DNA of 64,000 bases from Gracilinema caldarium. Its GTDB lineage: Bacteria > Spirochaetota > Spirochaetia > Treponematales > Breznakiellaceae. The stretch is from the NCBI RefSeq assembly GCF_029265695.1, contig NZ_JAJUHW010000002.1:79674-143673 (forward strand), in the 5' to 3' direction. Position 1 is the stretch's first letter. Each line of letters opens with the position of its first letter. This document shows, piece by piece, positions 1 to 64,000 of the stretch. The translations under genes were made by a program, and so were the position numbers. The notes under the pieces are model-generated. The model did no database searches and was not told the DNA's origin. It saw only the letters and a list, made by a program, of their open reading frames with translations.

Positions 1-408
1 GGCCTTTCCCTGAACGAGAGCGCCGGCAAGCCCAAGGCTCGGATAGGGATGAAAAAGATAATCGTTAAGAAAATCTGTATAGGAATTAAAAACGGTAAGG
101 GCCGAATCTATTGTTTCTTGATTCGAAGCGTCCCAAATCAGCAGCGCTCCGTCTCCCATGAGCTTGTAATAGGAACAGTTATATCCATATTGATTGACAC
201 AGGAAAGCAGGTTTGTTGTAAAGCTTTGTATGAGCGGAAAGACGATCCTATCATCGTTGCTGCGTAAAAAATCGCTAAAATTACGGATATCGATACACAG
301 TATTAAGGCTTTTTCAATGGTGTTGCCCAAGTATACATTGTCAAAGAAATCGACAGGCATTTTCTTGAGGCCCTGTCGTGTAAGTTCATCAAGTTCTATC
401 GTGTTCAT
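1..408 (-). CDS. Class III adenylate/guanylate cyclase catalytic domain protein (partial, truncated by window edge)
   Basis: Reverse-strand frame from ATG (complement of 406-408) is open to base 1: MNTIELDELTRQGLKKMPVDFFDNVYLGNTIEKALILCIDIRNFSDFLRSNDD...YYKLMGDGALLIWDAS...GLAGALVQGKA; the CIDIRNFSDF and LMGDGALLIWD motifs are typical of class III cyclases. Not in the ORF track because it has no stop inside the window. Confidence 0.75.
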   Translation of the reverse strand, partial: MNTIELDELTRQGLKKMPVDFFDNVYLGNTIEKALILCIDIRNFSDFLRSNDDRIVFPLIQSFTTNLLSCVNQYGYNCSYYKLMGDGALLIWDASNQETIDSALTVFNSYTDFLNDYLFHPYPSLGLAGALVQGKA

Positions 409-464
409 GCCCGTATTGTACTCTAAAATAAGCAATCTAGCCAATTTAAAAAATTGGACTTTTT

Positions 465-505
465 AGAAAAAAAGAGGGGTGTTCAACAAATTATTGAACA
501 CCCCC
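465..505 (-). terminator. Rho-independent terminator downstream of tRNA-Val
   Basis: On - strand GGGGTGTTCAA-TAATTTG-TTGAACACCCC followed by TCTTTTTTTCTAAAA. Confidence 0.8.
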
Positions 506-512
506 ATGTGTT

Positions 513-586
513 TGGGCGCTGAGAGACTCGAACTCCCGACATCCTCGGTGTAAGCGAGGCGCTCTAGCCAACTGAGCTAAGCGCCC
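513..586 (-). tRNA. tRNA-Val (anticodon TAC)
   Basis: Reverse complement GGGCGCTTAGCTCAGTTGGCTAGAGCGCCTCGCTTACACCGAGGATGTCGGGAGTTCGAGTCTCTCAGCGCCCA: cloverleaf with 7-bp acceptor stem, CCTCG/CGAGG anticodon stem, CTTACAC loop, GTTCGAGTC T-arm. Confidence 0.95.
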
Positions 587-678
587 GATGGGGAGAAACT
601 ATCATAAAGTAGGACGTAAAGTCAAGCCTCTCGGCGATATTTCTCGTTTTTCTGGGGCTTGTTAGGCTTTCCAAGTCC

Positions 679-3534
679 ATGTATGCTTACCCAAGTATGG
701 ATAAATTAATTATTAAAGGTGCCCGGGAACATAATCTTAAAAATATCGATCTTGAACTACCCCGGGACAAACTCATTGTTATTTCGGGACTTTCCGGATC
801 AGGAAAAAGCTCCCTTGCTTTCGATACTATCTTTGCAGAGGGCCAGCGCCGCTATGTAGAGAGCCTTTCCGCCTATGCGCGCCAGTTCCTTGGCCGTATG
901 GATAAACCCGATCTGGATTATATCGAAGGTCTTTCCCCTGCCATATCGATCGAGCAAAAAACAACCCATCGGAATCCACGCTCGACCGTAGGTACGGTCA
1001 CGGAAATATACGACTATTACCGGCTTTTGTATGCCCGTATCGGAATTCCCCATTGTCCATCCTGCGGAAGGGAAATTAAGGAGCAATCGGTGGACCAGAT
1101 GGTGGATACTATTCTATCATTTCAAGAGGGGACCCGGGTGCAGCTTTTAGCTCCCGTCATCCGGGGAAAAAAGGGTGAACACCAGAAAATCCTTGAGGAT
1201 GCACGGAAAGCAGGTTTTGTCAGGGCTCGCATTGACGGTCTCATGGTTAACCTGGAAGATGATATCAAGCTGGACAAACAGAAAAAGCATACGATAGAAA
1301 TTGTGGTAGACCGGCTCGTTATAAGCTCCGATATTCGCTCCCGTCTTGCCGAATCGGTTGAGACTGCCCTTGATTCGGCGGATGGCATTATGCAAGTCAT
1401 TCGTTCCACCGCTGATGGTGATGAGGAGCTTTTTTTCAGCCGACAGAGTGCCTGTCCCGAATGCGGTATATCGATTCCTGAGTTGCAGCCCCGGCTATTT
1501 TCCTTTAACAATCCTTTTGGAGCCTGTCCTGCCTGTACTGGACTGGGAATTAAAATGGAATTTGATCCGGATCTCATTATTCCCGACAAAAGTCTTTCCT
1601 TTAATGAAGGGGGCTGTATTCCCTATAATCCCGATTCCGCTTGGAACAGGAGCCGTTTTGAAAGTCTCGCCCGGCATCTACATTTCAGCCTGGATACTCC
1701 TTTTAATGAACTTCCGAAAAAGGTTCTCGATGCCATTTTATATGGTACTGACGATGCAATCGATGTAGTGTACGAGAATAGGGAGAAAACAGGCAAGTTT
1801 GAATATAAGTCTCGGTTCCCCGGTATTTTGGAGGATCTGAAACGCCGGTATCGGGAGAGCCAAAGTCAGGGGGTTCGGGATTGGCTTGAAAAGTTTATGA
1901 GCCAGAAACCCTGTGAAGTCTGCGGCGGACGGAGACTCAAACCAGAGGCCCTCTCGGTTACGGTCGGGGGCAAAAATATTCATGAATTGAGCAGCCTTTC
2001 GGTAGCCGATTCACTTGCATTTTTTGATTCTATTCGCTTTACCGACACGGAACGGACTATTGCAAAGCAGATCCTAAAAGAAATTGTATCCCGCCTGGGC
2101 TTTATGAAAAATGTGGGTCTCGACTATCTCACTTTGGAAAGAAAAGCTGCGACCCTTTCAGGCGGAGAGGCCCAGCGGATCCGGCTTGCTACCCAGATTG
2201 GTTCAAGCCTTGTGGGTGTGCTCTATATTCTCGATGAACCTTCAATCGGTCTCCATCAGCGGGACAACCAGCGGCTTATCGATACTCTCATCTATTTGCG
2301 GAATATCGGCAATACCCTCATCGTGGTAGAACATGATGAGCAGACCCTCCGGACCGCAGATTATATTGTTGATTTGGGGCCCGGAGCTGGTGTTCACGGC
2401 GGTAAGGTGATTGCCCAGGGGACACCGGAAGAGGTAATGAAGGTAAAGGATAGCCTTACCGGTCAATACCTTGCGGGAACCCTTTTTATGGAACTGCCAA
2501 AGGAGCGGCGGAGGGGAAACGGGCGCTTTATAAAGCTTAAAAATGCCTCAGAACATAATCTCAAGGGGATAGATGTGTCTATTCCCCTCGGAGCCTTTAC
2601 CTGTATTACCGGTGTCTCCGGTTCTGGAAAATCAACACTTCTCTCTGATGTACTCTATCCTGCAATATCTAACAGGGTAAGTGGGACTAGTTATACAGAG
2701 GGTGCATACGAAAGCATAGAAGGAGTCGAATACATCGACAAGGTTATAAATATTGATCAGAGCCCCATCGGCCGAACTCCCCGGTCAAACCCTGCAACCT
2801 ATGTGGGCGTTTTTTCTGGCATCCGGGATCTTTTTGCGGCCCTTCCCGAGGCTAAAACCAGGGGTTACAAGCCTGGCCGTTTTTCCTTTAACGTTAAGGG
2901 CGGAAGGTGTGAAAACTGTCAGGGAGACGGAACGATTAAGATAGAAATGAACTTTCTCCCCGATGTTTATATTACCTGTGATGTCTGTCATGGAAGGCGT
3001 TTTAATAAGGAAACTCTGGAAGTACGCTATAAGGGCAAAAATATTGCCGATGTTCTTGATATGACCATAGAGGAAGCTGCAGAGTTTTTTGCGTTTATCC
3101 CCCATGTGGCTCGCAAACTGGAAACTTTACTTTCTGTCGGTCTTGGGTACATCAAACTAGGCCAGTCTGCCTTAACCCTTTCGGGTGGAGAGGCCCAGCG
3201 GGTTAAGCTTGCTTTGGAGCTTTCTAAACGTTCTACAGGAAAAACCCTCTATATTCTGGATGAACCTACCACGGGGCTCCATTTTGCCGACGTAAAACAG
3301 CTTATGGAAGTGATTCAGAGGCTTGTGGACGGAGGAAATACGGTGGTTATGATAGAGCACAATCTGGATGTAATACTGCAGGCCGATTATATCATAGATC
3401 TTGGCCCTGAAGGGGGAGACCGGGGAGGTTCTGTAGTGGTGACCGGAACACCGGAAGAGGTAGCTGCCTGTGAAAAGTCCTATACAGGGTATTATATAAA
3501 AGAGCAGCTTGAACGGAGCCTGTCCAATCGATGA
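679..3534 (+). CDS. uvrA: Excinuclease ABC subunit A
   Basis: [38 protein letters not shown], two ABC modules, CxxC zinc motifs; start may be ATG 697 ([11 protein letters not shown]). Confidence 0.97.
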
Positions 3535-6500
3535 GAAAATTCGCTGCAATTTCGATTTCTGCGATGGTTTTCATGGCAGGACTTTTAGGTGCCCAAACTG
3601 AAGGCGCCAGTCCCATTTCCAATTCCCCATCTGGGCCTCAGGTTTCAGCCGATTCTGAAGACGCTGCATTTCAAGAGCCCAATTATATCGAGATGGATAT
3701 CCGTACATCTCGGCTTGAAGAACTGGCAGACTGGTGCCGCAGGCTGGGGCTTTCCGATGCGGGGACCTGGGAAGAACTCGCCGGAAGGCTGCGGACCTTT
3801 TACGGGATTGCAGCTCCTGCTGCTGAAACGAAAGAAGGGCGGACCATTACCATAGAATCTGCCCGCAGTTCTGAATATTTTACCCTTGAAAGTGTAAATG
3901 AATCCTATGCTCGGCTTAAGGGTGCGGTCATTATAACGGTAAAAGACGGAGATTTTGCCCACCGGCTCAAGGCAGACGAGGTTCTTTTTAACCGAAGCCG
4001 TAACAGTATAACCGCCACTGGAGCTGTTGAGTATGTCAAGGAAGGGGGCGGTGTAAAAGAGGTTTTTAAGGGCGACTCTATTTCTATCAATGTGGATACC
4101 TGGGAAGGTCTATTCCTGGGCGGAGCTTCCGAGCGATCCTTACAGGATAAAACGACAGCTTATCGTTTTGCGGGGGAAGTAATTTCCCGGGACGAGGAAG
4201 AGGTAACTGTTTTACAGAATGCAACTATTACCAGTGCATCCAGGGACGACCCCTATTGGTCTATAGGGGCGGCAAAATTGTGGCTCCTTCCGAGCTCCGA
4301 TTGGGCCATGGCTCATGCGGTTTTAAAGGTTGGGGAAATTCCCCTTTTATATATTCCGTTTATTTATCTCCCCGGGGACGAAGTGGTTTTTCATCCTGTT
4401 TTAGGATACCGATCTCGTGAAGGGTCCTTTGTCCAAACCACAACCTACCTGCTTGGGAGGCCGAAGGCGACAAGCGCTTCGGAAAATTCTATAACAAAAA
4501 TACTCGGCTCTGCTTCTGATACGGAACGGAAGCAGGAAGGCCTGTTTTTGCGAAGCACAGGCCAGCGAATAGTTAACCAGGATGGCCCAAGCCTGAGTAT
4601 TCTTTTTGATATTTATACTAATTTGGGTGCCTATGCAGGACTCAATGCAAGCTTTCCGAAAGGTGGGATTTTAGGTAAAACAGATTTGTCAATTGGGCTT
4701 GGACTTACCAGGGATGTATATCAAGTCCTACCCAATTATTATACACCGTTTAAAAATAATGATGGTATAAGCAACTGGAACACATCGGATATTTTTGGGT
4801 ATCCAATACCTTTTCGGTATCGTTTTAAAACTACAGGTACTTTGCAAAGTCCCTTTTTTTCGTTTAATTGGGAGTTTCCGTTATATTCAGATCCCTATGT
4901 GGATCGGGACTTTCTGAATAGGACAGAATCAATGGATTGGCTCCAGATGATTAAGGAAGGGAGCAGTCAGACCCAAACAAGTACTGCCAATCAAGTATCG
5001 ACCCTGGGCTCATACCAGTGGAGATTCAATGTAGCCTTTCCTGGCCCTGTTTTTGAAATTAAGCCTTCTATTGTCACCTTGTCAGTCAATTCCTTATCTT
5101 CATCTCTTTATTTTAATACCCGGTCAGTCAGCAATCCAGCTTCTCCTTTGGATGCACTCTTTTTTTATCCAGAGCGGTTTACCCTGTACTCAACAAATTT
5201 TTCGCTTCGGGGATCCCTCGTTACTCCTTCTACGAGCCAGCTTGCTTCCTCGTCATCCAGTACACAGCAAGGTACCAGCGCTGTTACTGTTCCCGCTGAC
5301 TTGAAGGTCCCGGATGTCTGGTCCCCTTGGGCTGCCGAAAAGACAAGGGATTCCGTTCAAGATCGTTCCGTACTTGCAGAGATTTCTGATCCCCTGGAGA
5401 CTTTGCAGCCCCCGGCTCTCCAGCAGACTTTTACCGTAACAAGCGCCCAAAGCCCCTATAAAATGCAAATGGATTACAGCTTTAATCCAGCTATTTCGAC
5501 TGAGCTTTTCTTCCGCTCCAACGCCTCCCATTGGCCGACCAAAGATGCAGTTCGTTGGGATGACTTCGCTTCCATTTTTACCAATTTCCGAGGCGATGCA
5601 AACATTGGATTATCTGTTGCAGATCCTTCTAATATGCTTTCTGCCTCATGGAAATTAACGAATCAAAGCGCACTGCAAATATACAACTATATGAACCAGG
5701 AGGCCGAAGAATATGATACCCAAACCGAGCGGGAAACGGCGCTGCTTCGCAGCTATGCAGGAACCTATAACAATGTAATACCGGAATTAAGCTTTAAAAT
5801 TGCTCCTTTTGTGCAGGACGAAATCTGGAAAACTACAAGTTTTCAGTATGTGCTGCGAGGTACCCTGGTAAAAACGGCATTTGTGGGCGATGCGGCTACC
5901 GGGGAATGGCTAACTAACATGGGAGAATGGACAAAAGAATATGTTTCAAGCCATCAAATACAGCTGAATTTAGCGGCCAGTACAAGTTCGCTTTCCCAGA
6001 ATAGCTCATTTTCCCTGGAATTACCGCCCAGGGATAGCTCTTTAAAAAGCACTGTGAATGTATCATACGGGATTAGCCGTTCGAGCCTTTCTTTCTCGAT
6101 TGCAGATCCCTTTGGAGAGCCGGTTTTTAAGCCCCTTACCGCTTCGGAAGAGATAAAATTGAGGGAAAAACTCAGTATTAAACAGGATCTCATCTATGAT
6201 CCGGAACTGAAGGCTCTTACATCTTGGAACACCGGGGCTGTTTTAGGGCCAGCTTCGCTAAACTATCGGGCTGCAAGAAATCAAGGTTCCGGAACATTAG
6301 AACCGGTGGCATTTTCTCTTGGATACATCAATGTATTTAACTACAATACACTATGGAAAAACAGGATTGCCTATACCTTGGATATCAACAGTAGTCTGAA
6401 TATGGATCTCCAGCGCTATACCAACTCGGTGTTTACCTTTACGATGGGGACTACGGTCAAGATTGCCCAGTTTCTCGACCTCAGTTTCAGCACTAAATCT

Positions 6501-6857
6501 CAAAATTCTGTTGTATTCCGGTATATGCAGAACTGGCCGATATGGAAAACCCCCGATTTTATGCCAGGGGAACAGAATCTTTTGGTGGATCTGCTTAATT
6601 CCTTCAGATTCGATAATGAAGAACTGCGAAAAAAGTCCGGTTTTAAGCTTAAATCCCTCAGTTTTAAGGCGGTCCACTATCTCGGAGACTGGAATGCCAC
6701 ATTAGGAATAGATTTAAATCCCTATTTGAATAACGCAATAGTCCCTAAACGCTACCAATTTAATACTTCTGTTTCCTTCCTTGTTCAATGGATTCCCATT
6801 CCAGAATTCAAAACTGAAACCTTTAGCGATACAAAGAATGGATTCATATTCAAGTAA
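3531..6857 (+). CDS. LptD/OstA-like outer-membrane protein
   Basis: 1108 aa, signal peptide, OstA-like N-terminal repeats ([62 protein letters not shown]) and long beta-rich C-terminus; ATGA overlap with uvrA stop. Confidence 0.75.
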
Positions 6858-6893
6858 TGCCCTTGACGTGACCCCCAGGCCTCTATAAACTTT

Positions 6894-6942
6894 CCCCTAA
6901 CATGCAATTGAAATGGTTTATGTTTCAACTACATGTTAGGGG
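6894..6942 (+). promoter_or_regulatory. Hairpin overlapping the phoH translation initiation region
   Basis: CCCCTAACATG (6894-6904) / CATGTTAGGGG (6932-6942) perfect 11 bp, inner TTGAAA (6908-6913) / TTTCAA (6923-6928). Confidence 0.65.
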
Positions 6943-7922
6943 TTCCTTTGGACAGTAATGTAACCATTATTTTGGATAGTCAAGATATTGCAAGCGGTGT
7001 CTGCGGCGCTAATGACAGTAACCTGCGGGTGATAGAAAAATCCTTGGGTGGACATATTGCCACTAAAGGAAATGTATTGCGGCTGGAGGGCTATGATGAG
7101 GCACTGCAAAACCGCATAAAGCTTATCATCGATCATCTTATCGATGCGGTCCGAAAGGGTGAACACCCGTCTCCTGAATATGTGCGGTCCTTGACTGTTA
7201 CCCTCGAGTCGGGTCCTCTGGAGCAGGGCGAGGCCGCTAAAGTTCTGGATCCGCTGCGAGAAGGGGTTATTCAAATACCAAATGGTTTTGGCAGGGTATA
7301 CCCGCGGACACTCAACCAAGCAGCCTATATCCAAGGGATTCGCACCCATGAAATAGTGTTCTGTGTCGGTCCTGCGGGTACGGGGAAAACCTTTCTTGCA
7401 GTTGCGGAAGCACTCAGGCAGGTATTATCTAAAAAACGCCGTAAACTCGTACTTACCCGTCCGGTTGTGGAAGCCGGTGAAAGTCTGGGTTTCTTGCCAG
7501 GAGATCTGGCTCAGAAAATCAATCCTTATCTGCGCCCGCTGTACGATGCCATGGAAGCCTTGGTGCCCTACGAAACCATTCGCAGAATGGAAGATAATCG
7601 GGCTATAGAAATAGCCCCCCTGGCTTATATGCGGGGCCGAAGTTTGAACGACTGTATTATAATCCTTGATGAAGCCCAAAACACCACAAAGGAACAGATG
7701 AAAATGTTTCTTACCCGTATAGGAGAGGGATCTCAAGCCATTGTGACCGGTGATACGACGCAGATAGATTTGCCCCGCCGCAGTGACTCGGGGTTGCTCC
7801 ATGCTATTTCGTTGCTTCATAATGTGGAGGGGCTCTATTTTTCGTATCTCAATACCGCTGATGTGGTACGAAACCCCCTTATTAAAAAGATCATCCAAGC
7901 CTATGACCATGAATCAAAATAA
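6933..7922 (+). CDS. phoH: PhoH family ATPase (start may be TTG 6948)
   Basis: NQAAYIQGIRTHEIVFCVGPAGTGKTFLAVAEAL, LTRPVVEAGESLGFLPGDLAQKINPYLRPLYDAM, VTGDTTQIDLP. Confidence 0.95.
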   Translation: MLGVPLDSNVTIILDSQDIASGVCGANDSNLRVIEKSLGGHIATKGNVLRLEGYDEALQNRIKLIIDHLIDAVRKGEHPSPEYVRSLTVTLESGPLEQGEAAKVLDPLREGVIQIPNGFGRVYPRTLNQAAYIQGIRTHEIVFCVGPAGTGKTFLAVAEALRQVLSKKRRKLVLTRPVVEAGESLGFLPGDLAQKINPYLRPLYDAMEALVPYETIRRMEDNRAIEIAPLAYMRGRSLNDCIIILDEAQNTTKEQMKMFLTRIGEGSQAIVTGDTTQIDLPRRSDSGLLHAISLLHNVEGLYFSYLNTADVVRNPLIKKIIQAYDHESK

Positions 7923-10110
7923 TTCTTTTTTAAGCTCCCTATGGCCCCATAAGATCCGCTTTTGGCCTGCTCTGGCTATAAGTGCAACCTTTGCCATGAT
8001 TCTTTTTGTTACCCTGGGCAATATAGGCAGTTCCGCTGCGAATAGTCCAATACTCCGTGAATTTGAAGTCGGCAAGGTTGCTGAACGGGATTTTATTGCG
8101 GATAAATCAATATCTTATGTGGACGATGAAGCTACACAGCTCCGCAAAAAAGCCCAGGAGCACTTGGTACCCGCGGTTTTTCGCTATTCTACCGATGCAA
8201 CAAGAGATGCCCTTGCCATGTTTGGCCGTTTTAAGTCCATGGTACGTTCCCTTTTTACAAACCGGGTATCTGCTGACGCCTTCAGATTGGGAATACAGGC
8301 AGAATACCCTGGAATGTTTCCCCAGCAAGTACTCGAGACCCTGTATCGAAGCCCCTCACGGGAACGGTTTTTAGAATATGCCGAATCGGTTTTAAAAATT
8401 CTCTTAGAGGAAGGAATTTTTGCCACGGGTAAACTGAATCTGGATCTATACAATCCGGACCAGGTAGAAGTGATTCGCAAAGGGGCAATCCGTACTGAGC
8501 GAGAACGGATTCCTATTAACCGTATGGTTACTTTAATCACCGCTAAAGAGCGAATCGCAGAAATTGCAAGTTCAGGTTCCTATCCCTCAAGTTTTACGTC
8601 CATAGCTCCCTATATCCTGACACCCTTTGTGGTCGAAAATGTGTTTTTTTCGCAGGAGGATACTAATCTTCGTCTCGAAGAGACCAGGGCTCGGTTAGAA
8701 CCGGTGATTAGGCAAATTGAGCGGGGTGAACGGATTATTAAAAAAGGGTCCATAGTTTCAAAAGACGATTTAGCTCGGATTAAAGCGCTGAATCAAGGCA
8801 AGGATCGGCAGAATCCAATTTATATAATGGGCCTTGTAGGGATGCTGCTCTTTTCATTTGGGCTGCTTCTATTTATGACAAGCCCTGCAATGGTGGGGAG
8901 AAAGCTTGAAGCAAAGGAGATTTACTTTCTCACTATTTTAGGGGGACTATACGGTATCAGCGCTATTGTTCTTTCCAGAATGATAGGAATAGAGTACCTC
9001 TCACTGGCTGTTTTTGTGCCTACTGCTCTTTTTGTTATGCTCCCCGCCGTTATTACTGGCGGAAGAACCGCCACCGCTATAGCCATATCAATGCCCGTCA
9101 TCGCCTTTGCCCTTGGGGCCTATGATGAGCAGGCCTTCCTGTTTGCCCTCGCTGCGGGCATAACGGGAGTTTTCTCTATGCGGGCGGCGGAGCGGCGTAT
9201 AGACCTTATTAAAGCCGGATTGTTTGTGGCTGCGATGCAGGCTCTCTTTTCACTGGTCCTGCTTCTCTTTGATCAGAGTCCCCTTTCTGTATTTCCCATG
9301 GTGATATTCTGGTCAGCTTTTAATGGACTTATTTGCGGTATGCTGGTGCTCGCCTTTTTGCCCCTGCTCGAACAGTGGCTCAATGCAACGACGACATTTA
9401 GGCTTATGGAACTGGCAGATCTCAATTCTCCGGTCTTAAAGCGGCTTCTTACCGTAGCGCCCGGAACCTATAGTCATTCGGTTACGGTGGCCAACTTAGC
9501 TGAGTCTGCCTGCAGAGATATTGGGGCTAATGCGCTTCTTGCCCGGGTTGGAGCCTATTATCATGACATTGGAAAAATGGATCAGCCCGATTATTTTATC
9601 GAAAATCAGGCTGCCTATAACAAGCATGATGAACTTGCTCCGCGGCTCTCTGCGACTATTATAAGAAGCCATGTAAAGCTCGGTATTGAAAAAGCTCGGG
9701 CCCTTGGTCTTCCGCAAGCGGTCATTGATATTATATCAGAACATCATGGAAATTCGGTTATAGCCTGGTTTTACAATGAGGCTCTAAAGCGGGAGGATCA
9801 GGTCAAGGCCGATGATTTTTCTTATCCTGGCAATCCTCCGCGCAGCAAAGAATCGGCGGTAGTCATGCTGGCCGATACGGTAGAAGCTGCCATGCGCACC
9901 CTCAAAAAGCCCACAATTACCAAAATTGAAAAATTTGTTCATGAACTGATTATTGGTAAATTTGAACAGGGACAACTTGATCAATCAGAATTAACATTTA
10001 AGGATTTGGAATTGATTAAAAGCGCCTTCGTCCGCGTCTTAGCTGGACACTATCATTCGAGAATTGAATATCCAAAAATAAGCCGGGAGGTTCCCTTTGA
10101 ACAGGGTTGA
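7903..10110 (+). CDS. 7TM-HD family phosphohydrolase (YqfF/PgpH-like)
   Basis: Extracellular 7TMR-HDED region, 7 TM segments, HD motif VGAYYHDIGKM...HDELAPRLSATIIRSHV. The ORF track extends 5' to 7783; ATG 7903/7909 (MTMNQNNSFLSSLW) is the likely start. Confidence 0.9.
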   Translation: MTMNQNNSFLSSLWPHKIRFWPALAISATFAMILFVTLGNIGSSAANSPILREFEVGKVAERDFIADKSISYVDDEATQLRKKAQEHLVPAVFRYSTDATRDALAMFGRFKSMVRSLFTNRVSADAFRLGIQAEYPGMFPQQVLETLYRSPSRERFLEYAESVLKILLEEGIFATGKLNLDLYNPDQVEVIRKGAIRTERERIPINRMVTLITAKERIAEIASSGSYPSSFTSIAPYILTPFVVENVFFSQEDTNLRLEETRARLEPVIRQIERGERIIKKGSIVSKDDLARIKALNQGKDRQNPIYIMGLVGMLLFSFGLLLFMTSPAMVGRKLEAKEIYFLTILGGLYGISAIVLSRMIGIEYLSLAVFVPTALFVMLPAVITGGRTATAIAISMPVIAFALGAYDEQAFLFALAAGITGVFSMRAAERRIDLIKAGLFVAAMQALFSLVLLLFDQSPLSVFPMVIFWSAFNGLICGMLVLAFLPLLEQWLNATTTFRLMELADLNSPVLKRLLTVAPGTYSHSVTVANLAESACRDIGANALLARVGAYYHDIGKMDQPDYFIENQAAYNKHDELAPRLSATIIRSHVKLGIEKARALGLPQAVIDIISEHHGNSVIAWFYNEALKREDQVKADDFSYPGNPPRSKESAVVMLADTVEAAMRTLKKPTITKIEKFVHELIIGKFEQGQLDQSELTFKDLELIKSAFVRVLAGHYHSRIEYPKISREVPFEQG

Positions 10111-10555
10111 AATTTCATCCGCCGAAAGTCTAGAACCCTTACCTTGGATGCACAAACTCGAAGCTTTTGCCTTGCTCATTCTAGAAAAACTTAAAAAAAA
10201 CAATTGGGATATTTCTATTCTTCTTTGTGATGATGAAACTATTCGCCAGCTTAATGCGGAATACCGGAATAAAAATGAACCTACCGATGTTTTATCCTTT
10301 GATCTGGGAGAGACAGTGGAAGAGGATGGAGAAAAGCGATATCTCGCGGGCGATATTGTCATCTCCCTGCAAACCCTGTATGAGAATGCTCATTATTTCA
10401 GCGTAGAGCCCGATGAGGAGTTTCGTCGTCTTGTAATCCATGGTATTCTGCACTTGAGCGGCATGGATCATCAAACTAATGATGCTTCAGAACCGATGCT
10501 GCAGTTTCAGGAACTTCTTCTTGAGCAAACAAAAGAGGAGCATATTCTTTTATGA
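10097..10555 (+). CDS. ybeY: Endoribonuclease YbeY
   Basis: RRLVIHGILHLSGMDHQ zinc motif; NAEYRNKNEPTDVLSF. Confidence 0.95.
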   Translation: MNRVEISSAESLEPLPWMHKLEAFALLILEKLKKNNWDISILLCDDETIRQLNAEYRNKNEPTDVLSFDLGETVEEDGEKRYLAGDIVISLQTLYENAHYFSVEPDEEFRRLVIHGILHLSGMDHQTNDASEPMLQFQELLLEQTKEEHILL

Positions 10556-11334
10556 ATATCAAAGAAATCTGGAATCGTTTTTTTAGTGCAGCCACCCAAG
10601 AGGAAATAAAGGAATTTGAAAAGCTGGAATCGGATCAAAAGGACATGATCCGCGGCGTGGTTGAACTTTCTGATACCATGGTTAAGGAAGTCATGGTTCC
10701 TCGAATTGATACGATTTTTCTTTCTGTTGAAATGAACCAGGATGAAATGCTGGAAAAAATCGCTGAGAGCGGACATTCACGATTCCCAGTTTATAAAGAT
10801 ACGATCGATAATGTTATCGGTATTTTGTATGTTAAAGATTTGCTCCGCACTCTCGTTAAGCATGAATCGATTCAGATGCAAACCATACTGCGAAAGCCAT
10901 TTTTTGTTCCCGAATCTAAGCGTATTGATGATCTTCTGCGGGATATGCGCCGCAAACGGGTCCATATTGCCGTAGCCGTGGACGAATATGGCGGCGTTTC
11001 CGGTATCGTCTGCATGGAAGATATTATCGAAGAAATCGTTGGAGATATACAGGACGAATTTGACAATGAACGGGAAGACATACTTCAGATCGGAGATGGG
11101 GTGTATCTCTGCGATGCTCGGCTTAATCTGGAGGATCTGGCGGAAGAACTAAAATTAGATTTACCGGTAAACGATTTTGACACCCTTGGGGGTTTTGTAT
11201 TTGATCTTTTCGGAAAAATACCGGTAAAATACGAAAAAGTCAGCTATGGTGGTCATGATTTCATTATTCAGGACATGGAGGGCCACAAAATCAACACCGT
11301 TAAAATAGTGTTAAAACGGAGCCCGACGGAATGA
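10552..11334 (+). CDS. CorC/HlyC-family CBS-domain protein
   Basis: MVKEVMVPRIDTIFL, SGHSRFPVYKDTIDNVIGILYVKDLL, VDEYGGVSGIVCMEDIIEEIVGDIQDEFD. Confidence 0.92.
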   Translation: MNIKEIWNRFFSAATQEEIKEFEKLESDQKDMIRGVVELSDTMVKEVMVPRIDTIFLSVEMNQDEMLEKIAESGHSRFPVYKDTIDNVIGILYVKDLLRTLVKHESIQMQTILRKPFFVPESKRIDDLLRDMRRKRVHIAVAVDEYGGVSGIVCMEDIIEEIVGDIQDEFDNEREDILQIGDGVYLCDARLNLEDLAEELKLDLPVNDFDTLGGFVFDLFGKIPVKYEKVSYGGHDFIIQDMEGHKINTVKIVLKRSPTE

Positions 11335-13304
11335 AACGGAATGCGCTCTCCTTCTTTATCAGCTTGCTGCTCTTTCCCGCACTGCTTTCAGCCCAGCAAA
11401 GCCTTAATACGTGGTTTCAAAAAGGGCAGACCGCAATGGTGCAGGAAGATTGGTATAGCGCTGCGGAAGCATTTCTGGAAGCATTAAAAATCAACCAGTC
11501 CCATGCAGAAAGTGTCGCGGCCCTCGCTGAATGCTATTACCAATTACGGGAATATGACCAAGCCCTTTCCTGGGTTCGGAAGGCAAGAACCCTGAATAGG
11601 GGTTCGATGAATCTGGCTAATCTGGAAGCCCTTATACTTATTGCTATGGGACAGCTCGAAACCGCATCGTCTGTTCTGTCGGAGATTCTGGCCCGGGAAC
11701 CCTATAACAGGGACGCCCTCTTTGCTGCTGCAGAATTAGAACTAGCCCGTGGCAAGGTTGGTGAAGCGGTCAAAAAATACCGCGAGGCGGTTGCCCGATA
11801 TCCCGACGATCGGAGGGCCCTGGTATCACTTGCCTTAGTCCAGGGATCCCTTGGAGACTATGACGCAGCCCGGTTAAATATTACCAGGGCCGTATCTCTC
11901 CATTCAGACGATTATCGAGTCCATTATTATGCTGCTTATCTTGATGCATTAGCGGGTAAATTAGAAAGCGCCGCCGCGTCCCTTGATATCGCCCTCACGC
12001 TTAAACCCAATTTCCTGGCTGCCCATTCCTTGCTTGCCAGTGTTCGCTATCGGGCAAACAGATTCGATGAAGCTGCACGGATTGCGGATCAGATTATAGC
12101 GGCGAATCGTAATGATGTAAGCGCCTGGTATATTAAAGGGATGTCCTTTATCCGGCTTGGACGCTTTGCGGAAGCCCGTCAGATCCTTTCCGTGGCTCTT
12201 TCGATAGACAGCGAAGATGAGTTTATACGAGCCGCCCTGGAAGATACGGTCCTTAAATCAACTGCCCTTGAGTCTTCTGAACGGTCTGTGTGGGCATCCT
12301 GGCATTTTAACAGGGCTCGATCTTTCCAGAGCAATAACCTTTTACAGGAAGCTCTTTTTGAATACCGCAGGGGACTGCGGATACATCCCTATGCTCCAGA
12401 ACGTCAGGAATATGCTGAATTGCTTCGGATTCAGGGATACCCTGGCCGCCAGCTCGAAGAACTCAAGTTTCTGCAAGACATCGGCAGGTCCAATCGAGTC
12501 ATCAATGACACTGTGGAAGCCTATAACTCTTTGCTTTATGATACTCTTCCTCGGATCTGGCAGGTTAACCCCTATACCTTGCAAAACCGTCATTGGAAAG
12601 TTGCGGTCTTCTCGGTAGGTTCTCAATCAGGAATGAAACATGTGGATGCCGGTGCGGTAGCGGCGGCTTATTTTCAGGATTTGCTTAGCCATGACGGCAA
12701 TATTGCGGTTATGTCTTTAGAAATACGGCAGCCCAGTTTTTCATCTGCATTCAGAACTGCCCGAGAGGCTGGAGCGGATTATTTTCTTATACTTTCAGTA
12801 AAGGAACAGGATCGGGACTTATCCATTCAAGCGGATATGTATGTCGGGAGAACAGGATCTTCAGCCGCATCCTTCTCGGTATATAAGGTCGGACAGGACC
12901 GGCTGCGTAATGGGAGCCGCCAAATTGTGTCCCAATTGCAGGCTGCTTTGCCCTTTAGAGCCCTTATTCTGCAGAGAAAGGCAAACCTTGTATTGATTGA
13001 TAAAGGAAAAGCCGATGGTGTTGCCAAATCGAATACCTATCAAATTATTCGAAAGGGCAGCTCTGTGGTACGGAACGAAGGGGTTGGTCTTGTATACTCT
13101 CCAAAGGATGTCATTGGAACCCTGGTTATCGATGAAGTTGATGAACTAGTCTCTCAAGGGACAGCCACCAGAGCAGGCTTTTATGATGAGATCACCAAGG
13201 GCGATGAGGTAATCGCCATCCCTGAAAAAGGGCCAAGCCAATCTGTACCCCAGGATGTATCCATAGATCCTGAGCTGAGGTACCTTCTGAGGACACTCCG
13301 CTAG
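11331..13304 (+). CDS. Secreted tetratricopeptide-repeat protein
   Basis: Signal peptide MKRNALSFFISLLLFPALLSAQ followed by multiple TPR units. Confidence 0.8.
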   Translation: MKRNALSFFISLLLFPALLSAQQSLNTWFQKGQTAMVQEDWYSAAEAFLEALKINQSHAESVAALAECYYQLREYDQALSWVRKARTLNRGSMNLANLEALILIAMGQLETASSVLSEILAREPYNRDALFAAAELELARGKVGEAVKKYREAVARYPDDRRALVSLALVQGSLGDYDAARLNITRAVSLHSDDYRVHYYAAYLDALAGKLESAAASLDIALTLKPNFLAAHSLLASVRYRANRFDEAARIADQIIAANRNDVSAWYIKGMSFIRLGRFAEARQILSVALSIDSEDEFIRAALEDTVLKSTALESSERSVWASWHFNRARSFQSNNLLQEALFEYRRGLRIHPYAPERQEYAELLRIQGYPGRQLEELKFLQDIGRSNRVINDTVEAYNSLLYDTLPRIWQVNPYTLQNRHWKVAVFSVGSQSGMKHVDAGAVAAAYFQDLLSHDGNIAVMSLEIRQPSFSSAFRTAREAGADYFLILSVKEQDRDLSIQADMYVGRTGSSAASFSVYKVGQDRLRNGSRQIVSQLQAALPFRALILQRKANLVLIDKGKADGVAKSNTYQIIRKGSSVVRNEGVGLVYSPKDVIGTLVIDEVDELVSQGTATRAGFYDEITKGDEVIAIPEKGPSQSVPQDVSIDPELRYLLRTLR

Positions 13305-13306
13305 TA

Positions 13307-14551
13307 TCACATACCCTTTGATTGCAGCAGGGGCAATATGGATTGGATCCATTCGCGTGCCTCTGCAGGATAGGTGTTTTGCATAAGTAAAAATTCAAAG
13401 AGGGCTTCGCGGTACTTCTCCGTCATATAATATGCTTGACCAAGATAGAACCTGCCTCGGGCTTCTATAATAGACGATCTTGGCAAAGATAAAAAACGTA
13501 CCAGCTGGTCAATGACCTCATTCCAATCTCTGCTTGCAAAAGGCCCCTGTACGATGGAGCGAAGGGTAAATTCTTCTCCGCCTCCGGAGGCATTAAGATC
13601 CTGAGAAAAGGCCCGAGGTTTTTTAAGAACCATTTTTTGCGGTTCTGGGAATGGCAAAGAGGCGACAGCCTTTTGAGTCTCCGGGCTAAGCGGGAGAGCG
13701 AGAGGTGGCAAAATAATCGTATTATCTGCACTGGGGACAGCGGCTGAGATAGAAAGTGTGGGAAGCGGAATAGAGCGAATGTTCTGCTGGGGCCCCGGAA
13801 GACCGATACGGAACGAACCAGCGGGAACCTCAGCGGGTACCAGGGTTGTATTTTTTCCCGCTTCAAGATTTAATTTCCCCTGTTTAATATCGTCCTCGAA
13901 AACCAATGCGTAGTAATAAGAAATATCTGGGACTGGATAGTCAACAAAGGGACTCGATGTAATACCCCCTTGAACGATGACTGCCTGAAGAAGATCCTGT
14001 ATATGCCGTATGGGCTGGGTACTCCGATATAAAACAAGCGGCCGGCTTGATGTGGTTTCGGAACCGTTTAATGAAAAAGAAAGCAGGATACTATCCTTTT
14101 GTACTTCTGTTTTGAGTGAGGATATATTCTGGTACTTTGAATCGGATTGAGAAAGCACAAGATTTGTTTTCTTTACATCCAACTCTACATAGTTCGTATT
14201 GGGAATCCTAACCATGTATGGATTTCCATCAGATCCGCTCGCAAGCACCAGATATGACCTAAGCCCATCGGATTCAATAGGTTCAATATAGGACTGAACG
14301 CCATGGGGAACCTGTATGCTATCCAGGTCCTTTGGGGTACTGGAACCGGCGGGAATAATTTTGCGGATAATGGTGACGGGTCCGGTACTGTCGGGAGCAT
14401 CAATCCATTGAAGACGGACTACATTGTCCTGAACGGCAGCGGTAAGCTGCCGAACAAAGGGAAGCGCAGATGTCGTATCTTCTGCAAGGATCGGATATAA
14501 TTTACTTAGCGCTATTAAAATAAGCAGGAAAACCTTTTCCGGATGTTTCAT
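13307..14551 (-). CDS. Exported hypothetical protein with C-terminal TPR-like helices
   Basis: Signal peptide MKHPEKVFLLILIALSKLYPILA; fibronectin-like middle; RGRFYLGQAYYMTEKYREALFEFLLMQNTYP at C-terminus. The ORF track start (14569) is 6 codons upstream. Confidence 0.7.
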   Translation of the reverse strand: MKHPEKVFLLILIALSKLYPILAEDTTSALPFVRQLTAAVQDNVVRLQWIDAPDSTGPVTIIRKIIPAGSSTPKDLDSIQVPHGVQSYIEPIESDGLRSYLVLASGSDGNPYMVRIPNTNYVELDVKKTNLVLSQSDSKYQNISSLKTEVQKDSILLSFSLNGSETTSSRPLVLYRSTQPIRHIQDLLQAVIVQGGITSSPFVDYPVPDISYYYALVFEDDIKQGKLNLEAGKNTTLVPAEVPAGSFRIGLPGPQQNIRSIPLPTLSISAAVPSADNTIILPPLALPLSPETQKAVASLPFPEPQKMVLKKPRAFSQDLNASGGGEEFTLRSIVQGPFASRDWNEVIDQLVRFLSLPRSSIIEARGRFYLGQAYYMTEKYREALFEFLLMQNTYPAEAREWIQSILPLLQSKGM

Positions 14552-14621
14552 AGAAACAGTATACTCCATTGTTTAATTTTCGGCTATTTTTTTACAAGTA
14601 AACAGCTCTTAGAATACGGGT

Positions 14622-14650
14622 TTGACAGAACGGTCCCTTTTCCGTAAGCT
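14622..14650 (+). promoter_or_regulatory. Candidate sigma70 promoter (TTGACA-N17-TAAGCT)
   Basis: TTGACA 14622-14627, 17-bp spacer, TAAGCT 14645-14650, ATG at 14657. Confidence 0.4.
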
Positions 14651-14656
14651 ACTGGT

Positions 14657-14935
14657 ATGTTTGTATCGGTAGCCTTGGATCCCGGGTCGGAAGAACGGGC
14701 TCGAGAATTGGCAGATTTACTTGCCCAGTATGGATTTGAAAAAATTCAGCGCGGTTTGTGGGAATCTGGTCTTTTTCATCCTTCCAGCCTTGATCGGTTA
14801 AAGCGCGATATAGACCGTATTACCGATGCCTTTGACCGGATTCGTATTTTTCAATATCCTGTTGAAGGCACCTTGGTTATTTCCTCGCTGAAAGACAAAA
14901 AATGGCGGCGTCTTATTGTCCGCCCTTCAACATAA
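14657..14935 (+). CDS. Cas2-like ferredoxin-fold protein (orphan)
   Basis: MFVSVALDPGSEERARELADLLAQYGFEKIQRGLWESGLFHPSSLDRLKRDIDRI...IRIFQYPVEGTLVISSLKDKKWRRLIVR resembles Cas2 beta-alpha-beta layout with an Asp at the end of strand 1. Confidence 0.6.
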   Translation: MFVSVALDPGSEERARELADLLAQYGFEKIQRGLWESGLFHPSSLDRLKRDIDRITDAFDRIRIFQYPVEGTLVISSLKDKKWRRLIVRPST

Positions 14936-14946
14936 GGAGACTTAAT

Positions 14947-16066
14947 ATGCTGCTTTCCGAATTAGGTGGTCCTATCCAGGACCTCAAAGCACAAATTTAT
15001 GACACCTGGAGGCGTCTTTGAAGCCGCAGGTTTTGAAGAAAAAATAAAAAATCTTGAAGAAAAAACCCAAGCAAGTGATTTTTGGAACGATTCAGCCAGA
15101 GCTGAAAAAGTAATGAACGAAATAAAGGCCCTTAAGGCTCGGTATGAACCGTGGAAAAGTCTGGTGGCAGAGATTGATGATGTGGAAGTTCTCTACCAGC
15201 TCGCCAGTGCTGAAAATGACGAATCCCATGCGGGGGAAATAGAAACAACCTTAAAAGAACTACAGAAACGGTTTGAAAAACAAAATCTTGTAGAACTCAT
15301 GTCCGGAGAAGTAGATCAAAGCAGCTGCTTCTTAACGGTACATGCAGGTGCTGGAGGAACCGAGGCCTGCGATTGGGCTCAGATGCTGTACCGAATGTAT
15401 GTACGATGGGCGGAGCGGAAAGGATATTCTATAGAAGAAGTCGATATGCTCGAAGCCGAGGGCGGCATTAAGTCGGCAACAGTAAAAATTGATGGTGATT
15501 ATGCCTATGGGTACCTTAAGGGTGAATCCGGGGTACATCGGCTGGTACGCATTTCGCCCTTCGATGCCAACGCACGGCGGCATACATCATTTGCATCGGT
15601 GTATGTCTTCCCCGTTCTCGATGATTCTATAGAGGTGGAAATTAGACCTGAAGATCTTCGTATCGATACATACCGTTCTGGAGGTGCGGGCGGACAGCAT
15701 GTTAACAAGACTGACAGTGCGGTACGTCTCACCCATCTTCCTACCGGTATTGTGGTAGCCTGCCAAAACGAGCGAAGTCAGATTAAAAACAAAGCGACAG
15801 CAATGAGCATGCTTAAGGCCCGGCTTTACGAATATTACCGGGCTGAAAAAGAAAAAGAAAACGAGCGCTTTGCCCAGGAGAAAAAAGACATTTCTTGGGG
15901 TAACCAGATTAGGTCCTATGTGTTTCAGCCATATACGTTGGTTAAGGATTCCCGTACTAAAATAGAAGTGGGGAACATTCAGGCCGTGATGGATGGCGAC
16001 ATAGATGTGTTTATTGAGGAGTATCTCCGTTTTGCATGGCATAATTCACAGCAGCAGTCTTCATAA
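14947..16066 (+). CDS. prfB: Peptide chain release factor 2, expressed through +1 programmed frameshift at 15016-15021
   Basis: Frame 0 MLLSELGGPIQDLKAQIYDTWRRL then CTT TGA with GGAGG 3 nt upstream; frame +1 continues EAAGFEEKIKNLEEKTQASDFWND...GAGGTEACDWAQML...RSGGAGGQHVNKTDSAVRLTHLPTGI. Confidence 0.95.
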
Positions 16067-17528
16067 ATTATCCTTTGTTGTCATTTTATGGGGAATGCTG
16101 CTGTTCCCGCTGCATTCTGTTTCTGGTCTTGGCACTGCAGAACAGACAAAACCGGAACCGCAGGCAGAAAAACAGAATGCAGTGATTTATGTATGCGATA
16201 TTGATGTATCTCAACTCCCTTCTGAACAGAAAATTGCTGGCCGACGCCTCCGCAATGAGTTTCTGCATATTTTAGGCCAGATTCAAAGGCGTAAAAGAAG
16301 ATCCGAAGAAATACTTCTATACCGGGATTCACTCTGGAAAGAATGGAAGGCTCGGGCTGCAAAATCGCTGACAGAGGCCCGCAATAGCCGGGATACTCTT
16401 TTTTTTAAGGGCTATTCTGAAAACACCTATAAAAAAGAACTGATTAAAATCGAGGCTTCAATTCGAGATTTAGAAAATAACTATGCCGCTGTCCAAACCA
16501 ATCCCCCCAACATAGCGGAAATAGTAACGCTATCCTTACATAAGGATATGGCTAGTGGAAATTTTAAGAATGCTCCCTCTTTGGATGGACGGAAAAAGTT
16601 TTGCACCGAACAGGGTGTGGATTTTCTTGTGGTAAGTTCCCTTCGTGAACTCTATGGCCGCTGGATACTGACATACAGCCTGTATCGTGCGGTCGATGAT
16701 ACGGTGATGTATACAGACACATTGGCTTTTTCCCCGGAAGAACTGGAATCGATACTGCCCCTGTTTGCTACATCCCTTTATGAGACCCTATCCGGAGAAC
16801 CTGCGGGGGCCATACAAATTATGGCAAAGCCTGAGAATTCTGAAATAATTGTAAATGAAAAAATGATGGGGAAGGGTAATACATCTGTTATAGAGGGGCC
16901 TCCTGAAGTACTTTTTGTACAGGTAACTCATCCTGCGTATTTCCCTGCTGAATTTACGATTGAACGCCGATCGAATGAGCTCAGCACAGCGAGCATCGCT
17001 CTCACTCCCATGGCGCAGTATGCACTCCGTCTGGAGATTCAAAATAAAGAAAATTTCTCGCTCTATGTTAATGGTCTTTACAGAGGAAATACGCCTTCAG
17101 ATATAACTCTTCCAGCAGGAAACTATGTCCTCCAGATTATAAAAAATGAAGGTGAAACAGAGATTCAATCGAAGCTGCTCGTTTTAAAATCGAAAGACGG
17201 TCTTGTATCCCTATCAGAAAACGATGTGCAGTCAAGAGGAAAGAAAACGGTAGAGCAGGCACGAAAGGGGTTCTATGGAGCATTCGGCCGTTTTTGGCTG
17301 GCCTTGCCGGCGGCCTTTCTTCTCAGCGGCATAACAGATACGTATATTAACGCTTACAACCTAAGCGGTAACAGGGATTTGATTAATCCTGCGACAACTT
17401 TTTATTATTCATCCCAGGGAGCCTGGGTAGTCACGGGTATTTTTTTAATTGAGTCCCTGTTCCGTTTAGGCTTCTATGTGTATAGTGCATCAAATGGAGC
17501 TAGTACGGTAATTGAACCAAAACAATAA
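16005..17528 (+). CDS. Exported PEGA-domain protein (start codon uncertain)
   Basis: Hydrophobic signal LSFVVILWGMLLFPLHSVSG; PEGA-like repeats (AIQIMAKPENSEIIVNEKMMGKGNTSVIEGPPEVLFVQVTHPAYFP; NFSLYVNGLYRGNTPSDITLPAGNYVLQI). Confidence 0.65.
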   Translation: MCLLRSISVLHGIIHSSSLHKLSFVVILWGMLLFPLHSVSGLGTAEQTKPEPQAEKQNAVIYVCDIDVSQLPSEQKIAGRRLRNEFLHILGQIQRRKRRSEEILLYRDSLWKEWKARAAKSLTEARNSRDTLFFKGYSENTYKKELIKIEASIRDLENNYAAVQTNPPNIAEIVTLSLHKDMASGNFKNAPSLDGRKKFCTEQGVDFLVVSSLRELYGRWILTYSLYRAVDDTVMYTDTLAFSPEELESILPLFATSLYETLSGEPAGAIQIMAKPENSEIIVNEKMMGKGNTSVIEGPPEVLFVQVTHPAYFPAEFTIERRSNELSTASIALTPMAQYALRLEIQNKENFSLYVNGLYRGNTPSDITLPAGNYVLQIIKNEGETEIQSKLLVLKSKDGLVSLSENDVQSRGKKTVEQARKGFYGAFGRFWLALPAAFLLSGITDTYINAYNLSGNRDLINPATTFYYSSQGAWVVTGIFLIESLFRLGFYVYSASNGASTVIEPKQ

Positions 17529-17537
17529 AATGAAAGG

Positions 17538-18437
17538 ATGGTATTTGTGGCAAGCGGCACATTTGCGGATAAGTTAAAGCGTCTTCTGGGACTTGAAGGG
17601 AGACTTTCTGATGAACTCTTTGATGATTTAACTGATTTGCTTGTAGAAGGTGATTTTGGCGCTGCAGAGGCTTATAAAACGGTAGATGCCTTAAAGGCTT
17701 ATTGCAAAAAGCAGGGTGCGAGCGAAGTCGAAGCAGTGAAAACAATACTATCTCAGCTGCTTACCGAGCAGCTACAGAAAGTGCCACAATCTCAAGCTGT
17801 ATTACAAAAGCCCGATCGGCTGACTATAATGCTTCTTTTAGGTGTAAACGGAGTCGGCAAAACGACAACCTGCGCAAAGCTTGCCAGTCAGTATCAGCGC
17901 CTATACCAGATCCGGCCCATCCTCGCAGCAGCCGATACGTTCCGGGCTGCCGCTATAGATCAGCTTAAAATACACGGGGAACGGCTTGGATTGCGGGTAG
18001 TGGCCCATAAGCAGGGCGGTGACCCTGGGGCCGTCGTTTTTGATGCAATCGAAGCGGCCCAGGCATCCGCTTCTCCCCTCGTGATTGGAGATACCGCTGG
18101 CCGCATGCACACAAAATCTGCTCTTGTGGAAGAATTAAAAAAAATCGATAGGATTGTGCTATCCAAAGCGCAGGATGCGCGATATTACAAATTATTGGTA
18201 CTGGATGCCACTACAGGACGCAATGCGCTTGCCCAGGCAGAGGTATTCCACAGTGCAGTAAAATTAGACGGTGTCATCCTTACTAAATATGATTCAAGCG
18301 CTAAGGGCGGAGTTATCTTTTCTCTGGCTGAGTCCTTATCGCTCCCGGTGCTTTATCTATGCACTGGAGAACAATATAACGACATCCGTCAGTTTGATTC
18401 TGAAGCCTTTGTCAAAGAATTTATAGGAATATCCTAA
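17538..18437 (+). CDS. ftsY: Signal recognition particle receptor FtsY
   Basis: GVNGVGKTTTCAKLA, AADTFRAAAIDQLK, GDTAGRMHTKSALVEELKKI, LTKYDSSAKGG. Confidence 0.95.
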   Translation: MVFVASGTFADKLKRLLGLEGRLSDELFDDLTDLLVEGDFGAAEAYKTVDALKAYCKKQGASEVEAVKTILSQLLTEQLQKVPQSQAVLQKPDRLTIMLLLGVNGVGKTTTCAKLASQYQRLYQIRPILAAADTFRAAAIDQLKIHGERLGLRVVAHKQGGDPGAVVFDAIEAAQASASPLVIGDTAGRMHTKSALVEELKKIDRIVLSKAQDARYYKLLVLDATTGRNALAQAEVFHSAVKLDGVILTKYDSSAKGGVIFSLAESLSLPVLYLCTGEQYNDIRQFDSEAFVKEFIGIS

Positions 18438-18444
18438 TCCGCTT

Positions 18445-19473
18445 ATGAAAACAAAGCTATTCCCCTGTCTGTTCATCCTTGTTCTGTTTCCGATTTCTGC
18501 TTCGGACTGGTATCGTTCCAGTCCGGGAGGTATTGCGCTGGAACAAATGGGTAAGCTTGCAGCTCTGCGCCAGGAATATGCTTTGGAAGTTTACGAACCG
18601 GCTCTATCGGAACTGCCTGAAATGCTCCAGGATATTGGAAAGAAAGCAAGTCGCATGAGTGCTGAGCGGCTTTACCATAATGAAAAAGTAACGCTCAGCA
18701 GATACAAATTTTGGGATGGGCAAAACAAGATGCTCTACGCATCCCAATTCGACACGCAAGGTTATTCATGGATAGAGTGTTATGACACAAAACAGCAGCT
18801 TATAGAAGAATACTGGGCTGTTCAAGATTCTGACTGGTTCAGAAGGGTATTTGTTTTTGCGGGAGATCGCATTTCCGTATCTAAAACTTTTGCAGCTCCT
18901 CCGATGGAAGAAGGTTCGCTCATATTCACTGACTTTTACCGCTATGACCGCTCAGGTTTACTGCGTATCATAGAAAGAGTGCCAGCAAAAGAATCTCTCG
19001 TTTCTGCTAAAACTGAATGGTTTTCAAAGAATGTCCCATCCCTCACGAGCCTTAACAGGCCGGGGCCCGGGGCTGTTGTCATCCCAGAAACTATAAAAAC
19101 TGAGACCTTACAGGATATCATAATTTTGTATAATCTTGATTCAAGGGGCAGGGTGATACGGGAGCAGCATAAAAAACAAGATGGCAGTGTACTATATGAG
19201 CGGACCAATGTATGGGAACAGGATCGGCTGGTAACGGTAACCATTGATGAGCAGGGCCCTACAAAAAGAATTGAATATACCTATGATGCACAGGGAAACC
19301 GAATAAGCGAAAAATACTACGCTGGTACCCAACTGGAGCGGCAAATTATTATTCAAGGAAACCAGGAAATCGAAGAATTATATGATAAAGGGCAGCTTGT
19401 TCTTAAAACTATATGGGTTAATGGAATAAAGATACAGGAGCAGCGGCCTAGACGCCAACAACTTAAACCATAG
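18445..19473 (+). CDS. Exported hypothetical protein with YD-repeat-like C-terminus
   Basis: Signal peptide MKTKLFPCLFILVLFPISAS; IEYTYDAQGNRISEKYYAGTQLERQI. Confidence 0.6.
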   Translation: MKTKLFPCLFILVLFPISASDWYRSSPGGIALEQMGKLAALRQEYALEVYEPALSELPEMLQDIGKKASRMSAERLYHNEKVTLSRYKFWDGQNKMLYASQFDTQGYSWIECYDTKQQLIEEYWAVQDSDWFRRVFVFAGDRISVSKTFAAPPMEEGSLIFTDFYRYDRSGLLRIIERVPAKESLVSAKTEWFSKNVPSLTSLNRPGPGAVVIPETIKTETLQDIIILYNLDSRGRVIREQHKKQDGSVLYERTNVWEQDRLVTVTIDEQGPTKRIEYTYDAQGNRISEKYYAGTQLERQIIIQGNQEIEELYDKGQLVLKTIWVNGIKIQEQRPRRQQLKP

Positions 19474-19525
19474 CAGGGAGTAAATCATGGTGTATCTTTT
19501 CTGCTGCTCAGGAGAAACATAATCT

Positions 19526-20839
19526 ATGGGCAAACGACGCTGGATAGGTTTTATTGCATTACGATATTTGTCGCGGTCTAAAAAACGACGCAGATCTTCC
19601 GCTTCAGTTTCATCGATGTTCACTATTATAGGCATCGCTACCGGTGTCTTTGCACTCATTATTGTCATCGGCATCATGAATGGTTTCCAAATGGGATTTA
19701 TAGAAAGCATCCTTGAGATTTCTTCATTTCATCTCCGTATTGAAAAGCCATTAGAGGAGAGCACGGAACCATGGCTTTCAAACCCTCATATTCGCTCGGC
19801 AATCACTTTTTCGGAATTTCAAGCCCTGATCCGGGGAACGCGAAAAAATCAGCAGGTTGCGCTTGTGCGGGGCCTCCCTGCCGATGCGGCAGGGCGTGAT
19901 CCTGCCATGATACAGGCTCTCCATTTACAGGCTGGTAGCTTTGCTGTCGATAAAACCGATTCCATTATACTTGGTACAGAATTAGCCCGTATCTTAGGTG
20001 TACGGATTGGAGACCCTGTTTCACTGGCTTCAATAAGCGGTGATTTGTTTGGAGAGACAAGGCCAGAGCTGGATACCTTTGTTGTCACAGGCATATTTCG
20101 CTCCAATTATTATGAATTTGATTCCTCCTGGGCGTTCATCAATATGGACCGTGCTATAGCTCTTCAGGAAGGAAAGGGCACTGTGCAGCTAGGCGTTAAG
20201 CTCCATGATCGTTGGATGGACCAACAGGTTCAAAAAGAATTGGCAAAAACCAACCCAGATTGGTCAAACCGAATAACAACCTGGCGGGAATATAACCGTT
20301 CTTTTTTCGGAGCCCTCAGAACAGAAAAATTGACCATGTTTCTTTTAGTGGGACTTATATTTGTTGTCGTTGCCCTGAATATGTACCAATCGCAGCGAAA
20401 ATCGGTTTTGGAACGGAGAGAAGAAATAGGATTACTTCGGGCTATGGGAGCATCTGTGCCGTCGATTAAAACAATTTTTGCGATTAACGGGTTTGTGGTA
20501 GGTTTCTCAGGGGCAACCCTCGGCATGCTGCCGGCTCTTTGGTTTGCAAATAATATACAAATGTTTTTTATAATGCTCGAGGGTCTCGTGAATGGTTTTA
20601 TTGGAACTGCAAATGTTATAGTAACGTTTATATCCGGCAATGCGATCCAATTTGACCAAAGAATTACCTTTTTCTCTCCCCAAGTTTTTTATTTAAAGGA
20701 TATTCCATGCAGGCTGGTGCCTTCTGAAGTTTTGATTATCTATTTATTTGGCCTTTTATCAGCCACCCTTGCGTCCCTCTGGGCTGCTGGCCCGGTAAGC
20801 AAGCTTTATCCTGCGGAGGTGCTTCGCTATGATCAGTAA
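19526..20839 (+). CDS. LolC/E-type ABC transporter permease
   Basis: FIALRYLSRSKKRRRSSASVSSMFTIIGIATGVFALIIVIGIMNGFQ; VLERREEIGLLRAMGASVPSI. Confidence 0.88.
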   Translation: MGKRRWIGFIALRYLSRSKKRRRSSASVSSMFTIIGIATGVFALIIVIGIMNGFQMGFIESILEISSFHLRIEKPLEESTEPWLSNPHIRSAITFSEFQALIRGTRKNQQVALVRGLPADAAGRDPAMIQALHLQAGSFAVDKTDSIILGTELARILGVRIGDPVSLASISGDLFGETRPELDTFVVTGIFRSNYYEFDSSWAFINMDRAIALQEGKGTVQLGVKLHDRWMDQQVQKELAKTNPDWSNRITTWREYNRSFFGALRTEKLTMFLLVGLIFVVVALNMYQSQRKSVLERREEIGLLRAMGASVPSIKTIFAINGFVVGFSGATLGMLPALWFANNIQMFFIMLEGLVNGFIGTANVIVTFISGNAIQFDQRITFFSPQVFYLKDIPCRLVPSEVLIIYLFGLLSATLASLWAAGPVSKLYPAEVLRYDQ

Positions 20840-21554
20840 TGAAACGATGCAGACTTCTGTTCCTGCTCTTGAGATTCGGGAGGTCCATAAATCCTATCTT
20901 TCCGGGACTGAAACCCTGGCAATTTTACGATCCGTGTCCTTTTCTGTTTTAGAAGGTTCAAGCGTGGCAATCACTGGAGAAAGCGGCAGCGGCAAGAGTA
21001 CCCTGCTTAATATCCTTGGCGGTCTTGACCGGGCCGATGCGGGCTCCGTCCGGGTAGGGAAATACCTGCTAGAACAGCTCAATGAGCGCCAGCTCAATGA
21101 ATACCGAGGACGGCATGTGGGATTTATTTTTCAATTCCATTATCTCCTTAAGGATTTTACGGCCCTTGAGAATGTAATGCTTCCTGCTTACATGGCAGGG
21201 GCCTCCAAAAAGGATGCCTTGGAAAAGGCTCGACTTTTGCTTGCCGATGTAGGAATGGAACACCGGCTCGGCCATTATCCAGCCCAGCTTTCAGGCGGGG
21301 AACGCCAACGGGTTGCCGTGGCCCGTTCATTGGTAAATGATCCGGATGTGATTTTAGCCGATGAGCCTACGGGCAATCTGGATCGATACAACAGTCAGTC
21401 TGTGGCGGAACTTCTCTTTGCAAATGCCGAAAAATATCGAAAAACCCTCATTGTGGTGACCCATGACGAAGGAATAGCGCGGCGGGCAGAAATCCGATTC
21501 AAACTAAATGAAGGTATCCTTATGACCCAGGACGATAGCGGAGTTTCTCCATGA
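20829..21554 (+). CDS. LolD-type ABC transporter ATP-binding protein
   Basis: [55 protein letters not shown]. Confidence 0.92.
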
Positions 21555-22819
21555 GACAACGGGTACGTTTTTTTATTGCCCTGCGGTATCTCTTAGGCAG
21601 GTCTCCCGAAGGTAGCAGGTATTTGCGGGGGGCTGCTCTGGGAATAGCAATCAGTATGATTCCCATCATGGTAACCCTCATCGTTTCAGATGGTATGATA
21701 CAGGGAATTACTGACCGTTATTTAGAACTGGGGACTGGCCATTTGCAGGTCTATGCCTATGGGCCTGCACAGGAAGAGGTCTCCCTTTTAATACCCCATA
21801 TACAGGATATTGAAGGAGTTAGTCTAATAAGTCCCGAACGGGACGGTCTTGGCATAGTGGTCGGGCCCAATGGTAAAACCGGTGTTACCCTTCGATCTGT
21901 TTCGCACAATTATATTGAGTATCCTGGTACCCGCCAATATCTTTCACTCCTTTCAGGGGAACTGAGCCTGTCTGGCCCAAGATCATGTCTTATAGGGACT
22001 AAGGTGGCTGAGTCTATCGGTGCCAAGCCAGGTGATACCATACGGCTTATGACAGTTAAAAATACAAATACGGGGAATATGATACCGAGGATAACGGCCC
22101 TCACTGTAAGTGGCATTGTTTCTTCAGGGTATCGTGAACTGGATTCTTTATGGTGCTTTATCCCCTATGACTTAGGCCGTTCTATACTGTCTTCGGATAC
22201 CTCTAAATCATTTTTGGTTATTAAAACTAAGAACCCCTATAAGGGACTTGAGTCAACCGCTGCGGTAATCCAAGAACGGTTAGGCGATACTAGTGGAGTG
22301 TACAACTGGAAAGAGCTGCAGGCTACCCAATACCAGTCTTTTGAATCTACCAGACAGATGCTGCTTCTTATTATGGCAATTATTGTTTTAGTTGCAGCGG
22401 TCAATGTGGCGTCCGCAACCAGTATGCTGGTGGTGGAACGGCGGCGTGAAATAGCCATCCTTAAATCCTATGGGGCAGCTCCTTTCGATATTTCTTTGCT
22501 TTTTTCATTAGGGGCTGGAATCACCGGCTTTATCGGTTCTGCTATAGGAATCGCATTGGGACTGGGAATTGGGTATACTATCAATGAAATCATCCATGGA
22601 TTAGAATTTATCCTGTCTGGAATTTCGAGTTTGTACCATGGAGATCCGGTTGTGATTCTTAACCCCTCCTATTATCTTGAACGGATCCCTATTGTGGTTA
22701 ATTGGTCGGTTGTTGGCATACTGTTTGTGATTACCGTGCTTGGTTCTATGATTGCCGCCCTGGGTGGTGCCCGTCAGGCTGGCAAACTATTACCGGTTGA
22801 AATATTACAGAAATATTAA
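21551..22819 (+). CDS. LolC/E-type ABC transporter permease (second copy)
   Basis: FIALRYLLGRSPEGSRYLRGAALGIAISMIPIMVTLIVSDGMIQG; VVERRREIAILKSYGAAPFDI. Confidence 0.87.
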   Translation: MRQRVRFFIALRYLLGRSPEGSRYLRGAALGIAISMIPIMVTLIVSDGMIQGITDRYLELGTGHLQVYAYGPAQEEVSLLIPHIQDIEGVSLISPERDGLGIVVGPNGKTGVTLRSVSHNYIEYPGTRQYLSLLSGELSLSGPRSCLIGTKVAESIGAKPGDTIRLMTVKNTNTGNMIPRITALTVSGIVSSGYRELDSLWCFIPYDLGRSILSSDTSKSFLVIKTKNPYKGLESTAAVIQERLGDTSGVYNWKELQATQYQSFESTRQMLLLIMAIIVLVAAVNVASATSMLVVERRREIAILKSYGAAPFDISLLFSLGAGITGFIGSAIGIALGLGIGYTINEIIHGLEFILSGISSLYHGDPVVILNPSYYLERIPIVVNWSVVGILFVITVLGSMIAALGGARQAGKLLPVEILQKY

Positions 22820-22829
22820 GGATGGACAT

Positions 22830-23363
22830 ATGCTTTGTGATATTTGCGGAAAACGGGAAGCAATTGTATTTATTCATCAGGTGGGTGCGGGGGGACAGTC
22901 AGAATTGCATCTTTGTTCCCAATGTGCCTACGAACATGGTTTACAAAATTTGGAAGGTGATATAGGCAAGGCGCTTTCAGATCTGCTTAAGAAACTGCCC
23001 TTAGATAAAGTGCCCGCATCGGGCCTTTCTCCCTTAGGAAAAGCGAAAAAAAAATATCCCGAACAATGTCCCTTCTGCGGACTTTCTTTACAGGAACTTA
23101 AAAAACAAGGTCTTGCGGGCTGTGAAACATGCTGGAATGTATTTGGAGATCTGTTGGTTGTACCTCATGTTAAAAAACAGGGGGCTCAACAGCATAGGGG
23201 CCGTTTTTCGATCCAAGTTTCTGATGCAATTGCCCAAAAGCAGGAGCTGGAACAACTGAAGAACCTTTTACAGGCTGCAGTTGAAAGGGAAGATTATGAG
23301 CAGGCCGCAATCTACCGGGACCGGATTCGGATTCTAGAAATGGGAGCTGCACGTCGTGGATAA
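22830..23363 (+). CDS. mcsA: McsA-like zinc-finger / UVR-domain protein
   Basis: MLCDICGKREAIVFIHQ...LCSQCAYEHG; CPFCGLSLQELKKQGLAGCETCWNVF; UVR motif LKNLLQAAVEREDYEQAAIYRDRIR. The ORF track start (22752) is 26 codons too early. Confidence 0.88.
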   Translation: MLCDICGKREAIVFIHQVGAGGQSELHLCSQCAYEHGLQNLEGDIGKALSDLLKKLPLDKVPASGLSPLGKAKKKYPEQCPFCGLSLQELKKQGLAGCETCWNVFGDLLVVPHVKKQGAQQHRGRFSIQVSDAIAQKQELEQLKNLLQAAVEREDYEQAAIYRDRIRILEMGAARRG

Positions 23364-24453
23364 TACATGTCTTGAAAACTGGTTTTGGTTTGGCCCAAAT
23401 CATCAGCAGGATTGTATTCTGTATAGCCGTCTCGGCTTTCATCGATCCCTCAAAAATGAACTGTTTCCTCATCGTGCTTCCCCGGAAGACAAGGAAGGGG
23501 TTCTTAATAATGTGCTTGCAGCCCTTAAGGGCCTCGAGATTGATCCCTATATTTTAATAGGACCTGAGAGTTCTAGAGATTGTCAATTATCTGCTCGGGA
23601 GGTTTTTGATATTCCAGAGGTGTTAACCCTGAAAGCGGGAGAAGCGGTTTTTATCGGGGAAAAGGCCTTTCTTGCGACCATAAATATTCATTCCCATATT
23701 AATTTTTCGCTCATGGGACCAGGATCTCAGCCTTTGGAACAGTTTCAGGATCTAGTAGCCATTGATACTCAGCTTGATAAACGCCTCTCCTGGGCCTGCA
23801 CCGAAACCTATGGATTTCTTAACCCAGACCCTATTCATACGGGCAGCGGAATGGAATTTGAAGCCCTTTTGTTTTTGCCGGGTATTATAGACAGTGATAT
23901 GTATGATCGAGTTATGAAGGGACTCCTTGCCCAGGGCTTTGCAATTTCAGTATACGATACAAAGGAGCAAAAGGATGAAGAAGACCTATCGCAGCAAGAG
24001 ATAAGGAGCCCTTTTATTCAACTAACCTATACAGTACCCCTGGGAGTTTCTGAACAGGAAGGGCTTGAAAAAATAACAAATGCCCTTGAAGGTCTTATGA
24101 AGGGTGAACGGGCCACGAGGGAGCGGCTTGCGGAAAAGCTTTCGGAAGAAATAAAGGACAAGTCCTGGCGTGCTTATGCGCTTTTAACTCATGCACAGCT
24201 TCTGTCTAAAACGGAGTGCCGCAGCCTCATTTCAGATTTGCGAGCCGGTATTGTATATGGCAGTTTGCCGATGAGCAGTGCTCAAGGGATTCTGAAAGAC
24301 TGCGACCGATTGTGGTTTGGCACAGAAACGCTGGTACGGCAAGCCCTGGAAGCTTATCCTGCCGATCAGAGATCGGAAAAATTATCAAAAAGTCTCAGAT
24401 CAAAACTTGTCCGGAACATACTTTCGCAGTACCATATAGAGGGGGAGATTTAA
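23356..24453 (+). CDS. McsB-like ATP:guanido phosphotransferase homologue, active site degenerate
   Basis: Position between mcsA and clpC; CILYSRLGFHRSLKNELFPHRASPEDKEGVLNN...SSRDCQLSAREVF...TINIHSHINFSLMGPG...ETYGFLNPDPIHTGSGMEFEALLFLPGI aligns by eye to McsB landmarks. Confidence 0.8.
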   Translation: MDNTCLENWFWFGPNHQQDCILYSRLGFHRSLKNELFPHRASPEDKEGVLNNVLAALKGLEIDPYILIGPESSRDCQLSAREVFDIPEVLTLKAGEAVFIGEKAFLATINIHSHINFSLMGPGSQPLEQFQDLVAIDTQLDKRLSWACTETYGFLNPDPIHTGSGMEFEALLFLPGIIDSDMYDRVMKGLLAQGFAISVYDTKEQKDEEDLSQQEIRSPFIQLTYTVPLGVSEQEGLEKITNALEGLMKGERATRERLAEKLSEEIKDKSWRAYALLTHAQLLSKTECRSLISDLRAGIVYGSLPMSSAQGILKDCDRLWFGTETLVRQALEAYPADQRSEKLSKSLRSKLVRNILSQYHIEGEI

Positions 24454-24454
24454 T

Positions 24455-27025
24455 TTGTTTAAAGGTTTGACCCAACGGGCCCAACGAATATTAACGGTTA
24501 TCGCACAGGATGAAGCTCGCCGCTTCCACAGCGATCAGCTTCTGCCTGAACATATACTCGTGGCGATTATTAAAGATGGATCCGGTACAGCCTGCAGAGC
24601 CCTCGAGGATCTGGCCATCGATTTGCAGGATTTTCGCCATGTCCTTGAACGGGAAATACCGCAAAAAACGGGAACCTTTATTTTTGGCGATGTCCCGCCG
24701 TCCCGTCGTGCCAGGATGCTTCTTGAGGCTGCGGCCGAAGAAGCCCGCGCTTTTGGACACGAATATGTCGGAACGGAACATCTTTTATTGGCCTCGGTGA
24801 GGGAAGAGGATTCACCGGCTGCCCGGTATATTGCCGAAAAACATATCAGTTCTGAGATGCTTCGTTCCACCATACAGCTCGTGTTAGGACAATTCAGAGA
24901 CGATGGCCCTGCCGAAGATCCTCGGGATAATTCGCATATTTCCAGTTCAGGACCTGGTGCTGGTTCTGGCGCAGGTGCTTTTGGCAGCGCTACGTCTTCG
25001 GGTCCAAAAATAACAAGGACCCCTATATTAGACGAATTTTCCCGGGACCTCACTTCCATGGCCCGGCTTGGTGCTATGGATCCTGTTATTGGTCGGGAAA
25101 AGGAAGTTCGCCGGGTAGTACGCATCCTCGCCAGGAGAACGAAAAATAATCCCATACTGGTAGGCGAGCCTGGGGTCGGCAAAACCGCGGTGGTGGAAGC
25201 CCTGGCCCAGCTTATCGCTTCAGAAAACGTTCCGGAAATCCTTGCAGACAAGCGGCTCCTCGCCCTCGATCTCGCATCGGTGGTAGCGGGTACAAAGTAC
25301 CGCGGCGAATTTGAGGAACGGCTCAAAAAAATCATGAAGGAAATCAGCCAGGCTGGAAATATCATCCTCTTTATCGATGAAATACACACCGTAATAGGAG
25401 CCGGAGGGGCTGAAGGCACCATTGATGCCTCTAATATGCTCAAACCGGCCCTTTCCCGGGGCGAAGTGCAATGTATAGGCGCCACAACCCTGTCTGAGTA
25501 CCGAAAACACTTTGAAAAGGATGCGGCCCTAGAACGACGTTTTCAAATGGTGGCCATAGAAGAACCCTCCCTCGATGAAACCATACAGATCCTTCGGGGT
25601 ATTAAATCCAAATATGAAGAACATCATCGGGTAGTCTACAGTGAAGGAGCAATTCTTGCGGCGGCCACCCTGGCCCAGCGATATATTACAGGCCGGTTTA
25701 TGCCCGACAAGGCTATCGATCTCCTGGACGAAGCGGGGGCGAAACGGAAACTTGAGACTGATATAAAACCTGCGGAGCTCAGTGAGATCGAAGCGGAGAT
25801 AAAGCGCCTTACGGAAGAAAAGGTTCGCCTGGTTGCAGCCCAGGACTATGAAAAAGCCGCGGATCTCCGCGACCAGGTTCGGTCTCTTCGTTACCAGCTC
25901 GAATCGGTAAAGCAAGCATGGGAACGGCTTTCCCGGGAAGAGCGGCCTGAAGTCTCCGAAGCGGATATACGGCAAGTCGTAGCCGAGGCCACAGGCATAC
26001 CCCTTGCCCGGCTCGAAGAAAGCGCGTCTCGAAAACTGTTAAAGATAGAAGAAGAACTGCACCGTTCGGTCATCGGCCAGGATGATGCGGTCCAGCGGAT
26101 TGCAGCGGCTATCCGGCGGAGCAGGGCCGGTGTTTCATCATTAAAACGACCCCAGGGCTCCTTCATTTTCTTAGGGCCCACGGGCGTTGGCAAGACGCTC
26201 TTAGCAAAACGGCTCGCCGAGTACCTCTTTGGTACTGAAGAAGCCCTGGTCCGCATTGATATGTCGGATTATATGGAAAAACACAACGCATCCCGTCTTG
26301 TAGGAGCCCCTCCGGGTTATGTGGGATACGAAGAGGGCGGGGTCCTGACTGAAAAAATTCGGCGAAACCCCTACCGGGTCATCCTGTTTGATGAGATTGA
26401 AAAAGCCCATCACGATGTCTTTAACCTGCTCCTTCAGGTATTAGAAGAGGGGGAATTAAAGGACAACCTGGGCCATACGGTCAGTTTCCGCAACACGGTC
26501 ATCATTATGACCAGCAATGCGGGGGCCCGTGAAATTTCCCGGGACGCCCGGCTCGGTTTTAACCCCGATACGGGGATTATGAACCTGGAAGAAATCCGTT
26601 CTGCAGCCCTGGCAGAACTCAAGCGGCTATTTAACCCCGAGTTTATCAACCGGGTAGATGACATAGTGGTTTTCCATGCCCTGTCCCGTGAGCAGGTCCA
26701 GGCTATTCTTGCCCTTGAAATACAGGAGCTGAACAGTCGGCTCCATGATCAAGGTTATGTTATCCAGGTAAAACAAAGCGCCCAGGATCTTCTGATAGAA
26801 AAGGGCTGGGATCCAAAATATGGTGCCCGCCCGATGCGCCGGGCAATTCAAAAGGAACTGGAGGATGTACTGGCGGTGCTTATTCTTGAACAGGACTATC
26901 CGGCAGGGACGGTGTTTGTCGCAGAAGGGCGGGACGGCAAAATCAGCATTAAACCGAAAAGAAATAAACCAGCCCTTATTTCATCGGTTCCAGTGGTTTC
27001 TACTGAGCCGGTGAGCAAGTCCTGA
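24455..27025 (+). CDS. clpC: ClpC-type AAA+ unfoldase
   Basis: TTG start; Clp-N repeats; Walker [10 protein letters not shown] and [12 protein letters not shown]-like middle segment [24 protein letters not shown]. Confidence 0.95.
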
Positions 27026-27039
27026 TCGAGGAGGTTTTC

Positions 27040-27747
27040 ATGGTCCAATTGCCCGTTAAAGGAACTCAAGAGTACATAAGCCTTGCCCCTTCCAAAATAA
27101 TAGCCGTAGGGCTCAATTATCATGCCCATGTCCAGGAAAGCAAGGTTTTTGACCTAAAAAAACTCGAAGTTCCCAGCGAACCAGTCTTGTTTGCCAAAAC
27201 TCCCAATGTGCTCATCGGTCCCGATGAACCTATTGTGATTCCGGCCCTTCTTAAAGAATATCATTTTGATGAGCCCAGAATCGATCATGAGGCTGAACTA
27301 GCAATTATTATTTCAAAAAAATGTAAGCATGTTACAGAACAGGATGCCCTGAACTATGTGCTTGGCTACACCTGTTTTAACGATGTGAGCCAGCGCAACA
27401 TCCAGAAATCAGACGCCTCCGGGTGGTTCCGGGGAAAATCCTTTGATACCTTTGGCCCCATAGGCCCCGTAATTGTGCCACCCCATCTGTTGCCGGATCC
27501 GCAAAAACTCGCTATTAGCTGCCGAGTCAACGGTAAAACTACCCAAGTAGCCTCCACTGCGGATATGATTTTTAGCATTCATAAGCTTATTTCGTTTATA
27601 TCTCACAATTTCACCCTCGAAGCGGGTGACATCATTGCCACCGGAACCCCCAGTGGCGTAAGCCCCATAAAGGCCGGCGACGAAGTTGAAGTAGAAATTG
27701 AAGGTATCGGCATTTTGCGGAACCCGGTGATCGAGGAAATTTTATAA
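27040..27747 (+). CDS. Fumarylacetoacetate hydrolase family protein
   Basis: KIIAVGLNYHAHVQES...HFDEPRIDHEAELAIIISKKCK...GKSFDTFGPIGPVIV...GDIIATGTPSGVSPIKAGDEVEVEIEGIG. Confidence 0.92.
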   Translation: MVQLPVKGTQEYISLAPSKIIAVGLNYHAHVQESKVFDLKKLEVPSEPVLFAKTPNVLIGPDEPIVIPALLKEYHFDEPRIDHEAELAIIISKKCKHVTEQDALNYVLGYTCFNDVSQRNIQKSDASGWFRGKSFDTFGPIGPVIVPPHLLPDPQKLAISCRVNGKTTQVASTADMIFSIHKLISFISHNFTLEAGDIIATGTPSGVSPIKAGDEVEVEIEGIGILRNPVIEEIL

Positions 27748-29237
27748 TGCAAAATTGGGAAGCCCATTTTTCTCTTTTTCGTAAAAACACTATAGGTATA
27801 AACGCTGTCCTTAATGGTCCATACGGACAAGTCCCCCTTGTTTACGCTGACTGGATAGCCTCAGGCCGACTCTACGGCCCCATAGAAGAGCAGATGCTTA
27901 AGGTCGCTTACCCCTTTGTGGCAAATACCCATTCGGAGTCCAGTGCCTTGGGAGCCAGCATGACCCGGGCTTACCATGAGGCTCGGCGCAGGATAAAGGC
28001 CCATGTTCATGTAGGTCCTGATGATGTACTTATCACCGCTGGTTCTGGCATGACCGGAGCGGTCAACAAGCTTCAGCGCATTCTGGGGCTCCGCATACCC
28101 GAACGGGCCCGGGGACTCTGCGGCCGGGGAAACTGCGAAGTCCCGGAAAAAGATAGACCTGTGGTGTTTATTACCCACATGGAACACCATTCAAATCATA
28201 CAAGCTGGCTTGAGTCTCTCGCTGATGTGGTTATTTTGGAACCCGACAGCCAGTTTATGGTTCAGCCAGAGGAATTAGAAAAACAGCTTAAGCAGTATGC
28301 TTCCCGGCCGGTTAAAATCGGCGCCTTTTCCGCCGCTTCAAACGTTACCGGCATCAGGCCTCCCTATAGGGAGCTTGCCCGTATCATGCACCAGCACGGC
28401 GGTATAGCCTTGGTCGATTTTGCCGCCGCCGGGCCATACGATCCCATAGACATGCACCCAGAGGGAGACAGTGAAGGCTATCTAGACGGGATATATTTTA
28501 GTCCCCATAAATTTTTAGGCGGACCCGGTTCTCCCGGTATAGTTGTTTTTAATAAACGGCTCTACCACAATACTACCCCGGATGATCCCGGCGGCGGCAC
28601 CGTTAAGTGGACGGACCGCTGGGAGCATGCCCACTATGTGGATGATATTGAAGCCCGGGAAGACGGGGGAACCCCCGCATTTCTCGGTACCATTCGAGCC
28701 GCCATGGCTATGGATCTAAAGGAAGCTATGGGAAGCGGGCCGATCCACGAACGGGAACAGGAGCTTATCAATCTAGCTTTTGATAGTCTTATTGATATAC
28801 CCGGACTACATATAATGGCAGACCATGAGCGGAACCGTATCGGAGCCCTTTCTTTTTATTTTGACCATCTCCATTACAACCTGGTGGTTCGGCTCCTCTC
28901 TGAACGGTACGGGATACAGGTGAGGGGCGGCTGTTCCTGTGCGGGCACTTACGGTCACTATTTGCTCCATATTGATAAAAAATGGTCCCATATGATTGCC
29001 TGCCAGGTAGAATCGGGGGACCTTTCTAAAAAGCCGGGCTGGGTAAGGCTTTCACTCCATCCGACTATGACCAATGATGAACTGGCCTATGTGCTTGGGG
29101 CTATAAAAGAAATTGGCGAAAACGGAGTTCGGTGGTCAGAAGATTATTTTTTTGATAAGGCAACTGGGGAATTCTTTAGAAAAGACGGCCGGGACTTTGC
29201 AGCCTTTTCTTTGGAAGATCTCTTTAGTCTGGCTTAG
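27747..29237 (+). CDS. Class V aminotransferase / cysteine desulfurase-like PLP enzyme
   Basis: VFITHMEHHSN, ALVDFAAAGPYDPIDM, GIYFSPHKFLGGPGSPG (PLP Lys), VRGGCSCAGTYGHYLL. Confidence 0.88.
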   Translation: MQNWEAHFSLFRKNTIGINAVLNGPYGQVPLVYADWIASGRLYGPIEEQMLKVAYPFVANTHSESSALGASMTRAYHEARRRIKAHVHVGPDDVLITAGSGMTGAVNKLQRILGLRIPERARGLCGRGNCEVPEKDRPVVFITHMEHHSNHTSWLESLADVVILEPDSQFMVQPEELEKQLKQYASRPVKIGAFSAASNVTGIRPPYRELARIMHQHGGIALVDFAAAGPYDPIDMHPEGDSEGYLDGIYFSPHKFLGGPGSPGIVVFNKRLYHNTTPDDPGGGTVKWTDRWEHAHYVDDIEAREDGGTPAFLGTIRAAMAMDLKEAMGSGPIHEREQELINLAFDSLIDIPGLHIMADHERNRIGALSFYFDHLHYNLVVRLLSERYGIQVRGGCSCAGTYGHYLLHIDKKWSHMIACQVESGDLSKKPGWVRLSLHPTMTNDELAYVLGAIKEIGENGVRWSEDYFFDKATGEFFRKDGRDFAAFSLEDLFSLA

Positions 29238-29253
29238 CGGTGAGGAGGAAATT

Positions 29254-29739
29254 ATGCAGACAACTATTTTTAGTTTTTCCGCTGAACGGAATGACGGTAC
29301 TGAAATAAATCTATCTCAATACAAAGGTAAAGTGCTACTTGTGGTGAATACGGCAAGCAAATGCGGTTTTACACCCCAGTACAAGGGCCTCCAGGCTTTA
29401 TATGAGAAATATAGAGATAAGGGATTGATGGTGCTTGGTTTTCCCTGCGATCAGTTTGCCCACCAGGAACCAGGTTCCGACGCAGAAATTGCCCAATTCT
29501 GTGAAGTAAACTATGGGGTCACCTTTCCGCTTATGAAAAAAATCGAAGTAAATGGTGCAGGAGCTCATCCCCTTTTTGTTTGGCTCCGCAGTAAGGCCCA
29601 TGGAGTTATAGGAGATTCAATAAAGTGGAATTTTACCAAGTTTCTTGTTTCCCGGGATGGTCAAATGGTTAAACGCTATGCTCCGATTGTTGAACCGGAA
29701 AAGCTAGAAGCGGACATAGAAGCCTTTTTAGCAAAATGA
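29254..29739 (+). CDS. Glutathione peroxidase-like thiol peroxidase (Cys form)
   Basis: GKVLLVVNTASKCGFTPQYKGLQALYEKYRDKGLMVLGFPCDQFAHQEPGSDAEIAQFC; GGAGG SD before ATG 29254. The ORF track start 29113 is too early. Confidence 0.93.
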   Translation: MQTTIFSFSAERNDGTEINLSQYKGKVLLVVNTASKCGFTPQYKGLQALYEKYRDKGLMVLGFPCDQFAHQEPGSDAEIAQFCEVNYGVTFPLMKKIEVNGAGAHPLFVWLRSKAHGVIGDSIKWNFTKFLVSRDGQMVKRYAPIVEPEKLEADIEAFLAK

Positions 29740-29792
29740 AAGAAGAACTTTTGCTTTCGACCCAGAAATGTTAATAAACTTTCCAAACATAA

Positions 29793-29819
29793 GGGCTGTC
29801 TTAGTTTTTTAGACAGCCC
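29793..29819. terminator. Hairpin between convergent genes, possible bidirectional terminator
   Basis: GGGCTGTCT-tagtttttt-AGACAGCCC, 9-bp arms. Confidence 0.4.
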
Positions 29820-29867
29820 CCTCCGGAGACAAAAGCAATTAAAAATCTCTTAGGCCTTCTGTCTGAC

Positions 29868-31142
29868 TTAAATTACCGTTCCTGGATACAGGACAGCGTT
29901 CTTCGGAATAACGATAATGCCATCCACGATATGGTAATGGCCGTAATCTCCGTCAGTCCTGTTAAGATCATCTATACCGATACGGCACCCTTCGCCGATC
30001 CGGGCGTTTTTGTCTATAATGGCTCCCTTTACGATGGTGCCCTTTCCAATTCCTACATCGGGGAGCCGTGCTTCAGCATTCTGACGCTTCTGCTCCTCTG
30101 ATTCGTAAAAGTCGGCGCCCATACAAACCACCCCATTCAGGCTGGCTCCAGATTCTATGATAGTGCGGATACCGACGATAGAATTGGAAATCGACGCGTT
30201 GGTAATGATACACCCTTCTGCCGCTATGGACTGGTTCATATTACTGAAGTTCATTTTGGAGGGCGGCAGATTCCGCATATGGGTATAAATAGGCGCCTTT
30301 TCATCGTAGAAATCGAACTTCGGCTTTAGACTGGTAAGATCCAGGTTTGCTTCGTAGAAGTTTTTAATGGTTCCGATATCTTCCCAGTAACCGTCGTAAA
30401 TATATGCGTTAACCTTCTTTTTCCCAATAAGGGAGGGAATGATTTCTTTACCGAAATCGGTGTAATCGTTATCCAGGCTTGCTTCCATAGCTTGGGCGTC
30501 GAACACATAAATGCCCATGGACGCCAGGTAATCTTTACCCTTTGTTCTGCGGTCCTGAAGCAATTCAGAAGGAATCTTAAAATCGCTAATATCTTTTACC
30601 GGTCCCGGTTTTTCCAAAAATTCGGTGATTTCGTTTTTCTTATTAGCCTTCAGGATACCGAGCTGGCTCGCATCTTCCCGGGTAACCGCGGTACAGGCAA
30701 TGGTAACCTCAGCTCCCGAATCCTTATGCTGTTTCAGGAGTTCCTGCAGATCCATCCGGTACAGCTGATCCCCCGAAAGAATCAGGTAATGGCTTGGATT
30801 CTGGGTTCTAAAATGGATAAAGTTTTTGCGGACCGCATCGGCAGTCCCTTCGTACCAGCCGGAATGTTCAAAGGTTTGTTCAGCAGCGAGAATCTCTACA
30901 AAACCCCGGGAAAAGGAGTCAAATGAATAGGTATGGGCAACATGCATATGGAGGGATGCTGAGTTGAATTGGGTCAGAATATAGATTTTCCTGAGATTCG
31001 AGTTGATGCAGTTAGAAATAGGAATATCCACCAGCCTGTATTTTCCGCCAAAGGGAACGGCTGGTTTTGCCCGTGATTGGGTGAGTGGGAATAACCGCGT
31101 TCCTTTCCCTCCACCTAGTACAATGGAAAGTACCTGAGACAT
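29868..31142 (-). CDS. glgC: Glucose-1-phosphate adenylyltransferase
   Basis: MSQVLSIVLGGGKGTRLFPLTQSRAKPAVPFGGKYRLVDIPISNCINSNLRKIYILTQFNSASLHMHV. Confidence 0.95.
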   Translation of the reverse strand: MSQVLSIVLGGGKGTRLFPLTQSRAKPAVPFGGKYRLVDIPISNCINSNLRKIYILTQFNSASLHMHVAHTYSFDSFSRGFVEILAAEQTFEHSGWYEGTADAVRKNFIHFRTQNPSHYLILSGDQLYRMDLQELLKQHKDSGAEVTIACTAVTREDASQLGILKANKKNEITEFLEKPGPVKDISDFKIPSELLQDRRTKGKDYLASMGIYVFDAQAMEASLDNDYTDFGKEIIPSLIGKKKVNAYIYDGYWEDIGTIKNFYEANLDLTSLKPKFDFYDEKAPIYTHMRNLPPSKMNFSNMNQSIAAEGCIITNASISNSIVGIRTIIESGASLNGVVCMGADFYESEEQKRQNAEARLPDVGIGKGTIVKGAIIDKNARIGEGCRIGIDDLNRTDGDYGHYHIVDGIIVIPKNAVLYPGTVI

Positions 31143-31236
31143 GATGCTCCTCCTGAAGTTTTATTTGCACCGTCCTTTTCTCCTAGTATAAGGTGAGATA
31201 TTCCATCTGTCGATACTTTCTTGCTATAATTCTTTT

Positions 31237-33588
31237 ATGAATCACGATCACGCTCCCAATCATGCGAACGCTCAAGCTAACGCTCAAGCTAACGCTTTGG
31301 ATATATTGCTCACTAATCCTGCATTTGCGGACCATATTGTTCTTGAAAAAAGGATCCCCGCCGCACCTGCTGTTACGGTGCCTCTGCCAAAAGAAGTGGA
31401 TCCCCGGCTGAAGTCCGCACTGGAAGGCCGGGGTATCCGCGAACTGTATACCCACCAGGCGGAGGTGTGGAATTGTGTGCGCAAGGGTGAACATACAGTG
31501 GTGGTGACTCCTACCGCATCGGGGAAAACCCTCTGCTATAATTTGCCTGCTTTACAGGCCCTGTTGGAGGATGAACATGCACGGGCACTATACCTCTTTC
31601 CGACCAAGGCCCTATCCCAGGACCAGCAGGCGGAACTGAACGAACTGGTAGACGGCAAAGCGGGTAAGCTCCCCATCAAGGTGTGTACCTACGACGGCGA
31701 TACCCCCGATTCATTAAGGCTCGCAGCCCGGGATACGGGGCGGATTATCGTTTCAAATCCGGATATGCTCCATGCGGGTATTCTGCCAAATCACCCCAAG
31801 TGGATTAAGTTTTTTTCCCGCCTCACCTATGTGGTGATCGATGAGGCCCATACCTACCGGGGTGTTTTCGGCAGCCATGTGGCCAATGTGCTGAGGCGGC
31901 TTTTCCGGATTGCCGCTTTTTACGGTGCTCATCCGGTTGTGATCCTATGCTCTGCCACTATCGGCAATCCCAGGGAATTAGCCGAAAGCCTCATCGGCAT
32001 GCCGGTAGCTCTGGTGGATAAAAACGGAGCTCCCCGGGGAGAAAAGAGGATAATCCTGTATAATCCGCCATTGGTAGATGCGGTGCAAGGGATCAGGCGC
32101 AGTGTGGTTACCGAAAGCCGCCGCTGGACCGTAGCGCTCCTCAAGGCGGGAATTAAAACCATACTGTTTGCCCACTCGCGGCTTAAAACAGAGGTGGCCG
32201 CTTCGTACATCAGGGAAGACTTGGCAAATATCTATACGGATAATCACCATATCAAAGTGGAACCATACCGGGGAGGACTCTTACCCAATGAACGGCGGGA
32301 AATAGAAAAGGGCCTCAGGGATGGGACTATTCAAGGTGTTGTTTCCACCAATGCGCTTGAGCTTGGTATTGATATTGGCGGCCTTGATGCGGCTGTTGTG
32401 GCAGGTTTTCCCGGATCTTTCAATTCCTTTTGGCAGCAGATTGGCCGCTCTGGCCGCAGAGGCGGTACTTCCCTGGCGGTTTTTATAGCCTCCTCTTCGC
32501 CTTTGGACCAATATATTATTAAACATCCAGACTGGTTTTTTAGAAGTTCCGCTGAAGAGGCTCATATTGATCCAAATAATCCCTATGTGATTACGGACCA
32601 TGTAAAATGTGCTGCCTTTGAATTGCCCTTTACCCAAGAGAATCTTGCAGCGGGAAAAGACCCCTTTGGTTCCGCTGTTGTAGATGTACTTACCTATTTG
32701 GAAGAGGAGGGGATTCTCCGCTCTGTTGGAGGCCGTTGGTACTGGGCCGATCGGTCTTACCCGGCGGAAAGCATCAGTCTCCGTTCCGCTACGGCGGACA
32801 ATGTGGCTATTATCGACACGACCCAGGGCCGCAATGCGGTGATTGGCGAAATGGACCGGCCTAGCGCCAAGGAATTGATTTTTGACAATGCAGTATACAT
32901 TCACCGGAGCCGCCAATATGTGGTTAAAAAGCTGGATATCCAGAACCGGAAATGCCTTGTGGAAGAGGCGGATGTGAATTATTATACCGATGCGCTGGTT
33001 AAAACTGATATAAAGGTTCTCATGGAAGATGAAAAGCGGGAAGTGCCGGGAAATCTGTGCCGTCTGGTTTTAGGGGATGTGCTTGTCCGATCCCAGGCGG
33101 CGAAATTTAAAAAAATACGCTTCCATACCCATGAAAATATCGGTTACGGGACGATTGAACTGCCTGAGGAAGAACTGCAGACCCGGTCCCTTGCCTTGCT
33201 GTTTGAAGCGGGAACAGAGGCCGGCAAAGCCCTCGAGGGACGGGACGAAGAAGCGACGGGACGGATACTATCGGGCGTTGGCTCCCTCATTAAGCGTATT
33301 GCCCCCGTTTTTGTTCTCTGCGATCCCCGTGATTTAGGTGTTTCCGAACGGGTCCGGGATCCGCATTTTATGGTGCCCGCCCTTTTTATTTTTGACCATT
33401 ACCCCGGAGGAACCGGGCTCGCAGAAGCCCTCGCTTCTCATATCCCTGATCTTCTGCGTTGGGTGGCAGAGGCTGTAGAGCTTTGTTCTTGTGAAAAGGG
33501 CTGCCCCAGCTGTGTAGGCCCCGATGGGGATAAAGGGGCAGTACGGGACTTTTTGCATCAGGTGCTTGGCGATGGCGGGAAATCTTAA
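31237..33588 (+). CDS. DEAD/DEAH-box helicase with C-terminal DUF1998 (MrfA/YprA-like)
   Basis: TPTASGKTLCYNLPALQAL, VIDEAHTYRGVFGSHVANVLRRL, QQIGRSGRRGGTSLAVFIAS, C-terminal CSCEKGCPSCVGP. Confidence 0.92.
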   Translation: MNHDHAPNHANAQANAQANALDILLTNPAFADHIVLEKRIPAAPAVTVPLPKEVDPRLKSALEGRGIRELYTHQAEVWNCVRKGEHTVVVTPTASGKTLCYNLPALQALLEDEHARALYLFPTKALSQDQQAELNELVDGKAGKLPIKVCTYDGDTPDSLRLAARDTGRIIVSNPDMLHAGILPNHPKWIKFFSRLTYVVIDEAHTYRGVFGSHVANVLRRLFRIAAFYGAHPVVILCSATIGNPRELAESLIGMPVALVDKNGAPRGEKRIILYNPPLVDAVQGIRRSVVTESRRWTVALLKAGIKTILFAHSRLKTEVAASYIREDLANIYTDNHHIKVEPYRGGLLPNERREIEKGLRDGTIQGVVSTNALELGIDIGGLDAAVVAGFPGSFNSFWQQIGRSGRRGGTSLAVFIASSSPLDQYIIKHPDWFFRSSAEEAHIDPNNPYVITDHVKCAAFELPFTQENLAAGKDPFGSAVVDVLTYLEEEGILRSVGGRWYWADRSYPAESISLRSATADNVAIIDTTQGRNAVIGEMDRPSAKELIFDNAVYIHRSRQYVVKKLDIQNRKCLVEEADVNYYTDALVKTDIKVLMEDEKREVPGNLCRLVLGDVLVRSQAAKFKKIRFHTHENIGYGTIELPEEELQTRSLALLFEAGTEAGKALEGRDEEATGRILSGVGSLIKRIAPVFVLCDPRDLGVSERVRDPHFMVPALFIFDHYPGGTGLAEALASHIPDLLRWVAEAVELCSCEKGCPSCVGPDGDKGAVRDFLHQVLGDGGKS

Positions 33589-34960
33589 GTCCCGGCTTGA
33601 GCGCATCAGGGCCGGAAGCGTAGGGCCGGGGCTCCCTTGCCATTCCCGTGAAAGTTCCGCCTTTTCTGTCCCCGTTCCGCGTATACTTCCTGAATCGGAT
33701 ACTTCCAGGTCTCCTGCTTCTTTTTTCCCGCCGCCCTGGACTGTTCTGGATCCCCTGGTACTGTTCCGACGCCGTTTAGTACGGTGGGAAGAAGACAGCG
33801 TGCTTTGTTCTTTCCTTTCCTGTTATGAAGGAAAGGGCCGTCTCTCCGAACTGTCGCCGTCTTTTCTCAGCATCCTCTTTCGCGGCGGGGAGTCCTCGTC
33901 AGAGGATCTAACTTTACAGGACCTTCTTTTCTTTGACCTGGAAACCACGGGGCTTTCTGGAGGGGCAGGTACGGTAGCATTTCTGGCCGCCTTTGGGATC
34001 TTGACCGAACAGGGTCTCGAAGTTCGTCAATACCTCCTTTTGGACTACCCGGGGGAACCGATATTTTTAGAATATGTCCATGCGGAATTAACAGGCATGG
34101 AGGATAGGGTACTCGTTTCCTACAATGGCAAAGCCTTTGACATCCAGATACTCCGCAACCGATTTGCTATGCAGGGCCGGCTATTAAGAGACCAGAGGCA
34201 TATTGATCTTTTGTATATTTCCCGGCTCCTCTGGTCTGGTCTTCTGCCATCCTGTTCTCTGGGTACACTGGAAACTCAGGTTCTGAACAGAAGGCGGGAA
34301 GGGGATATTCCGGGAGCCTTGGCACCTCAAATATGGTTTGACTTCCTGCGTGAAGGACCCCACGGGTCTGCCCTGGAAAAACTGTACGGAGTCTGTGACC
34401 ATAATGTGCTTGATATTGTAGGCCTCTCTTCTCTTTTCGGTATGGTACTCCGCATTGGGTCTGATCCTGTGGGGGCTATCGAAGAGAGGGCCTTTCATTT
34501 GGATAGGCTTGCGCTCCTCTGGCCAGAAGAAGAAACACGGAGGATCCTCTTACAGGAAGCGGCCCTGCGGGGATCCCTTCGTGCCCGCTACGAGCTTGCT
34601 CGCATTGCTCGCCGTTCAGGCGAATGGGAGCGCTACCGCAGCCTCATGGAAGAGACCGCCGATGCTGCAGATTCTGTTTCTGAAAGCGCTATGGTTCCCA
34701 GAGGGGCTGTACTCCTCTGGCGGCTGCGGGCAAACATACAGCTCGCAAGCTATTACGAGTGGAAAGCCCGGGACTATGAAGCTGCCATAATCCGGACCCG
34801 CAGGGCCGCTGCCTTGTTTGTGGAGCTGAGCGCAGAACGGCTCAGAAGCGGCGCCAAAGCCGCTTCTCCATTCATCAATATGAAACTGGAAGAACGCCTG
34901 AACCGGCTCCTTGCAAAACAGCAGAATGGGTGTCCTAAAAAAATAGGCAGACAGGGATAG
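33572..34960 (+). CDS. YprB/MrfB-like ribonuclease H-like DEDD exonuclease
   Basis: LLFFDLETTGLSGGAGTVAFLAAFG...LVSYNGKAFDIQILRNRF...CDHNVLDIVGLSSLF; ATG 33572 (MAGNLKSRLERI) overlaps the helicase stop. Confidence 0.87.
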   Translation: MAGNLKSRLERIRAGSVGPGLPCHSRESSAFSVPVPRILPESDTSRSPASFFPPPWTVLDPLVLFRRRLVRWEEDSVLCSFLSCYEGKGRLSELSPSFLSILFRGGESSSEDLTLQDLLFFDLETTGLSGGAGTVAFLAAFGILTEQGLEVRQYLLLDYPGEPIFLEYVHAELTGMEDRVLVSYNGKAFDIQILRNRFAMQGRLLRDQRHIDLLYISRLLWSGLLPSCSLGTLETQVLNRRREGDIPGALAPQIWFDFLREGPHGSALEKLYGVCDHNVLDIVGLSSLFGMVLRIGSDPVGAIEERAFHLDRLALLWPEEETRRILLQEAALRGSLRARYELARIARRSGEWERYRSLMEETADAADSVSESAMVPRGAVLLWRLRANIQLASYYEWKARDYEAAIIRTRRAAALFVELSAERLRSGAKAASPFINMKLEERLNRLLAKQQNGCPKKIGRQG

Positions 34961-34997
34961 AAAAGCCACATCTGAAAGTCACCGCTAAATGAAGCGC

Positions 34998-35027
34998 AGC
35001 GGGCTCATCCAATGGTGGCCCGTTTTG
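34998..35027 (+). terminator. Candidate rho-independent terminator after mrfB-like gene
   Basis: AGCGGGCT-catccaatggt-GGCCCGTTTTGT. Confidence 0.45.
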
Positions 35028-35031
35028 TCTA

Positions 35032-37035
35032 TCAGGCAAATTTGCTTTTTATCTGGGCAAAGTAGTTCGCCGCTTCGTCGGCGGTTTCTATGGCCGCTTC
35101 CCCTTCGTGGTATTCAACCAGGTGCTGGGGAATCTCCTGGAGAAAAGGCGAAGGGCTGCACTCGGCCAAGCTTTGCATTCTGCGGCGTTTGCGGCAGCTT
35201 GTGATAAAGAGCTTATCCCGGGCTCGGGTAATGGCCACATAAAAAAGGCGGCGCTCCTCTTCGATGTTGCCATCTCCTTCTTCGAGGCTCCGGGCGTGGG
35301 GAATGAGGCCGTCCTCGGCTCCGGCGATGAACACCACGGGGAACTCAAGGCCCTTGGATGCGTGGATGGTCATCAAATTAACCTTGCCTTTGCCGGCTTC
35401 CTCGTTGTCGTCGTCCCGGGTGATAAGGCTGATCCGGTTGAGGTAGGGGAACAGGGTGGGGTCAAAGTTGTCCGGGTCATTTTCCCAGGTTTCGATGGAC
35501 TGAATAAGATGTTCGATGTTCAAGAATTTCCAGCGGGCGGCCTTTTCGTTTTTATTGTATTCGGTAACCAGGTAGCTCCAGTAATCGATGTTGTCCACAA
35601 GGGCCCGGACTTTTTTGGCCAGGCCCCGCTTGCCCAGCATTTCCCCCCGGAAATATTCAATCAGGGTGATAAAACTTTCCACATCGATGCGGCCCTTTTC
35701 GGGAAAGAGGGTGTCGTTGGCATAGCGGAGGCGGTTCATCGCATCCCAGACCGAGGTTTGGTGCTGCCGGGCAAAACTGGTGATATGTTCTACCGAGGAT
35801 TTACCGATGCCCCGCCGGGGGGTGTTGATTATTCTGAGGAGGTTCACGTCGTCGTCCGGATTGGCGATGACCCGGAGGTAGCTGATAATGTCCTTTATTT
35901 CCTTTCTCTGGAAAAAGCTCGTACCCCCCGAGACCCGATATGGTATGTTTTCGGCGAGGAAGGCTTCTTCGATGTGGCGGGTCATGGAGTTTGTGCGGAT
36001 GAGGACGCCAAAATCGTCGTATTTTAGCTTTTCCTTCATCATAATAGACCGTATTGATTGGGCGATAAAGTCCGCCTCGTCGCTTTCGTTTTCAGGATAA
36101 AATATTTCTATGGGTTTTCCGCCCCCATTACCGGACCAGAGTTTTTTATCCTTCCGATTCGTGTTATGGGAAATGACTCCGTTAGCGGCCTCTAGAATCG
36201 TGCTGGTGGACCGGTAATTCTGTTCCAGTTTTATTTCCACCAGGCCCGGAAAGTCCCGTTCGTAGTTTAGGATATTTTCGTAGTTTGCTCCCCGCCAGGA
36301 ATAGATAGATTGATCGTCATCGCCTACCACGCAGACATTCCGGTCCGCTAAAAGGCGCATCATGCGGTACTGGGTAAGGCTGGTGTCCTGGAATTCATCG
36401 ACCATGATATAGCGGTAGCGGTGCCGGTATTCGGCGAGCACATCAGGATGTTCTTCGAAAAGCTGGATGGGCAGCACTAAGAGGTCGTCAAAGTCCACGG
36501 CGTTGTAGACCTTAAGGCTGTGCTGGTATTCCTTGTAGACCCGTTCATATTCGTCATTAGCTCCGTCGCCCCAATGGTAACGGCCGATTTTTACGTTGGA
36601 AAAAAGCTGGCCTATTTTGTACAGGTCCGCGGTTTCCGTGGATAGTCCGCATTCCCGTATGCAGTCCTTAATGAGCTGGGTCCGGTCGGTTTCGTCGTAA
36701 ATGGAAAAATTATGCCGATATCCGAGCCTATCTATATGGGCGCGCAGTATTTGAACCCCGAATGCATGAAAGGTGCTCACCGTGAGGTTTTGCAGCTTTT
36801 TGCCCGTCAGGTCCCGGACCCGTTCTTCCATTTCCCGGGCAGCTTTGTTGGTAAAGGTAAGGGCCAGAATAGCCGATTGGGGAATACCCTGTTCGAGCAT
36901 ATAGGCAATCCGGTAGGTTATTACCCGGGTCTTGCCCGAACCAGCACCGGCAATAATCAGTACCGGTCCCTCGATGGTTTTAACCGCCCGAATCTGCTGT
37001 TCATTTAGTTCCGCTTCAAAATGAAGTTTTGACAT
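35032..37035 (-). CDS. UvrD/PcrA/Rep-family DNA helicase
   Basis: LNEQQIRAVKTIEGPVLIIAGAGSGKTRVITYRIAYML, VVGDDDQSIYSWRGANYENIL, LMTIHASKGLEFPVVFIAGAEDGLIPH, EERRLFYVAITRARDKLFIT. Confidence 0.96.
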   Translation of the reverse strand: MSKLHFEAELNEQQIRAVKTIEGPVLIIAGAGSGKTRVITYRIAYMLEQGIPQSAILALTFTNKAAREMEERVRDLTGKKLQNLTVSTFHAFGVQILRAHIDRLGYRHNFSIYDETDRTQLIKDCIRECGLSTETADLYKIGQLFSNVKIGRYHWGDGANDEYERVYKEYQHSLKVYNAVDFDDLLVLPIQLFEEHPDVLAEYRHRYRYIMVDEFQDTSLTQYRMMRLLADRNVCVVGDDDQSIYSWRGANYENILNYERDFPGLVEIKLEQNYRSTSTILEAANGVISHNTNRKDKKLWSGNGGGKPIEIFYPENESDEADFIAQSIRSIMMKEKLKYDDFGVLIRTNSMTRHIEEAFLAENIPYRVSGGTSFFQRKEIKDIISYLRVIANPDDDVNLLRIINTPRRGIGKSSVEHITSFARQHQTSVWDAMNRLRYANDTLFPEKGRIDVESFITLIEYFRGEMLGKRGLAKKVRALVDNIDYWSYLVTEYNKNEKAARWKFLNIEHLIQSIETWENDPDNFDPTLFPYLNRISLITRDDDNEEAGKGKVNLMTIHASKGLEFPVVFIAGAEDGLIPHARSLEEGDGNIEEERRLFYVAITRARDKLFITSCRKRRRMQSLAECSPSPFLQEIPQHLVEYHEGEAAIETADEAANYFAQIKSKFA

Positions 37036-37044
37036 GGGTCTCTC

Positions 37045-37524
37045 TTACATCTTTTTCACAAAAATAGCAAAGGCAGAAAGCCCCAGCATGGAAACAGCGG
37101 TGACGATGAGCCCCGCGCAGACCACACCAATAATAACTGCCAAGAGGGTCTTTTTTTTGTCCAATCCCAGTATCCAGGCTCCCAAGGTACCGGTCCAAGC
37201 CCCGGTTACCGGCAAGGGAATAGCCACAAAGGCAGCGATACCGAGCCAGCCCCATTTTTCAACCTTTTCGTGAACCTTACCCCTGGCCCGTTCTACAAAG
37301 GAATCAAAGAGACCCCGATACCAGTTCCAGTGGTAAAAGAGCCGGTGAAATGTAGAAAGGAAAAGCCAGCACACAGGGGCTACAAGGGCATTGATACCTA
37401 CACTGAATAGCAAAGCAATATACCAGGGTATCCCTTGGGAAAGTGCAAAGGGAATAGCTCCTCGGAGTTCAGAAATGGGAAGAAATGCAAAAAAGGTGGT
37501 CCATAAAAAGGTATGCAGGTTCAT
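37045..37524 (-). CDS. Small multidrug export protein family (COG2426-like) membrane protein
   Basis: TFFAFLPISELRGAIPFALSQGIPWYIALLFSVGINALVAPVCWLFL; VEKWGWLGIAAFVAIPLPVTGAWTGTLGAWILGLDKKK. Confidence 0.8.
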   Translation of the reverse strand: MNLHTFLWTTFFAFLPISELRGAIPFALSQGIPWYIALLFSVGINALVAPVCWLFLSTFHRLFYHWNWYRGLFDSFVERARGKVHEKVEKWGWLGIAAFVAIPLPVTGAWTGTLGAWILGLDKKKTLLAVIIGVVCAGLIVTAVSMLGLSAFAIFVKKM

Positions 37525-37533
37525 CGGTTTTCC

Positions 37534-38781
37534 TTATGTGAACATGAGGTAAAGGGTCCCCAGAATAACGGTTACCACCGTGGTGGGCAAGCCTACCTTA
37601 AGGTAGGTTCCAAAGCTGATATGGATGCCGAACTTTTTTGCGCTTTCGGCAACTATGAGGTTTGCTACGGAGCCCAGTAAGGTGAGATTCCCCGCATAGG
37701 TGCTGGCCATGGCAAGGACCAGGTAAAATTTCTCCGTGTCGGCAAAATACTGGGCCAGGGGCCGCATGAGCATGACCGCCGGTACATTGGAGATAAGGTT
37801 GGAAAGCACCAGTGTAAAGGCCGAGAGGCCCGCCATGCTTTGGCCCACCAGGGGTAAGGCCTTAGCGACAAACCACGCAAAAGCTTCTGTTTTGGCAACC
37901 GCGGCAGTAATGATAAAGAGGCCCCCAAAAAAGGCAATAATGGTCCAGTCAAGTTCAGCGAAGACCCGTTCGGGCTTTATCCGTCGGGTCGTGAGCAGGA
38001 TAGCTGCAGCGACCATAGCGGCCGCATAAACCGGAGCATTAAGTATAAAGGCCACAATCATAATCAATATTGCAGCCAAGCTTTTGTACAGGAGCGGCTT
38101 ATACAGGTTCTGATTCGCCGATTCTCCGCTCATCAACTCTGCCGCAGTCATCCGTTCGTTGGCGGAAAACTCTTTTCTGAACACCACAATAGTCAGAATG
38201 TAGGCCACCATAAGACCCGCTATGGAGGGAATCGCAAGGCGGGCAAGAAAGCGTACGAAGGAAATGCCGCTTGAAGCTCCGATGAGCATGTTTTGGGGGT
38301 TTCCGATAATGGTAGCTGCGGAGCCTATATTGGCAGCCAGAGCCAGGGCAATCAGATAAGGAACCGGATCCCGCTTGGCCCTCACGCAGAGGGTCGCCAC
38401 AAGGGGTGTCATCATGATGCAGATCGTATCGTTGAGGAACAGAGCCGAAAGCACCGCAGCGGATGCCATAACCAGGGCAAGGAGTTTTCGCGGCCGGTCT
38501 GCAGCCCTAAGGACTGCAAGCCCCGCCATATCAAAGAAACCAGAAAACTTCAGGTTCGCCGTAATAATCATCATGGAAAGAATGAGAATCAGGGTGCTTA
38601 AATCGATGGCCGCCGCTGCTTCCTCAGCAGAAATGCCCCCAAGGGCAATAAGGAAGGCAGCCCCCGCAAAGGCAATAGTAGCCCGGTTCATCCTGAGCCG
38701 GGGAAGCCTCCCCACGGCTATGCCGAAGAGGGCGAGAAAAATGACCGAGTCCACAAGAATAGCATGAATCATTTTATCCAT
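37534..38781 (-). CDS. Anion/arsenical-pump-type (SLC13/ArsB/YbiR) transporter
   Basis: Polytopic; LFLNDTICIMMTPLVATL, ANIGSAATIIGNPQNMLIGASSGISF, NLISNVPAVMLMRPL. Confidence 0.82.
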   Translation of the reverse strand: MDKMIHAILVDSVIFLALFGIAVGRLPRLRMNRATIAFAGAAFLIALGGISAEEAAAAIDLSTLILILSMMIITANLKFSGFFDMAGLAVLRAADRPRKLLALVMASAAVLSALFLNDTICIMMTPLVATLCVRAKRDPVPYLIALALAANIGSAATIIGNPQNMLIGASSGISFVRFLARLAIPSIAGLMVAYILTIVVFRKEFSANERMTAAELMSGESANQNLYKPLLYKSLAAILIMIVAFILNAPVYAAAMVAAAILLTTRRIKPERVFAELDWTIIAFFGGLFIITAAVAKTEAFAWFVAKALPLVGQSMAGLSAFTLVLSNLISNVPAVMLMRPLAQYFADTEKFYLVLAMASTYAGNLTLLGSVANLIVAESAKKFGIHISFGTYLKVGLPTTVVTVILGTLYLMFT

Positions 38782-38796
38782 ATTGATGAACGCCTC

Positions 38797-39387
38797 TTAC
38801 TTACTAAGCAATCGAGCCAGTGCTCTGCCAGCCTTTCCACGGTGGCTGATACGGTTTTTTTCCTCCTCCGAGAGTTCCGCCACCGTGCATCCCCGGTCCG
38901 GCAGATAGAGGATGGGGTCGTAGCCAAAACCGCCTGTTCCCCTGCTTTCACGGATAATCTCGCCTTCCAGGGTTTCCTGTACCACATAAAAACGGTCATG
39001 GCTGAACAGGGCTACCATGGAACAGACAAAGCGGGCCTTTCGGTCCGTAGCCTCTTCTAGTTCCTTAAGAAGCAGCTGGTTTCGTTCCCAGCTTTCTAAT
39101 TTTTTGCCATCCGTACTGCCGTAACGGGCAGAATAAATCCCCGGCCGGCCATCCAGGGCATCCACGCACAGTCCCGAATCATCGGCAATAACCGGCTCGT
39201 GAACGAGGTCAAACAGAGCCCGGGCCTTAAGCAGAGTGTTTTCAATAAAACTCCTGCCTGTTTCCTCAGGATCAAAGACAAGTCCTGCAGAGGCGGGAGT
39301 TCTGAGTGTATAATCAGAAAAAATCGCTTCCAGTTCTCGTTTTTTATGATCGTTGTTTGTAGCAAGCCAAAGTGTCATGGATTGCAT
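38797..39387 (-). CDS. rdgB: RdgB/HAM1 family non-canonical purine NTP pyrophosphatase
   Basis: LWLATNNDHKKRELEAIFSDY, EPVIADDSGLCVDALDGRPGIYSARYG, GTGGFGYDPILYLPD, ISHRGKAGRAL. Confidence 0.95.
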   Translation of the reverse strand: MQSMTLWLATNNDHKKRELEAIFSDYTLRTPASAGLVFDPEETGRSFIENTLLKARALFDLVHEPVIADDSGLCVDALDGRPGIYSARYGSTDGKKLESWERNQLLLKELEEATDRKARFVCSMVALFSHDRFYVVQETLEGEIIRESRGTGGFGYDPILYLPDRGCTVAELSEEEKNRISHRGKAGRALARLLSK

Positions 39388-39480
39388 ACTACAACAGGAT
39401 GCCCCCCTGCGACAATAAGCGGCAAACCCTAGCGGCTATCCCTTGCGGGATAGGTAAAACTGCGCTACAGTAGTTCTCCC

Positions 39481-41277
39481 ATGAACTGTCCCCTCTGCGA
39501 TAGGCCGAGCACAGAAATAATCTCAACAAAACGGCGTTCCTTTTATAGCTGCAGTCTATGCGGCTTTGTCTGGGCCGACCCCGCTTTATATCTGAGTCGC
39601 GACGAAGAAGAAAAACGTTACAGCCTCCATGAGAACAGCCGTGAAAATGCCGGTTATGTCCGTTTCTTGTCAGAAATTCTGGACCAGGGGCTTCAGTACT
39701 GGTATAGCAAGCGTAGACCTCAGGTTTATCATCAGGAGGGGGCACTGGGTGATACGAAAACAGCCCCGCTTGTGCTGGATTGGGGAGCCGGGCCTAATCC
39801 GCTTGCATCAGAACTTCTGCAGGAACGGGGCTGCACCGTCTATTCCTATGATCCCCTCTTTGGTTCACCCCTTCCGCTAGAGGATCCGCGTTTCGATATA
39901 ATATTCTGCATCGAGGTAGCTGAGCATTTTAAGGATCCCCTAAAAGATTTTAGTGCCATGGCACGATACCTTAAAAACGGCGGTCTTCTCATTATTCATA
40001 CCCACAAGATTCCCTGCGAAGTTTTTGCTGGCGAAGCTGGTTCTCTCAAGGACTTTTTTGCCCCCTGGTGGTACAAGGAAGATCCCACCCATGTGTCTTT
40101 TTACTCAGATCAAAGTCTCGAAGTCCTAGCCCTTTGCAGCGGTCTCCATTTTATTCAGGGGGAAAACCTGCACTTTTTCACAAAACCCCAGCCCGTTTTA
40201 GTTGCCGGGGGTGCCAATGTGGATATAGAAGGCAGGCCCTATGGCCCGCTCCGGGACCGCGATTCTAATCCGGGCCGTGTCCGTTTTTCCCGGGGTGGCG
40301 CAGGCCGAAACATGGCGGAAAACCTGGCACGCCTTAACATACCGGTCCAGTTTATCGGAGTGTTTGGCAGAGACCCTCTCTCACGGATGCTGTTTGAAGA
40401 GACAAAAGAGACGGGAGTACATCTTGATGGAGTGCTCCATGTTGAAAGCGACAGTCCTTCCTGTTATGTATCCATACTGGATGACTTGGGGGACATGCGG
40501 CTTGCCCTTTCATCAATGGACAGTATTTCCCTTCTCAATCCCGAAGCTATCAGGGCCTGTCTAGAAAAGTTCTCATCAGTGTCTGGTCCGGAGGATCCTC
40601 TTTTTTCTGCCCTTATCGCTGATGGGAACCTGTTACCCGAAACCATCGATGCTCTGCTAGCCGCCCTGCCGCATGTCCCCGCCTGGTTTGATCCGGTTTC
40701 TACTGCTAAGGCCCGGCGCTTTGCCGCGTACCAGAATGGGGGCCTCATCGGTCGCTTTTATGGTCTAAAACCTAATGCGGACGAACTCTTGGCTATGGCT
40801 GAAACCCTGGGCTACAGTTTTGCATCTCATTTAAATACAGTATACCAAAACTTCATAGAACATGCTTTTTTCAAAGGTTTTAAGAACTTAGATCAGCATG
40901 GGCTTAAAAAGATTTTACAGGCCGCTCTTTTTCTTTTGGAAAAGGGCTGCCGGGAACTCCATGTAAGCGTCGGAGTCGATGGAGTTTTTCTCGTGACTAA
41001 GGACCGTGTAATCTGGGGAAAGCCCCCGATTATTCCCATGAAAAGCGCTACCGGTGCCGGGGATTCATACCTGGCGGCGGTGGTTCGGACGGACCTTCTA
41101 AGCAACTGGTCAGAAGATCCACACTACAGGATTGCCTCTGGCTGTGCTGCCTCGGCGATTACGCTGGAAGATGAAGAAGCGGTGAGCCGTAATATGTCAC
41201 CAGCCGCCCTGTATCGGCTTATCAATGAATGGAAAGAAAAAGGACAATTTACCGTGGTTGCCAGTGACGATCACTAA
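39481..41277 (+). CDS. Fusion: zinc-ribbon SAM-dependent methyltransferase (aa 1-~235) + PfkB/PsuK-type pseudouridine kinase (aa ~238-598)
   Basis: N-term CPLC...CSLC ribbon, VLDWGAGPNPLASELLQERGCTVYSYDP SAM motif, IIFCIEVAEHF; then PVLVAGGANVDIEGRPYGPLRDRDSNPGRVRFSRGGAGRNMAENLARL and SATGAGDSYLAAVV. Confidence 0.88.
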   Translation: MNCPLCDRPSTEIISTKRRSFYSCSLCGFVWADPALYLSRDEEEKRYSLHENSRENAGYVRFLSEILDQGLQYWYSKRRPQVYHQEGALGDTKTAPLVLDWGAGPNPLASELLQERGCTVYSYDPLFGSPLPLEDPRFDIIFCIEVAEHFKDPLKDFSAMARYLKNGGLLIIHTHKIPCEVFAGEAGSLKDFFAPWWYKEDPTHVSFYSDQSLEVLALCSGLHFIQGENLHFFTKPQPVLVAGGANVDIEGRPYGPLRDRDSNPGRVRFSRGGAGRNMAENLARLNIPVQFIGVFGRDPLSRMLFEETKETGVHLDGVLHVESDSPSCYVSILDDLGDMRLALSSMDSISLLNPEAIRACLEKFSSVSGPEDPLFSALIADGNLLPETIDALLAALPHVPAWFDPVSTAKARRFAAYQNGGLIGRFYGLKPNADELLAMAETLGYSFASHLNTVYQNFIEHAFFKGFKNLDQHGLKKILQAALFLLEKGCRELHVSVGVDGVFLVTKDRVIWGKPPIIPMKSATGAGDSYLAAVVRTDLLSNWSEDPHYRIASGCAASAITLEDEEAVSRNMSPAALYRLINEWKEKGQFTVVASDDH

Positions 41278-41299
41278 GAGTATATGACAGGAGTATAGT

Positions 41300-42229
41300 A
41301 TGAAGAAGACAGAAACACAGGAATATCTTGAACTATCACCGGAAGTGGACTCGGCGCTCCGGGATGGCCGGCCGGTAGTTGCCCTGGAATCCACTATTAT
41401 CAGCCATGGCATGCCCTACCCCAAAAATGTGGAAACCGCCCTGCAGGTGGAAGCCCAGGTCCGCTCAAAGGGAGCTATACCCGCAACCATTGCAATTATG
41501 AACGGAAAGCTTAAAGCGGGGCTTACTACGGATGAGATTGAGTTCCTTGGCAAAAAGGGCTTGGCTGTCATAAAGTCAAGCCGTCGTGACATCCCCTTTG
41601 TGCTTGCGAAAAAAGAAACCGGTGCAACAACCGTGGCGGCTACCATGATTGTCGCTCACATGGCAGGAGTACGGATCTTCGCTACCGGCGGCATCGGCGG
41701 GGTTCATCGCTTTGCCCAGGAAACCTTCGATATTTCGGCTGATTTGGAAGAGCTTGCCCGGACAAGCGTTGCTGTGATCTGTGCAGGGGCTAAAAGTATT
41801 CTCGATTTAGGGCTCACTCTGGAATACCTGGAAACTCGAGGGGTTCCTGTTATTGGATATAAAACCAAGGAACTCCCCGCTTTTTATTGCAGGGAATCGG
41901 GTTTCCCCGTGGATTACCGGCTTGATACGCCTGAAGAAATTGCCCAGGTCTTGTCCCTTAAATGGCAGACCGGGCTCGAGGGCGGCGTAGTTATCGCAAA
42001 TCCTATTCCGGAAGCCTATGCGCTTCCTAAAGCGGATATAGATCGGATCATTGAACAAGCCCTATCCGAAGCCCGCAGCCGCGGCATAAAGGGAAAAGAA
42101 ACAACTCCGTTTCTCCTTGCCAAAATAGTGGAACTTTCCGGTGGAAAAAGTCTCGAAGCTAACATACAATTGGTATTGAACAATGCATCCCTTGCAGCCC
42201 AAATTGCTGCAAAGCTTGCGGAACGATAG
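41300..42229 (+). CDS. psuG: Pseudouridine-5'-phosphate glycosidase
   Basis: VVALESTIISHGMPYPKNVETALQVE, GATTVAATMIVAHMAGVRIFATGGIGGVHR, VICAGAKSILDLGLTLEYLETRGVPVIGY. Confidence 0.95.
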   Translation: MKKTETQEYLELSPEVDSALRDGRPVVALESTIISHGMPYPKNVETALQVEAQVRSKGAIPATIAIMNGKLKAGLTTDEIEFLGKKGLAVIKSSRRDIPFVLAKKETGATTVAATMIVAHMAGVRIFATGGIGGVHRFAQETFDISADLEELARTSVAVICAGAKSILDLGLTLEYLETRGVPVIGYKTKELPAFYCRESGFPVDYRLDTPEEIAQVLSLKWQTGLEGGVVIANPIPEAYALPKADIDRIIEQALSEARSRGIKGKETTPFLLAKIVELSGGKSLEANIQLVLNNASLAAQIAAKLAER

Positions 42230-42274
42230 AGCTTTTACATGCTGGCCGGTTCAAGCCGGCCGCGGAGATCCTTC

Positions 42275-43336
42275 ATGGTCGCAGTTTCCGCTGATACAAC
42301 CCAGGATTTACACAAGAGTTTTACTGAAGCAGAAGTATTTAAACTCGCTCCGGGAAACAGGGTCCTTATTATAAGCGATTTTCATATGGGAGACGGCGGC
42401 CGCTCAGATGATCTATTAAAAAATGGAAACCTGATACAGGACATCCTAGAAAAGTACTATCTTACCCAGGACTGGTACCTCGTACTGAACGGCGATATCG
42501 AAGAACTGCAGCGCTATTCCTATTCAAAGATTCGGTCCTATTGGGGTAAGCTCTACGAAATATTTGATGCATTCTATAAAAAAGGACGGCTTTTTAAAAT
42601 TCTTGGCAATCATGATGAGGATCTGGTTCTGGAAAAACGGTATCCTTATCCGCTGCTCGGTTCTCTGAAAATTGAGACACCGGTTATTCCCGTGTATGTT
42701 TTTCACGGGCACCAGACATCAAAAGTATACACCAATTATAATCATATTATACGGGCCAGTCTTCGCTATTTTCTAAAACCCTTGGGTATCCGCAATATAT
42801 CTTCTGGCCGCAGCCCGCGGCACCGGTTTTCAGTAGAAAAAAAAGCCTATAACTACGCTCGGAACAACGGTATTATTTCTGTTATTGGGCACACCCACCG
42901 TCCCCTGTTTGAATCCCTCGGCCGGTTTGATTATATCAAATTTGAAATTGAACGGCTGTGCAGGGAATATCCCCTGGCTGCTGGGGAAGATAGAAAACGC
43001 ATAGCCGACGAAGTCCTTTTTCTCAGGATAGAACTGGCTAAGCTTAAACGATCCGAACGGCGGAATAGCTTAAAGGAAAGCCTGTATGGAGATGAACTTC
43101 CGGTCCCGTGTCTATTTAATTCCGGTTCTGTTATCGGGAAGAAGGGCATCAATGCAATAGAACTAGATAGCAGCAATATTTCATTGGTCTATTGGTTCAC
43201 CGAAGGGAAGGGGAAAAAGTTTGTTCGCCGCGGTTCTTATACGATCGAACCGCTTGCGGGAACAGAACAGCGGCGTTCTGTCTTAAATACGGATCGCCTC
43301 GATTATATCATGGCTAAAATTGAGTTATTAGGATGA
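42275..43336 (+). CDS. Calcineurin-like metallophosphoesterase
   Basis: VLIISDFHMGDGGRSDD, VLNGDIEELQ, ILGNHDEDLV, VFHGHQTSK, VIGHTHRPLFE; ATG 42275 has an SD (GGAG), ORF track start is 42239. Confidence 0.88.
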   Translation: MVAVSADTTQDLHKSFTEAEVFKLAPGNRVLIISDFHMGDGGRSDDLLKNGNLIQDILEKYYLTQDWYLVLNGDIEELQRYSYSKIRSYWGKLYEIFDAFYKKGRLFKILGNHDEDLVLEKRYPYPLLGSLKIETPVIPVYVFHGHQTSKVYTNYNHIIRASLRYFLKPLGIRNISSGRSPRHRFSVEKKAYNYARNNGIISVIGHTHRPLFESLGRFDYIKFEIERLCREYPLAAGEDRKRIADEVLFLRIELAKLKRSERRNSLKESLYGDELPVPCLFNSGSVIGKKGINAIELDSSNISLVYWFTEGKGKKFVRRGSYTIEPLAGTEQRRSVLNTDRLDYIMAKIELLG

Positions 43337-43377
43337 AATCCTTGACGCATAGGCCACCTTGGGGCAATATTAGCAAG

Positions 43378-43410
43378 GGGCTTTCTCTGTAAAACAAGGT
43401 AAAGCCCTTT
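43378..43410 (+). terminator. Candidate rho-independent terminator after metallophosphoesterase gene
   Basis: GGGCTTT-...-AAAGCCCTTTT. Confidence 0.4.
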
Positions 43411-43417
43411 TACACTA

Positions 43418-43560
43418 GAGGCTCTTTCAAAACTCAGGGAGTTTTGAAAGAGCTACCTTAAAAACCGCGATTTGGCGCAGCGGTTGCAACGCAACCGCAA
43501 GCAATCGCAAAGCCAATTTCAAGACGCGAAGCGTAGTGACAGACTTTTGAAATTGGCTCA
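43418..43560. repeat. Structured intergenic element with three nested hairpins and imperfect terminal inverted repeats (MITE-like or structured RNA)
   Basis: 15-bp arms 43421-43435/43439-43453; nested GCGATT/AATCGC (43467-43472/43503-43508) and GCGGTTGC/GCAACCGC (43480-43487/43491-43498); AGCCAATTTCAA/TTGAAATTGGCT (43511-43522/43547-43558) enclosing ACGC-GAA-GCGT. Confidence 0.6.
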
Positions 43561-43586
43561 CTGTGCCATAAAAAAGGGGAACCAGA

Positions 43587-44219
43587 GTGGCTGGCTATGG
43601 AACACAACGCATTTTAGGCAGAGTTATCGTTCTCATTATTCTTATTATTGTGCTCGCCATCGGTGGTCTTGTCTGGTTTGATTATTTAGCAATTATCGAT
43701 GCAAAGGCCATCCTGAGTCCCCTCTATTCTGCCCTTGGTCTAAAACCTCGAACCCAGCAGAGTCTTACCGATACACAGGCTATTTCCATTGATGCGGAAC
43801 GCCTGGCAGTGCGACTAGAAGAACTGAATCTCAGAAGTATCGAACTAGATAAACGGGAAGCGGAACTCAAGAAAAAAGAAGCTGAAATAGACCAAAAGGC
43901 CCAGGAATTACAGGATAGACAAAAAGCGCAGGATGAACGGGAAAAAACCTTTAACCTTACGGTCCAACAGTTCGAAAATAGAAGGGTAAACATCGAACAG
44001 AATTCGAGATACCTGGTCGGTATGCCGCCGGACAAGGCGGTAAAAATTTTAGCAGCCATGGATGACCAGGATATTATCGATGTGTTCCGGATGACCGAGG
44101 AAATCGCTCAGAAGGAGGGTAAGGCCTCCCTGGTTGCCTACTGGCTCTCACTGCTGCCGGCCGAACGTTCTGCCGAACTGCAGCGAAAGATGGCTGGAAA
44201 GCCCCGGACCCTGAATTGA
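43587..44219 (+). CDS. flbB: Spirochete flagellar protein FlbB
   Basis: GTG start; one N-terminal TM, coiled coil (LEELNLRSIELDKREAELKKKEAEIDQKAQELQDRQ), MgtE-N-like C-term; position directly upstream of fliK-flgD-flgE. Confidence 0.85.
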   Translation: MAGYGTQRILGRVIVLIILIIVLAIGGLVWFDYLAIIDAKAILSPLYSALGLKPRTQQSLTDTQAISIDAERLAVRLEELNLRSIELDKREAELKKKEAEIDQKAQELQDRQKAQDEREKTFNLTVQQFENRRVNIEQNSRYLVGMPPDKAVKILAAMDDQDIIDVFRMTEEIAQKEGKASLVAYWLSLLPAERSAELQRKMAGKPRTLN

Positions 44220-44276
44220 GCCCCCCTTTCCTTCCCCGGTCACCGGCCGTCCGGTGTTTCGGGAGGAGGAAGGACC

Positions 44277-45581
44277 GTGCTTGCAGTCCCCAATGCATCC
44301 ACCATATCGCAGACTCAAAAGTCAAAACAGGGGCAGCGTAATTCAACTCTGTTCAAATCAAACCAATGTTCAGGATCCTTCGAAGGTATTCTAAAAAAAT
44401 TACAGTCCTTCGGAAACGGCAACACCGACTCTGGCGCTGAAATTGCGAGCAAGGAAAAATCTGTCTCTAAGTCGGGAACGGCGGACAAGCAAAGGTCTTT
44501 GCAATCAGTAAAGGCCAAAGCCGAAGGGACTAATAATAAAAAAGTGCCTCAGCAGCAAACGGAGAAGCGCTCGCCTTTTGATCCGCTCCATAGCGCCTTA
44601 CAGAAAAATATCCATGAAGGTATTAGTACATCGAACCTGTCGCTTAAAGAAACAGAAGGCATTCAGCAAAAGAAAAAAGATTCCTCAGGCGAAACAAGCG
44701 ATCCAGGTACTGTCCTATCTCGTCAGGGTATTTCAAAGCAAAATGAACTTACAAAGCAGGGCCGAAACGGCAGGGCCGTACAAGATACTGGATCTGACCA
44801 AAACCTGGCAATCCTTGCGTCTCAAAATGGAAGCCTAGTCCAGTCCCGGCAAAGTACGATTAAAGCGGAAAAACAAGATGATGTAAGTAGTACACAGGAA
44901 AAAAGAACGGAAAAAGTGCGGGACCGACGGAAGGAACGGATAGATATAGAAGTCTATGACCTCAGGACCCAAAGCGCAGAACAGAAGGCAAAACAGAACG
45001 AAATAAGTAGCGCCGCCGAAGGAAACACGAAAACCGCTGAGTTGACCGTCCATCTTAAAGAAGAGGGTATAAAAAAGGACAAGGGAGACTCATGGACAGC
45101 ACCGCTTAGTCCCTCCCGTTCTTTTCAAGATATGCTTGCCCAGGAACTAAGAACCTCCTTAAACGGCGATATAGTAAAACATGCATCAATGGTACTTAAA
45201 GATGGAGGGGAAGGGCTTATCAGGCTGAACCTAAAACCTGAATCTCTCGGCAACATTAGAATAAAACTTGAAATGGCGGACAATAAGGTTTCTGGCCATA
45301 TCGTCGTGGAAAGCGAAGAAGCTCTGCGGGCCTTTGAAAAAGAACTCCATTCTCTCGAGCAGGCTTTCAAAGATGGGGGATTCCAGGGGGCAAGTCTTGA
45401 AATTTCTGTGTCTGCCGATGGCCGCGGTTCAGGCCACGGGAGACAGGACAATCTGCAGCAACCCTTCTATTCAGAGCGGCTTGTAGCAGGCACGTATAGC
45501 GAGACGGTGTCTGATGTGCCGCTCTCCCAGAATAGCCAATTAAGTTCTGGAACAAATGTATCGATAAATATGTTAGCCTAA
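44277..45581 (+). CDS. fliK: Flagellar hook-length control protein
   Basis: Low-complexity N-term, C-term GLIRLNLKPESLGNIRIKLEMADNKVSGHIVVESEEALRAFEKEL; upstream of flgD. Confidence 0.88.
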   Translation: MLAVPNASTISQTQKSKQGQRNSTLFKSNQCSGSFEGILKKLQSFGNGNTDSGAEIASKEKSVSKSGTADKQRSLQSVKAKAEGTNNKKVPQQQTEKRSPFDPLHSALQKNIHEGISTSNLSLKETEGIQQKKKDSSGETSDPGTVLSRQGISKQNELTKQGRNGRAVQDTGSDQNLAILASQNGSLVQSRQSTIKAEKQDDVSSTQEKRTEKVRDRRKERIDIEVYDLRTQSAEQKAKQNEISSAAEGNTKTAELTVHLKEEGIKKDKGDSWTAPLSPSRSFQDMLAQELRTSLNGDIVKHASMVLKDGGEGLIRLNLKPESLGNIRIKLEMADNKVSGHIVVESEEALRAFEKELHSLEQAFKDGGFQGASLEISVSADGRGSGHGRQDNLQQPFYSERLVAGTYSETVSDVPLSQNSQLSSGTNVSINMLA

Positions 45582-45594
45582 GGAGGCCATACTG

Positions 45595-46044
45595 ATGGAA
45601 CTGAATGCAACCCTGAATGCCCAGGAACAATCACTGCTTCGCATGCAGGTGGATAGTTTTAACAAAGCGATTGAGCAGGGCAAAAAGACAAGTCAGAATT
45701 TGGGAAAAGATGATTTTATAAAAATCCTTATTACCCAGCTCACCCATCAGGATCCAACGGCACCGATGGAAGACAAGGAATTTATAGCCCAAATGGCCCA
45801 GTTTTCGTCCCTGGAACAAATGACCAATATGGCGCAGGACTTTAACCGTCTTGCCAATATGCTGTCCGGCAGCGAAGCTACGAGCTCCCTGGGAAAGGCG
45901 GTAGAACTGACCGATGGTGATAAAGTGATAAATGGAGTAGTGCAGGCTGTTACCAGGGGTGCAGTCCCCCAGGTTTTGGTCAACGGCAACTACTATATCT
46001 GGGAACAGGTTACTAAAGTGTACACCAATGCGGATAAGGAGTAA
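45595..46044 (+). CDS. flgD: Flagellar hook assembly scaffolding protein FlgD
   Basis: LGKDDFIKILITQLTHQDPTAPMEDKEFIAQMAQFSSLEQM. Confidence 0.96.
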   Translation: MELNATLNAQEQSLLRMQVDSFNKAIEQGKKTSQNLGKDDFIKILITQLTHQDPTAPMEDKEFIAQMAQFSSLEQMTNMAQDFNRLANMLSGSEATSSLGKAVELTDGDKVINGVVQAVTRGAVPQVLVNGNYYIWEQVTKVYTNADKE

Positions 46045-46050
46045 TGGCTT

Positions 46051-47451
46051 ATGATGCGATCATTGTATTCCGGTGTAGCGGGTTTACAGAATCACCAGGT
46101 CCGTATGGATGTGGTGGGTAACAATATTTCTAATGTTAATACTACGGGCTTTAAAAAAGGAAGGGTCAATTTCCAAGACCTCTTGTATCAGCAGATGTCC
46201 GGTGCTGCTCGGCCCACCGAAGAGGTAGGCGGCGTGAATCCCAAAGAAGTCGGTCTTGGAATGATGATTGCTTCCATCGATACGATACATACCCAGGGAT
46301 CCTTGCAGACTACCGGTGTTGGTACCGATTTGGCCATCCAGGGACAGGGCTTTTTTGTACTTAAAAATGGAGAGAAGTCCTTTTACACCCGGGCTGGTGC
46401 TTTTAGTCTTGATCGGGACGGAACGCTGGTAAACCCTGCGAATGGAATGCGAGTCCAAGGTTGGATGGCCCGGGATGTGGGCGGAACAACTAGAATTGAT
46501 ACTGCCCGGGATGTGGAGGACCTCATTATTCCTGTTGGCTCCAAGGATCCCGCAAAGGCAACCAGTTCTGTAAATTTTGCTTGTAACTTGGATAAACGTA
46601 CGCCGGAAATTCCAGAGAATGCTGGACCCGGTGCAATTCTTGACGGAACATGGAGCACGGACTTTAAAATTTACGATAACTTTGGTCAGGAACACACATT
46701 ACGTGTAGATTTTACTCGAGTTCCCGGCCAAAATAACCAGTGGCAGGGACGGGTAACGGTCGATCCAGAAGGGCAGACACCAACCAATACAGCGGTTGGC
46801 TTGGCTCCGGGAACCACCGCAGCTGGTGGTCCAAATATCTTTACAATCACTTTTTCAAATCTTGGAACTCTGGCAGGTGTTACCGATGCCAACGGTAATC
46901 AGTCCCCAACAGAAGGGGATGTCAATGTCCGTGTAGCCTTTGATGTTCAAGGATCTACTCCGGGAGCCGATGGTAACCTGTTACGGCAGGAATTTAATAT
47001 AAACCTGGGGAGAATTGGCAGTGTAGTCAATACAGTAACCCAGTTTGCTGAAAAGAGTTCCACCAAGGCTTTCATGCAGGATGGTTATCCCATGGGATAT
47101 CTTGAAAATTTCAAGATTGATCAGAGTGGAATTATTACCGGCGTTTATTCAAATGGAACCAACCGGCTCATTGGACAAGTAGCAATGGCTAGTTTTACAA
47201 ATCCTGGAGGTCTTGAAAAGGCTGGCGAGAATACCTATGTGGTGTCCAATAACTCAGGTCTTGCTAACATAAGTCCCTCTGGCATCGCAGGTAAAGGAAA
47301 ATTGATTGCGGGAGCATTGGAAATGTCTAATGTGGATCTGGCAGAGCAGTTCACCGATATGATCGTAACTCAGCGTGGATTCCAAGCTAACTCCAAGACA
47401 ATACAGACATCGGACCAGATGCTCCAGGAACTCTTAACCTTGAAACGATAA
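46051..47451 (+). CDS. flgE: Flagellar hook protein FlgE
   Basis: [48 protein letters not shown]-term [37 protein letters not shown]. Confidence 0.98.
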
Positions 47452-47470
47452 TATGATACAGTAGGACCGC

Positions 47471-47668
47471 ATGATACAGGTAACGAGGCTTGACGGAACA
47501 GAATATTACATCAATCCCCATCAGATTGAGTCTATCGAGACACATCCTGATACTACCCTGGTCATGCTGTCCGGTAAAAAAGTTGTTGTGAAAGAAACTA
47601 CTGAACAGATTTTAAAGCGAATCATCGATTACAGAAAACTGATAGGCGGATTCAAGAACGAGGAGTAA
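47471..47668 (+). CDS. flbD: Flagellar protein FlbD
   Basis: MIQVTRLDGTEYYINPHQIESIETHPDTTLVMLSGKKVVVKETTEQI. Confidence 0.95.
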   Translation: MIQVTRLDGTEYYINPHQIESIETHPDTTLVMLSGKKVVVKETTEQILKRIIDYRKLIGGFKNEE

Positions 47669-47674
47669 CAGACC

Positions 47675-48457
47675 ATGGATTTAGCGACTATAATCGGGTT
47701 AGTCGGTGCTTTTACCATGCTGGTAATGTCTATCTTTACCTCGGGCGGTACAATTTTAACCTACATGGACTTACCCTCATTCTTGATGGTCGTTGTAGGC
47801 TCCTATTTTACCTTGTTTATCAACTTTAGTATGTCTGAAACCCTGGGTATTTTTAAGGTAATCGGACTAGCTTTCAAGATTCCCAATTTTGGTGAACAAG
47901 CAATCATAACAAAATTAATGGCCTTTTCTGAACGAGCACGACGAGAAGGTCTGCTTGCATTGGAAGAAGAACTGGAAGATCTAGACGATGAATTTATGAA
48001 GAAAGGTCTTCGGTTGGTTGTTGACGGTACAGATGCTGAAATAATTCGCACATTGATGGAAACAGAATTAAATCAGATGCAAGCAAGGCATGCGGTTAAA
48101 ATGAATCTTGTAGATTCCTGGTCTAAACTCGCGCCTGGTTTGGGAATGTTGGGTACCGTTACCGGTCTTATCGCTATGATGAAAAATCTTGAAGATAAAA
48201 GTGCTATTGGTCCAAATATGGCAGTTGCGCTCATTACAACTTTTTATGGCGCAATCATGGCTAATATTATTTTGATCCCCATACTTGGAAAATTAAAAGT
48301 TCAGGATGAATCAGAGACCCAGGTAAAAGAAATGATCATTGAAGGTGTTCTTTCTATTCAAGCTGGCGATAATCCCCGTATTTTGGCACTAAAACTGTTA
48401 TCCTTCCTCTCACCGAATGTACGCAAATCGGTAGAAGCCGAGATCCTTAAGGACTAG
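47675..48457 (+). CDS. motA: Flagellar motor stator protein MotA
   Basis: GLVGAFTMLVMSIFTSGGTILTYMDLPSFLMVVVGSYF; WSKLAPGLGMLGTVTGLIAMMKNL. Confidence 0.97.
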   Translation: MDLATIIGLVGAFTMLVMSIFTSGGTILTYMDLPSFLMVVVGSYFTLFINFSMSETLGIFKVIGLAFKIPNFGEQAIITKLMAFSERARREGLLALEEELEDLDDEFMKKGLRLVVDGTDAEIIRTLMETELNQMQARHAVKMNLVDSWSKLAPGLGMLGTVTGLIAMMKNLEDKSAIGPNMAVALITTFYGAIMANIILIPILGKLKVQDESETQVKEMIIEGVLSIQAGDNPRILALKLLSFLSPNVRKSVEAEILKD

Positions 48458-48460
48458 GAT

Positions 48461-49195
48461 ATGGCAAAAAAGCAAAAGAAATCCGAGGGTGGGGGAGGAG
48501 CTCCGGAATGGATGGTTACCTATTCTGACATGGTTACCCTTCTGCTTACCTTTTTTGCAGCCCTCTTTAATGTATCCGAAGTAGATGAAGTTCAATTGCA
48601 GCAAATGATTTCTTCCCTCAACAATATTGGCATGGGGGCTATGGAAGGAGGAGCAACACTCACTGCTGGTCGAAATGCTGATTTAGGAAACACTATCATG
48701 TCTCTTCCTTCAATGGAAAAGGGAAAATCAATGTCTACGGCAAAGAAAAAGGCCACCAGTCTTTTTGCCCCCGAAGTAAAGTCCAATAAAGTAAGAATAA
48801 CAAGTGATGAACGGGGCCTCGTTATAAGCCTAGCCTCAGATGCCTTTTTTGCACCCGCCAGCGCTCAAATAAACATAGAAGAAACAAGGGATATACTGCT
48901 CCGTCTTGGAGCATTGTTAAACTCAGAGGAATTACAGGGCCGAAAATTCCGTATCGAAGGCCATACCGACGCCACTCCCGTGGATCCGAACGGCCCCTGG
49001 CCGTCAAATTGGGATCTTTCTACTGCCAGATCTATTAACGTACTGAGATATCTTACCGATATTGGAGTAGAGGAGAAGCGGTTCCAAGTGGCCGGATTCG
49101 CCGATACCATGCCGGTGGCTTCCAATGATACGCCAGAAGGCAGGGCATACAATAGGCGAGTCGATATTGTCGTTCTGGACGAAGGCCATTTATAA
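48461..49195 (+). CDS. motB: Flagellar motor protein MotB
   Basis: EWMVTYSDMVTLLLTFFAALFNVSEVD; OmpA-like FRIEGHTDATPV...NVLRYLTDIGVEEKRFQVAGFADTMPV. Confidence 0.96.
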   Translation: MAKKQKKSEGGGGAPEWMVTYSDMVTLLLTFFAALFNVSEVDEVQLQQMISSLNNIGMGAMEGGATLTAGRNADLGNTIMSLPSMEKGKSMSTAKKKATSLFAPEVKSNKVRITSDERGLVISLASDAFFAPASAQINIEETRDILLRLGALLNSEELQGRKFRIEGHTDATPVDPNGPWPSNWDLSTARSINVLRYLTDIGVEEKRFQVAGFADTMPVASNDTPEGRAYNRRVDIVVLDEGHL

Positions 49196-49230
49196 CAGTT
49201 TGCCAAAGCAACCTGTTTATCCTTTCCTAT

Positions 49231-49259
49231 TTGCACTACCGCTTTTTTTCGTATATTAT
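49231..49259 (+). promoter_or_regulatory. Possible internal sigma70-like promoter upstream of fliL (TTGCAC-N17-TATTAT)
   Basis: TTGCAC 49231-49236, 17-bp spacer, TATTAT 49254-49259 within the 90-bp motB-fliL gap. Confidence 0.3.
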
Positions 49260-49285
49260 TATCGAAAACATGGAGGTACTTCGCC

Positions 49286-49843
49286 ATGGCTGAAGACCAG
49301 GATGAGCTTAATCTTGATGATACCGAATCTACAATAGAGAGTGCCCCAAAGAAAGGTTCAGGTCTGGGCGGGATTCTCCCCACTATCCTTAAATTCGTCG
49401 CTATCGGTCTTGGTGCTCTTATTTTTATAGTCACTGTCTCGGTTATTACCTATCGCATTATGGCCGGATCTGGAAAGCCTCAAACTACGGTATCAGCCGA
49501 GGCAGATCCGTTCCAGCCCAAAAAACCAGTCTATTCCTGGTTTACTACAATCGGTGTTGTACGAACTCGTACCAACGATCCAACGCCCTATTCGGTGGTT
49601 GTCAATGTCATTATCGGTTATGAGCTGAATGACAAAAATGCCCAGACAGAATTGACCAACCGCTTATATGAGCTCAAGGACTTTGTCAGAAAATATTTCA
49701 GCAATAAATCCGCTAAGGATCTCAAGCCTGAGAATGAGCAGGCTTTAAAAAATGAAATTAAGCAGTTGCTTAATGATTTTATTTTACAAAATGCGAAGGC
49801 TAAGGAAATATTGTTTCAACAGCTCGATGTAGTTGAAATGTAA
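49286..49843 (+). CDS. fliL: Flagellar basal body-associated protein FliL
   Basis: Single TM, position motB-fliL-fliM, FliL C-terminal domain ELKDFVRKYFSNKSAKDLKPENEQALKNEIKQLLNDFI. Confidence 0.92.
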   Translation: MAEDQDELNLDDTESTIESAPKKGSGLGGILPTILKFVAIGLGALIFIVTVSVITYRIMAGSGKPQTTVSAEADPFQPKKPVYSWFTTIGVVRTRTNDPTPYSVVVNVIIGYELNDKNAQTELTNRLYELKDFVRKYFSNKSAKDLKPENEQALKNEIKQLLNDFILQNAKAKEILFQQLDVVEM

Positions 49844-49865
49844 TGAATAAAGGTGGAAGAACCGC

Positions 49866-50897
49866 ATGACCGAAGTACTGTCACAGGAAGAGATAGACCA
49901 GCTTCTGACCGCAATCAACGCCGGAGATGCAGAACCCGAGGCATTTAAGCCCGCGACAGATACTCGTAAGATAAAAATATATGACTTTAAACGGCCTGAC
50001 AAATTTTCTAAAGAGCAGATCCGTACCGTTTCGATTATGCACGAAACCTTTGCCCGGCTTACCACCACATCCTTGTCGGCCAATTTGCGGAGCATGGTAC
50101 ATGTCCATGTTGCTTCGGTAGACCAGCTTACCTATGAAGAATTTATCCGTTCAATTCCGACACCCACAACCTTGGCAATTATCAATATGGATCCCCTCAA
50201 AGGTAACGCAATTCTGGAAATAGACCCTGCGGTTACCTTTTCTATAATTGACCGCTTGTTCGGAGGTACCGGAGAAGGTACTAAGGTGCAGCATGAATTA
50301 ACCGACATTGAACAGTCGGTTATGGAAGGAATTATCGTCCGGATCCTCGGTAATATGCGCGAAGCCTGGGCAACGGTCATAGACCTCCGACCCCGGCTTG
50401 GCCAAATAGATACTAATCCGCAATTTGCCCAGATTGTACCCCCTACGGAAATGGTGGTTCTTGTTACTTTGGAAACAAAGGTAGGCGAAGTGGAAGGGAT
50501 GATGAATTTCTGTATTCCCTACCTCACCATTGAACCAATTATCGGTAAACTTTCTGCCCAGTACTGGTACTCTTCGGTTCGCCGCGGTACCACCACGGAA
50601 AACCTTAATATCTTAAAAGAAAAGCTCTCTTCGGTAGATGTTAATGTGGTTGCCGAGGTCGGCAAAATCCAGATACCTGTGCGGGATGTACTTTCTCTGC
50701 GGGTCGGGGATGTTATAAGGTTGTATAATGTTCGTGTAGGAGATCCGATGACGCTTAATGTGGGAAATAAAAAGAAATTTCTTTGCAGACCCGGTGTTAT
50801 CGGTAAAAAAATGGCTGTACAGATAGTAAAGAAGTTAGCTGAGCTTGAACAGGAAGAGTTCGAGGAACTTGCATCAGAAGGAGAAGAAAACATATGA
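49866..50897 (+). CDS. fliM: Flagellar motor switch protein FliM
   Basis: VLSQEEIDQLL...YDFKRPDKFSKEQIRTVSIMHETFARLTTTSLSANLRSMV. Confidence 0.98.
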   Translation: MTEVLSQEEIDQLLTAINAGDAEPEAFKPATDTRKIKIYDFKRPDKFSKEQIRTVSIMHETFARLTTTSLSANLRSMVHVHVASVDQLTYEEFIRSIPTPTTLAIINMDPLKGNAILEIDPAVTFSIIDRLFGGTGEGTKVQHELTDIEQSVMEGIIVRILGNMREAWATVIDLRPRLGQIDTNPQFAQIVPPTEMVVLVTLETKVGEVEGMMNFCIPYLTIEPIIGKLSAQYWYSSVRRGTTTENLNILKEKLSSVDVNVVAEVGKIQIPVRDVLSLRVGDVIRLYNVRVGDPMTLNVGNKKKFLCRPGVIGKKMAVQIVKKLAELEQEEFEELASEGEENI

Positions 50898-52126
50898 GCG
50901 ATGGCGCCCTTTCCCAGGATGAAATAGATGCCCTCTTGGCAGGAGTTGATTCTTCTAGTCTCGGCATGCCTGCAGCGTCTTCAGGCGGCGGTATCAGCGA
51001 ACAAAGTAAGGCTCTGTTGCAGGATTATCTTGTTTCAACCGTTCAGACCCAATCTTCTAACCTTTCCATGATGATGGGTACCAATGTCATCATGCAGCTA
51101 ACCCAACTGGACGGTGTGAATCGTGAGTCCTTTCTGCAAAAAGTTCCCGATATGGTCGTTGCGGTAAAGGCTGATTTTACCGCTGGTTTCCCTGGTGAGC
51201 ATGTGTTTGTACTTTCAGAAGAGGGGGCTAAAAAAATTGCCAGTCTGATGAATAAAGAAGAAAACATCGAACTGGACGATATGGCTCTTTCTGTAATCAG
51301 CGAAATCATTTCCCAGCTTACGGGGACTCAGATTACGACCCTGTCTGAAAAGACGGGGAATAAATCTATTGCTTCCATTTCTCCGGAGGCATCCTTTGTG
51401 CCAAAAGCTGTCGTCGCTCTTCCCAATGGGGATTTTGTCCGCGTGACCTACCAATTAAGTCTCGGCGATGGCTCTACACTTCCTCTGTGGGAAATATACG
51501 GCCCCTCGGTTGTTCAGGATATTACCGCTGCCTTGAGCGGCGGTTCTGCAGGCAAAGGAGCGAACATGCAGTCCATGGCTGGCATGGGAAATATGCCGAT
51601 GGGCGGTGCATCCATGGGCGGTTTTGGTGGTACTCCAGCCATGGGCGGAATGGGTATGCCAGCCATGCAGGCTCAGGCTCCCATGGGCGGTATGGGAATG
51701 GGTGGCGCTCCTATGGGCGGTATGCCGATGGGTGGAATGGGCGCTTTCCCTGGCATGGGTCAAAATCCTGCAGCGGGCTTCGGTTCTTATGGTATGGCCG
51801 GAGGATCAACCAATGTCCAGCCAGTACAATTCCCCAGCCTTGTTCCTCAGGCATCATCGGCAGAACAGGGAAATATCGGTCTCATCATGGATGTTTACAT
51901 GGAGATGACCGTTGAATTGGGGCGGACCAAAAAACTAATTAAAGAAATATTAGGCATGGGCGAAGGGACCATTATCGAGTTGGATAAACTTGCCGGTGAG
52001 CCCGTAGATATTCTGGTGAACCATAAACTTATCGCCAAGGGCGAAGTAGTTGTTATTGATGAAAATTTTGGTGTCCGTGTAACTGAAATCGTTTCACCTA
52101 TGGAAAGAATGTCCGATATGGGGTAA
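50894..52126 (+). CDS. fliY: Flagellar motor switch protein FliY/FliN
   Basis: ALSQDEIDALLAGVD; CheC-like middle; C-term SpoA LIMDVYMEMTVELGRTKKLIKEILGMGEGTIIELDKLAGEPVDILVNHKLIAKGEVVVIDENFGVRVTEIVSP. Confidence 0.95.
   Translation: MSDGALSQDEIDALLAGVDSSSLGMPAASSGGGISEQSKALLQDYLVSTVQTQSSNLSMMMGTNVIMQLTQLDGVNRESFLQKVPDMVVAVKADFTAGFPGEHVFVLSEEGAKKIASLMNKEENIELDDMALSVISEIISQLTGTQITTLSEKTGNKSIASISPEASFVPKAVVALPNGDFVRVTYQLSLGDGSTLPLWEIYGPSVVQDITAALSGGSAGKGANMQSMAGMGNMPMGGASMGGFGGTPAMGGMGMPAMQAQAPMGGMGMGGAPMGGMPMGGMGAFPGMGQNPAAGFGSYGMAGGSTNVQPVQFPSLVPQASSAEQGNIGLIMDVYMEMTVELGRTKKLIKEILGMGEGTIIELDKLAGEPVDILVNHKLIAKGEVVVIDENFGVRVTEIVSPMERMSDMG
51565..51785 (+). repeat. Degenerate Gly/Met-rich repeat-coding segment inside fliY
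   Basis: Encodes MAGMGNMPMGGASMGGFGGTPAMGGMGMPAMQAQAPMGGMGMGGAPMGGMPMGGMGAFPGMGQNPAAGF; recurrent atgggcggt/atgggtggc units. Confidence 0.85.
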
Positions 52127-52169
52127 AATAGACGCGATAAGGGGACCAATTGTCTCTGGGAGGGGAAAA

Positions 52170-52808
52170 CTGAAAAATCTTCGCGTCTTCGCCCTGGCCA
52201 TATTATTGGCAGTATCGGGGCGTGTACTGGTATATAGTCAGACAACAGCTCAGGATAAAACAGCCCAACCGGCAACAGCGAACGCAAATGGTGTCCCTGC
52301 CACTGCGATACCCAATGACGAAGGGAGCCTGCAGATAGGCGAAGCTGCAGGAACCGGCGGACAACAGACTCAAGGAACCATCAATTTTTGGACCCTATTT
52401 CGCCTCATTCTTGTCCTTGGTCTTTCTGTGGCTGCCATTTATGGTATTGTCTACGGATTAAAAAAAATAGCCCGGCCCGCTGAAGCCAGGGATCCATACT
52501 TACGGGTTCTTGGTACAACCCATCTCGGTTCTAATCGATTTGTTCATATCGTTGCGGTGGGCACAAAGGCATGGCTTATAGGCTCCTCTGACGGGTCGGT
52601 ACAACCGATTGCAGAAATTACCGACAAGGAACTATTGGATGCAATGTTTCTGGATGAATCTAAAAAAATGTCGGAATCCGGAAAGAGTGGAAAGGATTTT
52701 GCATCGATCCTGCGCCGCTTTATACCAAATCAAAAGATACCTGAGACAACAATCGATCTCAATGCGGAACGGCTAAGAAAACAGCGCGAACGGCTGCGGG
52801 GGTTGTAG
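52170..52808 (+). CDS. fliO: Flagellar biosynthesis protein FliO/FliZ
   Basis: Signal sequence KNLRVFALAILLAVSGRVLVYSQ; TM GTINFWTLFRLILVLGLSVAAIYGIVYGLKKI; position before fliP. Start likely CTG 52170 with AGGGG SD; ORF track start is TTG 52206. Confidence 0.85.
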   Translation: MKNLRVFALAILLAVSGRVLVYSQTTAQDKTAQPATANANGVPATAIPNDEGSLQIGEAAGTGGQQTQGTINFWTLFRLILVLGLSVAAIYGIVYGLKKIARPAEARDPYLRVLGTTHLGSNRFVHIVAVGTKAWLIGSSDGSVQPIAEITDKELLDAMFLDESKKMSESGKSGKDFASILRRFIPNQKIPETTIDLNAERLRKQRERLRGL

Positions 52809-52809
52809 A

Positions 52810-53664
52810 ATGGGCAATCTACAACGAAACTTTTTGATTGTTTTTATTTGGCTTTTTCTTTTTACTGCAGGAACCGGGTTCGCTCAAGAATCTCAGGGTA
52901 CCCAAAATACGACACAAAACCAGAACTTTCCGACCCGCTCAACCCAGGGAACGGTACGTGTCCCGAATCCTCAGGCTCCTCCGGTTGTCCCTTTTATAGA
53001 TCTCACGGTACGAAATCCCAGCACAGGTAAGGAAGTTGCCTTTTCAATTCAGATGCTCCTGCTCCTTACTATTCTGTCACTGGCGCCAAGCCTGCTTATT
53101 CTCATGACCAGTTTCTTGCGGATTTCTATCGTTTTGGATTTTATAAAACGGGCACTGTCGCTCCAACAATCTCCGCCGAACCAGGTAATACTCGGTATAT
53201 CTTTATTTTTAACCCTGTTTATTATGTGGCCAACCTTCCAGGAGATTTATGATAATTCTTTTAAGCCCCTGTCCGACGGAAAAATTGGCTTAGAACAGGC
53301 CTATACACAGGCTGAAAAGCCCTTAAGGCTTTTTATGTACAAACAGATGCAGGGCAATCCAAACAATATTAGGCTTTTTATGGCCATGCGGGGATTGCCG
53401 AAACCAAATACTCTGGCCGATGTCCCTACCTATGTTCTCATTCCAGCCTTTATACTCAATGAACTCACCGTGGCGTTTAAAATAGGCATACTGCTTTTTA
53501 TTCCCTTTATTATTATCGATATGGTCGTGGCCAGCGTACTTATGTCCATGGGTATGATCATGCTTCCGCCGGTCATGATATCCATGCCCTTTAAGCTTAT
53601 TTTGTTCGTGCTGGTGGATGGATGGGGTCTTTTAACCGAACAGCTCGTGCGTTCCTTTTTTTAG
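52810..53664 (+). CDS. fliP: Flagellar export protein FliP
   Basis: LLLLTILSLAPSLLILMTSFLRISIVLDFIKRALSLQQSPPNQVILGISLFLTLFIMWPTFQEIY. Confidence 0.98.
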   Translation: MGNLQRNFLIVFIWLFLFTAGTGFAQESQGTQNTTQNQNFPTRSTQGTVRVPNPQAPPVVPFIDLTVRNPSTGKEVAFSIQMLLLLTILSLAPSLLILMTSFLRISIVLDFIKRALSLQQSPPNQVILGISLFLTLFIMWPTFQEIYDNSFKPLSDGKIGLEQAYTQAEKPLRLFMYKQMQGNPNNIRLFMAMRGLPKPNTLADVPTYVLIPAFILNELTVAFKIGILLFIPFIIIDMVVASVLMSMGMIMLPPVMISMPFKLILFVLVDGWGLLTEQLVRSFF

Positions 53665-53673
53665 GGGTAAGTC

Positions 53674-53943
53674 ATGGGAATTGGTGAAATTGTAACGTTA
53701 ATGCGGGGAGGAATATTTCAAGTTATTATTCTATCTGCTCCCATTTTACTGACCGCTCTGGTTGTGGGCCTTATTATTTCCATACTGCAGGCGACGACTT
53801 CGATCCAGGAACAGACCCTGACCTTTGTACCTAAAATAATTGCCATATTATTGATATTGGCCTTGTTGGGTGGATTCATGTTTTCATCCTTGGGTGATTA
53901 TACCGTACAACTCTTTAAGATGATTCCGTCCATGGCGAGGTAA
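53674..53943 (+). CDS. fliQ: Flagellar export protein FliQ
   Basis: APILLTALVVGLIISILQATTSIQEQTLTFVPKIIAILLIL. Confidence 0.98.
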   Translation: MGIGEIVTLMRGGIFQVIILSAPILLTALVVGLIISILQATTSIQEQTLTFVPKIIAILLILALLGGFMFSSLGDYTVQLFKMIPSMAR

Positions 53944-53946
53944 GGC

Positions 53947-54735
53947 ATGTTGGAACAGATCCTGGCGAATGCACCGCTTTATTTACTCATCGCTGTCAGG
54001 GCCCTTGCTATGATAGAGATTGCTCCCCTCATTTCTTCCGATGCCATACCCCAGGTCGCTAAAGTTGCTCTGGCGGGCTTTGCTGCCTTTGCAGTTTTCC
54101 CTCAGGCGGCGACTATCAGCTTACCTGCGGAAGTATTTAATCTGGGGTATCTTGTTCTTGTCATTGGAGAAGCCTTTATAGGTATCATTATCGGTTTTTA
54201 TCTCACTATCATCTATTCTGCTTTTTCCTCCGCTGGACAATTTTTCTCCCTTCAGATGGGTTTTGGTGCATCGGAAACCTATGACCCCCTAGCGCAAATT
54301 GAAAACCCCCTTATGGGTCAGTATTTAAACCTAATAGGTATGCTGGTGTTTCTTTCAGTGGATGGATTCCAACAGCTTTTTCTGGGCGGTTTTCAGCGCT
54401 CTGTCCAGGCCTTTAATGTGTTAAGCCTGGTGAATGCCCGGAACGGAATTTTGCTTACATTGCTGAAAGGTCTGAGCCAGCTTTTTATCGATGCCCTTGT
54501 CATGTCCATGCCAATTCTGGGAACCCTGTTCCTTGTGTCCCTTGCCATGGGGCTTCTTTCCAAAGCGGCCCCCCAAATGAACCTGCTGACCGAAGGTTTT
54601 CCCATTTCCATTACCGTGGCATTTTTCCTCATTATGGCTACCATGCCTTTTTTGGTAGAAGCCTTTGCTTATGTCATTAATAACGGTTTCAACCTTCTTG
54701 AACAGCTTATCATCTCAATAGGAAAACCCCTATGA
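53947..54735 (+). CDS. fliR: Flagellar export protein FliR
   Basis: FSLQMGFGASETYDPLAQIENPLMGQYLNLIGMLVFLSVDGFQQLFLGGF. Confidence 0.97.
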   Translation: MLEQILANAPLYLLIAVRALAMIEIAPLISSDAIPQVAKVALAGFAAFAVFPQAATISLPAEVFNLGYLVLVIGEAFIGIIIGFYLTIIYSAFSSAGQFFSLQMGFGASETYDPLAQIENPLMGQYLNLIGMLVFLSVDGFQQLFLGGFQRSVQAFNVLSLVNARNGILLTLLKGLSQLFIDALVMSMPILGTLFLVSLAMGLLSKAAPQMNLLTEGFPISITVAFFLIMATMPFLVEAFAYVINNGFNLLEQLIISIGKPL

Positions 54736-55889
54736 GTAAGACTAGTTTTAAGCAGTTTCTCGAAGAAGCCATATCACTTCAAAATGCGCTTTCGATAGAT
54801 CTTCAGTGGTTTGCTGCTGAAGATGAAGGACGAACAGAAGAACCTTCGGAATATAAAATTCGGAAAGCCCGCGAAGAAGGCAGGGTTGCGAAAAGTCAGG
54901 AACTTGTGGGGTCCCTGGGCCTGTTGCTCCCAACGTTGACACTTATTTTCTTGGGCCCTTCTCTATTTAGAACCTCTTTGGAAATGTTTCGATTCTTTTT
55001 CACCCGAATAAATGAAACTGAATCGATCTTTAATGGAACCTTTTTCATGGCTTTTATTTCCTATTTTTTGCGTCTTGCATTGCCGGTAATTTCTGTAGCC
55101 ATGATCTCAGGTATTATTGCGAATTTGGTACAGACAGGCTTTCTTTTTACGACAAAACCCCTGGTTCCAAAGTTTTCAAAGATTGTTCCCCGTCTCGGCC
55201 AATATTTTCAGCGTACCCTTTTTTCGGTTGAGGGCCTTTTTAACTTTGCGAAGTCGGTGGTTAAAATTGCTATTATCGGGATTGTGTCCTATGTTATTAT
55301 CAGTTCAAAAATTGAACAACTTGCTCGGCTCCAAACCGCCACCCTTTGGAAGGGTTTTACTACCATCGCAGGGCTTACTGCTCAGCTTTTAATCATCGCA
55401 TCTTTACTTTTGCTGGGTCTTTCAATTCCTGACTATCTTTTCCAGCGCTGGCAGTATATGGAATCCCTCAAAATGACTAAACAGGAAGTAAAAGAGGAGC
55501 GGAAAATGTACGAGGGAGATCCGCTCATTAAAAGCAGACTCAGGCAGCGAATGCGGGAACTGCTTTCAAGAAATATGGCTGCCAATGTTCCAAAGGCCGA
55601 TGTGGTTATCACCAACCCGACCCACTATGCGGTTGCGCTGGAGTGGAATAAGGAAACCATGCCGGCTCCTATGGTAAGTGCTAAAGGAGTGGATGAAGTA
55701 GCACAAAGGATAAAGGAGATAGCCAAGGAACATGGGGTTCCCATTGTTGAAAACAAACCTTTAGCGCGGGCACTGTACGCAGAAGTGGAAATTGGGGATA
55801 TAATACCAGAAACATACTATCAGGCCATTGCCACGGTACTGGCCCATGTATATAAGATTAACGAAGAACGCCGTAAAGCGGCAGTATAA
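54732..55889 (+). CDS. flhB: Flagellar export switch protein FlhB
   Basis: EEPSEYKIRKAREEGRVAKSQEL; autocleavage motif ADVVITNPTHYAVALEWN. Confidence 0.98.
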   Translation: MSKTSFKQFLEEAISLQNALSIDLQWFAAEDEGRTEEPSEYKIRKAREEGRVAKSQELVGSLGLLLPTLTLIFLGPSLFRTSLEMFRFFFTRINETESIFNGTFFMAFISYFLRLALPVISVAMISGIIANLVQTGFLFTTKPLVPKFSKIVPRLGQYFQRTLFSVEGLFNFAKSVVKIAIIGIVSYVIISSKIEQLARLQTATLWKGFTTIAGLTAQLLIIASLLLLGLSIPDYLFQRWQYMESLKMTKQEVKEERKMYEGDPLIKSRLRQRMRELLSRNMAANVPKADVVITNPTHYAVALEWNKETMPAPMVSAKGVDEVAQRIKEIAKEHGVPIVENKPLARALYAEVEIGDIIPETYYQAIATVLAHVYKINEERRKAAV

Positions 55890-55904
55890 AGGGAAAAGTG
55901 ATAC

Positions 55905-57992
55905 ATGTCCGATGCCCGTAGAATTTTAAGCGACAGTTTTCTAAAGGATAGAAGCGACCTGTTTGTAGCCGTCGGCGTTGTCGCCGTGGTTATGATGCTC
56001 ATCATTCCGCTGCCGACGGTACTGCTCGACGCCCTCATGGCCCTTAATCTTGTCTTGGCCTTGCTTATCCTTTTGATTGTCCTTTACACAAAGCGGCCGA
56101 CAGATTTCAGCATTTTTCCCACCGTACTCCTTGTGTCCACCGTCTTTGGGCTTGCCATCAACGTTTCATCCACACGGCTCATTCTTTCCCAGGGGGCCCG
56201 TTTCGACGGTAAAATGATAAAGGCCTTTTCATCCTTTGTAGTCGGCTCAGGAGGCACCGAAGGCCTTGTCATAGGATTTGTTATTTTTATTGTCATTATT
56301 GCTGTGCAAGCCATAGTAATCACAAAGGGCGCCACCCGGGTTGCGGAAGTGGCTGCCCGCTTTGCCCTGGATGCTCTCCCTGGCAAACAGATGGCCATAG
56401 AAGCGGAATACAATTCCGGTGCTATTACCGAGGAAGAGGCTTTCCGTAGAAAAAATGAACTCCAGCGGGAAGTTGACTTTTACGGAGCCATGGATGGTGC
56501 CAGTAAATTTGTTTCGGGAAACGTAAAGGTTGGTATTTTTATAACGGTAATTAATGTTCTGGGTGGTATTATCATTGGGGTCAGTCTTCATGGAGAAAAT
56601 ATACTCACCGCCCTTGGGACCTATACTACCTTCTCGATCGGCGATGGCCTGCTCTCCCAGTTTCCGGCCCTGTTGGTTTCTACTGCCACGGGTATCATTG
56701 TTACCCGTTCTATTTCTGATGGTACCTTCGGTTCCGATATAACAAACCAGTTTTCCCGGGATGCGCGAATCTATTGGATCGGTGCCTTTGTTTTAGCAGC
56801 CCTGGCCCTTATGCCCGGCTTCCCCTGGTATGTGCTCATTCCGCTTTCACTGACACTGGGCGTTACGGCCTACCGTTTAGGGCAGGGTAAACTGAAGGCT
56901 CAGGAAGCGGAAAAGACAAAAACATCGGCAGCTAAAAAGCCCGCCGATGAAGCCGCTGAAATGTCGCCGGTGGTTCCCCTGGATCCCCTTTCTTTGGAAC
57001 TGGGATATGGTCTTATTCCCCTGGTCGATCGGGACAAGGGTGCGGAACTCCTTGAACGGGTCCACCGGATTCGCCGTGAGTCGGCGCTGGATCTTGGGCT
57101 TGTCATTCCCCGTATCCGTATTATTGATAATATGCGCCTGGAACCCTCCGAGTACTGTTTTAAAATAAAAGGAGTTGATGTGGGCCGGGGCAAAATCCGC
57201 ATGGGTTATTTTTTGTGCATTAACCCCGGCGGGGTGACTGAAGAAATACCGGGCGAAAAAACAAAGGATCCCGCCTTCGGTCTTCCTGCCCTGTGGATCA
57301 GCGAAGACCGCCGGGAAGAGGCCGAACGGGCAGGTTACACCGTGGTGGATCCACCCTCCATTATTGCAACCCATTTAACAGAAATTATAAAACGTCATGC
57401 TTCTGAAATCCTTGGGCGTCAGGAAACTCAGGCCATCCTTGAAACCCTTAAAAAAGAGTATCCTGCGGTGGTGGAAGAAGCCCAGAAACTGCTTTCTCTC
57501 GGGGAGATTCAAAAGGTTCTGCAATCCCTACTGAGGGAACAGGTATCAATCCGTAACATGGTAGCTATTTTGGAAGCCCTGGCGGACTTTGCGCCGGTTA
57601 CCAAGGACACTCAGTTCCTAACCGAAAAGGCTCGGCAAGCCCTGGCTCGGCAGATCTGCCTCCAGTATGCCGATGAAGAGCGGACCCTCAGAGTGTTGAC
57701 CATAGAGCAGTCTTTGGAACAAAAAATAATAGACAGCCGGGTAGAAACATCCAGTGGAGTCGTTGCTGCCCTGGAGCCGAGCCTGCAGCGGGCCTGGATT
57801 AAGGCCCTCTCCCGGTCGGTGGCAGCCATGCAGGAGCAGGGGATGATACCCATCGTACTCTGTTCCGAAGCAGGCCGGCCTCTGGTAAAGTCCAGTACAG
57901 AACGGGAAATCCCTGATCTCGTGGTCCTTTCTGTCCCGGAAATAGTATCGGATATCACCGTAGAAGCGGTAGGCGAAATAAGGGTTGAATAG
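55905..57992 (+). CDS. flhA: Flagellar export protein FlhA
   Basis: FSIFPTVLLVSTVFGLAINVSSTRLIL; ARFALDALPGKQMAIEAEYNSGAITEEEAFRRKNELQREVDFYGAMDGASKFVSGN. Confidence 0.98.
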   Translation: MSDARRILSDSFLKDRSDLFVAVGVVAVVMMLIIPLPTVLLDALMALNLVLALLILLIVLYTKRPTDFSIFPTVLLVSTVFGLAINVSSTRLILSQGARFDGKMIKAFSSFVVGSGGTEGLVIGFVIFIVIIAVQAIVITKGATRVAEVAARFALDALPGKQMAIEAEYNSGAITEEEAFRRKNELQREVDFYGAMDGASKFVSGNVKVGIFITVINVLGGIIIGVSLHGENILTALGTYTTFSIGDGLLSQFPALLVSTATGIIVTRSISDGTFGSDITNQFSRDARIYWIGAFVLAALALMPGFPWYVLIPLSLTLGVTAYRLGQGKLKAQEAEKTKTSAAKKPADEAAEMSPVVPLDPLSLELGYGLIPLVDRDKGAELLERVHRIRRESALDLGLVIPRIRIIDNMRLEPSEYCFKIKGVDVGRGKIRMGYFLCINPGGVTEEIPGEKTKDPAFGLPALWISEDRREEAERAGYTVVDPPSIIATHLTEIIKRHASEILGRQETQAILETLKKEYPAVVEEAQKLLSLGEIQKVLQSLLREQVSIRNMVAILEALADFAPVTKDTQFLTEKARQALARQICLQYADEERTLRVLTIEQSLEQKIIDSRVETSSGVVAALEPSLQRAWIKALSRSVAAMQEQGMIPIVLCSEAGRPLVKSSTEREIPDLVVLSVPEIVSDITVEAVGEIRVE

Positions 57993-58006
57993 AAAAAGGA
58001 AACGGT

Positions 58007-59218
58007 ATGGAATATTTTACTGAACAGGCACCTACCCATGCAGAATGTATTCGCAAAATAAAAGAAAAGTATGGGGAAAACGCTAAAATATTGATGAAAA
58101 AATCAATCCGAATTGGCGGCTTTTTAGGGCTCTTTGCCAAAGACGGCGTAGAAATGACGGGAATAGTAAATAATGAGCCTATTAGGTATGCCGCTGATCC
58201 GCTTAAGAATGTACGAAAGCCTCTGGACCTGGAAGAGGAAAAACGAAAAATCCTTGCCATGGCAGGCAAACCTGATCCATCTATTCAAACGGTTTTGCAG
58301 GAAGTACGCAGCTTAAAAGAAAAATTGGAAACTGCCCAAATACAGGGCAAACCAAGCGAAGAACATCAGACTATAGCAAAAATCGGAGATCTTTTGTATT
58401 TGAACGATTTTTCTCATGGCTATACACAGGCAATCCAAAACAGGATAAAAAAAGAATTTTCCCTTGAAGCCCTCGAAGATTATGATACAGTGCAGGATAA
58501 GGTTATCGAATGGATCGGCGAAAGTGTGAATCTATACCGGGAACCGGATTTTAAATTCCGGCCCCGGGTTTTCGTGTTGGTCGGGCCCACCGGAGTTGGT
58601 AAAACGACTACCATTGCAAAGCTTGCCGCCCTGTATGGCCTTGGTATCAATGGTACGAATCCTCTTTCAGTCAGGATGATAACCATAGACAACTACCGGA
58701 TCGCGGCAAAACAGCAGATAGAAACCTATGGCGAAATCATGCAAATACCCGTTTCCTGTGTAGAAACCTATGAGGACCTGCGAAAAACATTAGCCATGTA
58801 TGCCCAGGAAGTCGATCTTGTATTAGTGGACACCATCGGCAAAAGTCCCCGGGATGCGGTAAAGTTAGCGGAGATGAAACAAATACTTTCAGCCTGCGGA
58901 AGCGGTGCTGAAGTACATCTTGCTCTTTCAGCTTCTACCAAGTCCAGCGATATTAAAGAGATTATGCAACAGTATGAACCTTTTAATTATCGCTCCATTA
59001 TAGTAACCAAGCTTGATGAGACCAGTCGAGTGGGAAATATCATCAGCGCCGTAGCAGAACGGGGTAAATCCATTTCCTTTATTACCAACGGACAAAGGGT
59101 TCCCCAGGATATCGAACAGGCGACGGCGGTCCGGTTTTTAATCAACCTGGAAGGATTCCGAATTAATCGGCAGCGGATTGAAGAAAAATTTGCATTAGCA
59201 CAGCAAGTAGGTTTATAA
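58007..59218 (+). CDS. flhF: Flagellar SRP-like GTPase FlhF
   Basis: [63 protein letters not shown]. Confidence 0.96.
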   Translation: MEYFTEQAPTHAECIRKIKEKYGENAKILMKKSIRIGGFLGLFAKDGVEMTGIVNNEPIRYAADPLKNVRKPLDLEEEKRKILAMAGKPDPSIQTVLQEVRSLKEKLETAQIQGKPSEEHQTIAKIGDLLYLNDFSHGYTQAIQNRIKKEFSLEALEDYDTVQDKVIEWIGESVNLYREPDFKFRPRVFVLVGPTGVGKTTTIAKLAALYGLGINGTNPLSVRMITIDNYRIAAKQQIETYGEIMQIPVSCVETYEDLRKTLAMYAQEVDLVLVDTIGKSPRDAVKLAEMKQILSACGSGAEVHLALSASTKSSDIKEIMQQYEPFNYRSIIVTKLDETSRVGNIISAVAERGKSISFITNGQRVPQDIEQATAVRFLINLEGFRINRQRIEEKFALAQQVGL

Positions 59219-59242
59219 AACTATTTTTTTACGGAGATTTTC

Positions 59243-60136
59243 ATGGAAGACCAGGCAGAACAGCTTCGTGAACTGATGAGGGCAAAAAATAACAACAGCC
59301 AATCCGTCCCCTCCGGCGCTTCCACCAAGCAAGCTCGGAAAACAAGGATTATTACCGTTGCCAGCGGAAAAGGCGGTGTAGGGAAAACCAATGTCTCGGT
59401 CAATATGGCCCTGGCTTATGCACGGCTTGGAAAAAAAGTAATAGTTATGGATGCTGACCTGGGGCTTGCCAATGTAAACGTAATGCTTAACATGATACCA
59501 AAGTACAACCTTTATCATGTCATCAGAAAGCAGAAAACCATGAAAGATATCCTCTTGGATACCGAATATGGTATTCAGATTGTCGCAGGAGCTTCGGGTT
59601 TTTCTAAAATTGCAAACTTGAGCGAAGATGAGCGGCAAAACTTTATCCAGGAACTGTATACTCTGTCCAACGCGGATATTATTATTATAGATACCAGTGC
59701 AGGGGTTTCCAATAACGTGCTTTCCTTTGTGGCTGCGGCCGACGACGCGGTTATTGTCACAACACCCGAACCTACCGCAATCACCGATGCATACGGCATT
59801 ATTAAAATTATTGCCACCGAAATTGATAATCTTAATATGGGGCTTAAACTGGTGGTGAACCGGGTAAAAACCGTAGCGGAGGCTAAAAAAGTGGCAGACC
59901 GGATGATTAATATTGCAGGCCAGTTTCTTAATCTAAAGGTCGACTATCTTGGATTTATTTATGATGATCCTGCGGTTCCCCAGGCAGTACTGCGCCAGAG
60001 ACCTTTTATGGTGTTGGATCCAAAAAGTAAAGCCTCTCTCTGTGTACAGCATATTGTGGGCCGGATGGAAAAAACGGAGATTCGCCAGGATGGTGGGCTT
60101 GGTAACCTCATCAAGCGGCTTTTTGGCAGGGAATAA
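59243..60136 (+). CDS. flhG: MinD-like ATPase FlhG/FleN
   Basis: TRIITVASGKGGVGKTNVSVNMALAYARLGKKVIVMDADLGLANVNVML. Confidence 0.95.
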   Translation: MEDQAEQLRELMRAKNNNSQSVPSGASTKQARKTRIITVASGKGGVGKTNVSVNMALAYARLGKKVIVMDADLGLANVNVMLNMIPKYNLYHVIRKQKTMKDILLDTEYGIQIVAGASGFSKIANLSEDERQNFIQELYTLSNADIIIIDTSAGVSNNVLSFVAAADDAVIVTTPEPTAITDAYGIIKIIATEIDNLNMGLKLVVNRVKTVAEAKKVADRMINIAGQFLNLKVDYLGFIYDDPAVPQAVLRQRPFMVLDPKSKASLCVQHIVGRMEKTEIRQDGGLGNLIKRLFGRE

Positions 60137-60182
60137 TTTTCTTGACCAAGGGACTGTTCTGGCCTAGTCTTGTAGATGGAGC

Positions 60183-60851
60183 ATGCTGGTGTTTGATCCA
60201 AAAATAAGCGCCCTCGTTGCGGGTATAGCCTTTATTCTTTCCTTCCTCTTTGGCCTTTTAGCAGGCGCTTCGTTTCTTATTGTGCTGCTCAGGGCTGTTA
60301 TTTTTGCGATTTTTTTCTTTGTGTTCTCAGGTCTTGTCTACTGGCTTATTACCCAATTTATTCCAGAACTCTTAGAATCCCAAGGGTCAAGCTCAGAAGG
60401 AGTTCAGGCAGAGGTTCCTGATCTCGGAGCAAAAGTTAATATTTCGGTAGGAGAAGAAGAGCCAGTCCCTGAAAACACCCTTTCTGCTCAGCTTATGAAA
60501 GAAGGATTAGAAGAAGATGAATTCATTTCTGAAAAAGCTCTGGACCAGAAGGACGAAGACGGATATACTGAACAGAAAGAAGTTACGGCCCGAACAGAAA
60601 GTACGGTAGAATCAAGTCCAAGTCCGGCAATCCCCTTAGGGGTAATCGACGATGTTGATGAACTGCCTGATTTGGAAAGAATGTCAGATGCCTTTGTTAT
60701 GCCACTTTCAGAGGGATCGGAGGTTGATGAACCATCAACTGTTGCTGATATAAGCACTCCGGCTAGAAAGACCGGTTCTTCAGCAGCTTTTGATCCTAAA
60801 GAAATGGCGATGGCAATACAAACCATTTTGAAACGGGACCAGAAAGGATAG
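60183..60851 (+). CDS. Conserved membrane protein of the spirochete motility operon (flhG-fliA interval)
   Basis: Two N-terminal TM segments, acidic C-terminal tail; located between flhG and fliA. Confidence 0.7.
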   Translation: MLVFDPKISALVAGIAFILSFLFGLLAGASFLIVLLRAVIFAIFFFVFSGLVYWLITQFIPELLESQGSSSEGVQAEVPDLGAKVNISVGEEEPVPENTLSAQLMKEGLEEDEFISEKALDQKDEDGYTEQKEVTARTESTVESSPSPAIPLGVIDDVDELPDLERMSDAFVMPLSEGSEVDEPSTVADISTPARKTGSSAAFDPKEMAMAIQTILKRDQKG

Positions 60852-60854
60852 GGT

Positions 60855-61643
60855 ATGGGGAATGTCCTCCTGGAGCAAAAAACGGAAGAAGAACTCTGGC
60901 TTGCTTATAAAAAGACCAGGGATCCAAAAATCCGTGAAACATTTATAAAACAGTACGCACCTCTGGTAAAATATGTAGCCGGCAAAGTCGCAGTGGGCAT
61001 GCCCCATAACGTCGAATTCGACGACCTGGTAGGTTTTGGAGTCTTCGGGCTCCTGGATGCCATAGAAAAGTTTGATCCAGAAAAGAACGTAAAATTTAAA
61101 ACCTATGCGGTTACAAGAATTCGCGGCGCCATTTTTGATGAACTTCGCTCCATTGATTGGGTTCCCCGGTCGGTGCGGCAGAAAACAAAAGAACTGGAAG
61201 ACACCATTGGAGCTCTGGAAGCCCAATTAGGGCGCACTGCTTCTGACCAGGAAATAGCCCAGGCTCTTGGAATGACCGAAGAAGATTTCCTGAAAACCAT
61301 GATGCGCATTTCGGGTACCTCTATCTTGTCATTAAATGATGTTTGGTTTTCCGGCGATGAAAATGACAAGGTTTCCATCGGAGAAAGTATCGAAGCTCCC
61401 TCTAGTTTAAACCCCGACATCATTGTAGAAAAAGATGAAATTCGACGTATTATTGTAGAGGCTATTAACGAATTGCCAGACAAGGAAAAAAAGGTTCTTG
61501 TTCTTTATTATTACGAAGATTTAACTCTTAAAGAGATAGGCCAGGTGCTGGAAGTTACCGAATCTCGGGTATCACAGCTCCATACAAAGGCAATACTAAG
61601 GCTGCGAGCTAAGTTAACCAACATCCGAAAAGGTATTATGTAG
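60855..61643 (+). CDS. fliA: Flagellar sigma factor (sigma28/WhiG family)
   Basis: [75 protein letters not shown]. Confidence 0.96.
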
Positions 61644-61654
61644 GAGCGGCACCC

Positions 61655-63616
61655 ATGATCGATTTTGTCCAGCTACAGGAAAGAATTAAGAAACAGCTGG
61701 AACGGGACCGGACAATCCGATCGGTGGAAGCTGAAGGGGACACCCTGGAAGAAGCGGTGGTAAATGCTGCAACACTGCTGGGGGTGAGTGTAAAAAAAGT
61801 AGAATACGAAGTATTAGAACGGGGGAATCCTGGTTTTTTTGGAACCGGGAAAAAAAGCTGGCGTATCAATGCCTATGAAAAGGCCGAAAAGCAGGAAACC
61901 GCATCGCTCTTTGAAACAGTCGGGCCAGAAATTACCATCGCTGCGCCGATTATCGAAGATAAGGATGGCGAAGCCTTTGCTCACTTAAGCCCTGAAGGCG
62001 CCTTCCTTAAAGTTACATCGCCAAAAGGCAAGGGTAGAAAAGCAACTGAAAAGCAGGCTATAGAAGCCTTAAATAGGCGGGCTGTTAGAGATATAAATGA
62101 AGAACTGGTATCTCGGGTAGTAAAAGAAGCCGCTGGGGAATATGTAAAAGTTGGCACCTTTATTCAAAATCCTGCGAACGATGCGATTATTACCGTTGAC
62201 ATCGCTGACCAGGAGATGAAGGCCTACATCTATGTGACTCCGCCTGGTCCGGGGGGCTGTGACCTTTCCTCGGAAACCATACTCAGTTTTCTTCGTAACA
62301 ACCGGGTCATACACGGCATAAAAGAAGAGGTGCTGCAGGAATTTACCGATAAGCCAAAATATAAAGAAATGGTGCTTGTGGCTGAAGGCAGCCGGCCGGT
62401 CAATGGCCGCGATGCTTATATTCAATATAACTTCGATACGGATCAGTCAAAAATAAAGCTGCGAGAAGGGGCAAACGGAAAAGTAGATTTTAAGGAACTG
62501 AATATAATTCAAAACGTGGTGGAAGGCCAGCCTCTGGCCCGCAAGGTTCCCGCAGAACGGGGTGTTCCCGGCAAAACCGTAACAGGAAAAGTTATTCCCG
62601 CAAAGAACGGCAAAGATATACCCATGCCGATTGGCAAAAATGTCCATGTCGGCGATGACCAGCTTACCATTATTGCCGATATGAACGGGCAGGTAGTCTT
62701 AAGCGGGGGAAAAATCAATGTGGAGCCCATATACACTGTACAGGGAGATGTAAACCTTCGAACAGGAAATATTATCTTTCTTGGTACGGTTATTATTACC
62801 GGGAACGTGGAAGATGGTTTCTCGGTAAAAGCTGCTGGCAATATCGAAGTCCATGGTACCGTAGAAAAGGCTGAATTGGATGCGGAAGGTGACATCATTG
62901 TTCACCAGGGTATCACCGGAAAAAGCAGCGGCTTTGTCCGGACTGGACGCTCTATTTGGGCCAGGTTTATCGAAAATGCCATCGTAGAAGCGGGCAACAT
63001 GGTGGTAGTGTCCGACGGTATCATCAACTCCCAGGTAAATGCGAACAAGAGCATTATCTGTCAGGGAAAACGGGCCAATATTGTAGGCGGACGGCTGCGG
63101 GCTGCGGAAGAAATTAATGCAAAGGTTTTGGGCAGCCCCGTAAGTGGTACCGAAACAATTTGTGAGGTCGGTTTTGATCCCAAAAGTAAGGAAAAACTTG
63201 ATCAGCTTACGTCTAAAAATGAAGGCTTGCACAAGCAACTTGAAGATATCGAGCTTAACCTACGAACCCTGGTAAGCATTAAAAAGCAAAGGAAGTCTTT
63301 GCCGGAAGACAAAGAAGCTTATTTACAGGAACTCATGGAACGGCGCCAGTTTGTAATGCGGGATATACAGGCTATCGATGAAGAAATTGCATCGATCCAA
63401 AATTATCTTAATACACTTAAAGTGCGCGGAAAAGTCTCGGCTTCCAGCAAGGTGTATCCTGGTGTAAAAATTATTATCCGTGATGCAAAAGAGGATGTAA
63501 AAAGCGAATACCGTGCGGTTACCTTTGTGTTGGAGAACAACCTTATTCGGGTAACTAAATATGAAGAACCGGATGAGGAAGCGAAGCGAGGCCCCGATGG
63601 CTATTCAACCAATTGA
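61655..63616 (+). CDS. DUF342/FapA family protein with N-terminal Jag-N-like domain
   Basis: VEAEGDTLEEAVVNAATLLGVSVKKVEYEVLERGNPGFFGTGKKSWRINAY; C-term polymerizing beta-helix-like GNVEDGFSVKAAGNIEVHGTVEKAELDAEGDIIVHQGITGK. Confidence 0.88.
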   Translation: MIDFVQLQERIKKQLERDRTIRSVEAEGDTLEEAVVNAATLLGVSVKKVEYEVLERGNPGFFGTGKKSWRINAYEKAEKQETASLFETVGPEITIAAPIIEDKDGEAFAHLSPEGAFLKVTSPKGKGRKATEKQAIEALNRRAVRDINEELVSRVVKEAAGEYVKVGTFIQNPANDAIITVDIADQEMKAYIYVTPPGPGGCDLSSETILSFLRNNRVIHGIKEEVLQEFTDKPKYKEMVLVAEGSRPVNGRDAYIQYNFDTDQSKIKLREGANGKVDFKELNIIQNVVEGQPLARKVPAERGVPGKTVTGKVIPAKNGKDIPMPIGKNVHVGDDQLTIIADMNGQVVLSGGKINVEPIYTVQGDVNLRTGNIIFLGTVIITGNVEDGFSVKAAGNIEVHGTVEKAELDAEGDIIVHQGITGKSSGFVRTGRSIWARFIENAIVEAGNMVVVSDGIINSQVNANKSIICQGKRANIVGGRLRAAEEINAKVLGSPVSGTETICEVGFDPKSKEKLDQLTSKNEGLHKQLEDIELNLRTLVSIKKQRKSLPEDKEAYLQELMERRQFVMRDIQAIDEEIASIQNYLNTLKVRGKVSASSKVYPGVKIIIRDAKEDVKSEYRAVTFVLENNLIRVTKYEEPDEEAKRGPDGYSTN

Positions 63617-63926
63617 TTTACAGACCCTTTTTACCCAAATGGACAAGGTCGGAAAACAAAAGACGGCTGAGAAAGAAGGCCTTATGCTTCAGCAGTCCCT
63701 GCAGGGTGCAGCGGAACTTAAAAAGACAGAAGAAAAGGTCCGTTCAGTTACAGAAACTAAGGAGCCGGAAGACGGAGCCGAACGGATAAAAGATAGAACT
63801 TCTAAAAAACAGAACCAAGAGGGATGGACCGAAAAAAAAGATGAAAAAAAGGAACAAGCCGAAGAACCTGTATCCGATGTTATCAAGGATCCCGATCTTG
63901 GAAAACATATTGATGTAAGCGGTTAG
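63597..63926 (+). CDS. Hypothetical charged protein overlapping the DUF342 gene
   Basis: ATG 63597 MAIQPIDLQTLFTQMDKVGKQKTAEKEGLMLQQSLQGAAELKKTEEKV; ORF track start 63561 lies inside the upstream gene. Confidence 0.65.
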   Translation: MAIQPIDLQTLFTQMDKVGKQKTAEKEGLMLQQSLQGAAELKKTEEKVRSVTETKEPEDGAERIKDRTSKKQNQEGWTEKKDEKKEQAEEPVSDVIKDPDLGKHIDVSG

Positions 63927-63931
63927 GGATA

Positions 63932-64000
63932 ATGGAAATTTCATTTATATTTTCGGTGGCGAGCCTCATTTTGTGGGCCTTTTCTTTTCTATATGTCCGA
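63932..64000 (+). CDS. Start of a membrane-protein gene truncated by the window end
   Basis: MEISFIFSVASLILWAFSFLYVR, open to base 64000. Confidence 0.5.
   Translation, partial: MEISFIFSVASLILWAFSFLYVR

Follow-up and report, generated by a model that had tools for sequence, protein, structure and literature searches.

A McsB homologue with a dismantled active site between mcsA and clpC in a spirochaete genome, and its relatives across Spirochaetota

MecA-type adaptors bring substrates to ClpC or activate ClpC without phosphoarginine. They resemble the McsB homologue described here in proposed mode of work only, and no sequence relation is expected. In Bacillus subtilis McsB, C167 is essential and arginines hold the ATP phosphates, as follows from PMC7235348 and PMC12467219 together with general phosphagen-kinase knowledge, and R-to-K replacement at position 29, 31, 34, 125, 176, 207 or 337 abolishes activity in each case (PMC7235348). 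Mutation of R255, R272 or R341 spares self-phosphorylation and removes stimulation by McsA (PMC7235348), and in the Staphylococcus aureus complex McsA touches the McsB loop Y147-Y153 with its second zinc finger (PMC12467219). McsB freed from McsA takes CtsR off DNA, and McsB binds ClpC, which the B. subtilis protein stimulates only as an active kinase (PMC5506225). The kinase-dead B. subtilis C167S protein still partly supports degradation of MgsR and is milder than an mcsB deletion for MgsR turnover, so that adaptor and kinase functions are separable (PMC7235348). Among bacterial Ser/Thr pseudokinases, too, kinase homologues with degraded catalysis are conserved and may act as scaffolds, although their fold is unrelated and the review deals with the protein-kinase-like superfamily rather than with arginine kinases of the phosphagen type (PMC12599244). 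A literature search that had most subscription journals outside its range found no paper that describes a naturally non-catalytic McsB or deals with spirochaete McsB.

The window, that is, the whole 64,000-nucleotide stretch analysed, lies on contig C37 of a 3.04-Mb, 95% complete genome whose nearest named relative is the MAG Treponema sp. M74. It carries an mcsB homologue in a tight operon ordered lolE-mcsA-mcsB-clpC:

19526-22819, + strand: lolE-lolD-lolE-type ABC transporter genes, upstream of mcsA in the operon and found also in many spirochaetes
22830-23363, + strand: mcsA, with ATG at 22830 (NF053706, 3.2e-29; PF02151, 2.5e-8)
23356-24453, + strand: mcsB homologue with a dismantled active site (pseudo-mcsB), 365 amino acids, GTG start, McsB family by profile
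24455-27025, + strand: clpC, full length, with Clp_N repeats, both AAA domains and UVR; pArg-pocket glutamates (B. subtilis E32 and E106 positions) kept

The pseudo-mcsB frame contains no internal stop and shares 8 nt with the end of mcsA; clpC begins with TTG at 24455, one base past the pseudo-mcsB stop, with AGGGGGAG upstream of this start. Both neighbours had been called intact, and the profile matches agree: clpC is full length, and the mcsA product, with two CxxC...CxxC zinc fingers and a C-terminal UVR motif, is apparently intact. A close-relative scan of the genome contigs gave one locus only. A 59-row profile picks up the window mcsB at 2.5e-99; searched with this profile and Pfam, the genome yielded neither a second intact mcsB, which the original prediction had named as counter-evidence, nor any other McsB-family member. 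The independent MAG L002 (93% identity) bears the same active-site substitutions, which are therefore not sequencing errors.

By sequence, the product of 23356-24453 is a true McsB homologue by descent. It matches the ATP-gua_Ptrans domain PF00217 with 44.9 bits (1.2e-11; curated cut-off 22.4) and the NCBIfam McsB models over nearly its whole length (1.2e-30 to 1.9e-20), and its best PDB matches are solved McsB structures (9.8e-20). A profile of the spirochaete set aligns with positions 10-352 of the 359 in B. subtilis McsB (E = 5e-106), and in the window protein the alignment runs through R348, within the C-terminal McsB dimerisation domain. The PF00217 domain, the dimerisation domain and the mcsA/clpC operon are thus all present, and the protein resembles McsB of B. 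subtilis, Geobacillus stearothermophilus and S. aureus in whole-length homology across both domains and in genomic position. None of the sequence marks of a functional arginine kinase was found: neither C167 with E121 and E212, nor the five arginines as a set, nor the pArg receptor, nor scores reaching the NCBIfam curated cut-offs (NF053707, 83.7 bits versus 500; NF002194, 106.7 versus 385), below which the intact spirochaete McsB L011 likewise falls. The protein fits a pseudokinase in that catalytic residues are gone while fold residues persist and the gene is under purifying selection, the fold being deduced from sequence only; an AlphaFold model built from an alignment of the window protein and L002 alone (pLDDT 41, pTM 0.31) is not reliable.

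Residue correspondences were taken from pairwise and 132-row alignments, with B. subtilis McsB numbering as reference, and place the following features in the gene:

23422-23448, + strand: YSRLGFHRS, residues 23-31, formerly the SSRIRLARN ATP-phosphate loop; R25 and R30 kept, R31 replaced by G27
23683-23709, + strand: NIHSHINFS, residues 110-118, formerly NEEDHIRIQ; E121 replaced by H112 and R125 by N116, H114 kept
23812-23820, + strand: GFL, residues 153-155, where the GYL of the loop contacted by McsA persists (in S. aureus Y147-Y153, immediately ahead of the catalytic Cys)
23827-23865, + strand: DPIHTGSGMEFEA, residues 158-170, formerly CPTNVGTGLRASV; catalytic C167 replaced by D158, R176 by E167
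23947-24006, + strand: lid-loop region, residues 198-217; RGxYGEG absent, R207 replaced by S198 and E212 by K203, with an acidic insertion
24106-24453, + strand: part of the dimerisation domain; E251, R255, R272 and R348 kept (B. subtilis E251, R255, R272 and R341), pArg receptor R337/D338 lost (S344/K345)

The alignments uphold the four motif changes from which loss of the active site had been predicted. The first loop has lost one arginine (R31) and kept R29 and R34; the second has lost E120, E121, D122 and R125 and kept N119 and H123; the Cys-to-Asp and Arg-to-Glu exchanges that turn CPTNVGTGLRASV into DPIHTGSGMEFEA leave the glycines in place; and the lid motif, described as unrecognisable, has indeed gone. 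Of R29, R31, R125, R176 and R207, only R29 is retained (as R25), and the pArg receptor motif RDxxRA reads SKxxRS. One detail fell away: SSRDCQLSARE is not recognisable as a McsB framework motif, the actual conserved framework (window numbering) being R30, F37, H114, G123, G153-x-L155, G163, E251, R255 and R348, of which G153, G163 and E251 do not vary among 59 sequences from across the phylum. Unlike canonical McsB, the window protein has the catalytic Cys, both catalytic Glu, four of the five ATP-phosphate arginines and R337 replaced; like it, the protein has the GYL of the McsA-contact loop and the E251, R255, R272 and R341 positions. R86 and R281, which also couple to McsA in B. subtilis, are not kept. 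The active-site loss is common to the window, L002 and two further genus members, and D158, H161, E167 and their NPDP context are conserved in all four. Compared with C167S, a single laboratory mutation, the loss is natural, ancient and much deeper.

The window protein has thus almost certainly lost arginine kinase activity, a conclusion strongly supported because residues that are individually essential in B. subtilis McsB are gone and because the genome has no YwlE-type phosphatase motif, CtsR or second kinase. That it is still a protein-arginine kinase using other residues would fit the operon position and the kept pArg-pocket glutamates of ClpC, yet is very improbable: catalytic Glu, Cys or Arg placed elsewhere in the protein were looked for, and the alignable positions hold no alternative set; conservative R-to-K changes at several sites already kill B. 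subtilis McsB; and the cognate eraser motif and CtsR were not found. A repurposed enzyme or nucleotide sensor, its pocket remodelled for different chemistry or another ligand, is a doubtful alternative. The new, genus-conserved D158, H161 and E167 and the kept H114 speak for it, as do relatives in family f2, many of which still keep R29, R31, R125 and a Lys at 176 and may still bind nucleotide; against this, four of the five ATP-phosphate arginines have gone from the window protein, two changed positions are now acidic, and no substitute motif is recognisable.

The genomic setting also differs from that of canonical McsB. The window's genome lacks CtsR and the YwlE-type arginine phosphatase motif; CtsR was absent from all 23 spirochaete genomes examined for it, and a DNA pattern search for the YwlE-type motif CTGNTCRSPM(A) hit one of 392 spirochaete genomes, G111. 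Because diverged phosphatases may escape an exact pattern, this result is supporting rather than decisive. The sole genome with the motif is also the sole genome with an ordinary McsB bearing all catalytic residues. G111 encodes L011 (mcsB with all seven residues and ordinary architecture) and a YwlE-type phosphatase (L164/L178). Low-molecular-weight phosphatases of the window's genus were considered as YwlE candidates and set aside, their loop CTGNSCRSQMAEGW differing in type; we take this loop to be of the arsenate-reductase type.

The check for the same substitutions in other spirochaetes showed that loss of the active site is phylum-wide and the rule across most of Spirochaetota. PF00217 finds matches in 224 of the 392 spirochaete genomes, scoring from 201 down to 22 bits; a weak match in G044 (26 bits, with an in-frame TGA) proved spurious under a better profile. 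Residue-by-residue reading of 129 homologues found C167 missing and no more than three of seven catalytic residues left in 89, including all or nearly all members of families f1 (that of the window), f2, f3, f5 and f34. All seven diagnostic residues in an ordinary McsB architecture were found only in L011 (family f37). Six families (f32, f42, f46, f53, f55 and f57) keep most residues, often with R207K and changes at E212. Near-intact McsB proteins in five of them (L012-L018, L022-L028 and L032-L038 in f32, f42, f46, f53 and f55) often have Lys for R207 and varied residues at E212, and are without a YwlE-type motif; their activity is uncertain, because R207K is inactive in B. subtilis. R337 (RDxxRA) is missing from every spirochaete McsB aligned, L011 included, and R341 is near invariant. 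In a careful tree, with long-branched fusion families left out, the degenerate sequences form one clade (support 76/88), which is compatible with one ancient loss of the active site; several independent origins, considered on the basis of a quick tree, are not required by the careful one, and the losses may number one or more.

The 89 degenerate homologues keep R34 (99%), H123 (98%), G162 (100%), G172 (100%), E251 (100%), R341 (96%), R255 (85%), L164 (83%) and R272 (72%), whereas catalytic sites have fallen to 0% (C167), 8% (E212), 13% (R176), 17% (E121 and R207), 35% (R125) and 37% (R31), a contrast that is partly circular in that the set was picked by catalytic loss. G162-Y163-L164 lies within, or directly after, the McsA-contact loop of the S. 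aureus complex. A permutation comparison of 17 active-site columns with other kinase-invariant columns showed no significant preferential loss (p = 0.20). The pattern is one of general relaxation with retained islands, not of surgical change; what can safely be said is that constraint has lifted from catalysis and persists in islands tied to McsA contact and oligomerisation. McsA at the degenerate loci has at least one CxxC-CxxC finger in 77/77 cases and two in 69/77. Between the window and L002, dN/dS is 0.14 for mcsB, 0.09 for mcsA and 0.025 for clpC; pseudo-mcsB is under purifying selection, and it evolves much faster than its neighbours (51% identity within the genus versus 93% for ClpC).

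This divergence, together with active-site decay indistinguishable from general relaxation and the absence of McsB and McsA from 92 of 100 f1 genomes, would suit a decaying remnant, which lost its function with arginine phosphorylation, persists only through translational coupling between mcsA and clpC and is heading for loss. We regard this as unlikely, since the open frame is full length in every genus member with dN/dS of 0.14-0.22, G153, G163 and E251 hold across the phylum, the genus conserves even the replacement residues D158, H161 and E167 together with their NPDP context, and dead versions occupy dozens of families spanning the phylum, too long a persistence for a neutral remnant.

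The order mcsA-mcsB-clpC holds at most of the roughly 130 spirochaete loci, with intact and degenerate active sites alike. In five loci of family f34 (L071, L072, L105, L110 and L133), mcsA-mcsB is present and clpC is not immediately downstream. Within f1, 8 of 100 genomes have McsB, and the same 8 alone have full-length McsA, the remaining McsA matches covering the UVR region only (20-24 bits); f1 genomes without McsA and McsB retain full-length ClpC (61-69% identical). The f1 locus L173 (G034:C1:1046000-1054102) has the same order, lolE-lolD-lolE-clpC-FAH, with mcsAB cleanly absent and about 95 bp between the lolE and clpC open frames. Given this locus and the co-occurrence within f1, mcsA and pseudo-mcsB were therefore lost as a unit beside a retained clpC. 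Operon linkage can be passively inherited, and co-loss of adjacent genes may be a single deletion, which weighs against an adaptor.

In families f48 and f30, 13/13 proteins examined are fusions that combine a McsA-type zinc-finger segment and the phosphotransferase domain of McsB within a single frame. These frames are 250-450 amino acids long, without the McsB dimerisation domain, and mostly lie just upstream of clpC; the f48 fusions mostly keep the full catalytic set (DEDHxR, CPTN and the Arg/Glu lid). Three of the loci are:

L079:943-1965, + strand: McsA-McsB fusion, f48/f30
L086:865-1938, + strand: McsA-McsB fusion, f48/f30
L089:1387-2550, - strand: McsA-McsB fusion, f48/f30

Further f48/f30 fusions occur at L080, L081, L084, L087, L090-L093, L095 and L096. 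They are genomic evidence for McsA and McsB parts acting as one unit.

The original prediction, a pseudokinase acting together with McsA as scaffold or regulator of ClpC, is thus strongly supported as to loss of catalysis, essential residues having gone, and the role with McsA and ClpC is one that we infer. We give a probability of about 0.6 to the window protein, a descendant of McsB, working in a McsA-McsB complex as a ClpC adaptor or regulator without catalysis, with the decaying remnant as main rival. This role is supported by the conserved operon and strict co-occurrence with McsA, and by the retained McsA-contact loop and McsA-coupling arginines and the natural fusions elsewhere in spirochaetes. 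Judged by its residues, the pseudo-McsB can no longer bind ATP phosphates or move phosphate to arginine; the second zinc finger of McsA would hold the retained G-Y/F-L loop; the dimerisation domain would give the McsA-pseudo-McsB complex an oligomeric form; and the complex may dock on ClpC and, with no phosphoarginine mark, serve as its adaptor or brake towards certain substrates. Since stimulation of ClpC needs kinase activity in B. subtilis, a kinase-dead adaptor would require another way onto ClpC. Also counting against this role are the fast divergence of mcsB, the lack of preferential active-site loss, the missing R86 and R281, the f34 loci with clpC elsewhere and the pArg-pocket glutamates kept in ClpC. 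The same conversion may extend across most Spirochaetota, largely without a YwlE-type eraser and, where tested, CtsR; on whether it was an ancient change to a phosphorylation-free McsA-McsB adaptor of ClpC, with the writer dead, YwlE and CtsR absent and the complex kept, we are evenly divided.

Annotations as 'protein arginine kinase' in much of the spirochaetes probably do not denote kinases, which makes it unsafe to presume phosphoarginine signalling in those organisms. The spirochaete set is a natural series of kinase-dead McsB, from near-intact to fully dismantled, that could part the disputed kinase-independent adaptor role of McsB from catalysis, with the McsA-McsB fusions and G111, which holds a complete writer-eraser pair, as ready comparators. 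A matching loss of the pArg pockets in the ClpC N-domain was considered and found no support, the glutamates being retained throughout. Before the first of them, Pro stands for Thr (B. subtilis T31) in 110 of 113 spirochaete ClpC sequences, and B. subtilis R5 of ClpC is replaced by Gly, Asp, Glu or Asn in nearly all spirochaete sequences (about 110 loci and the window).
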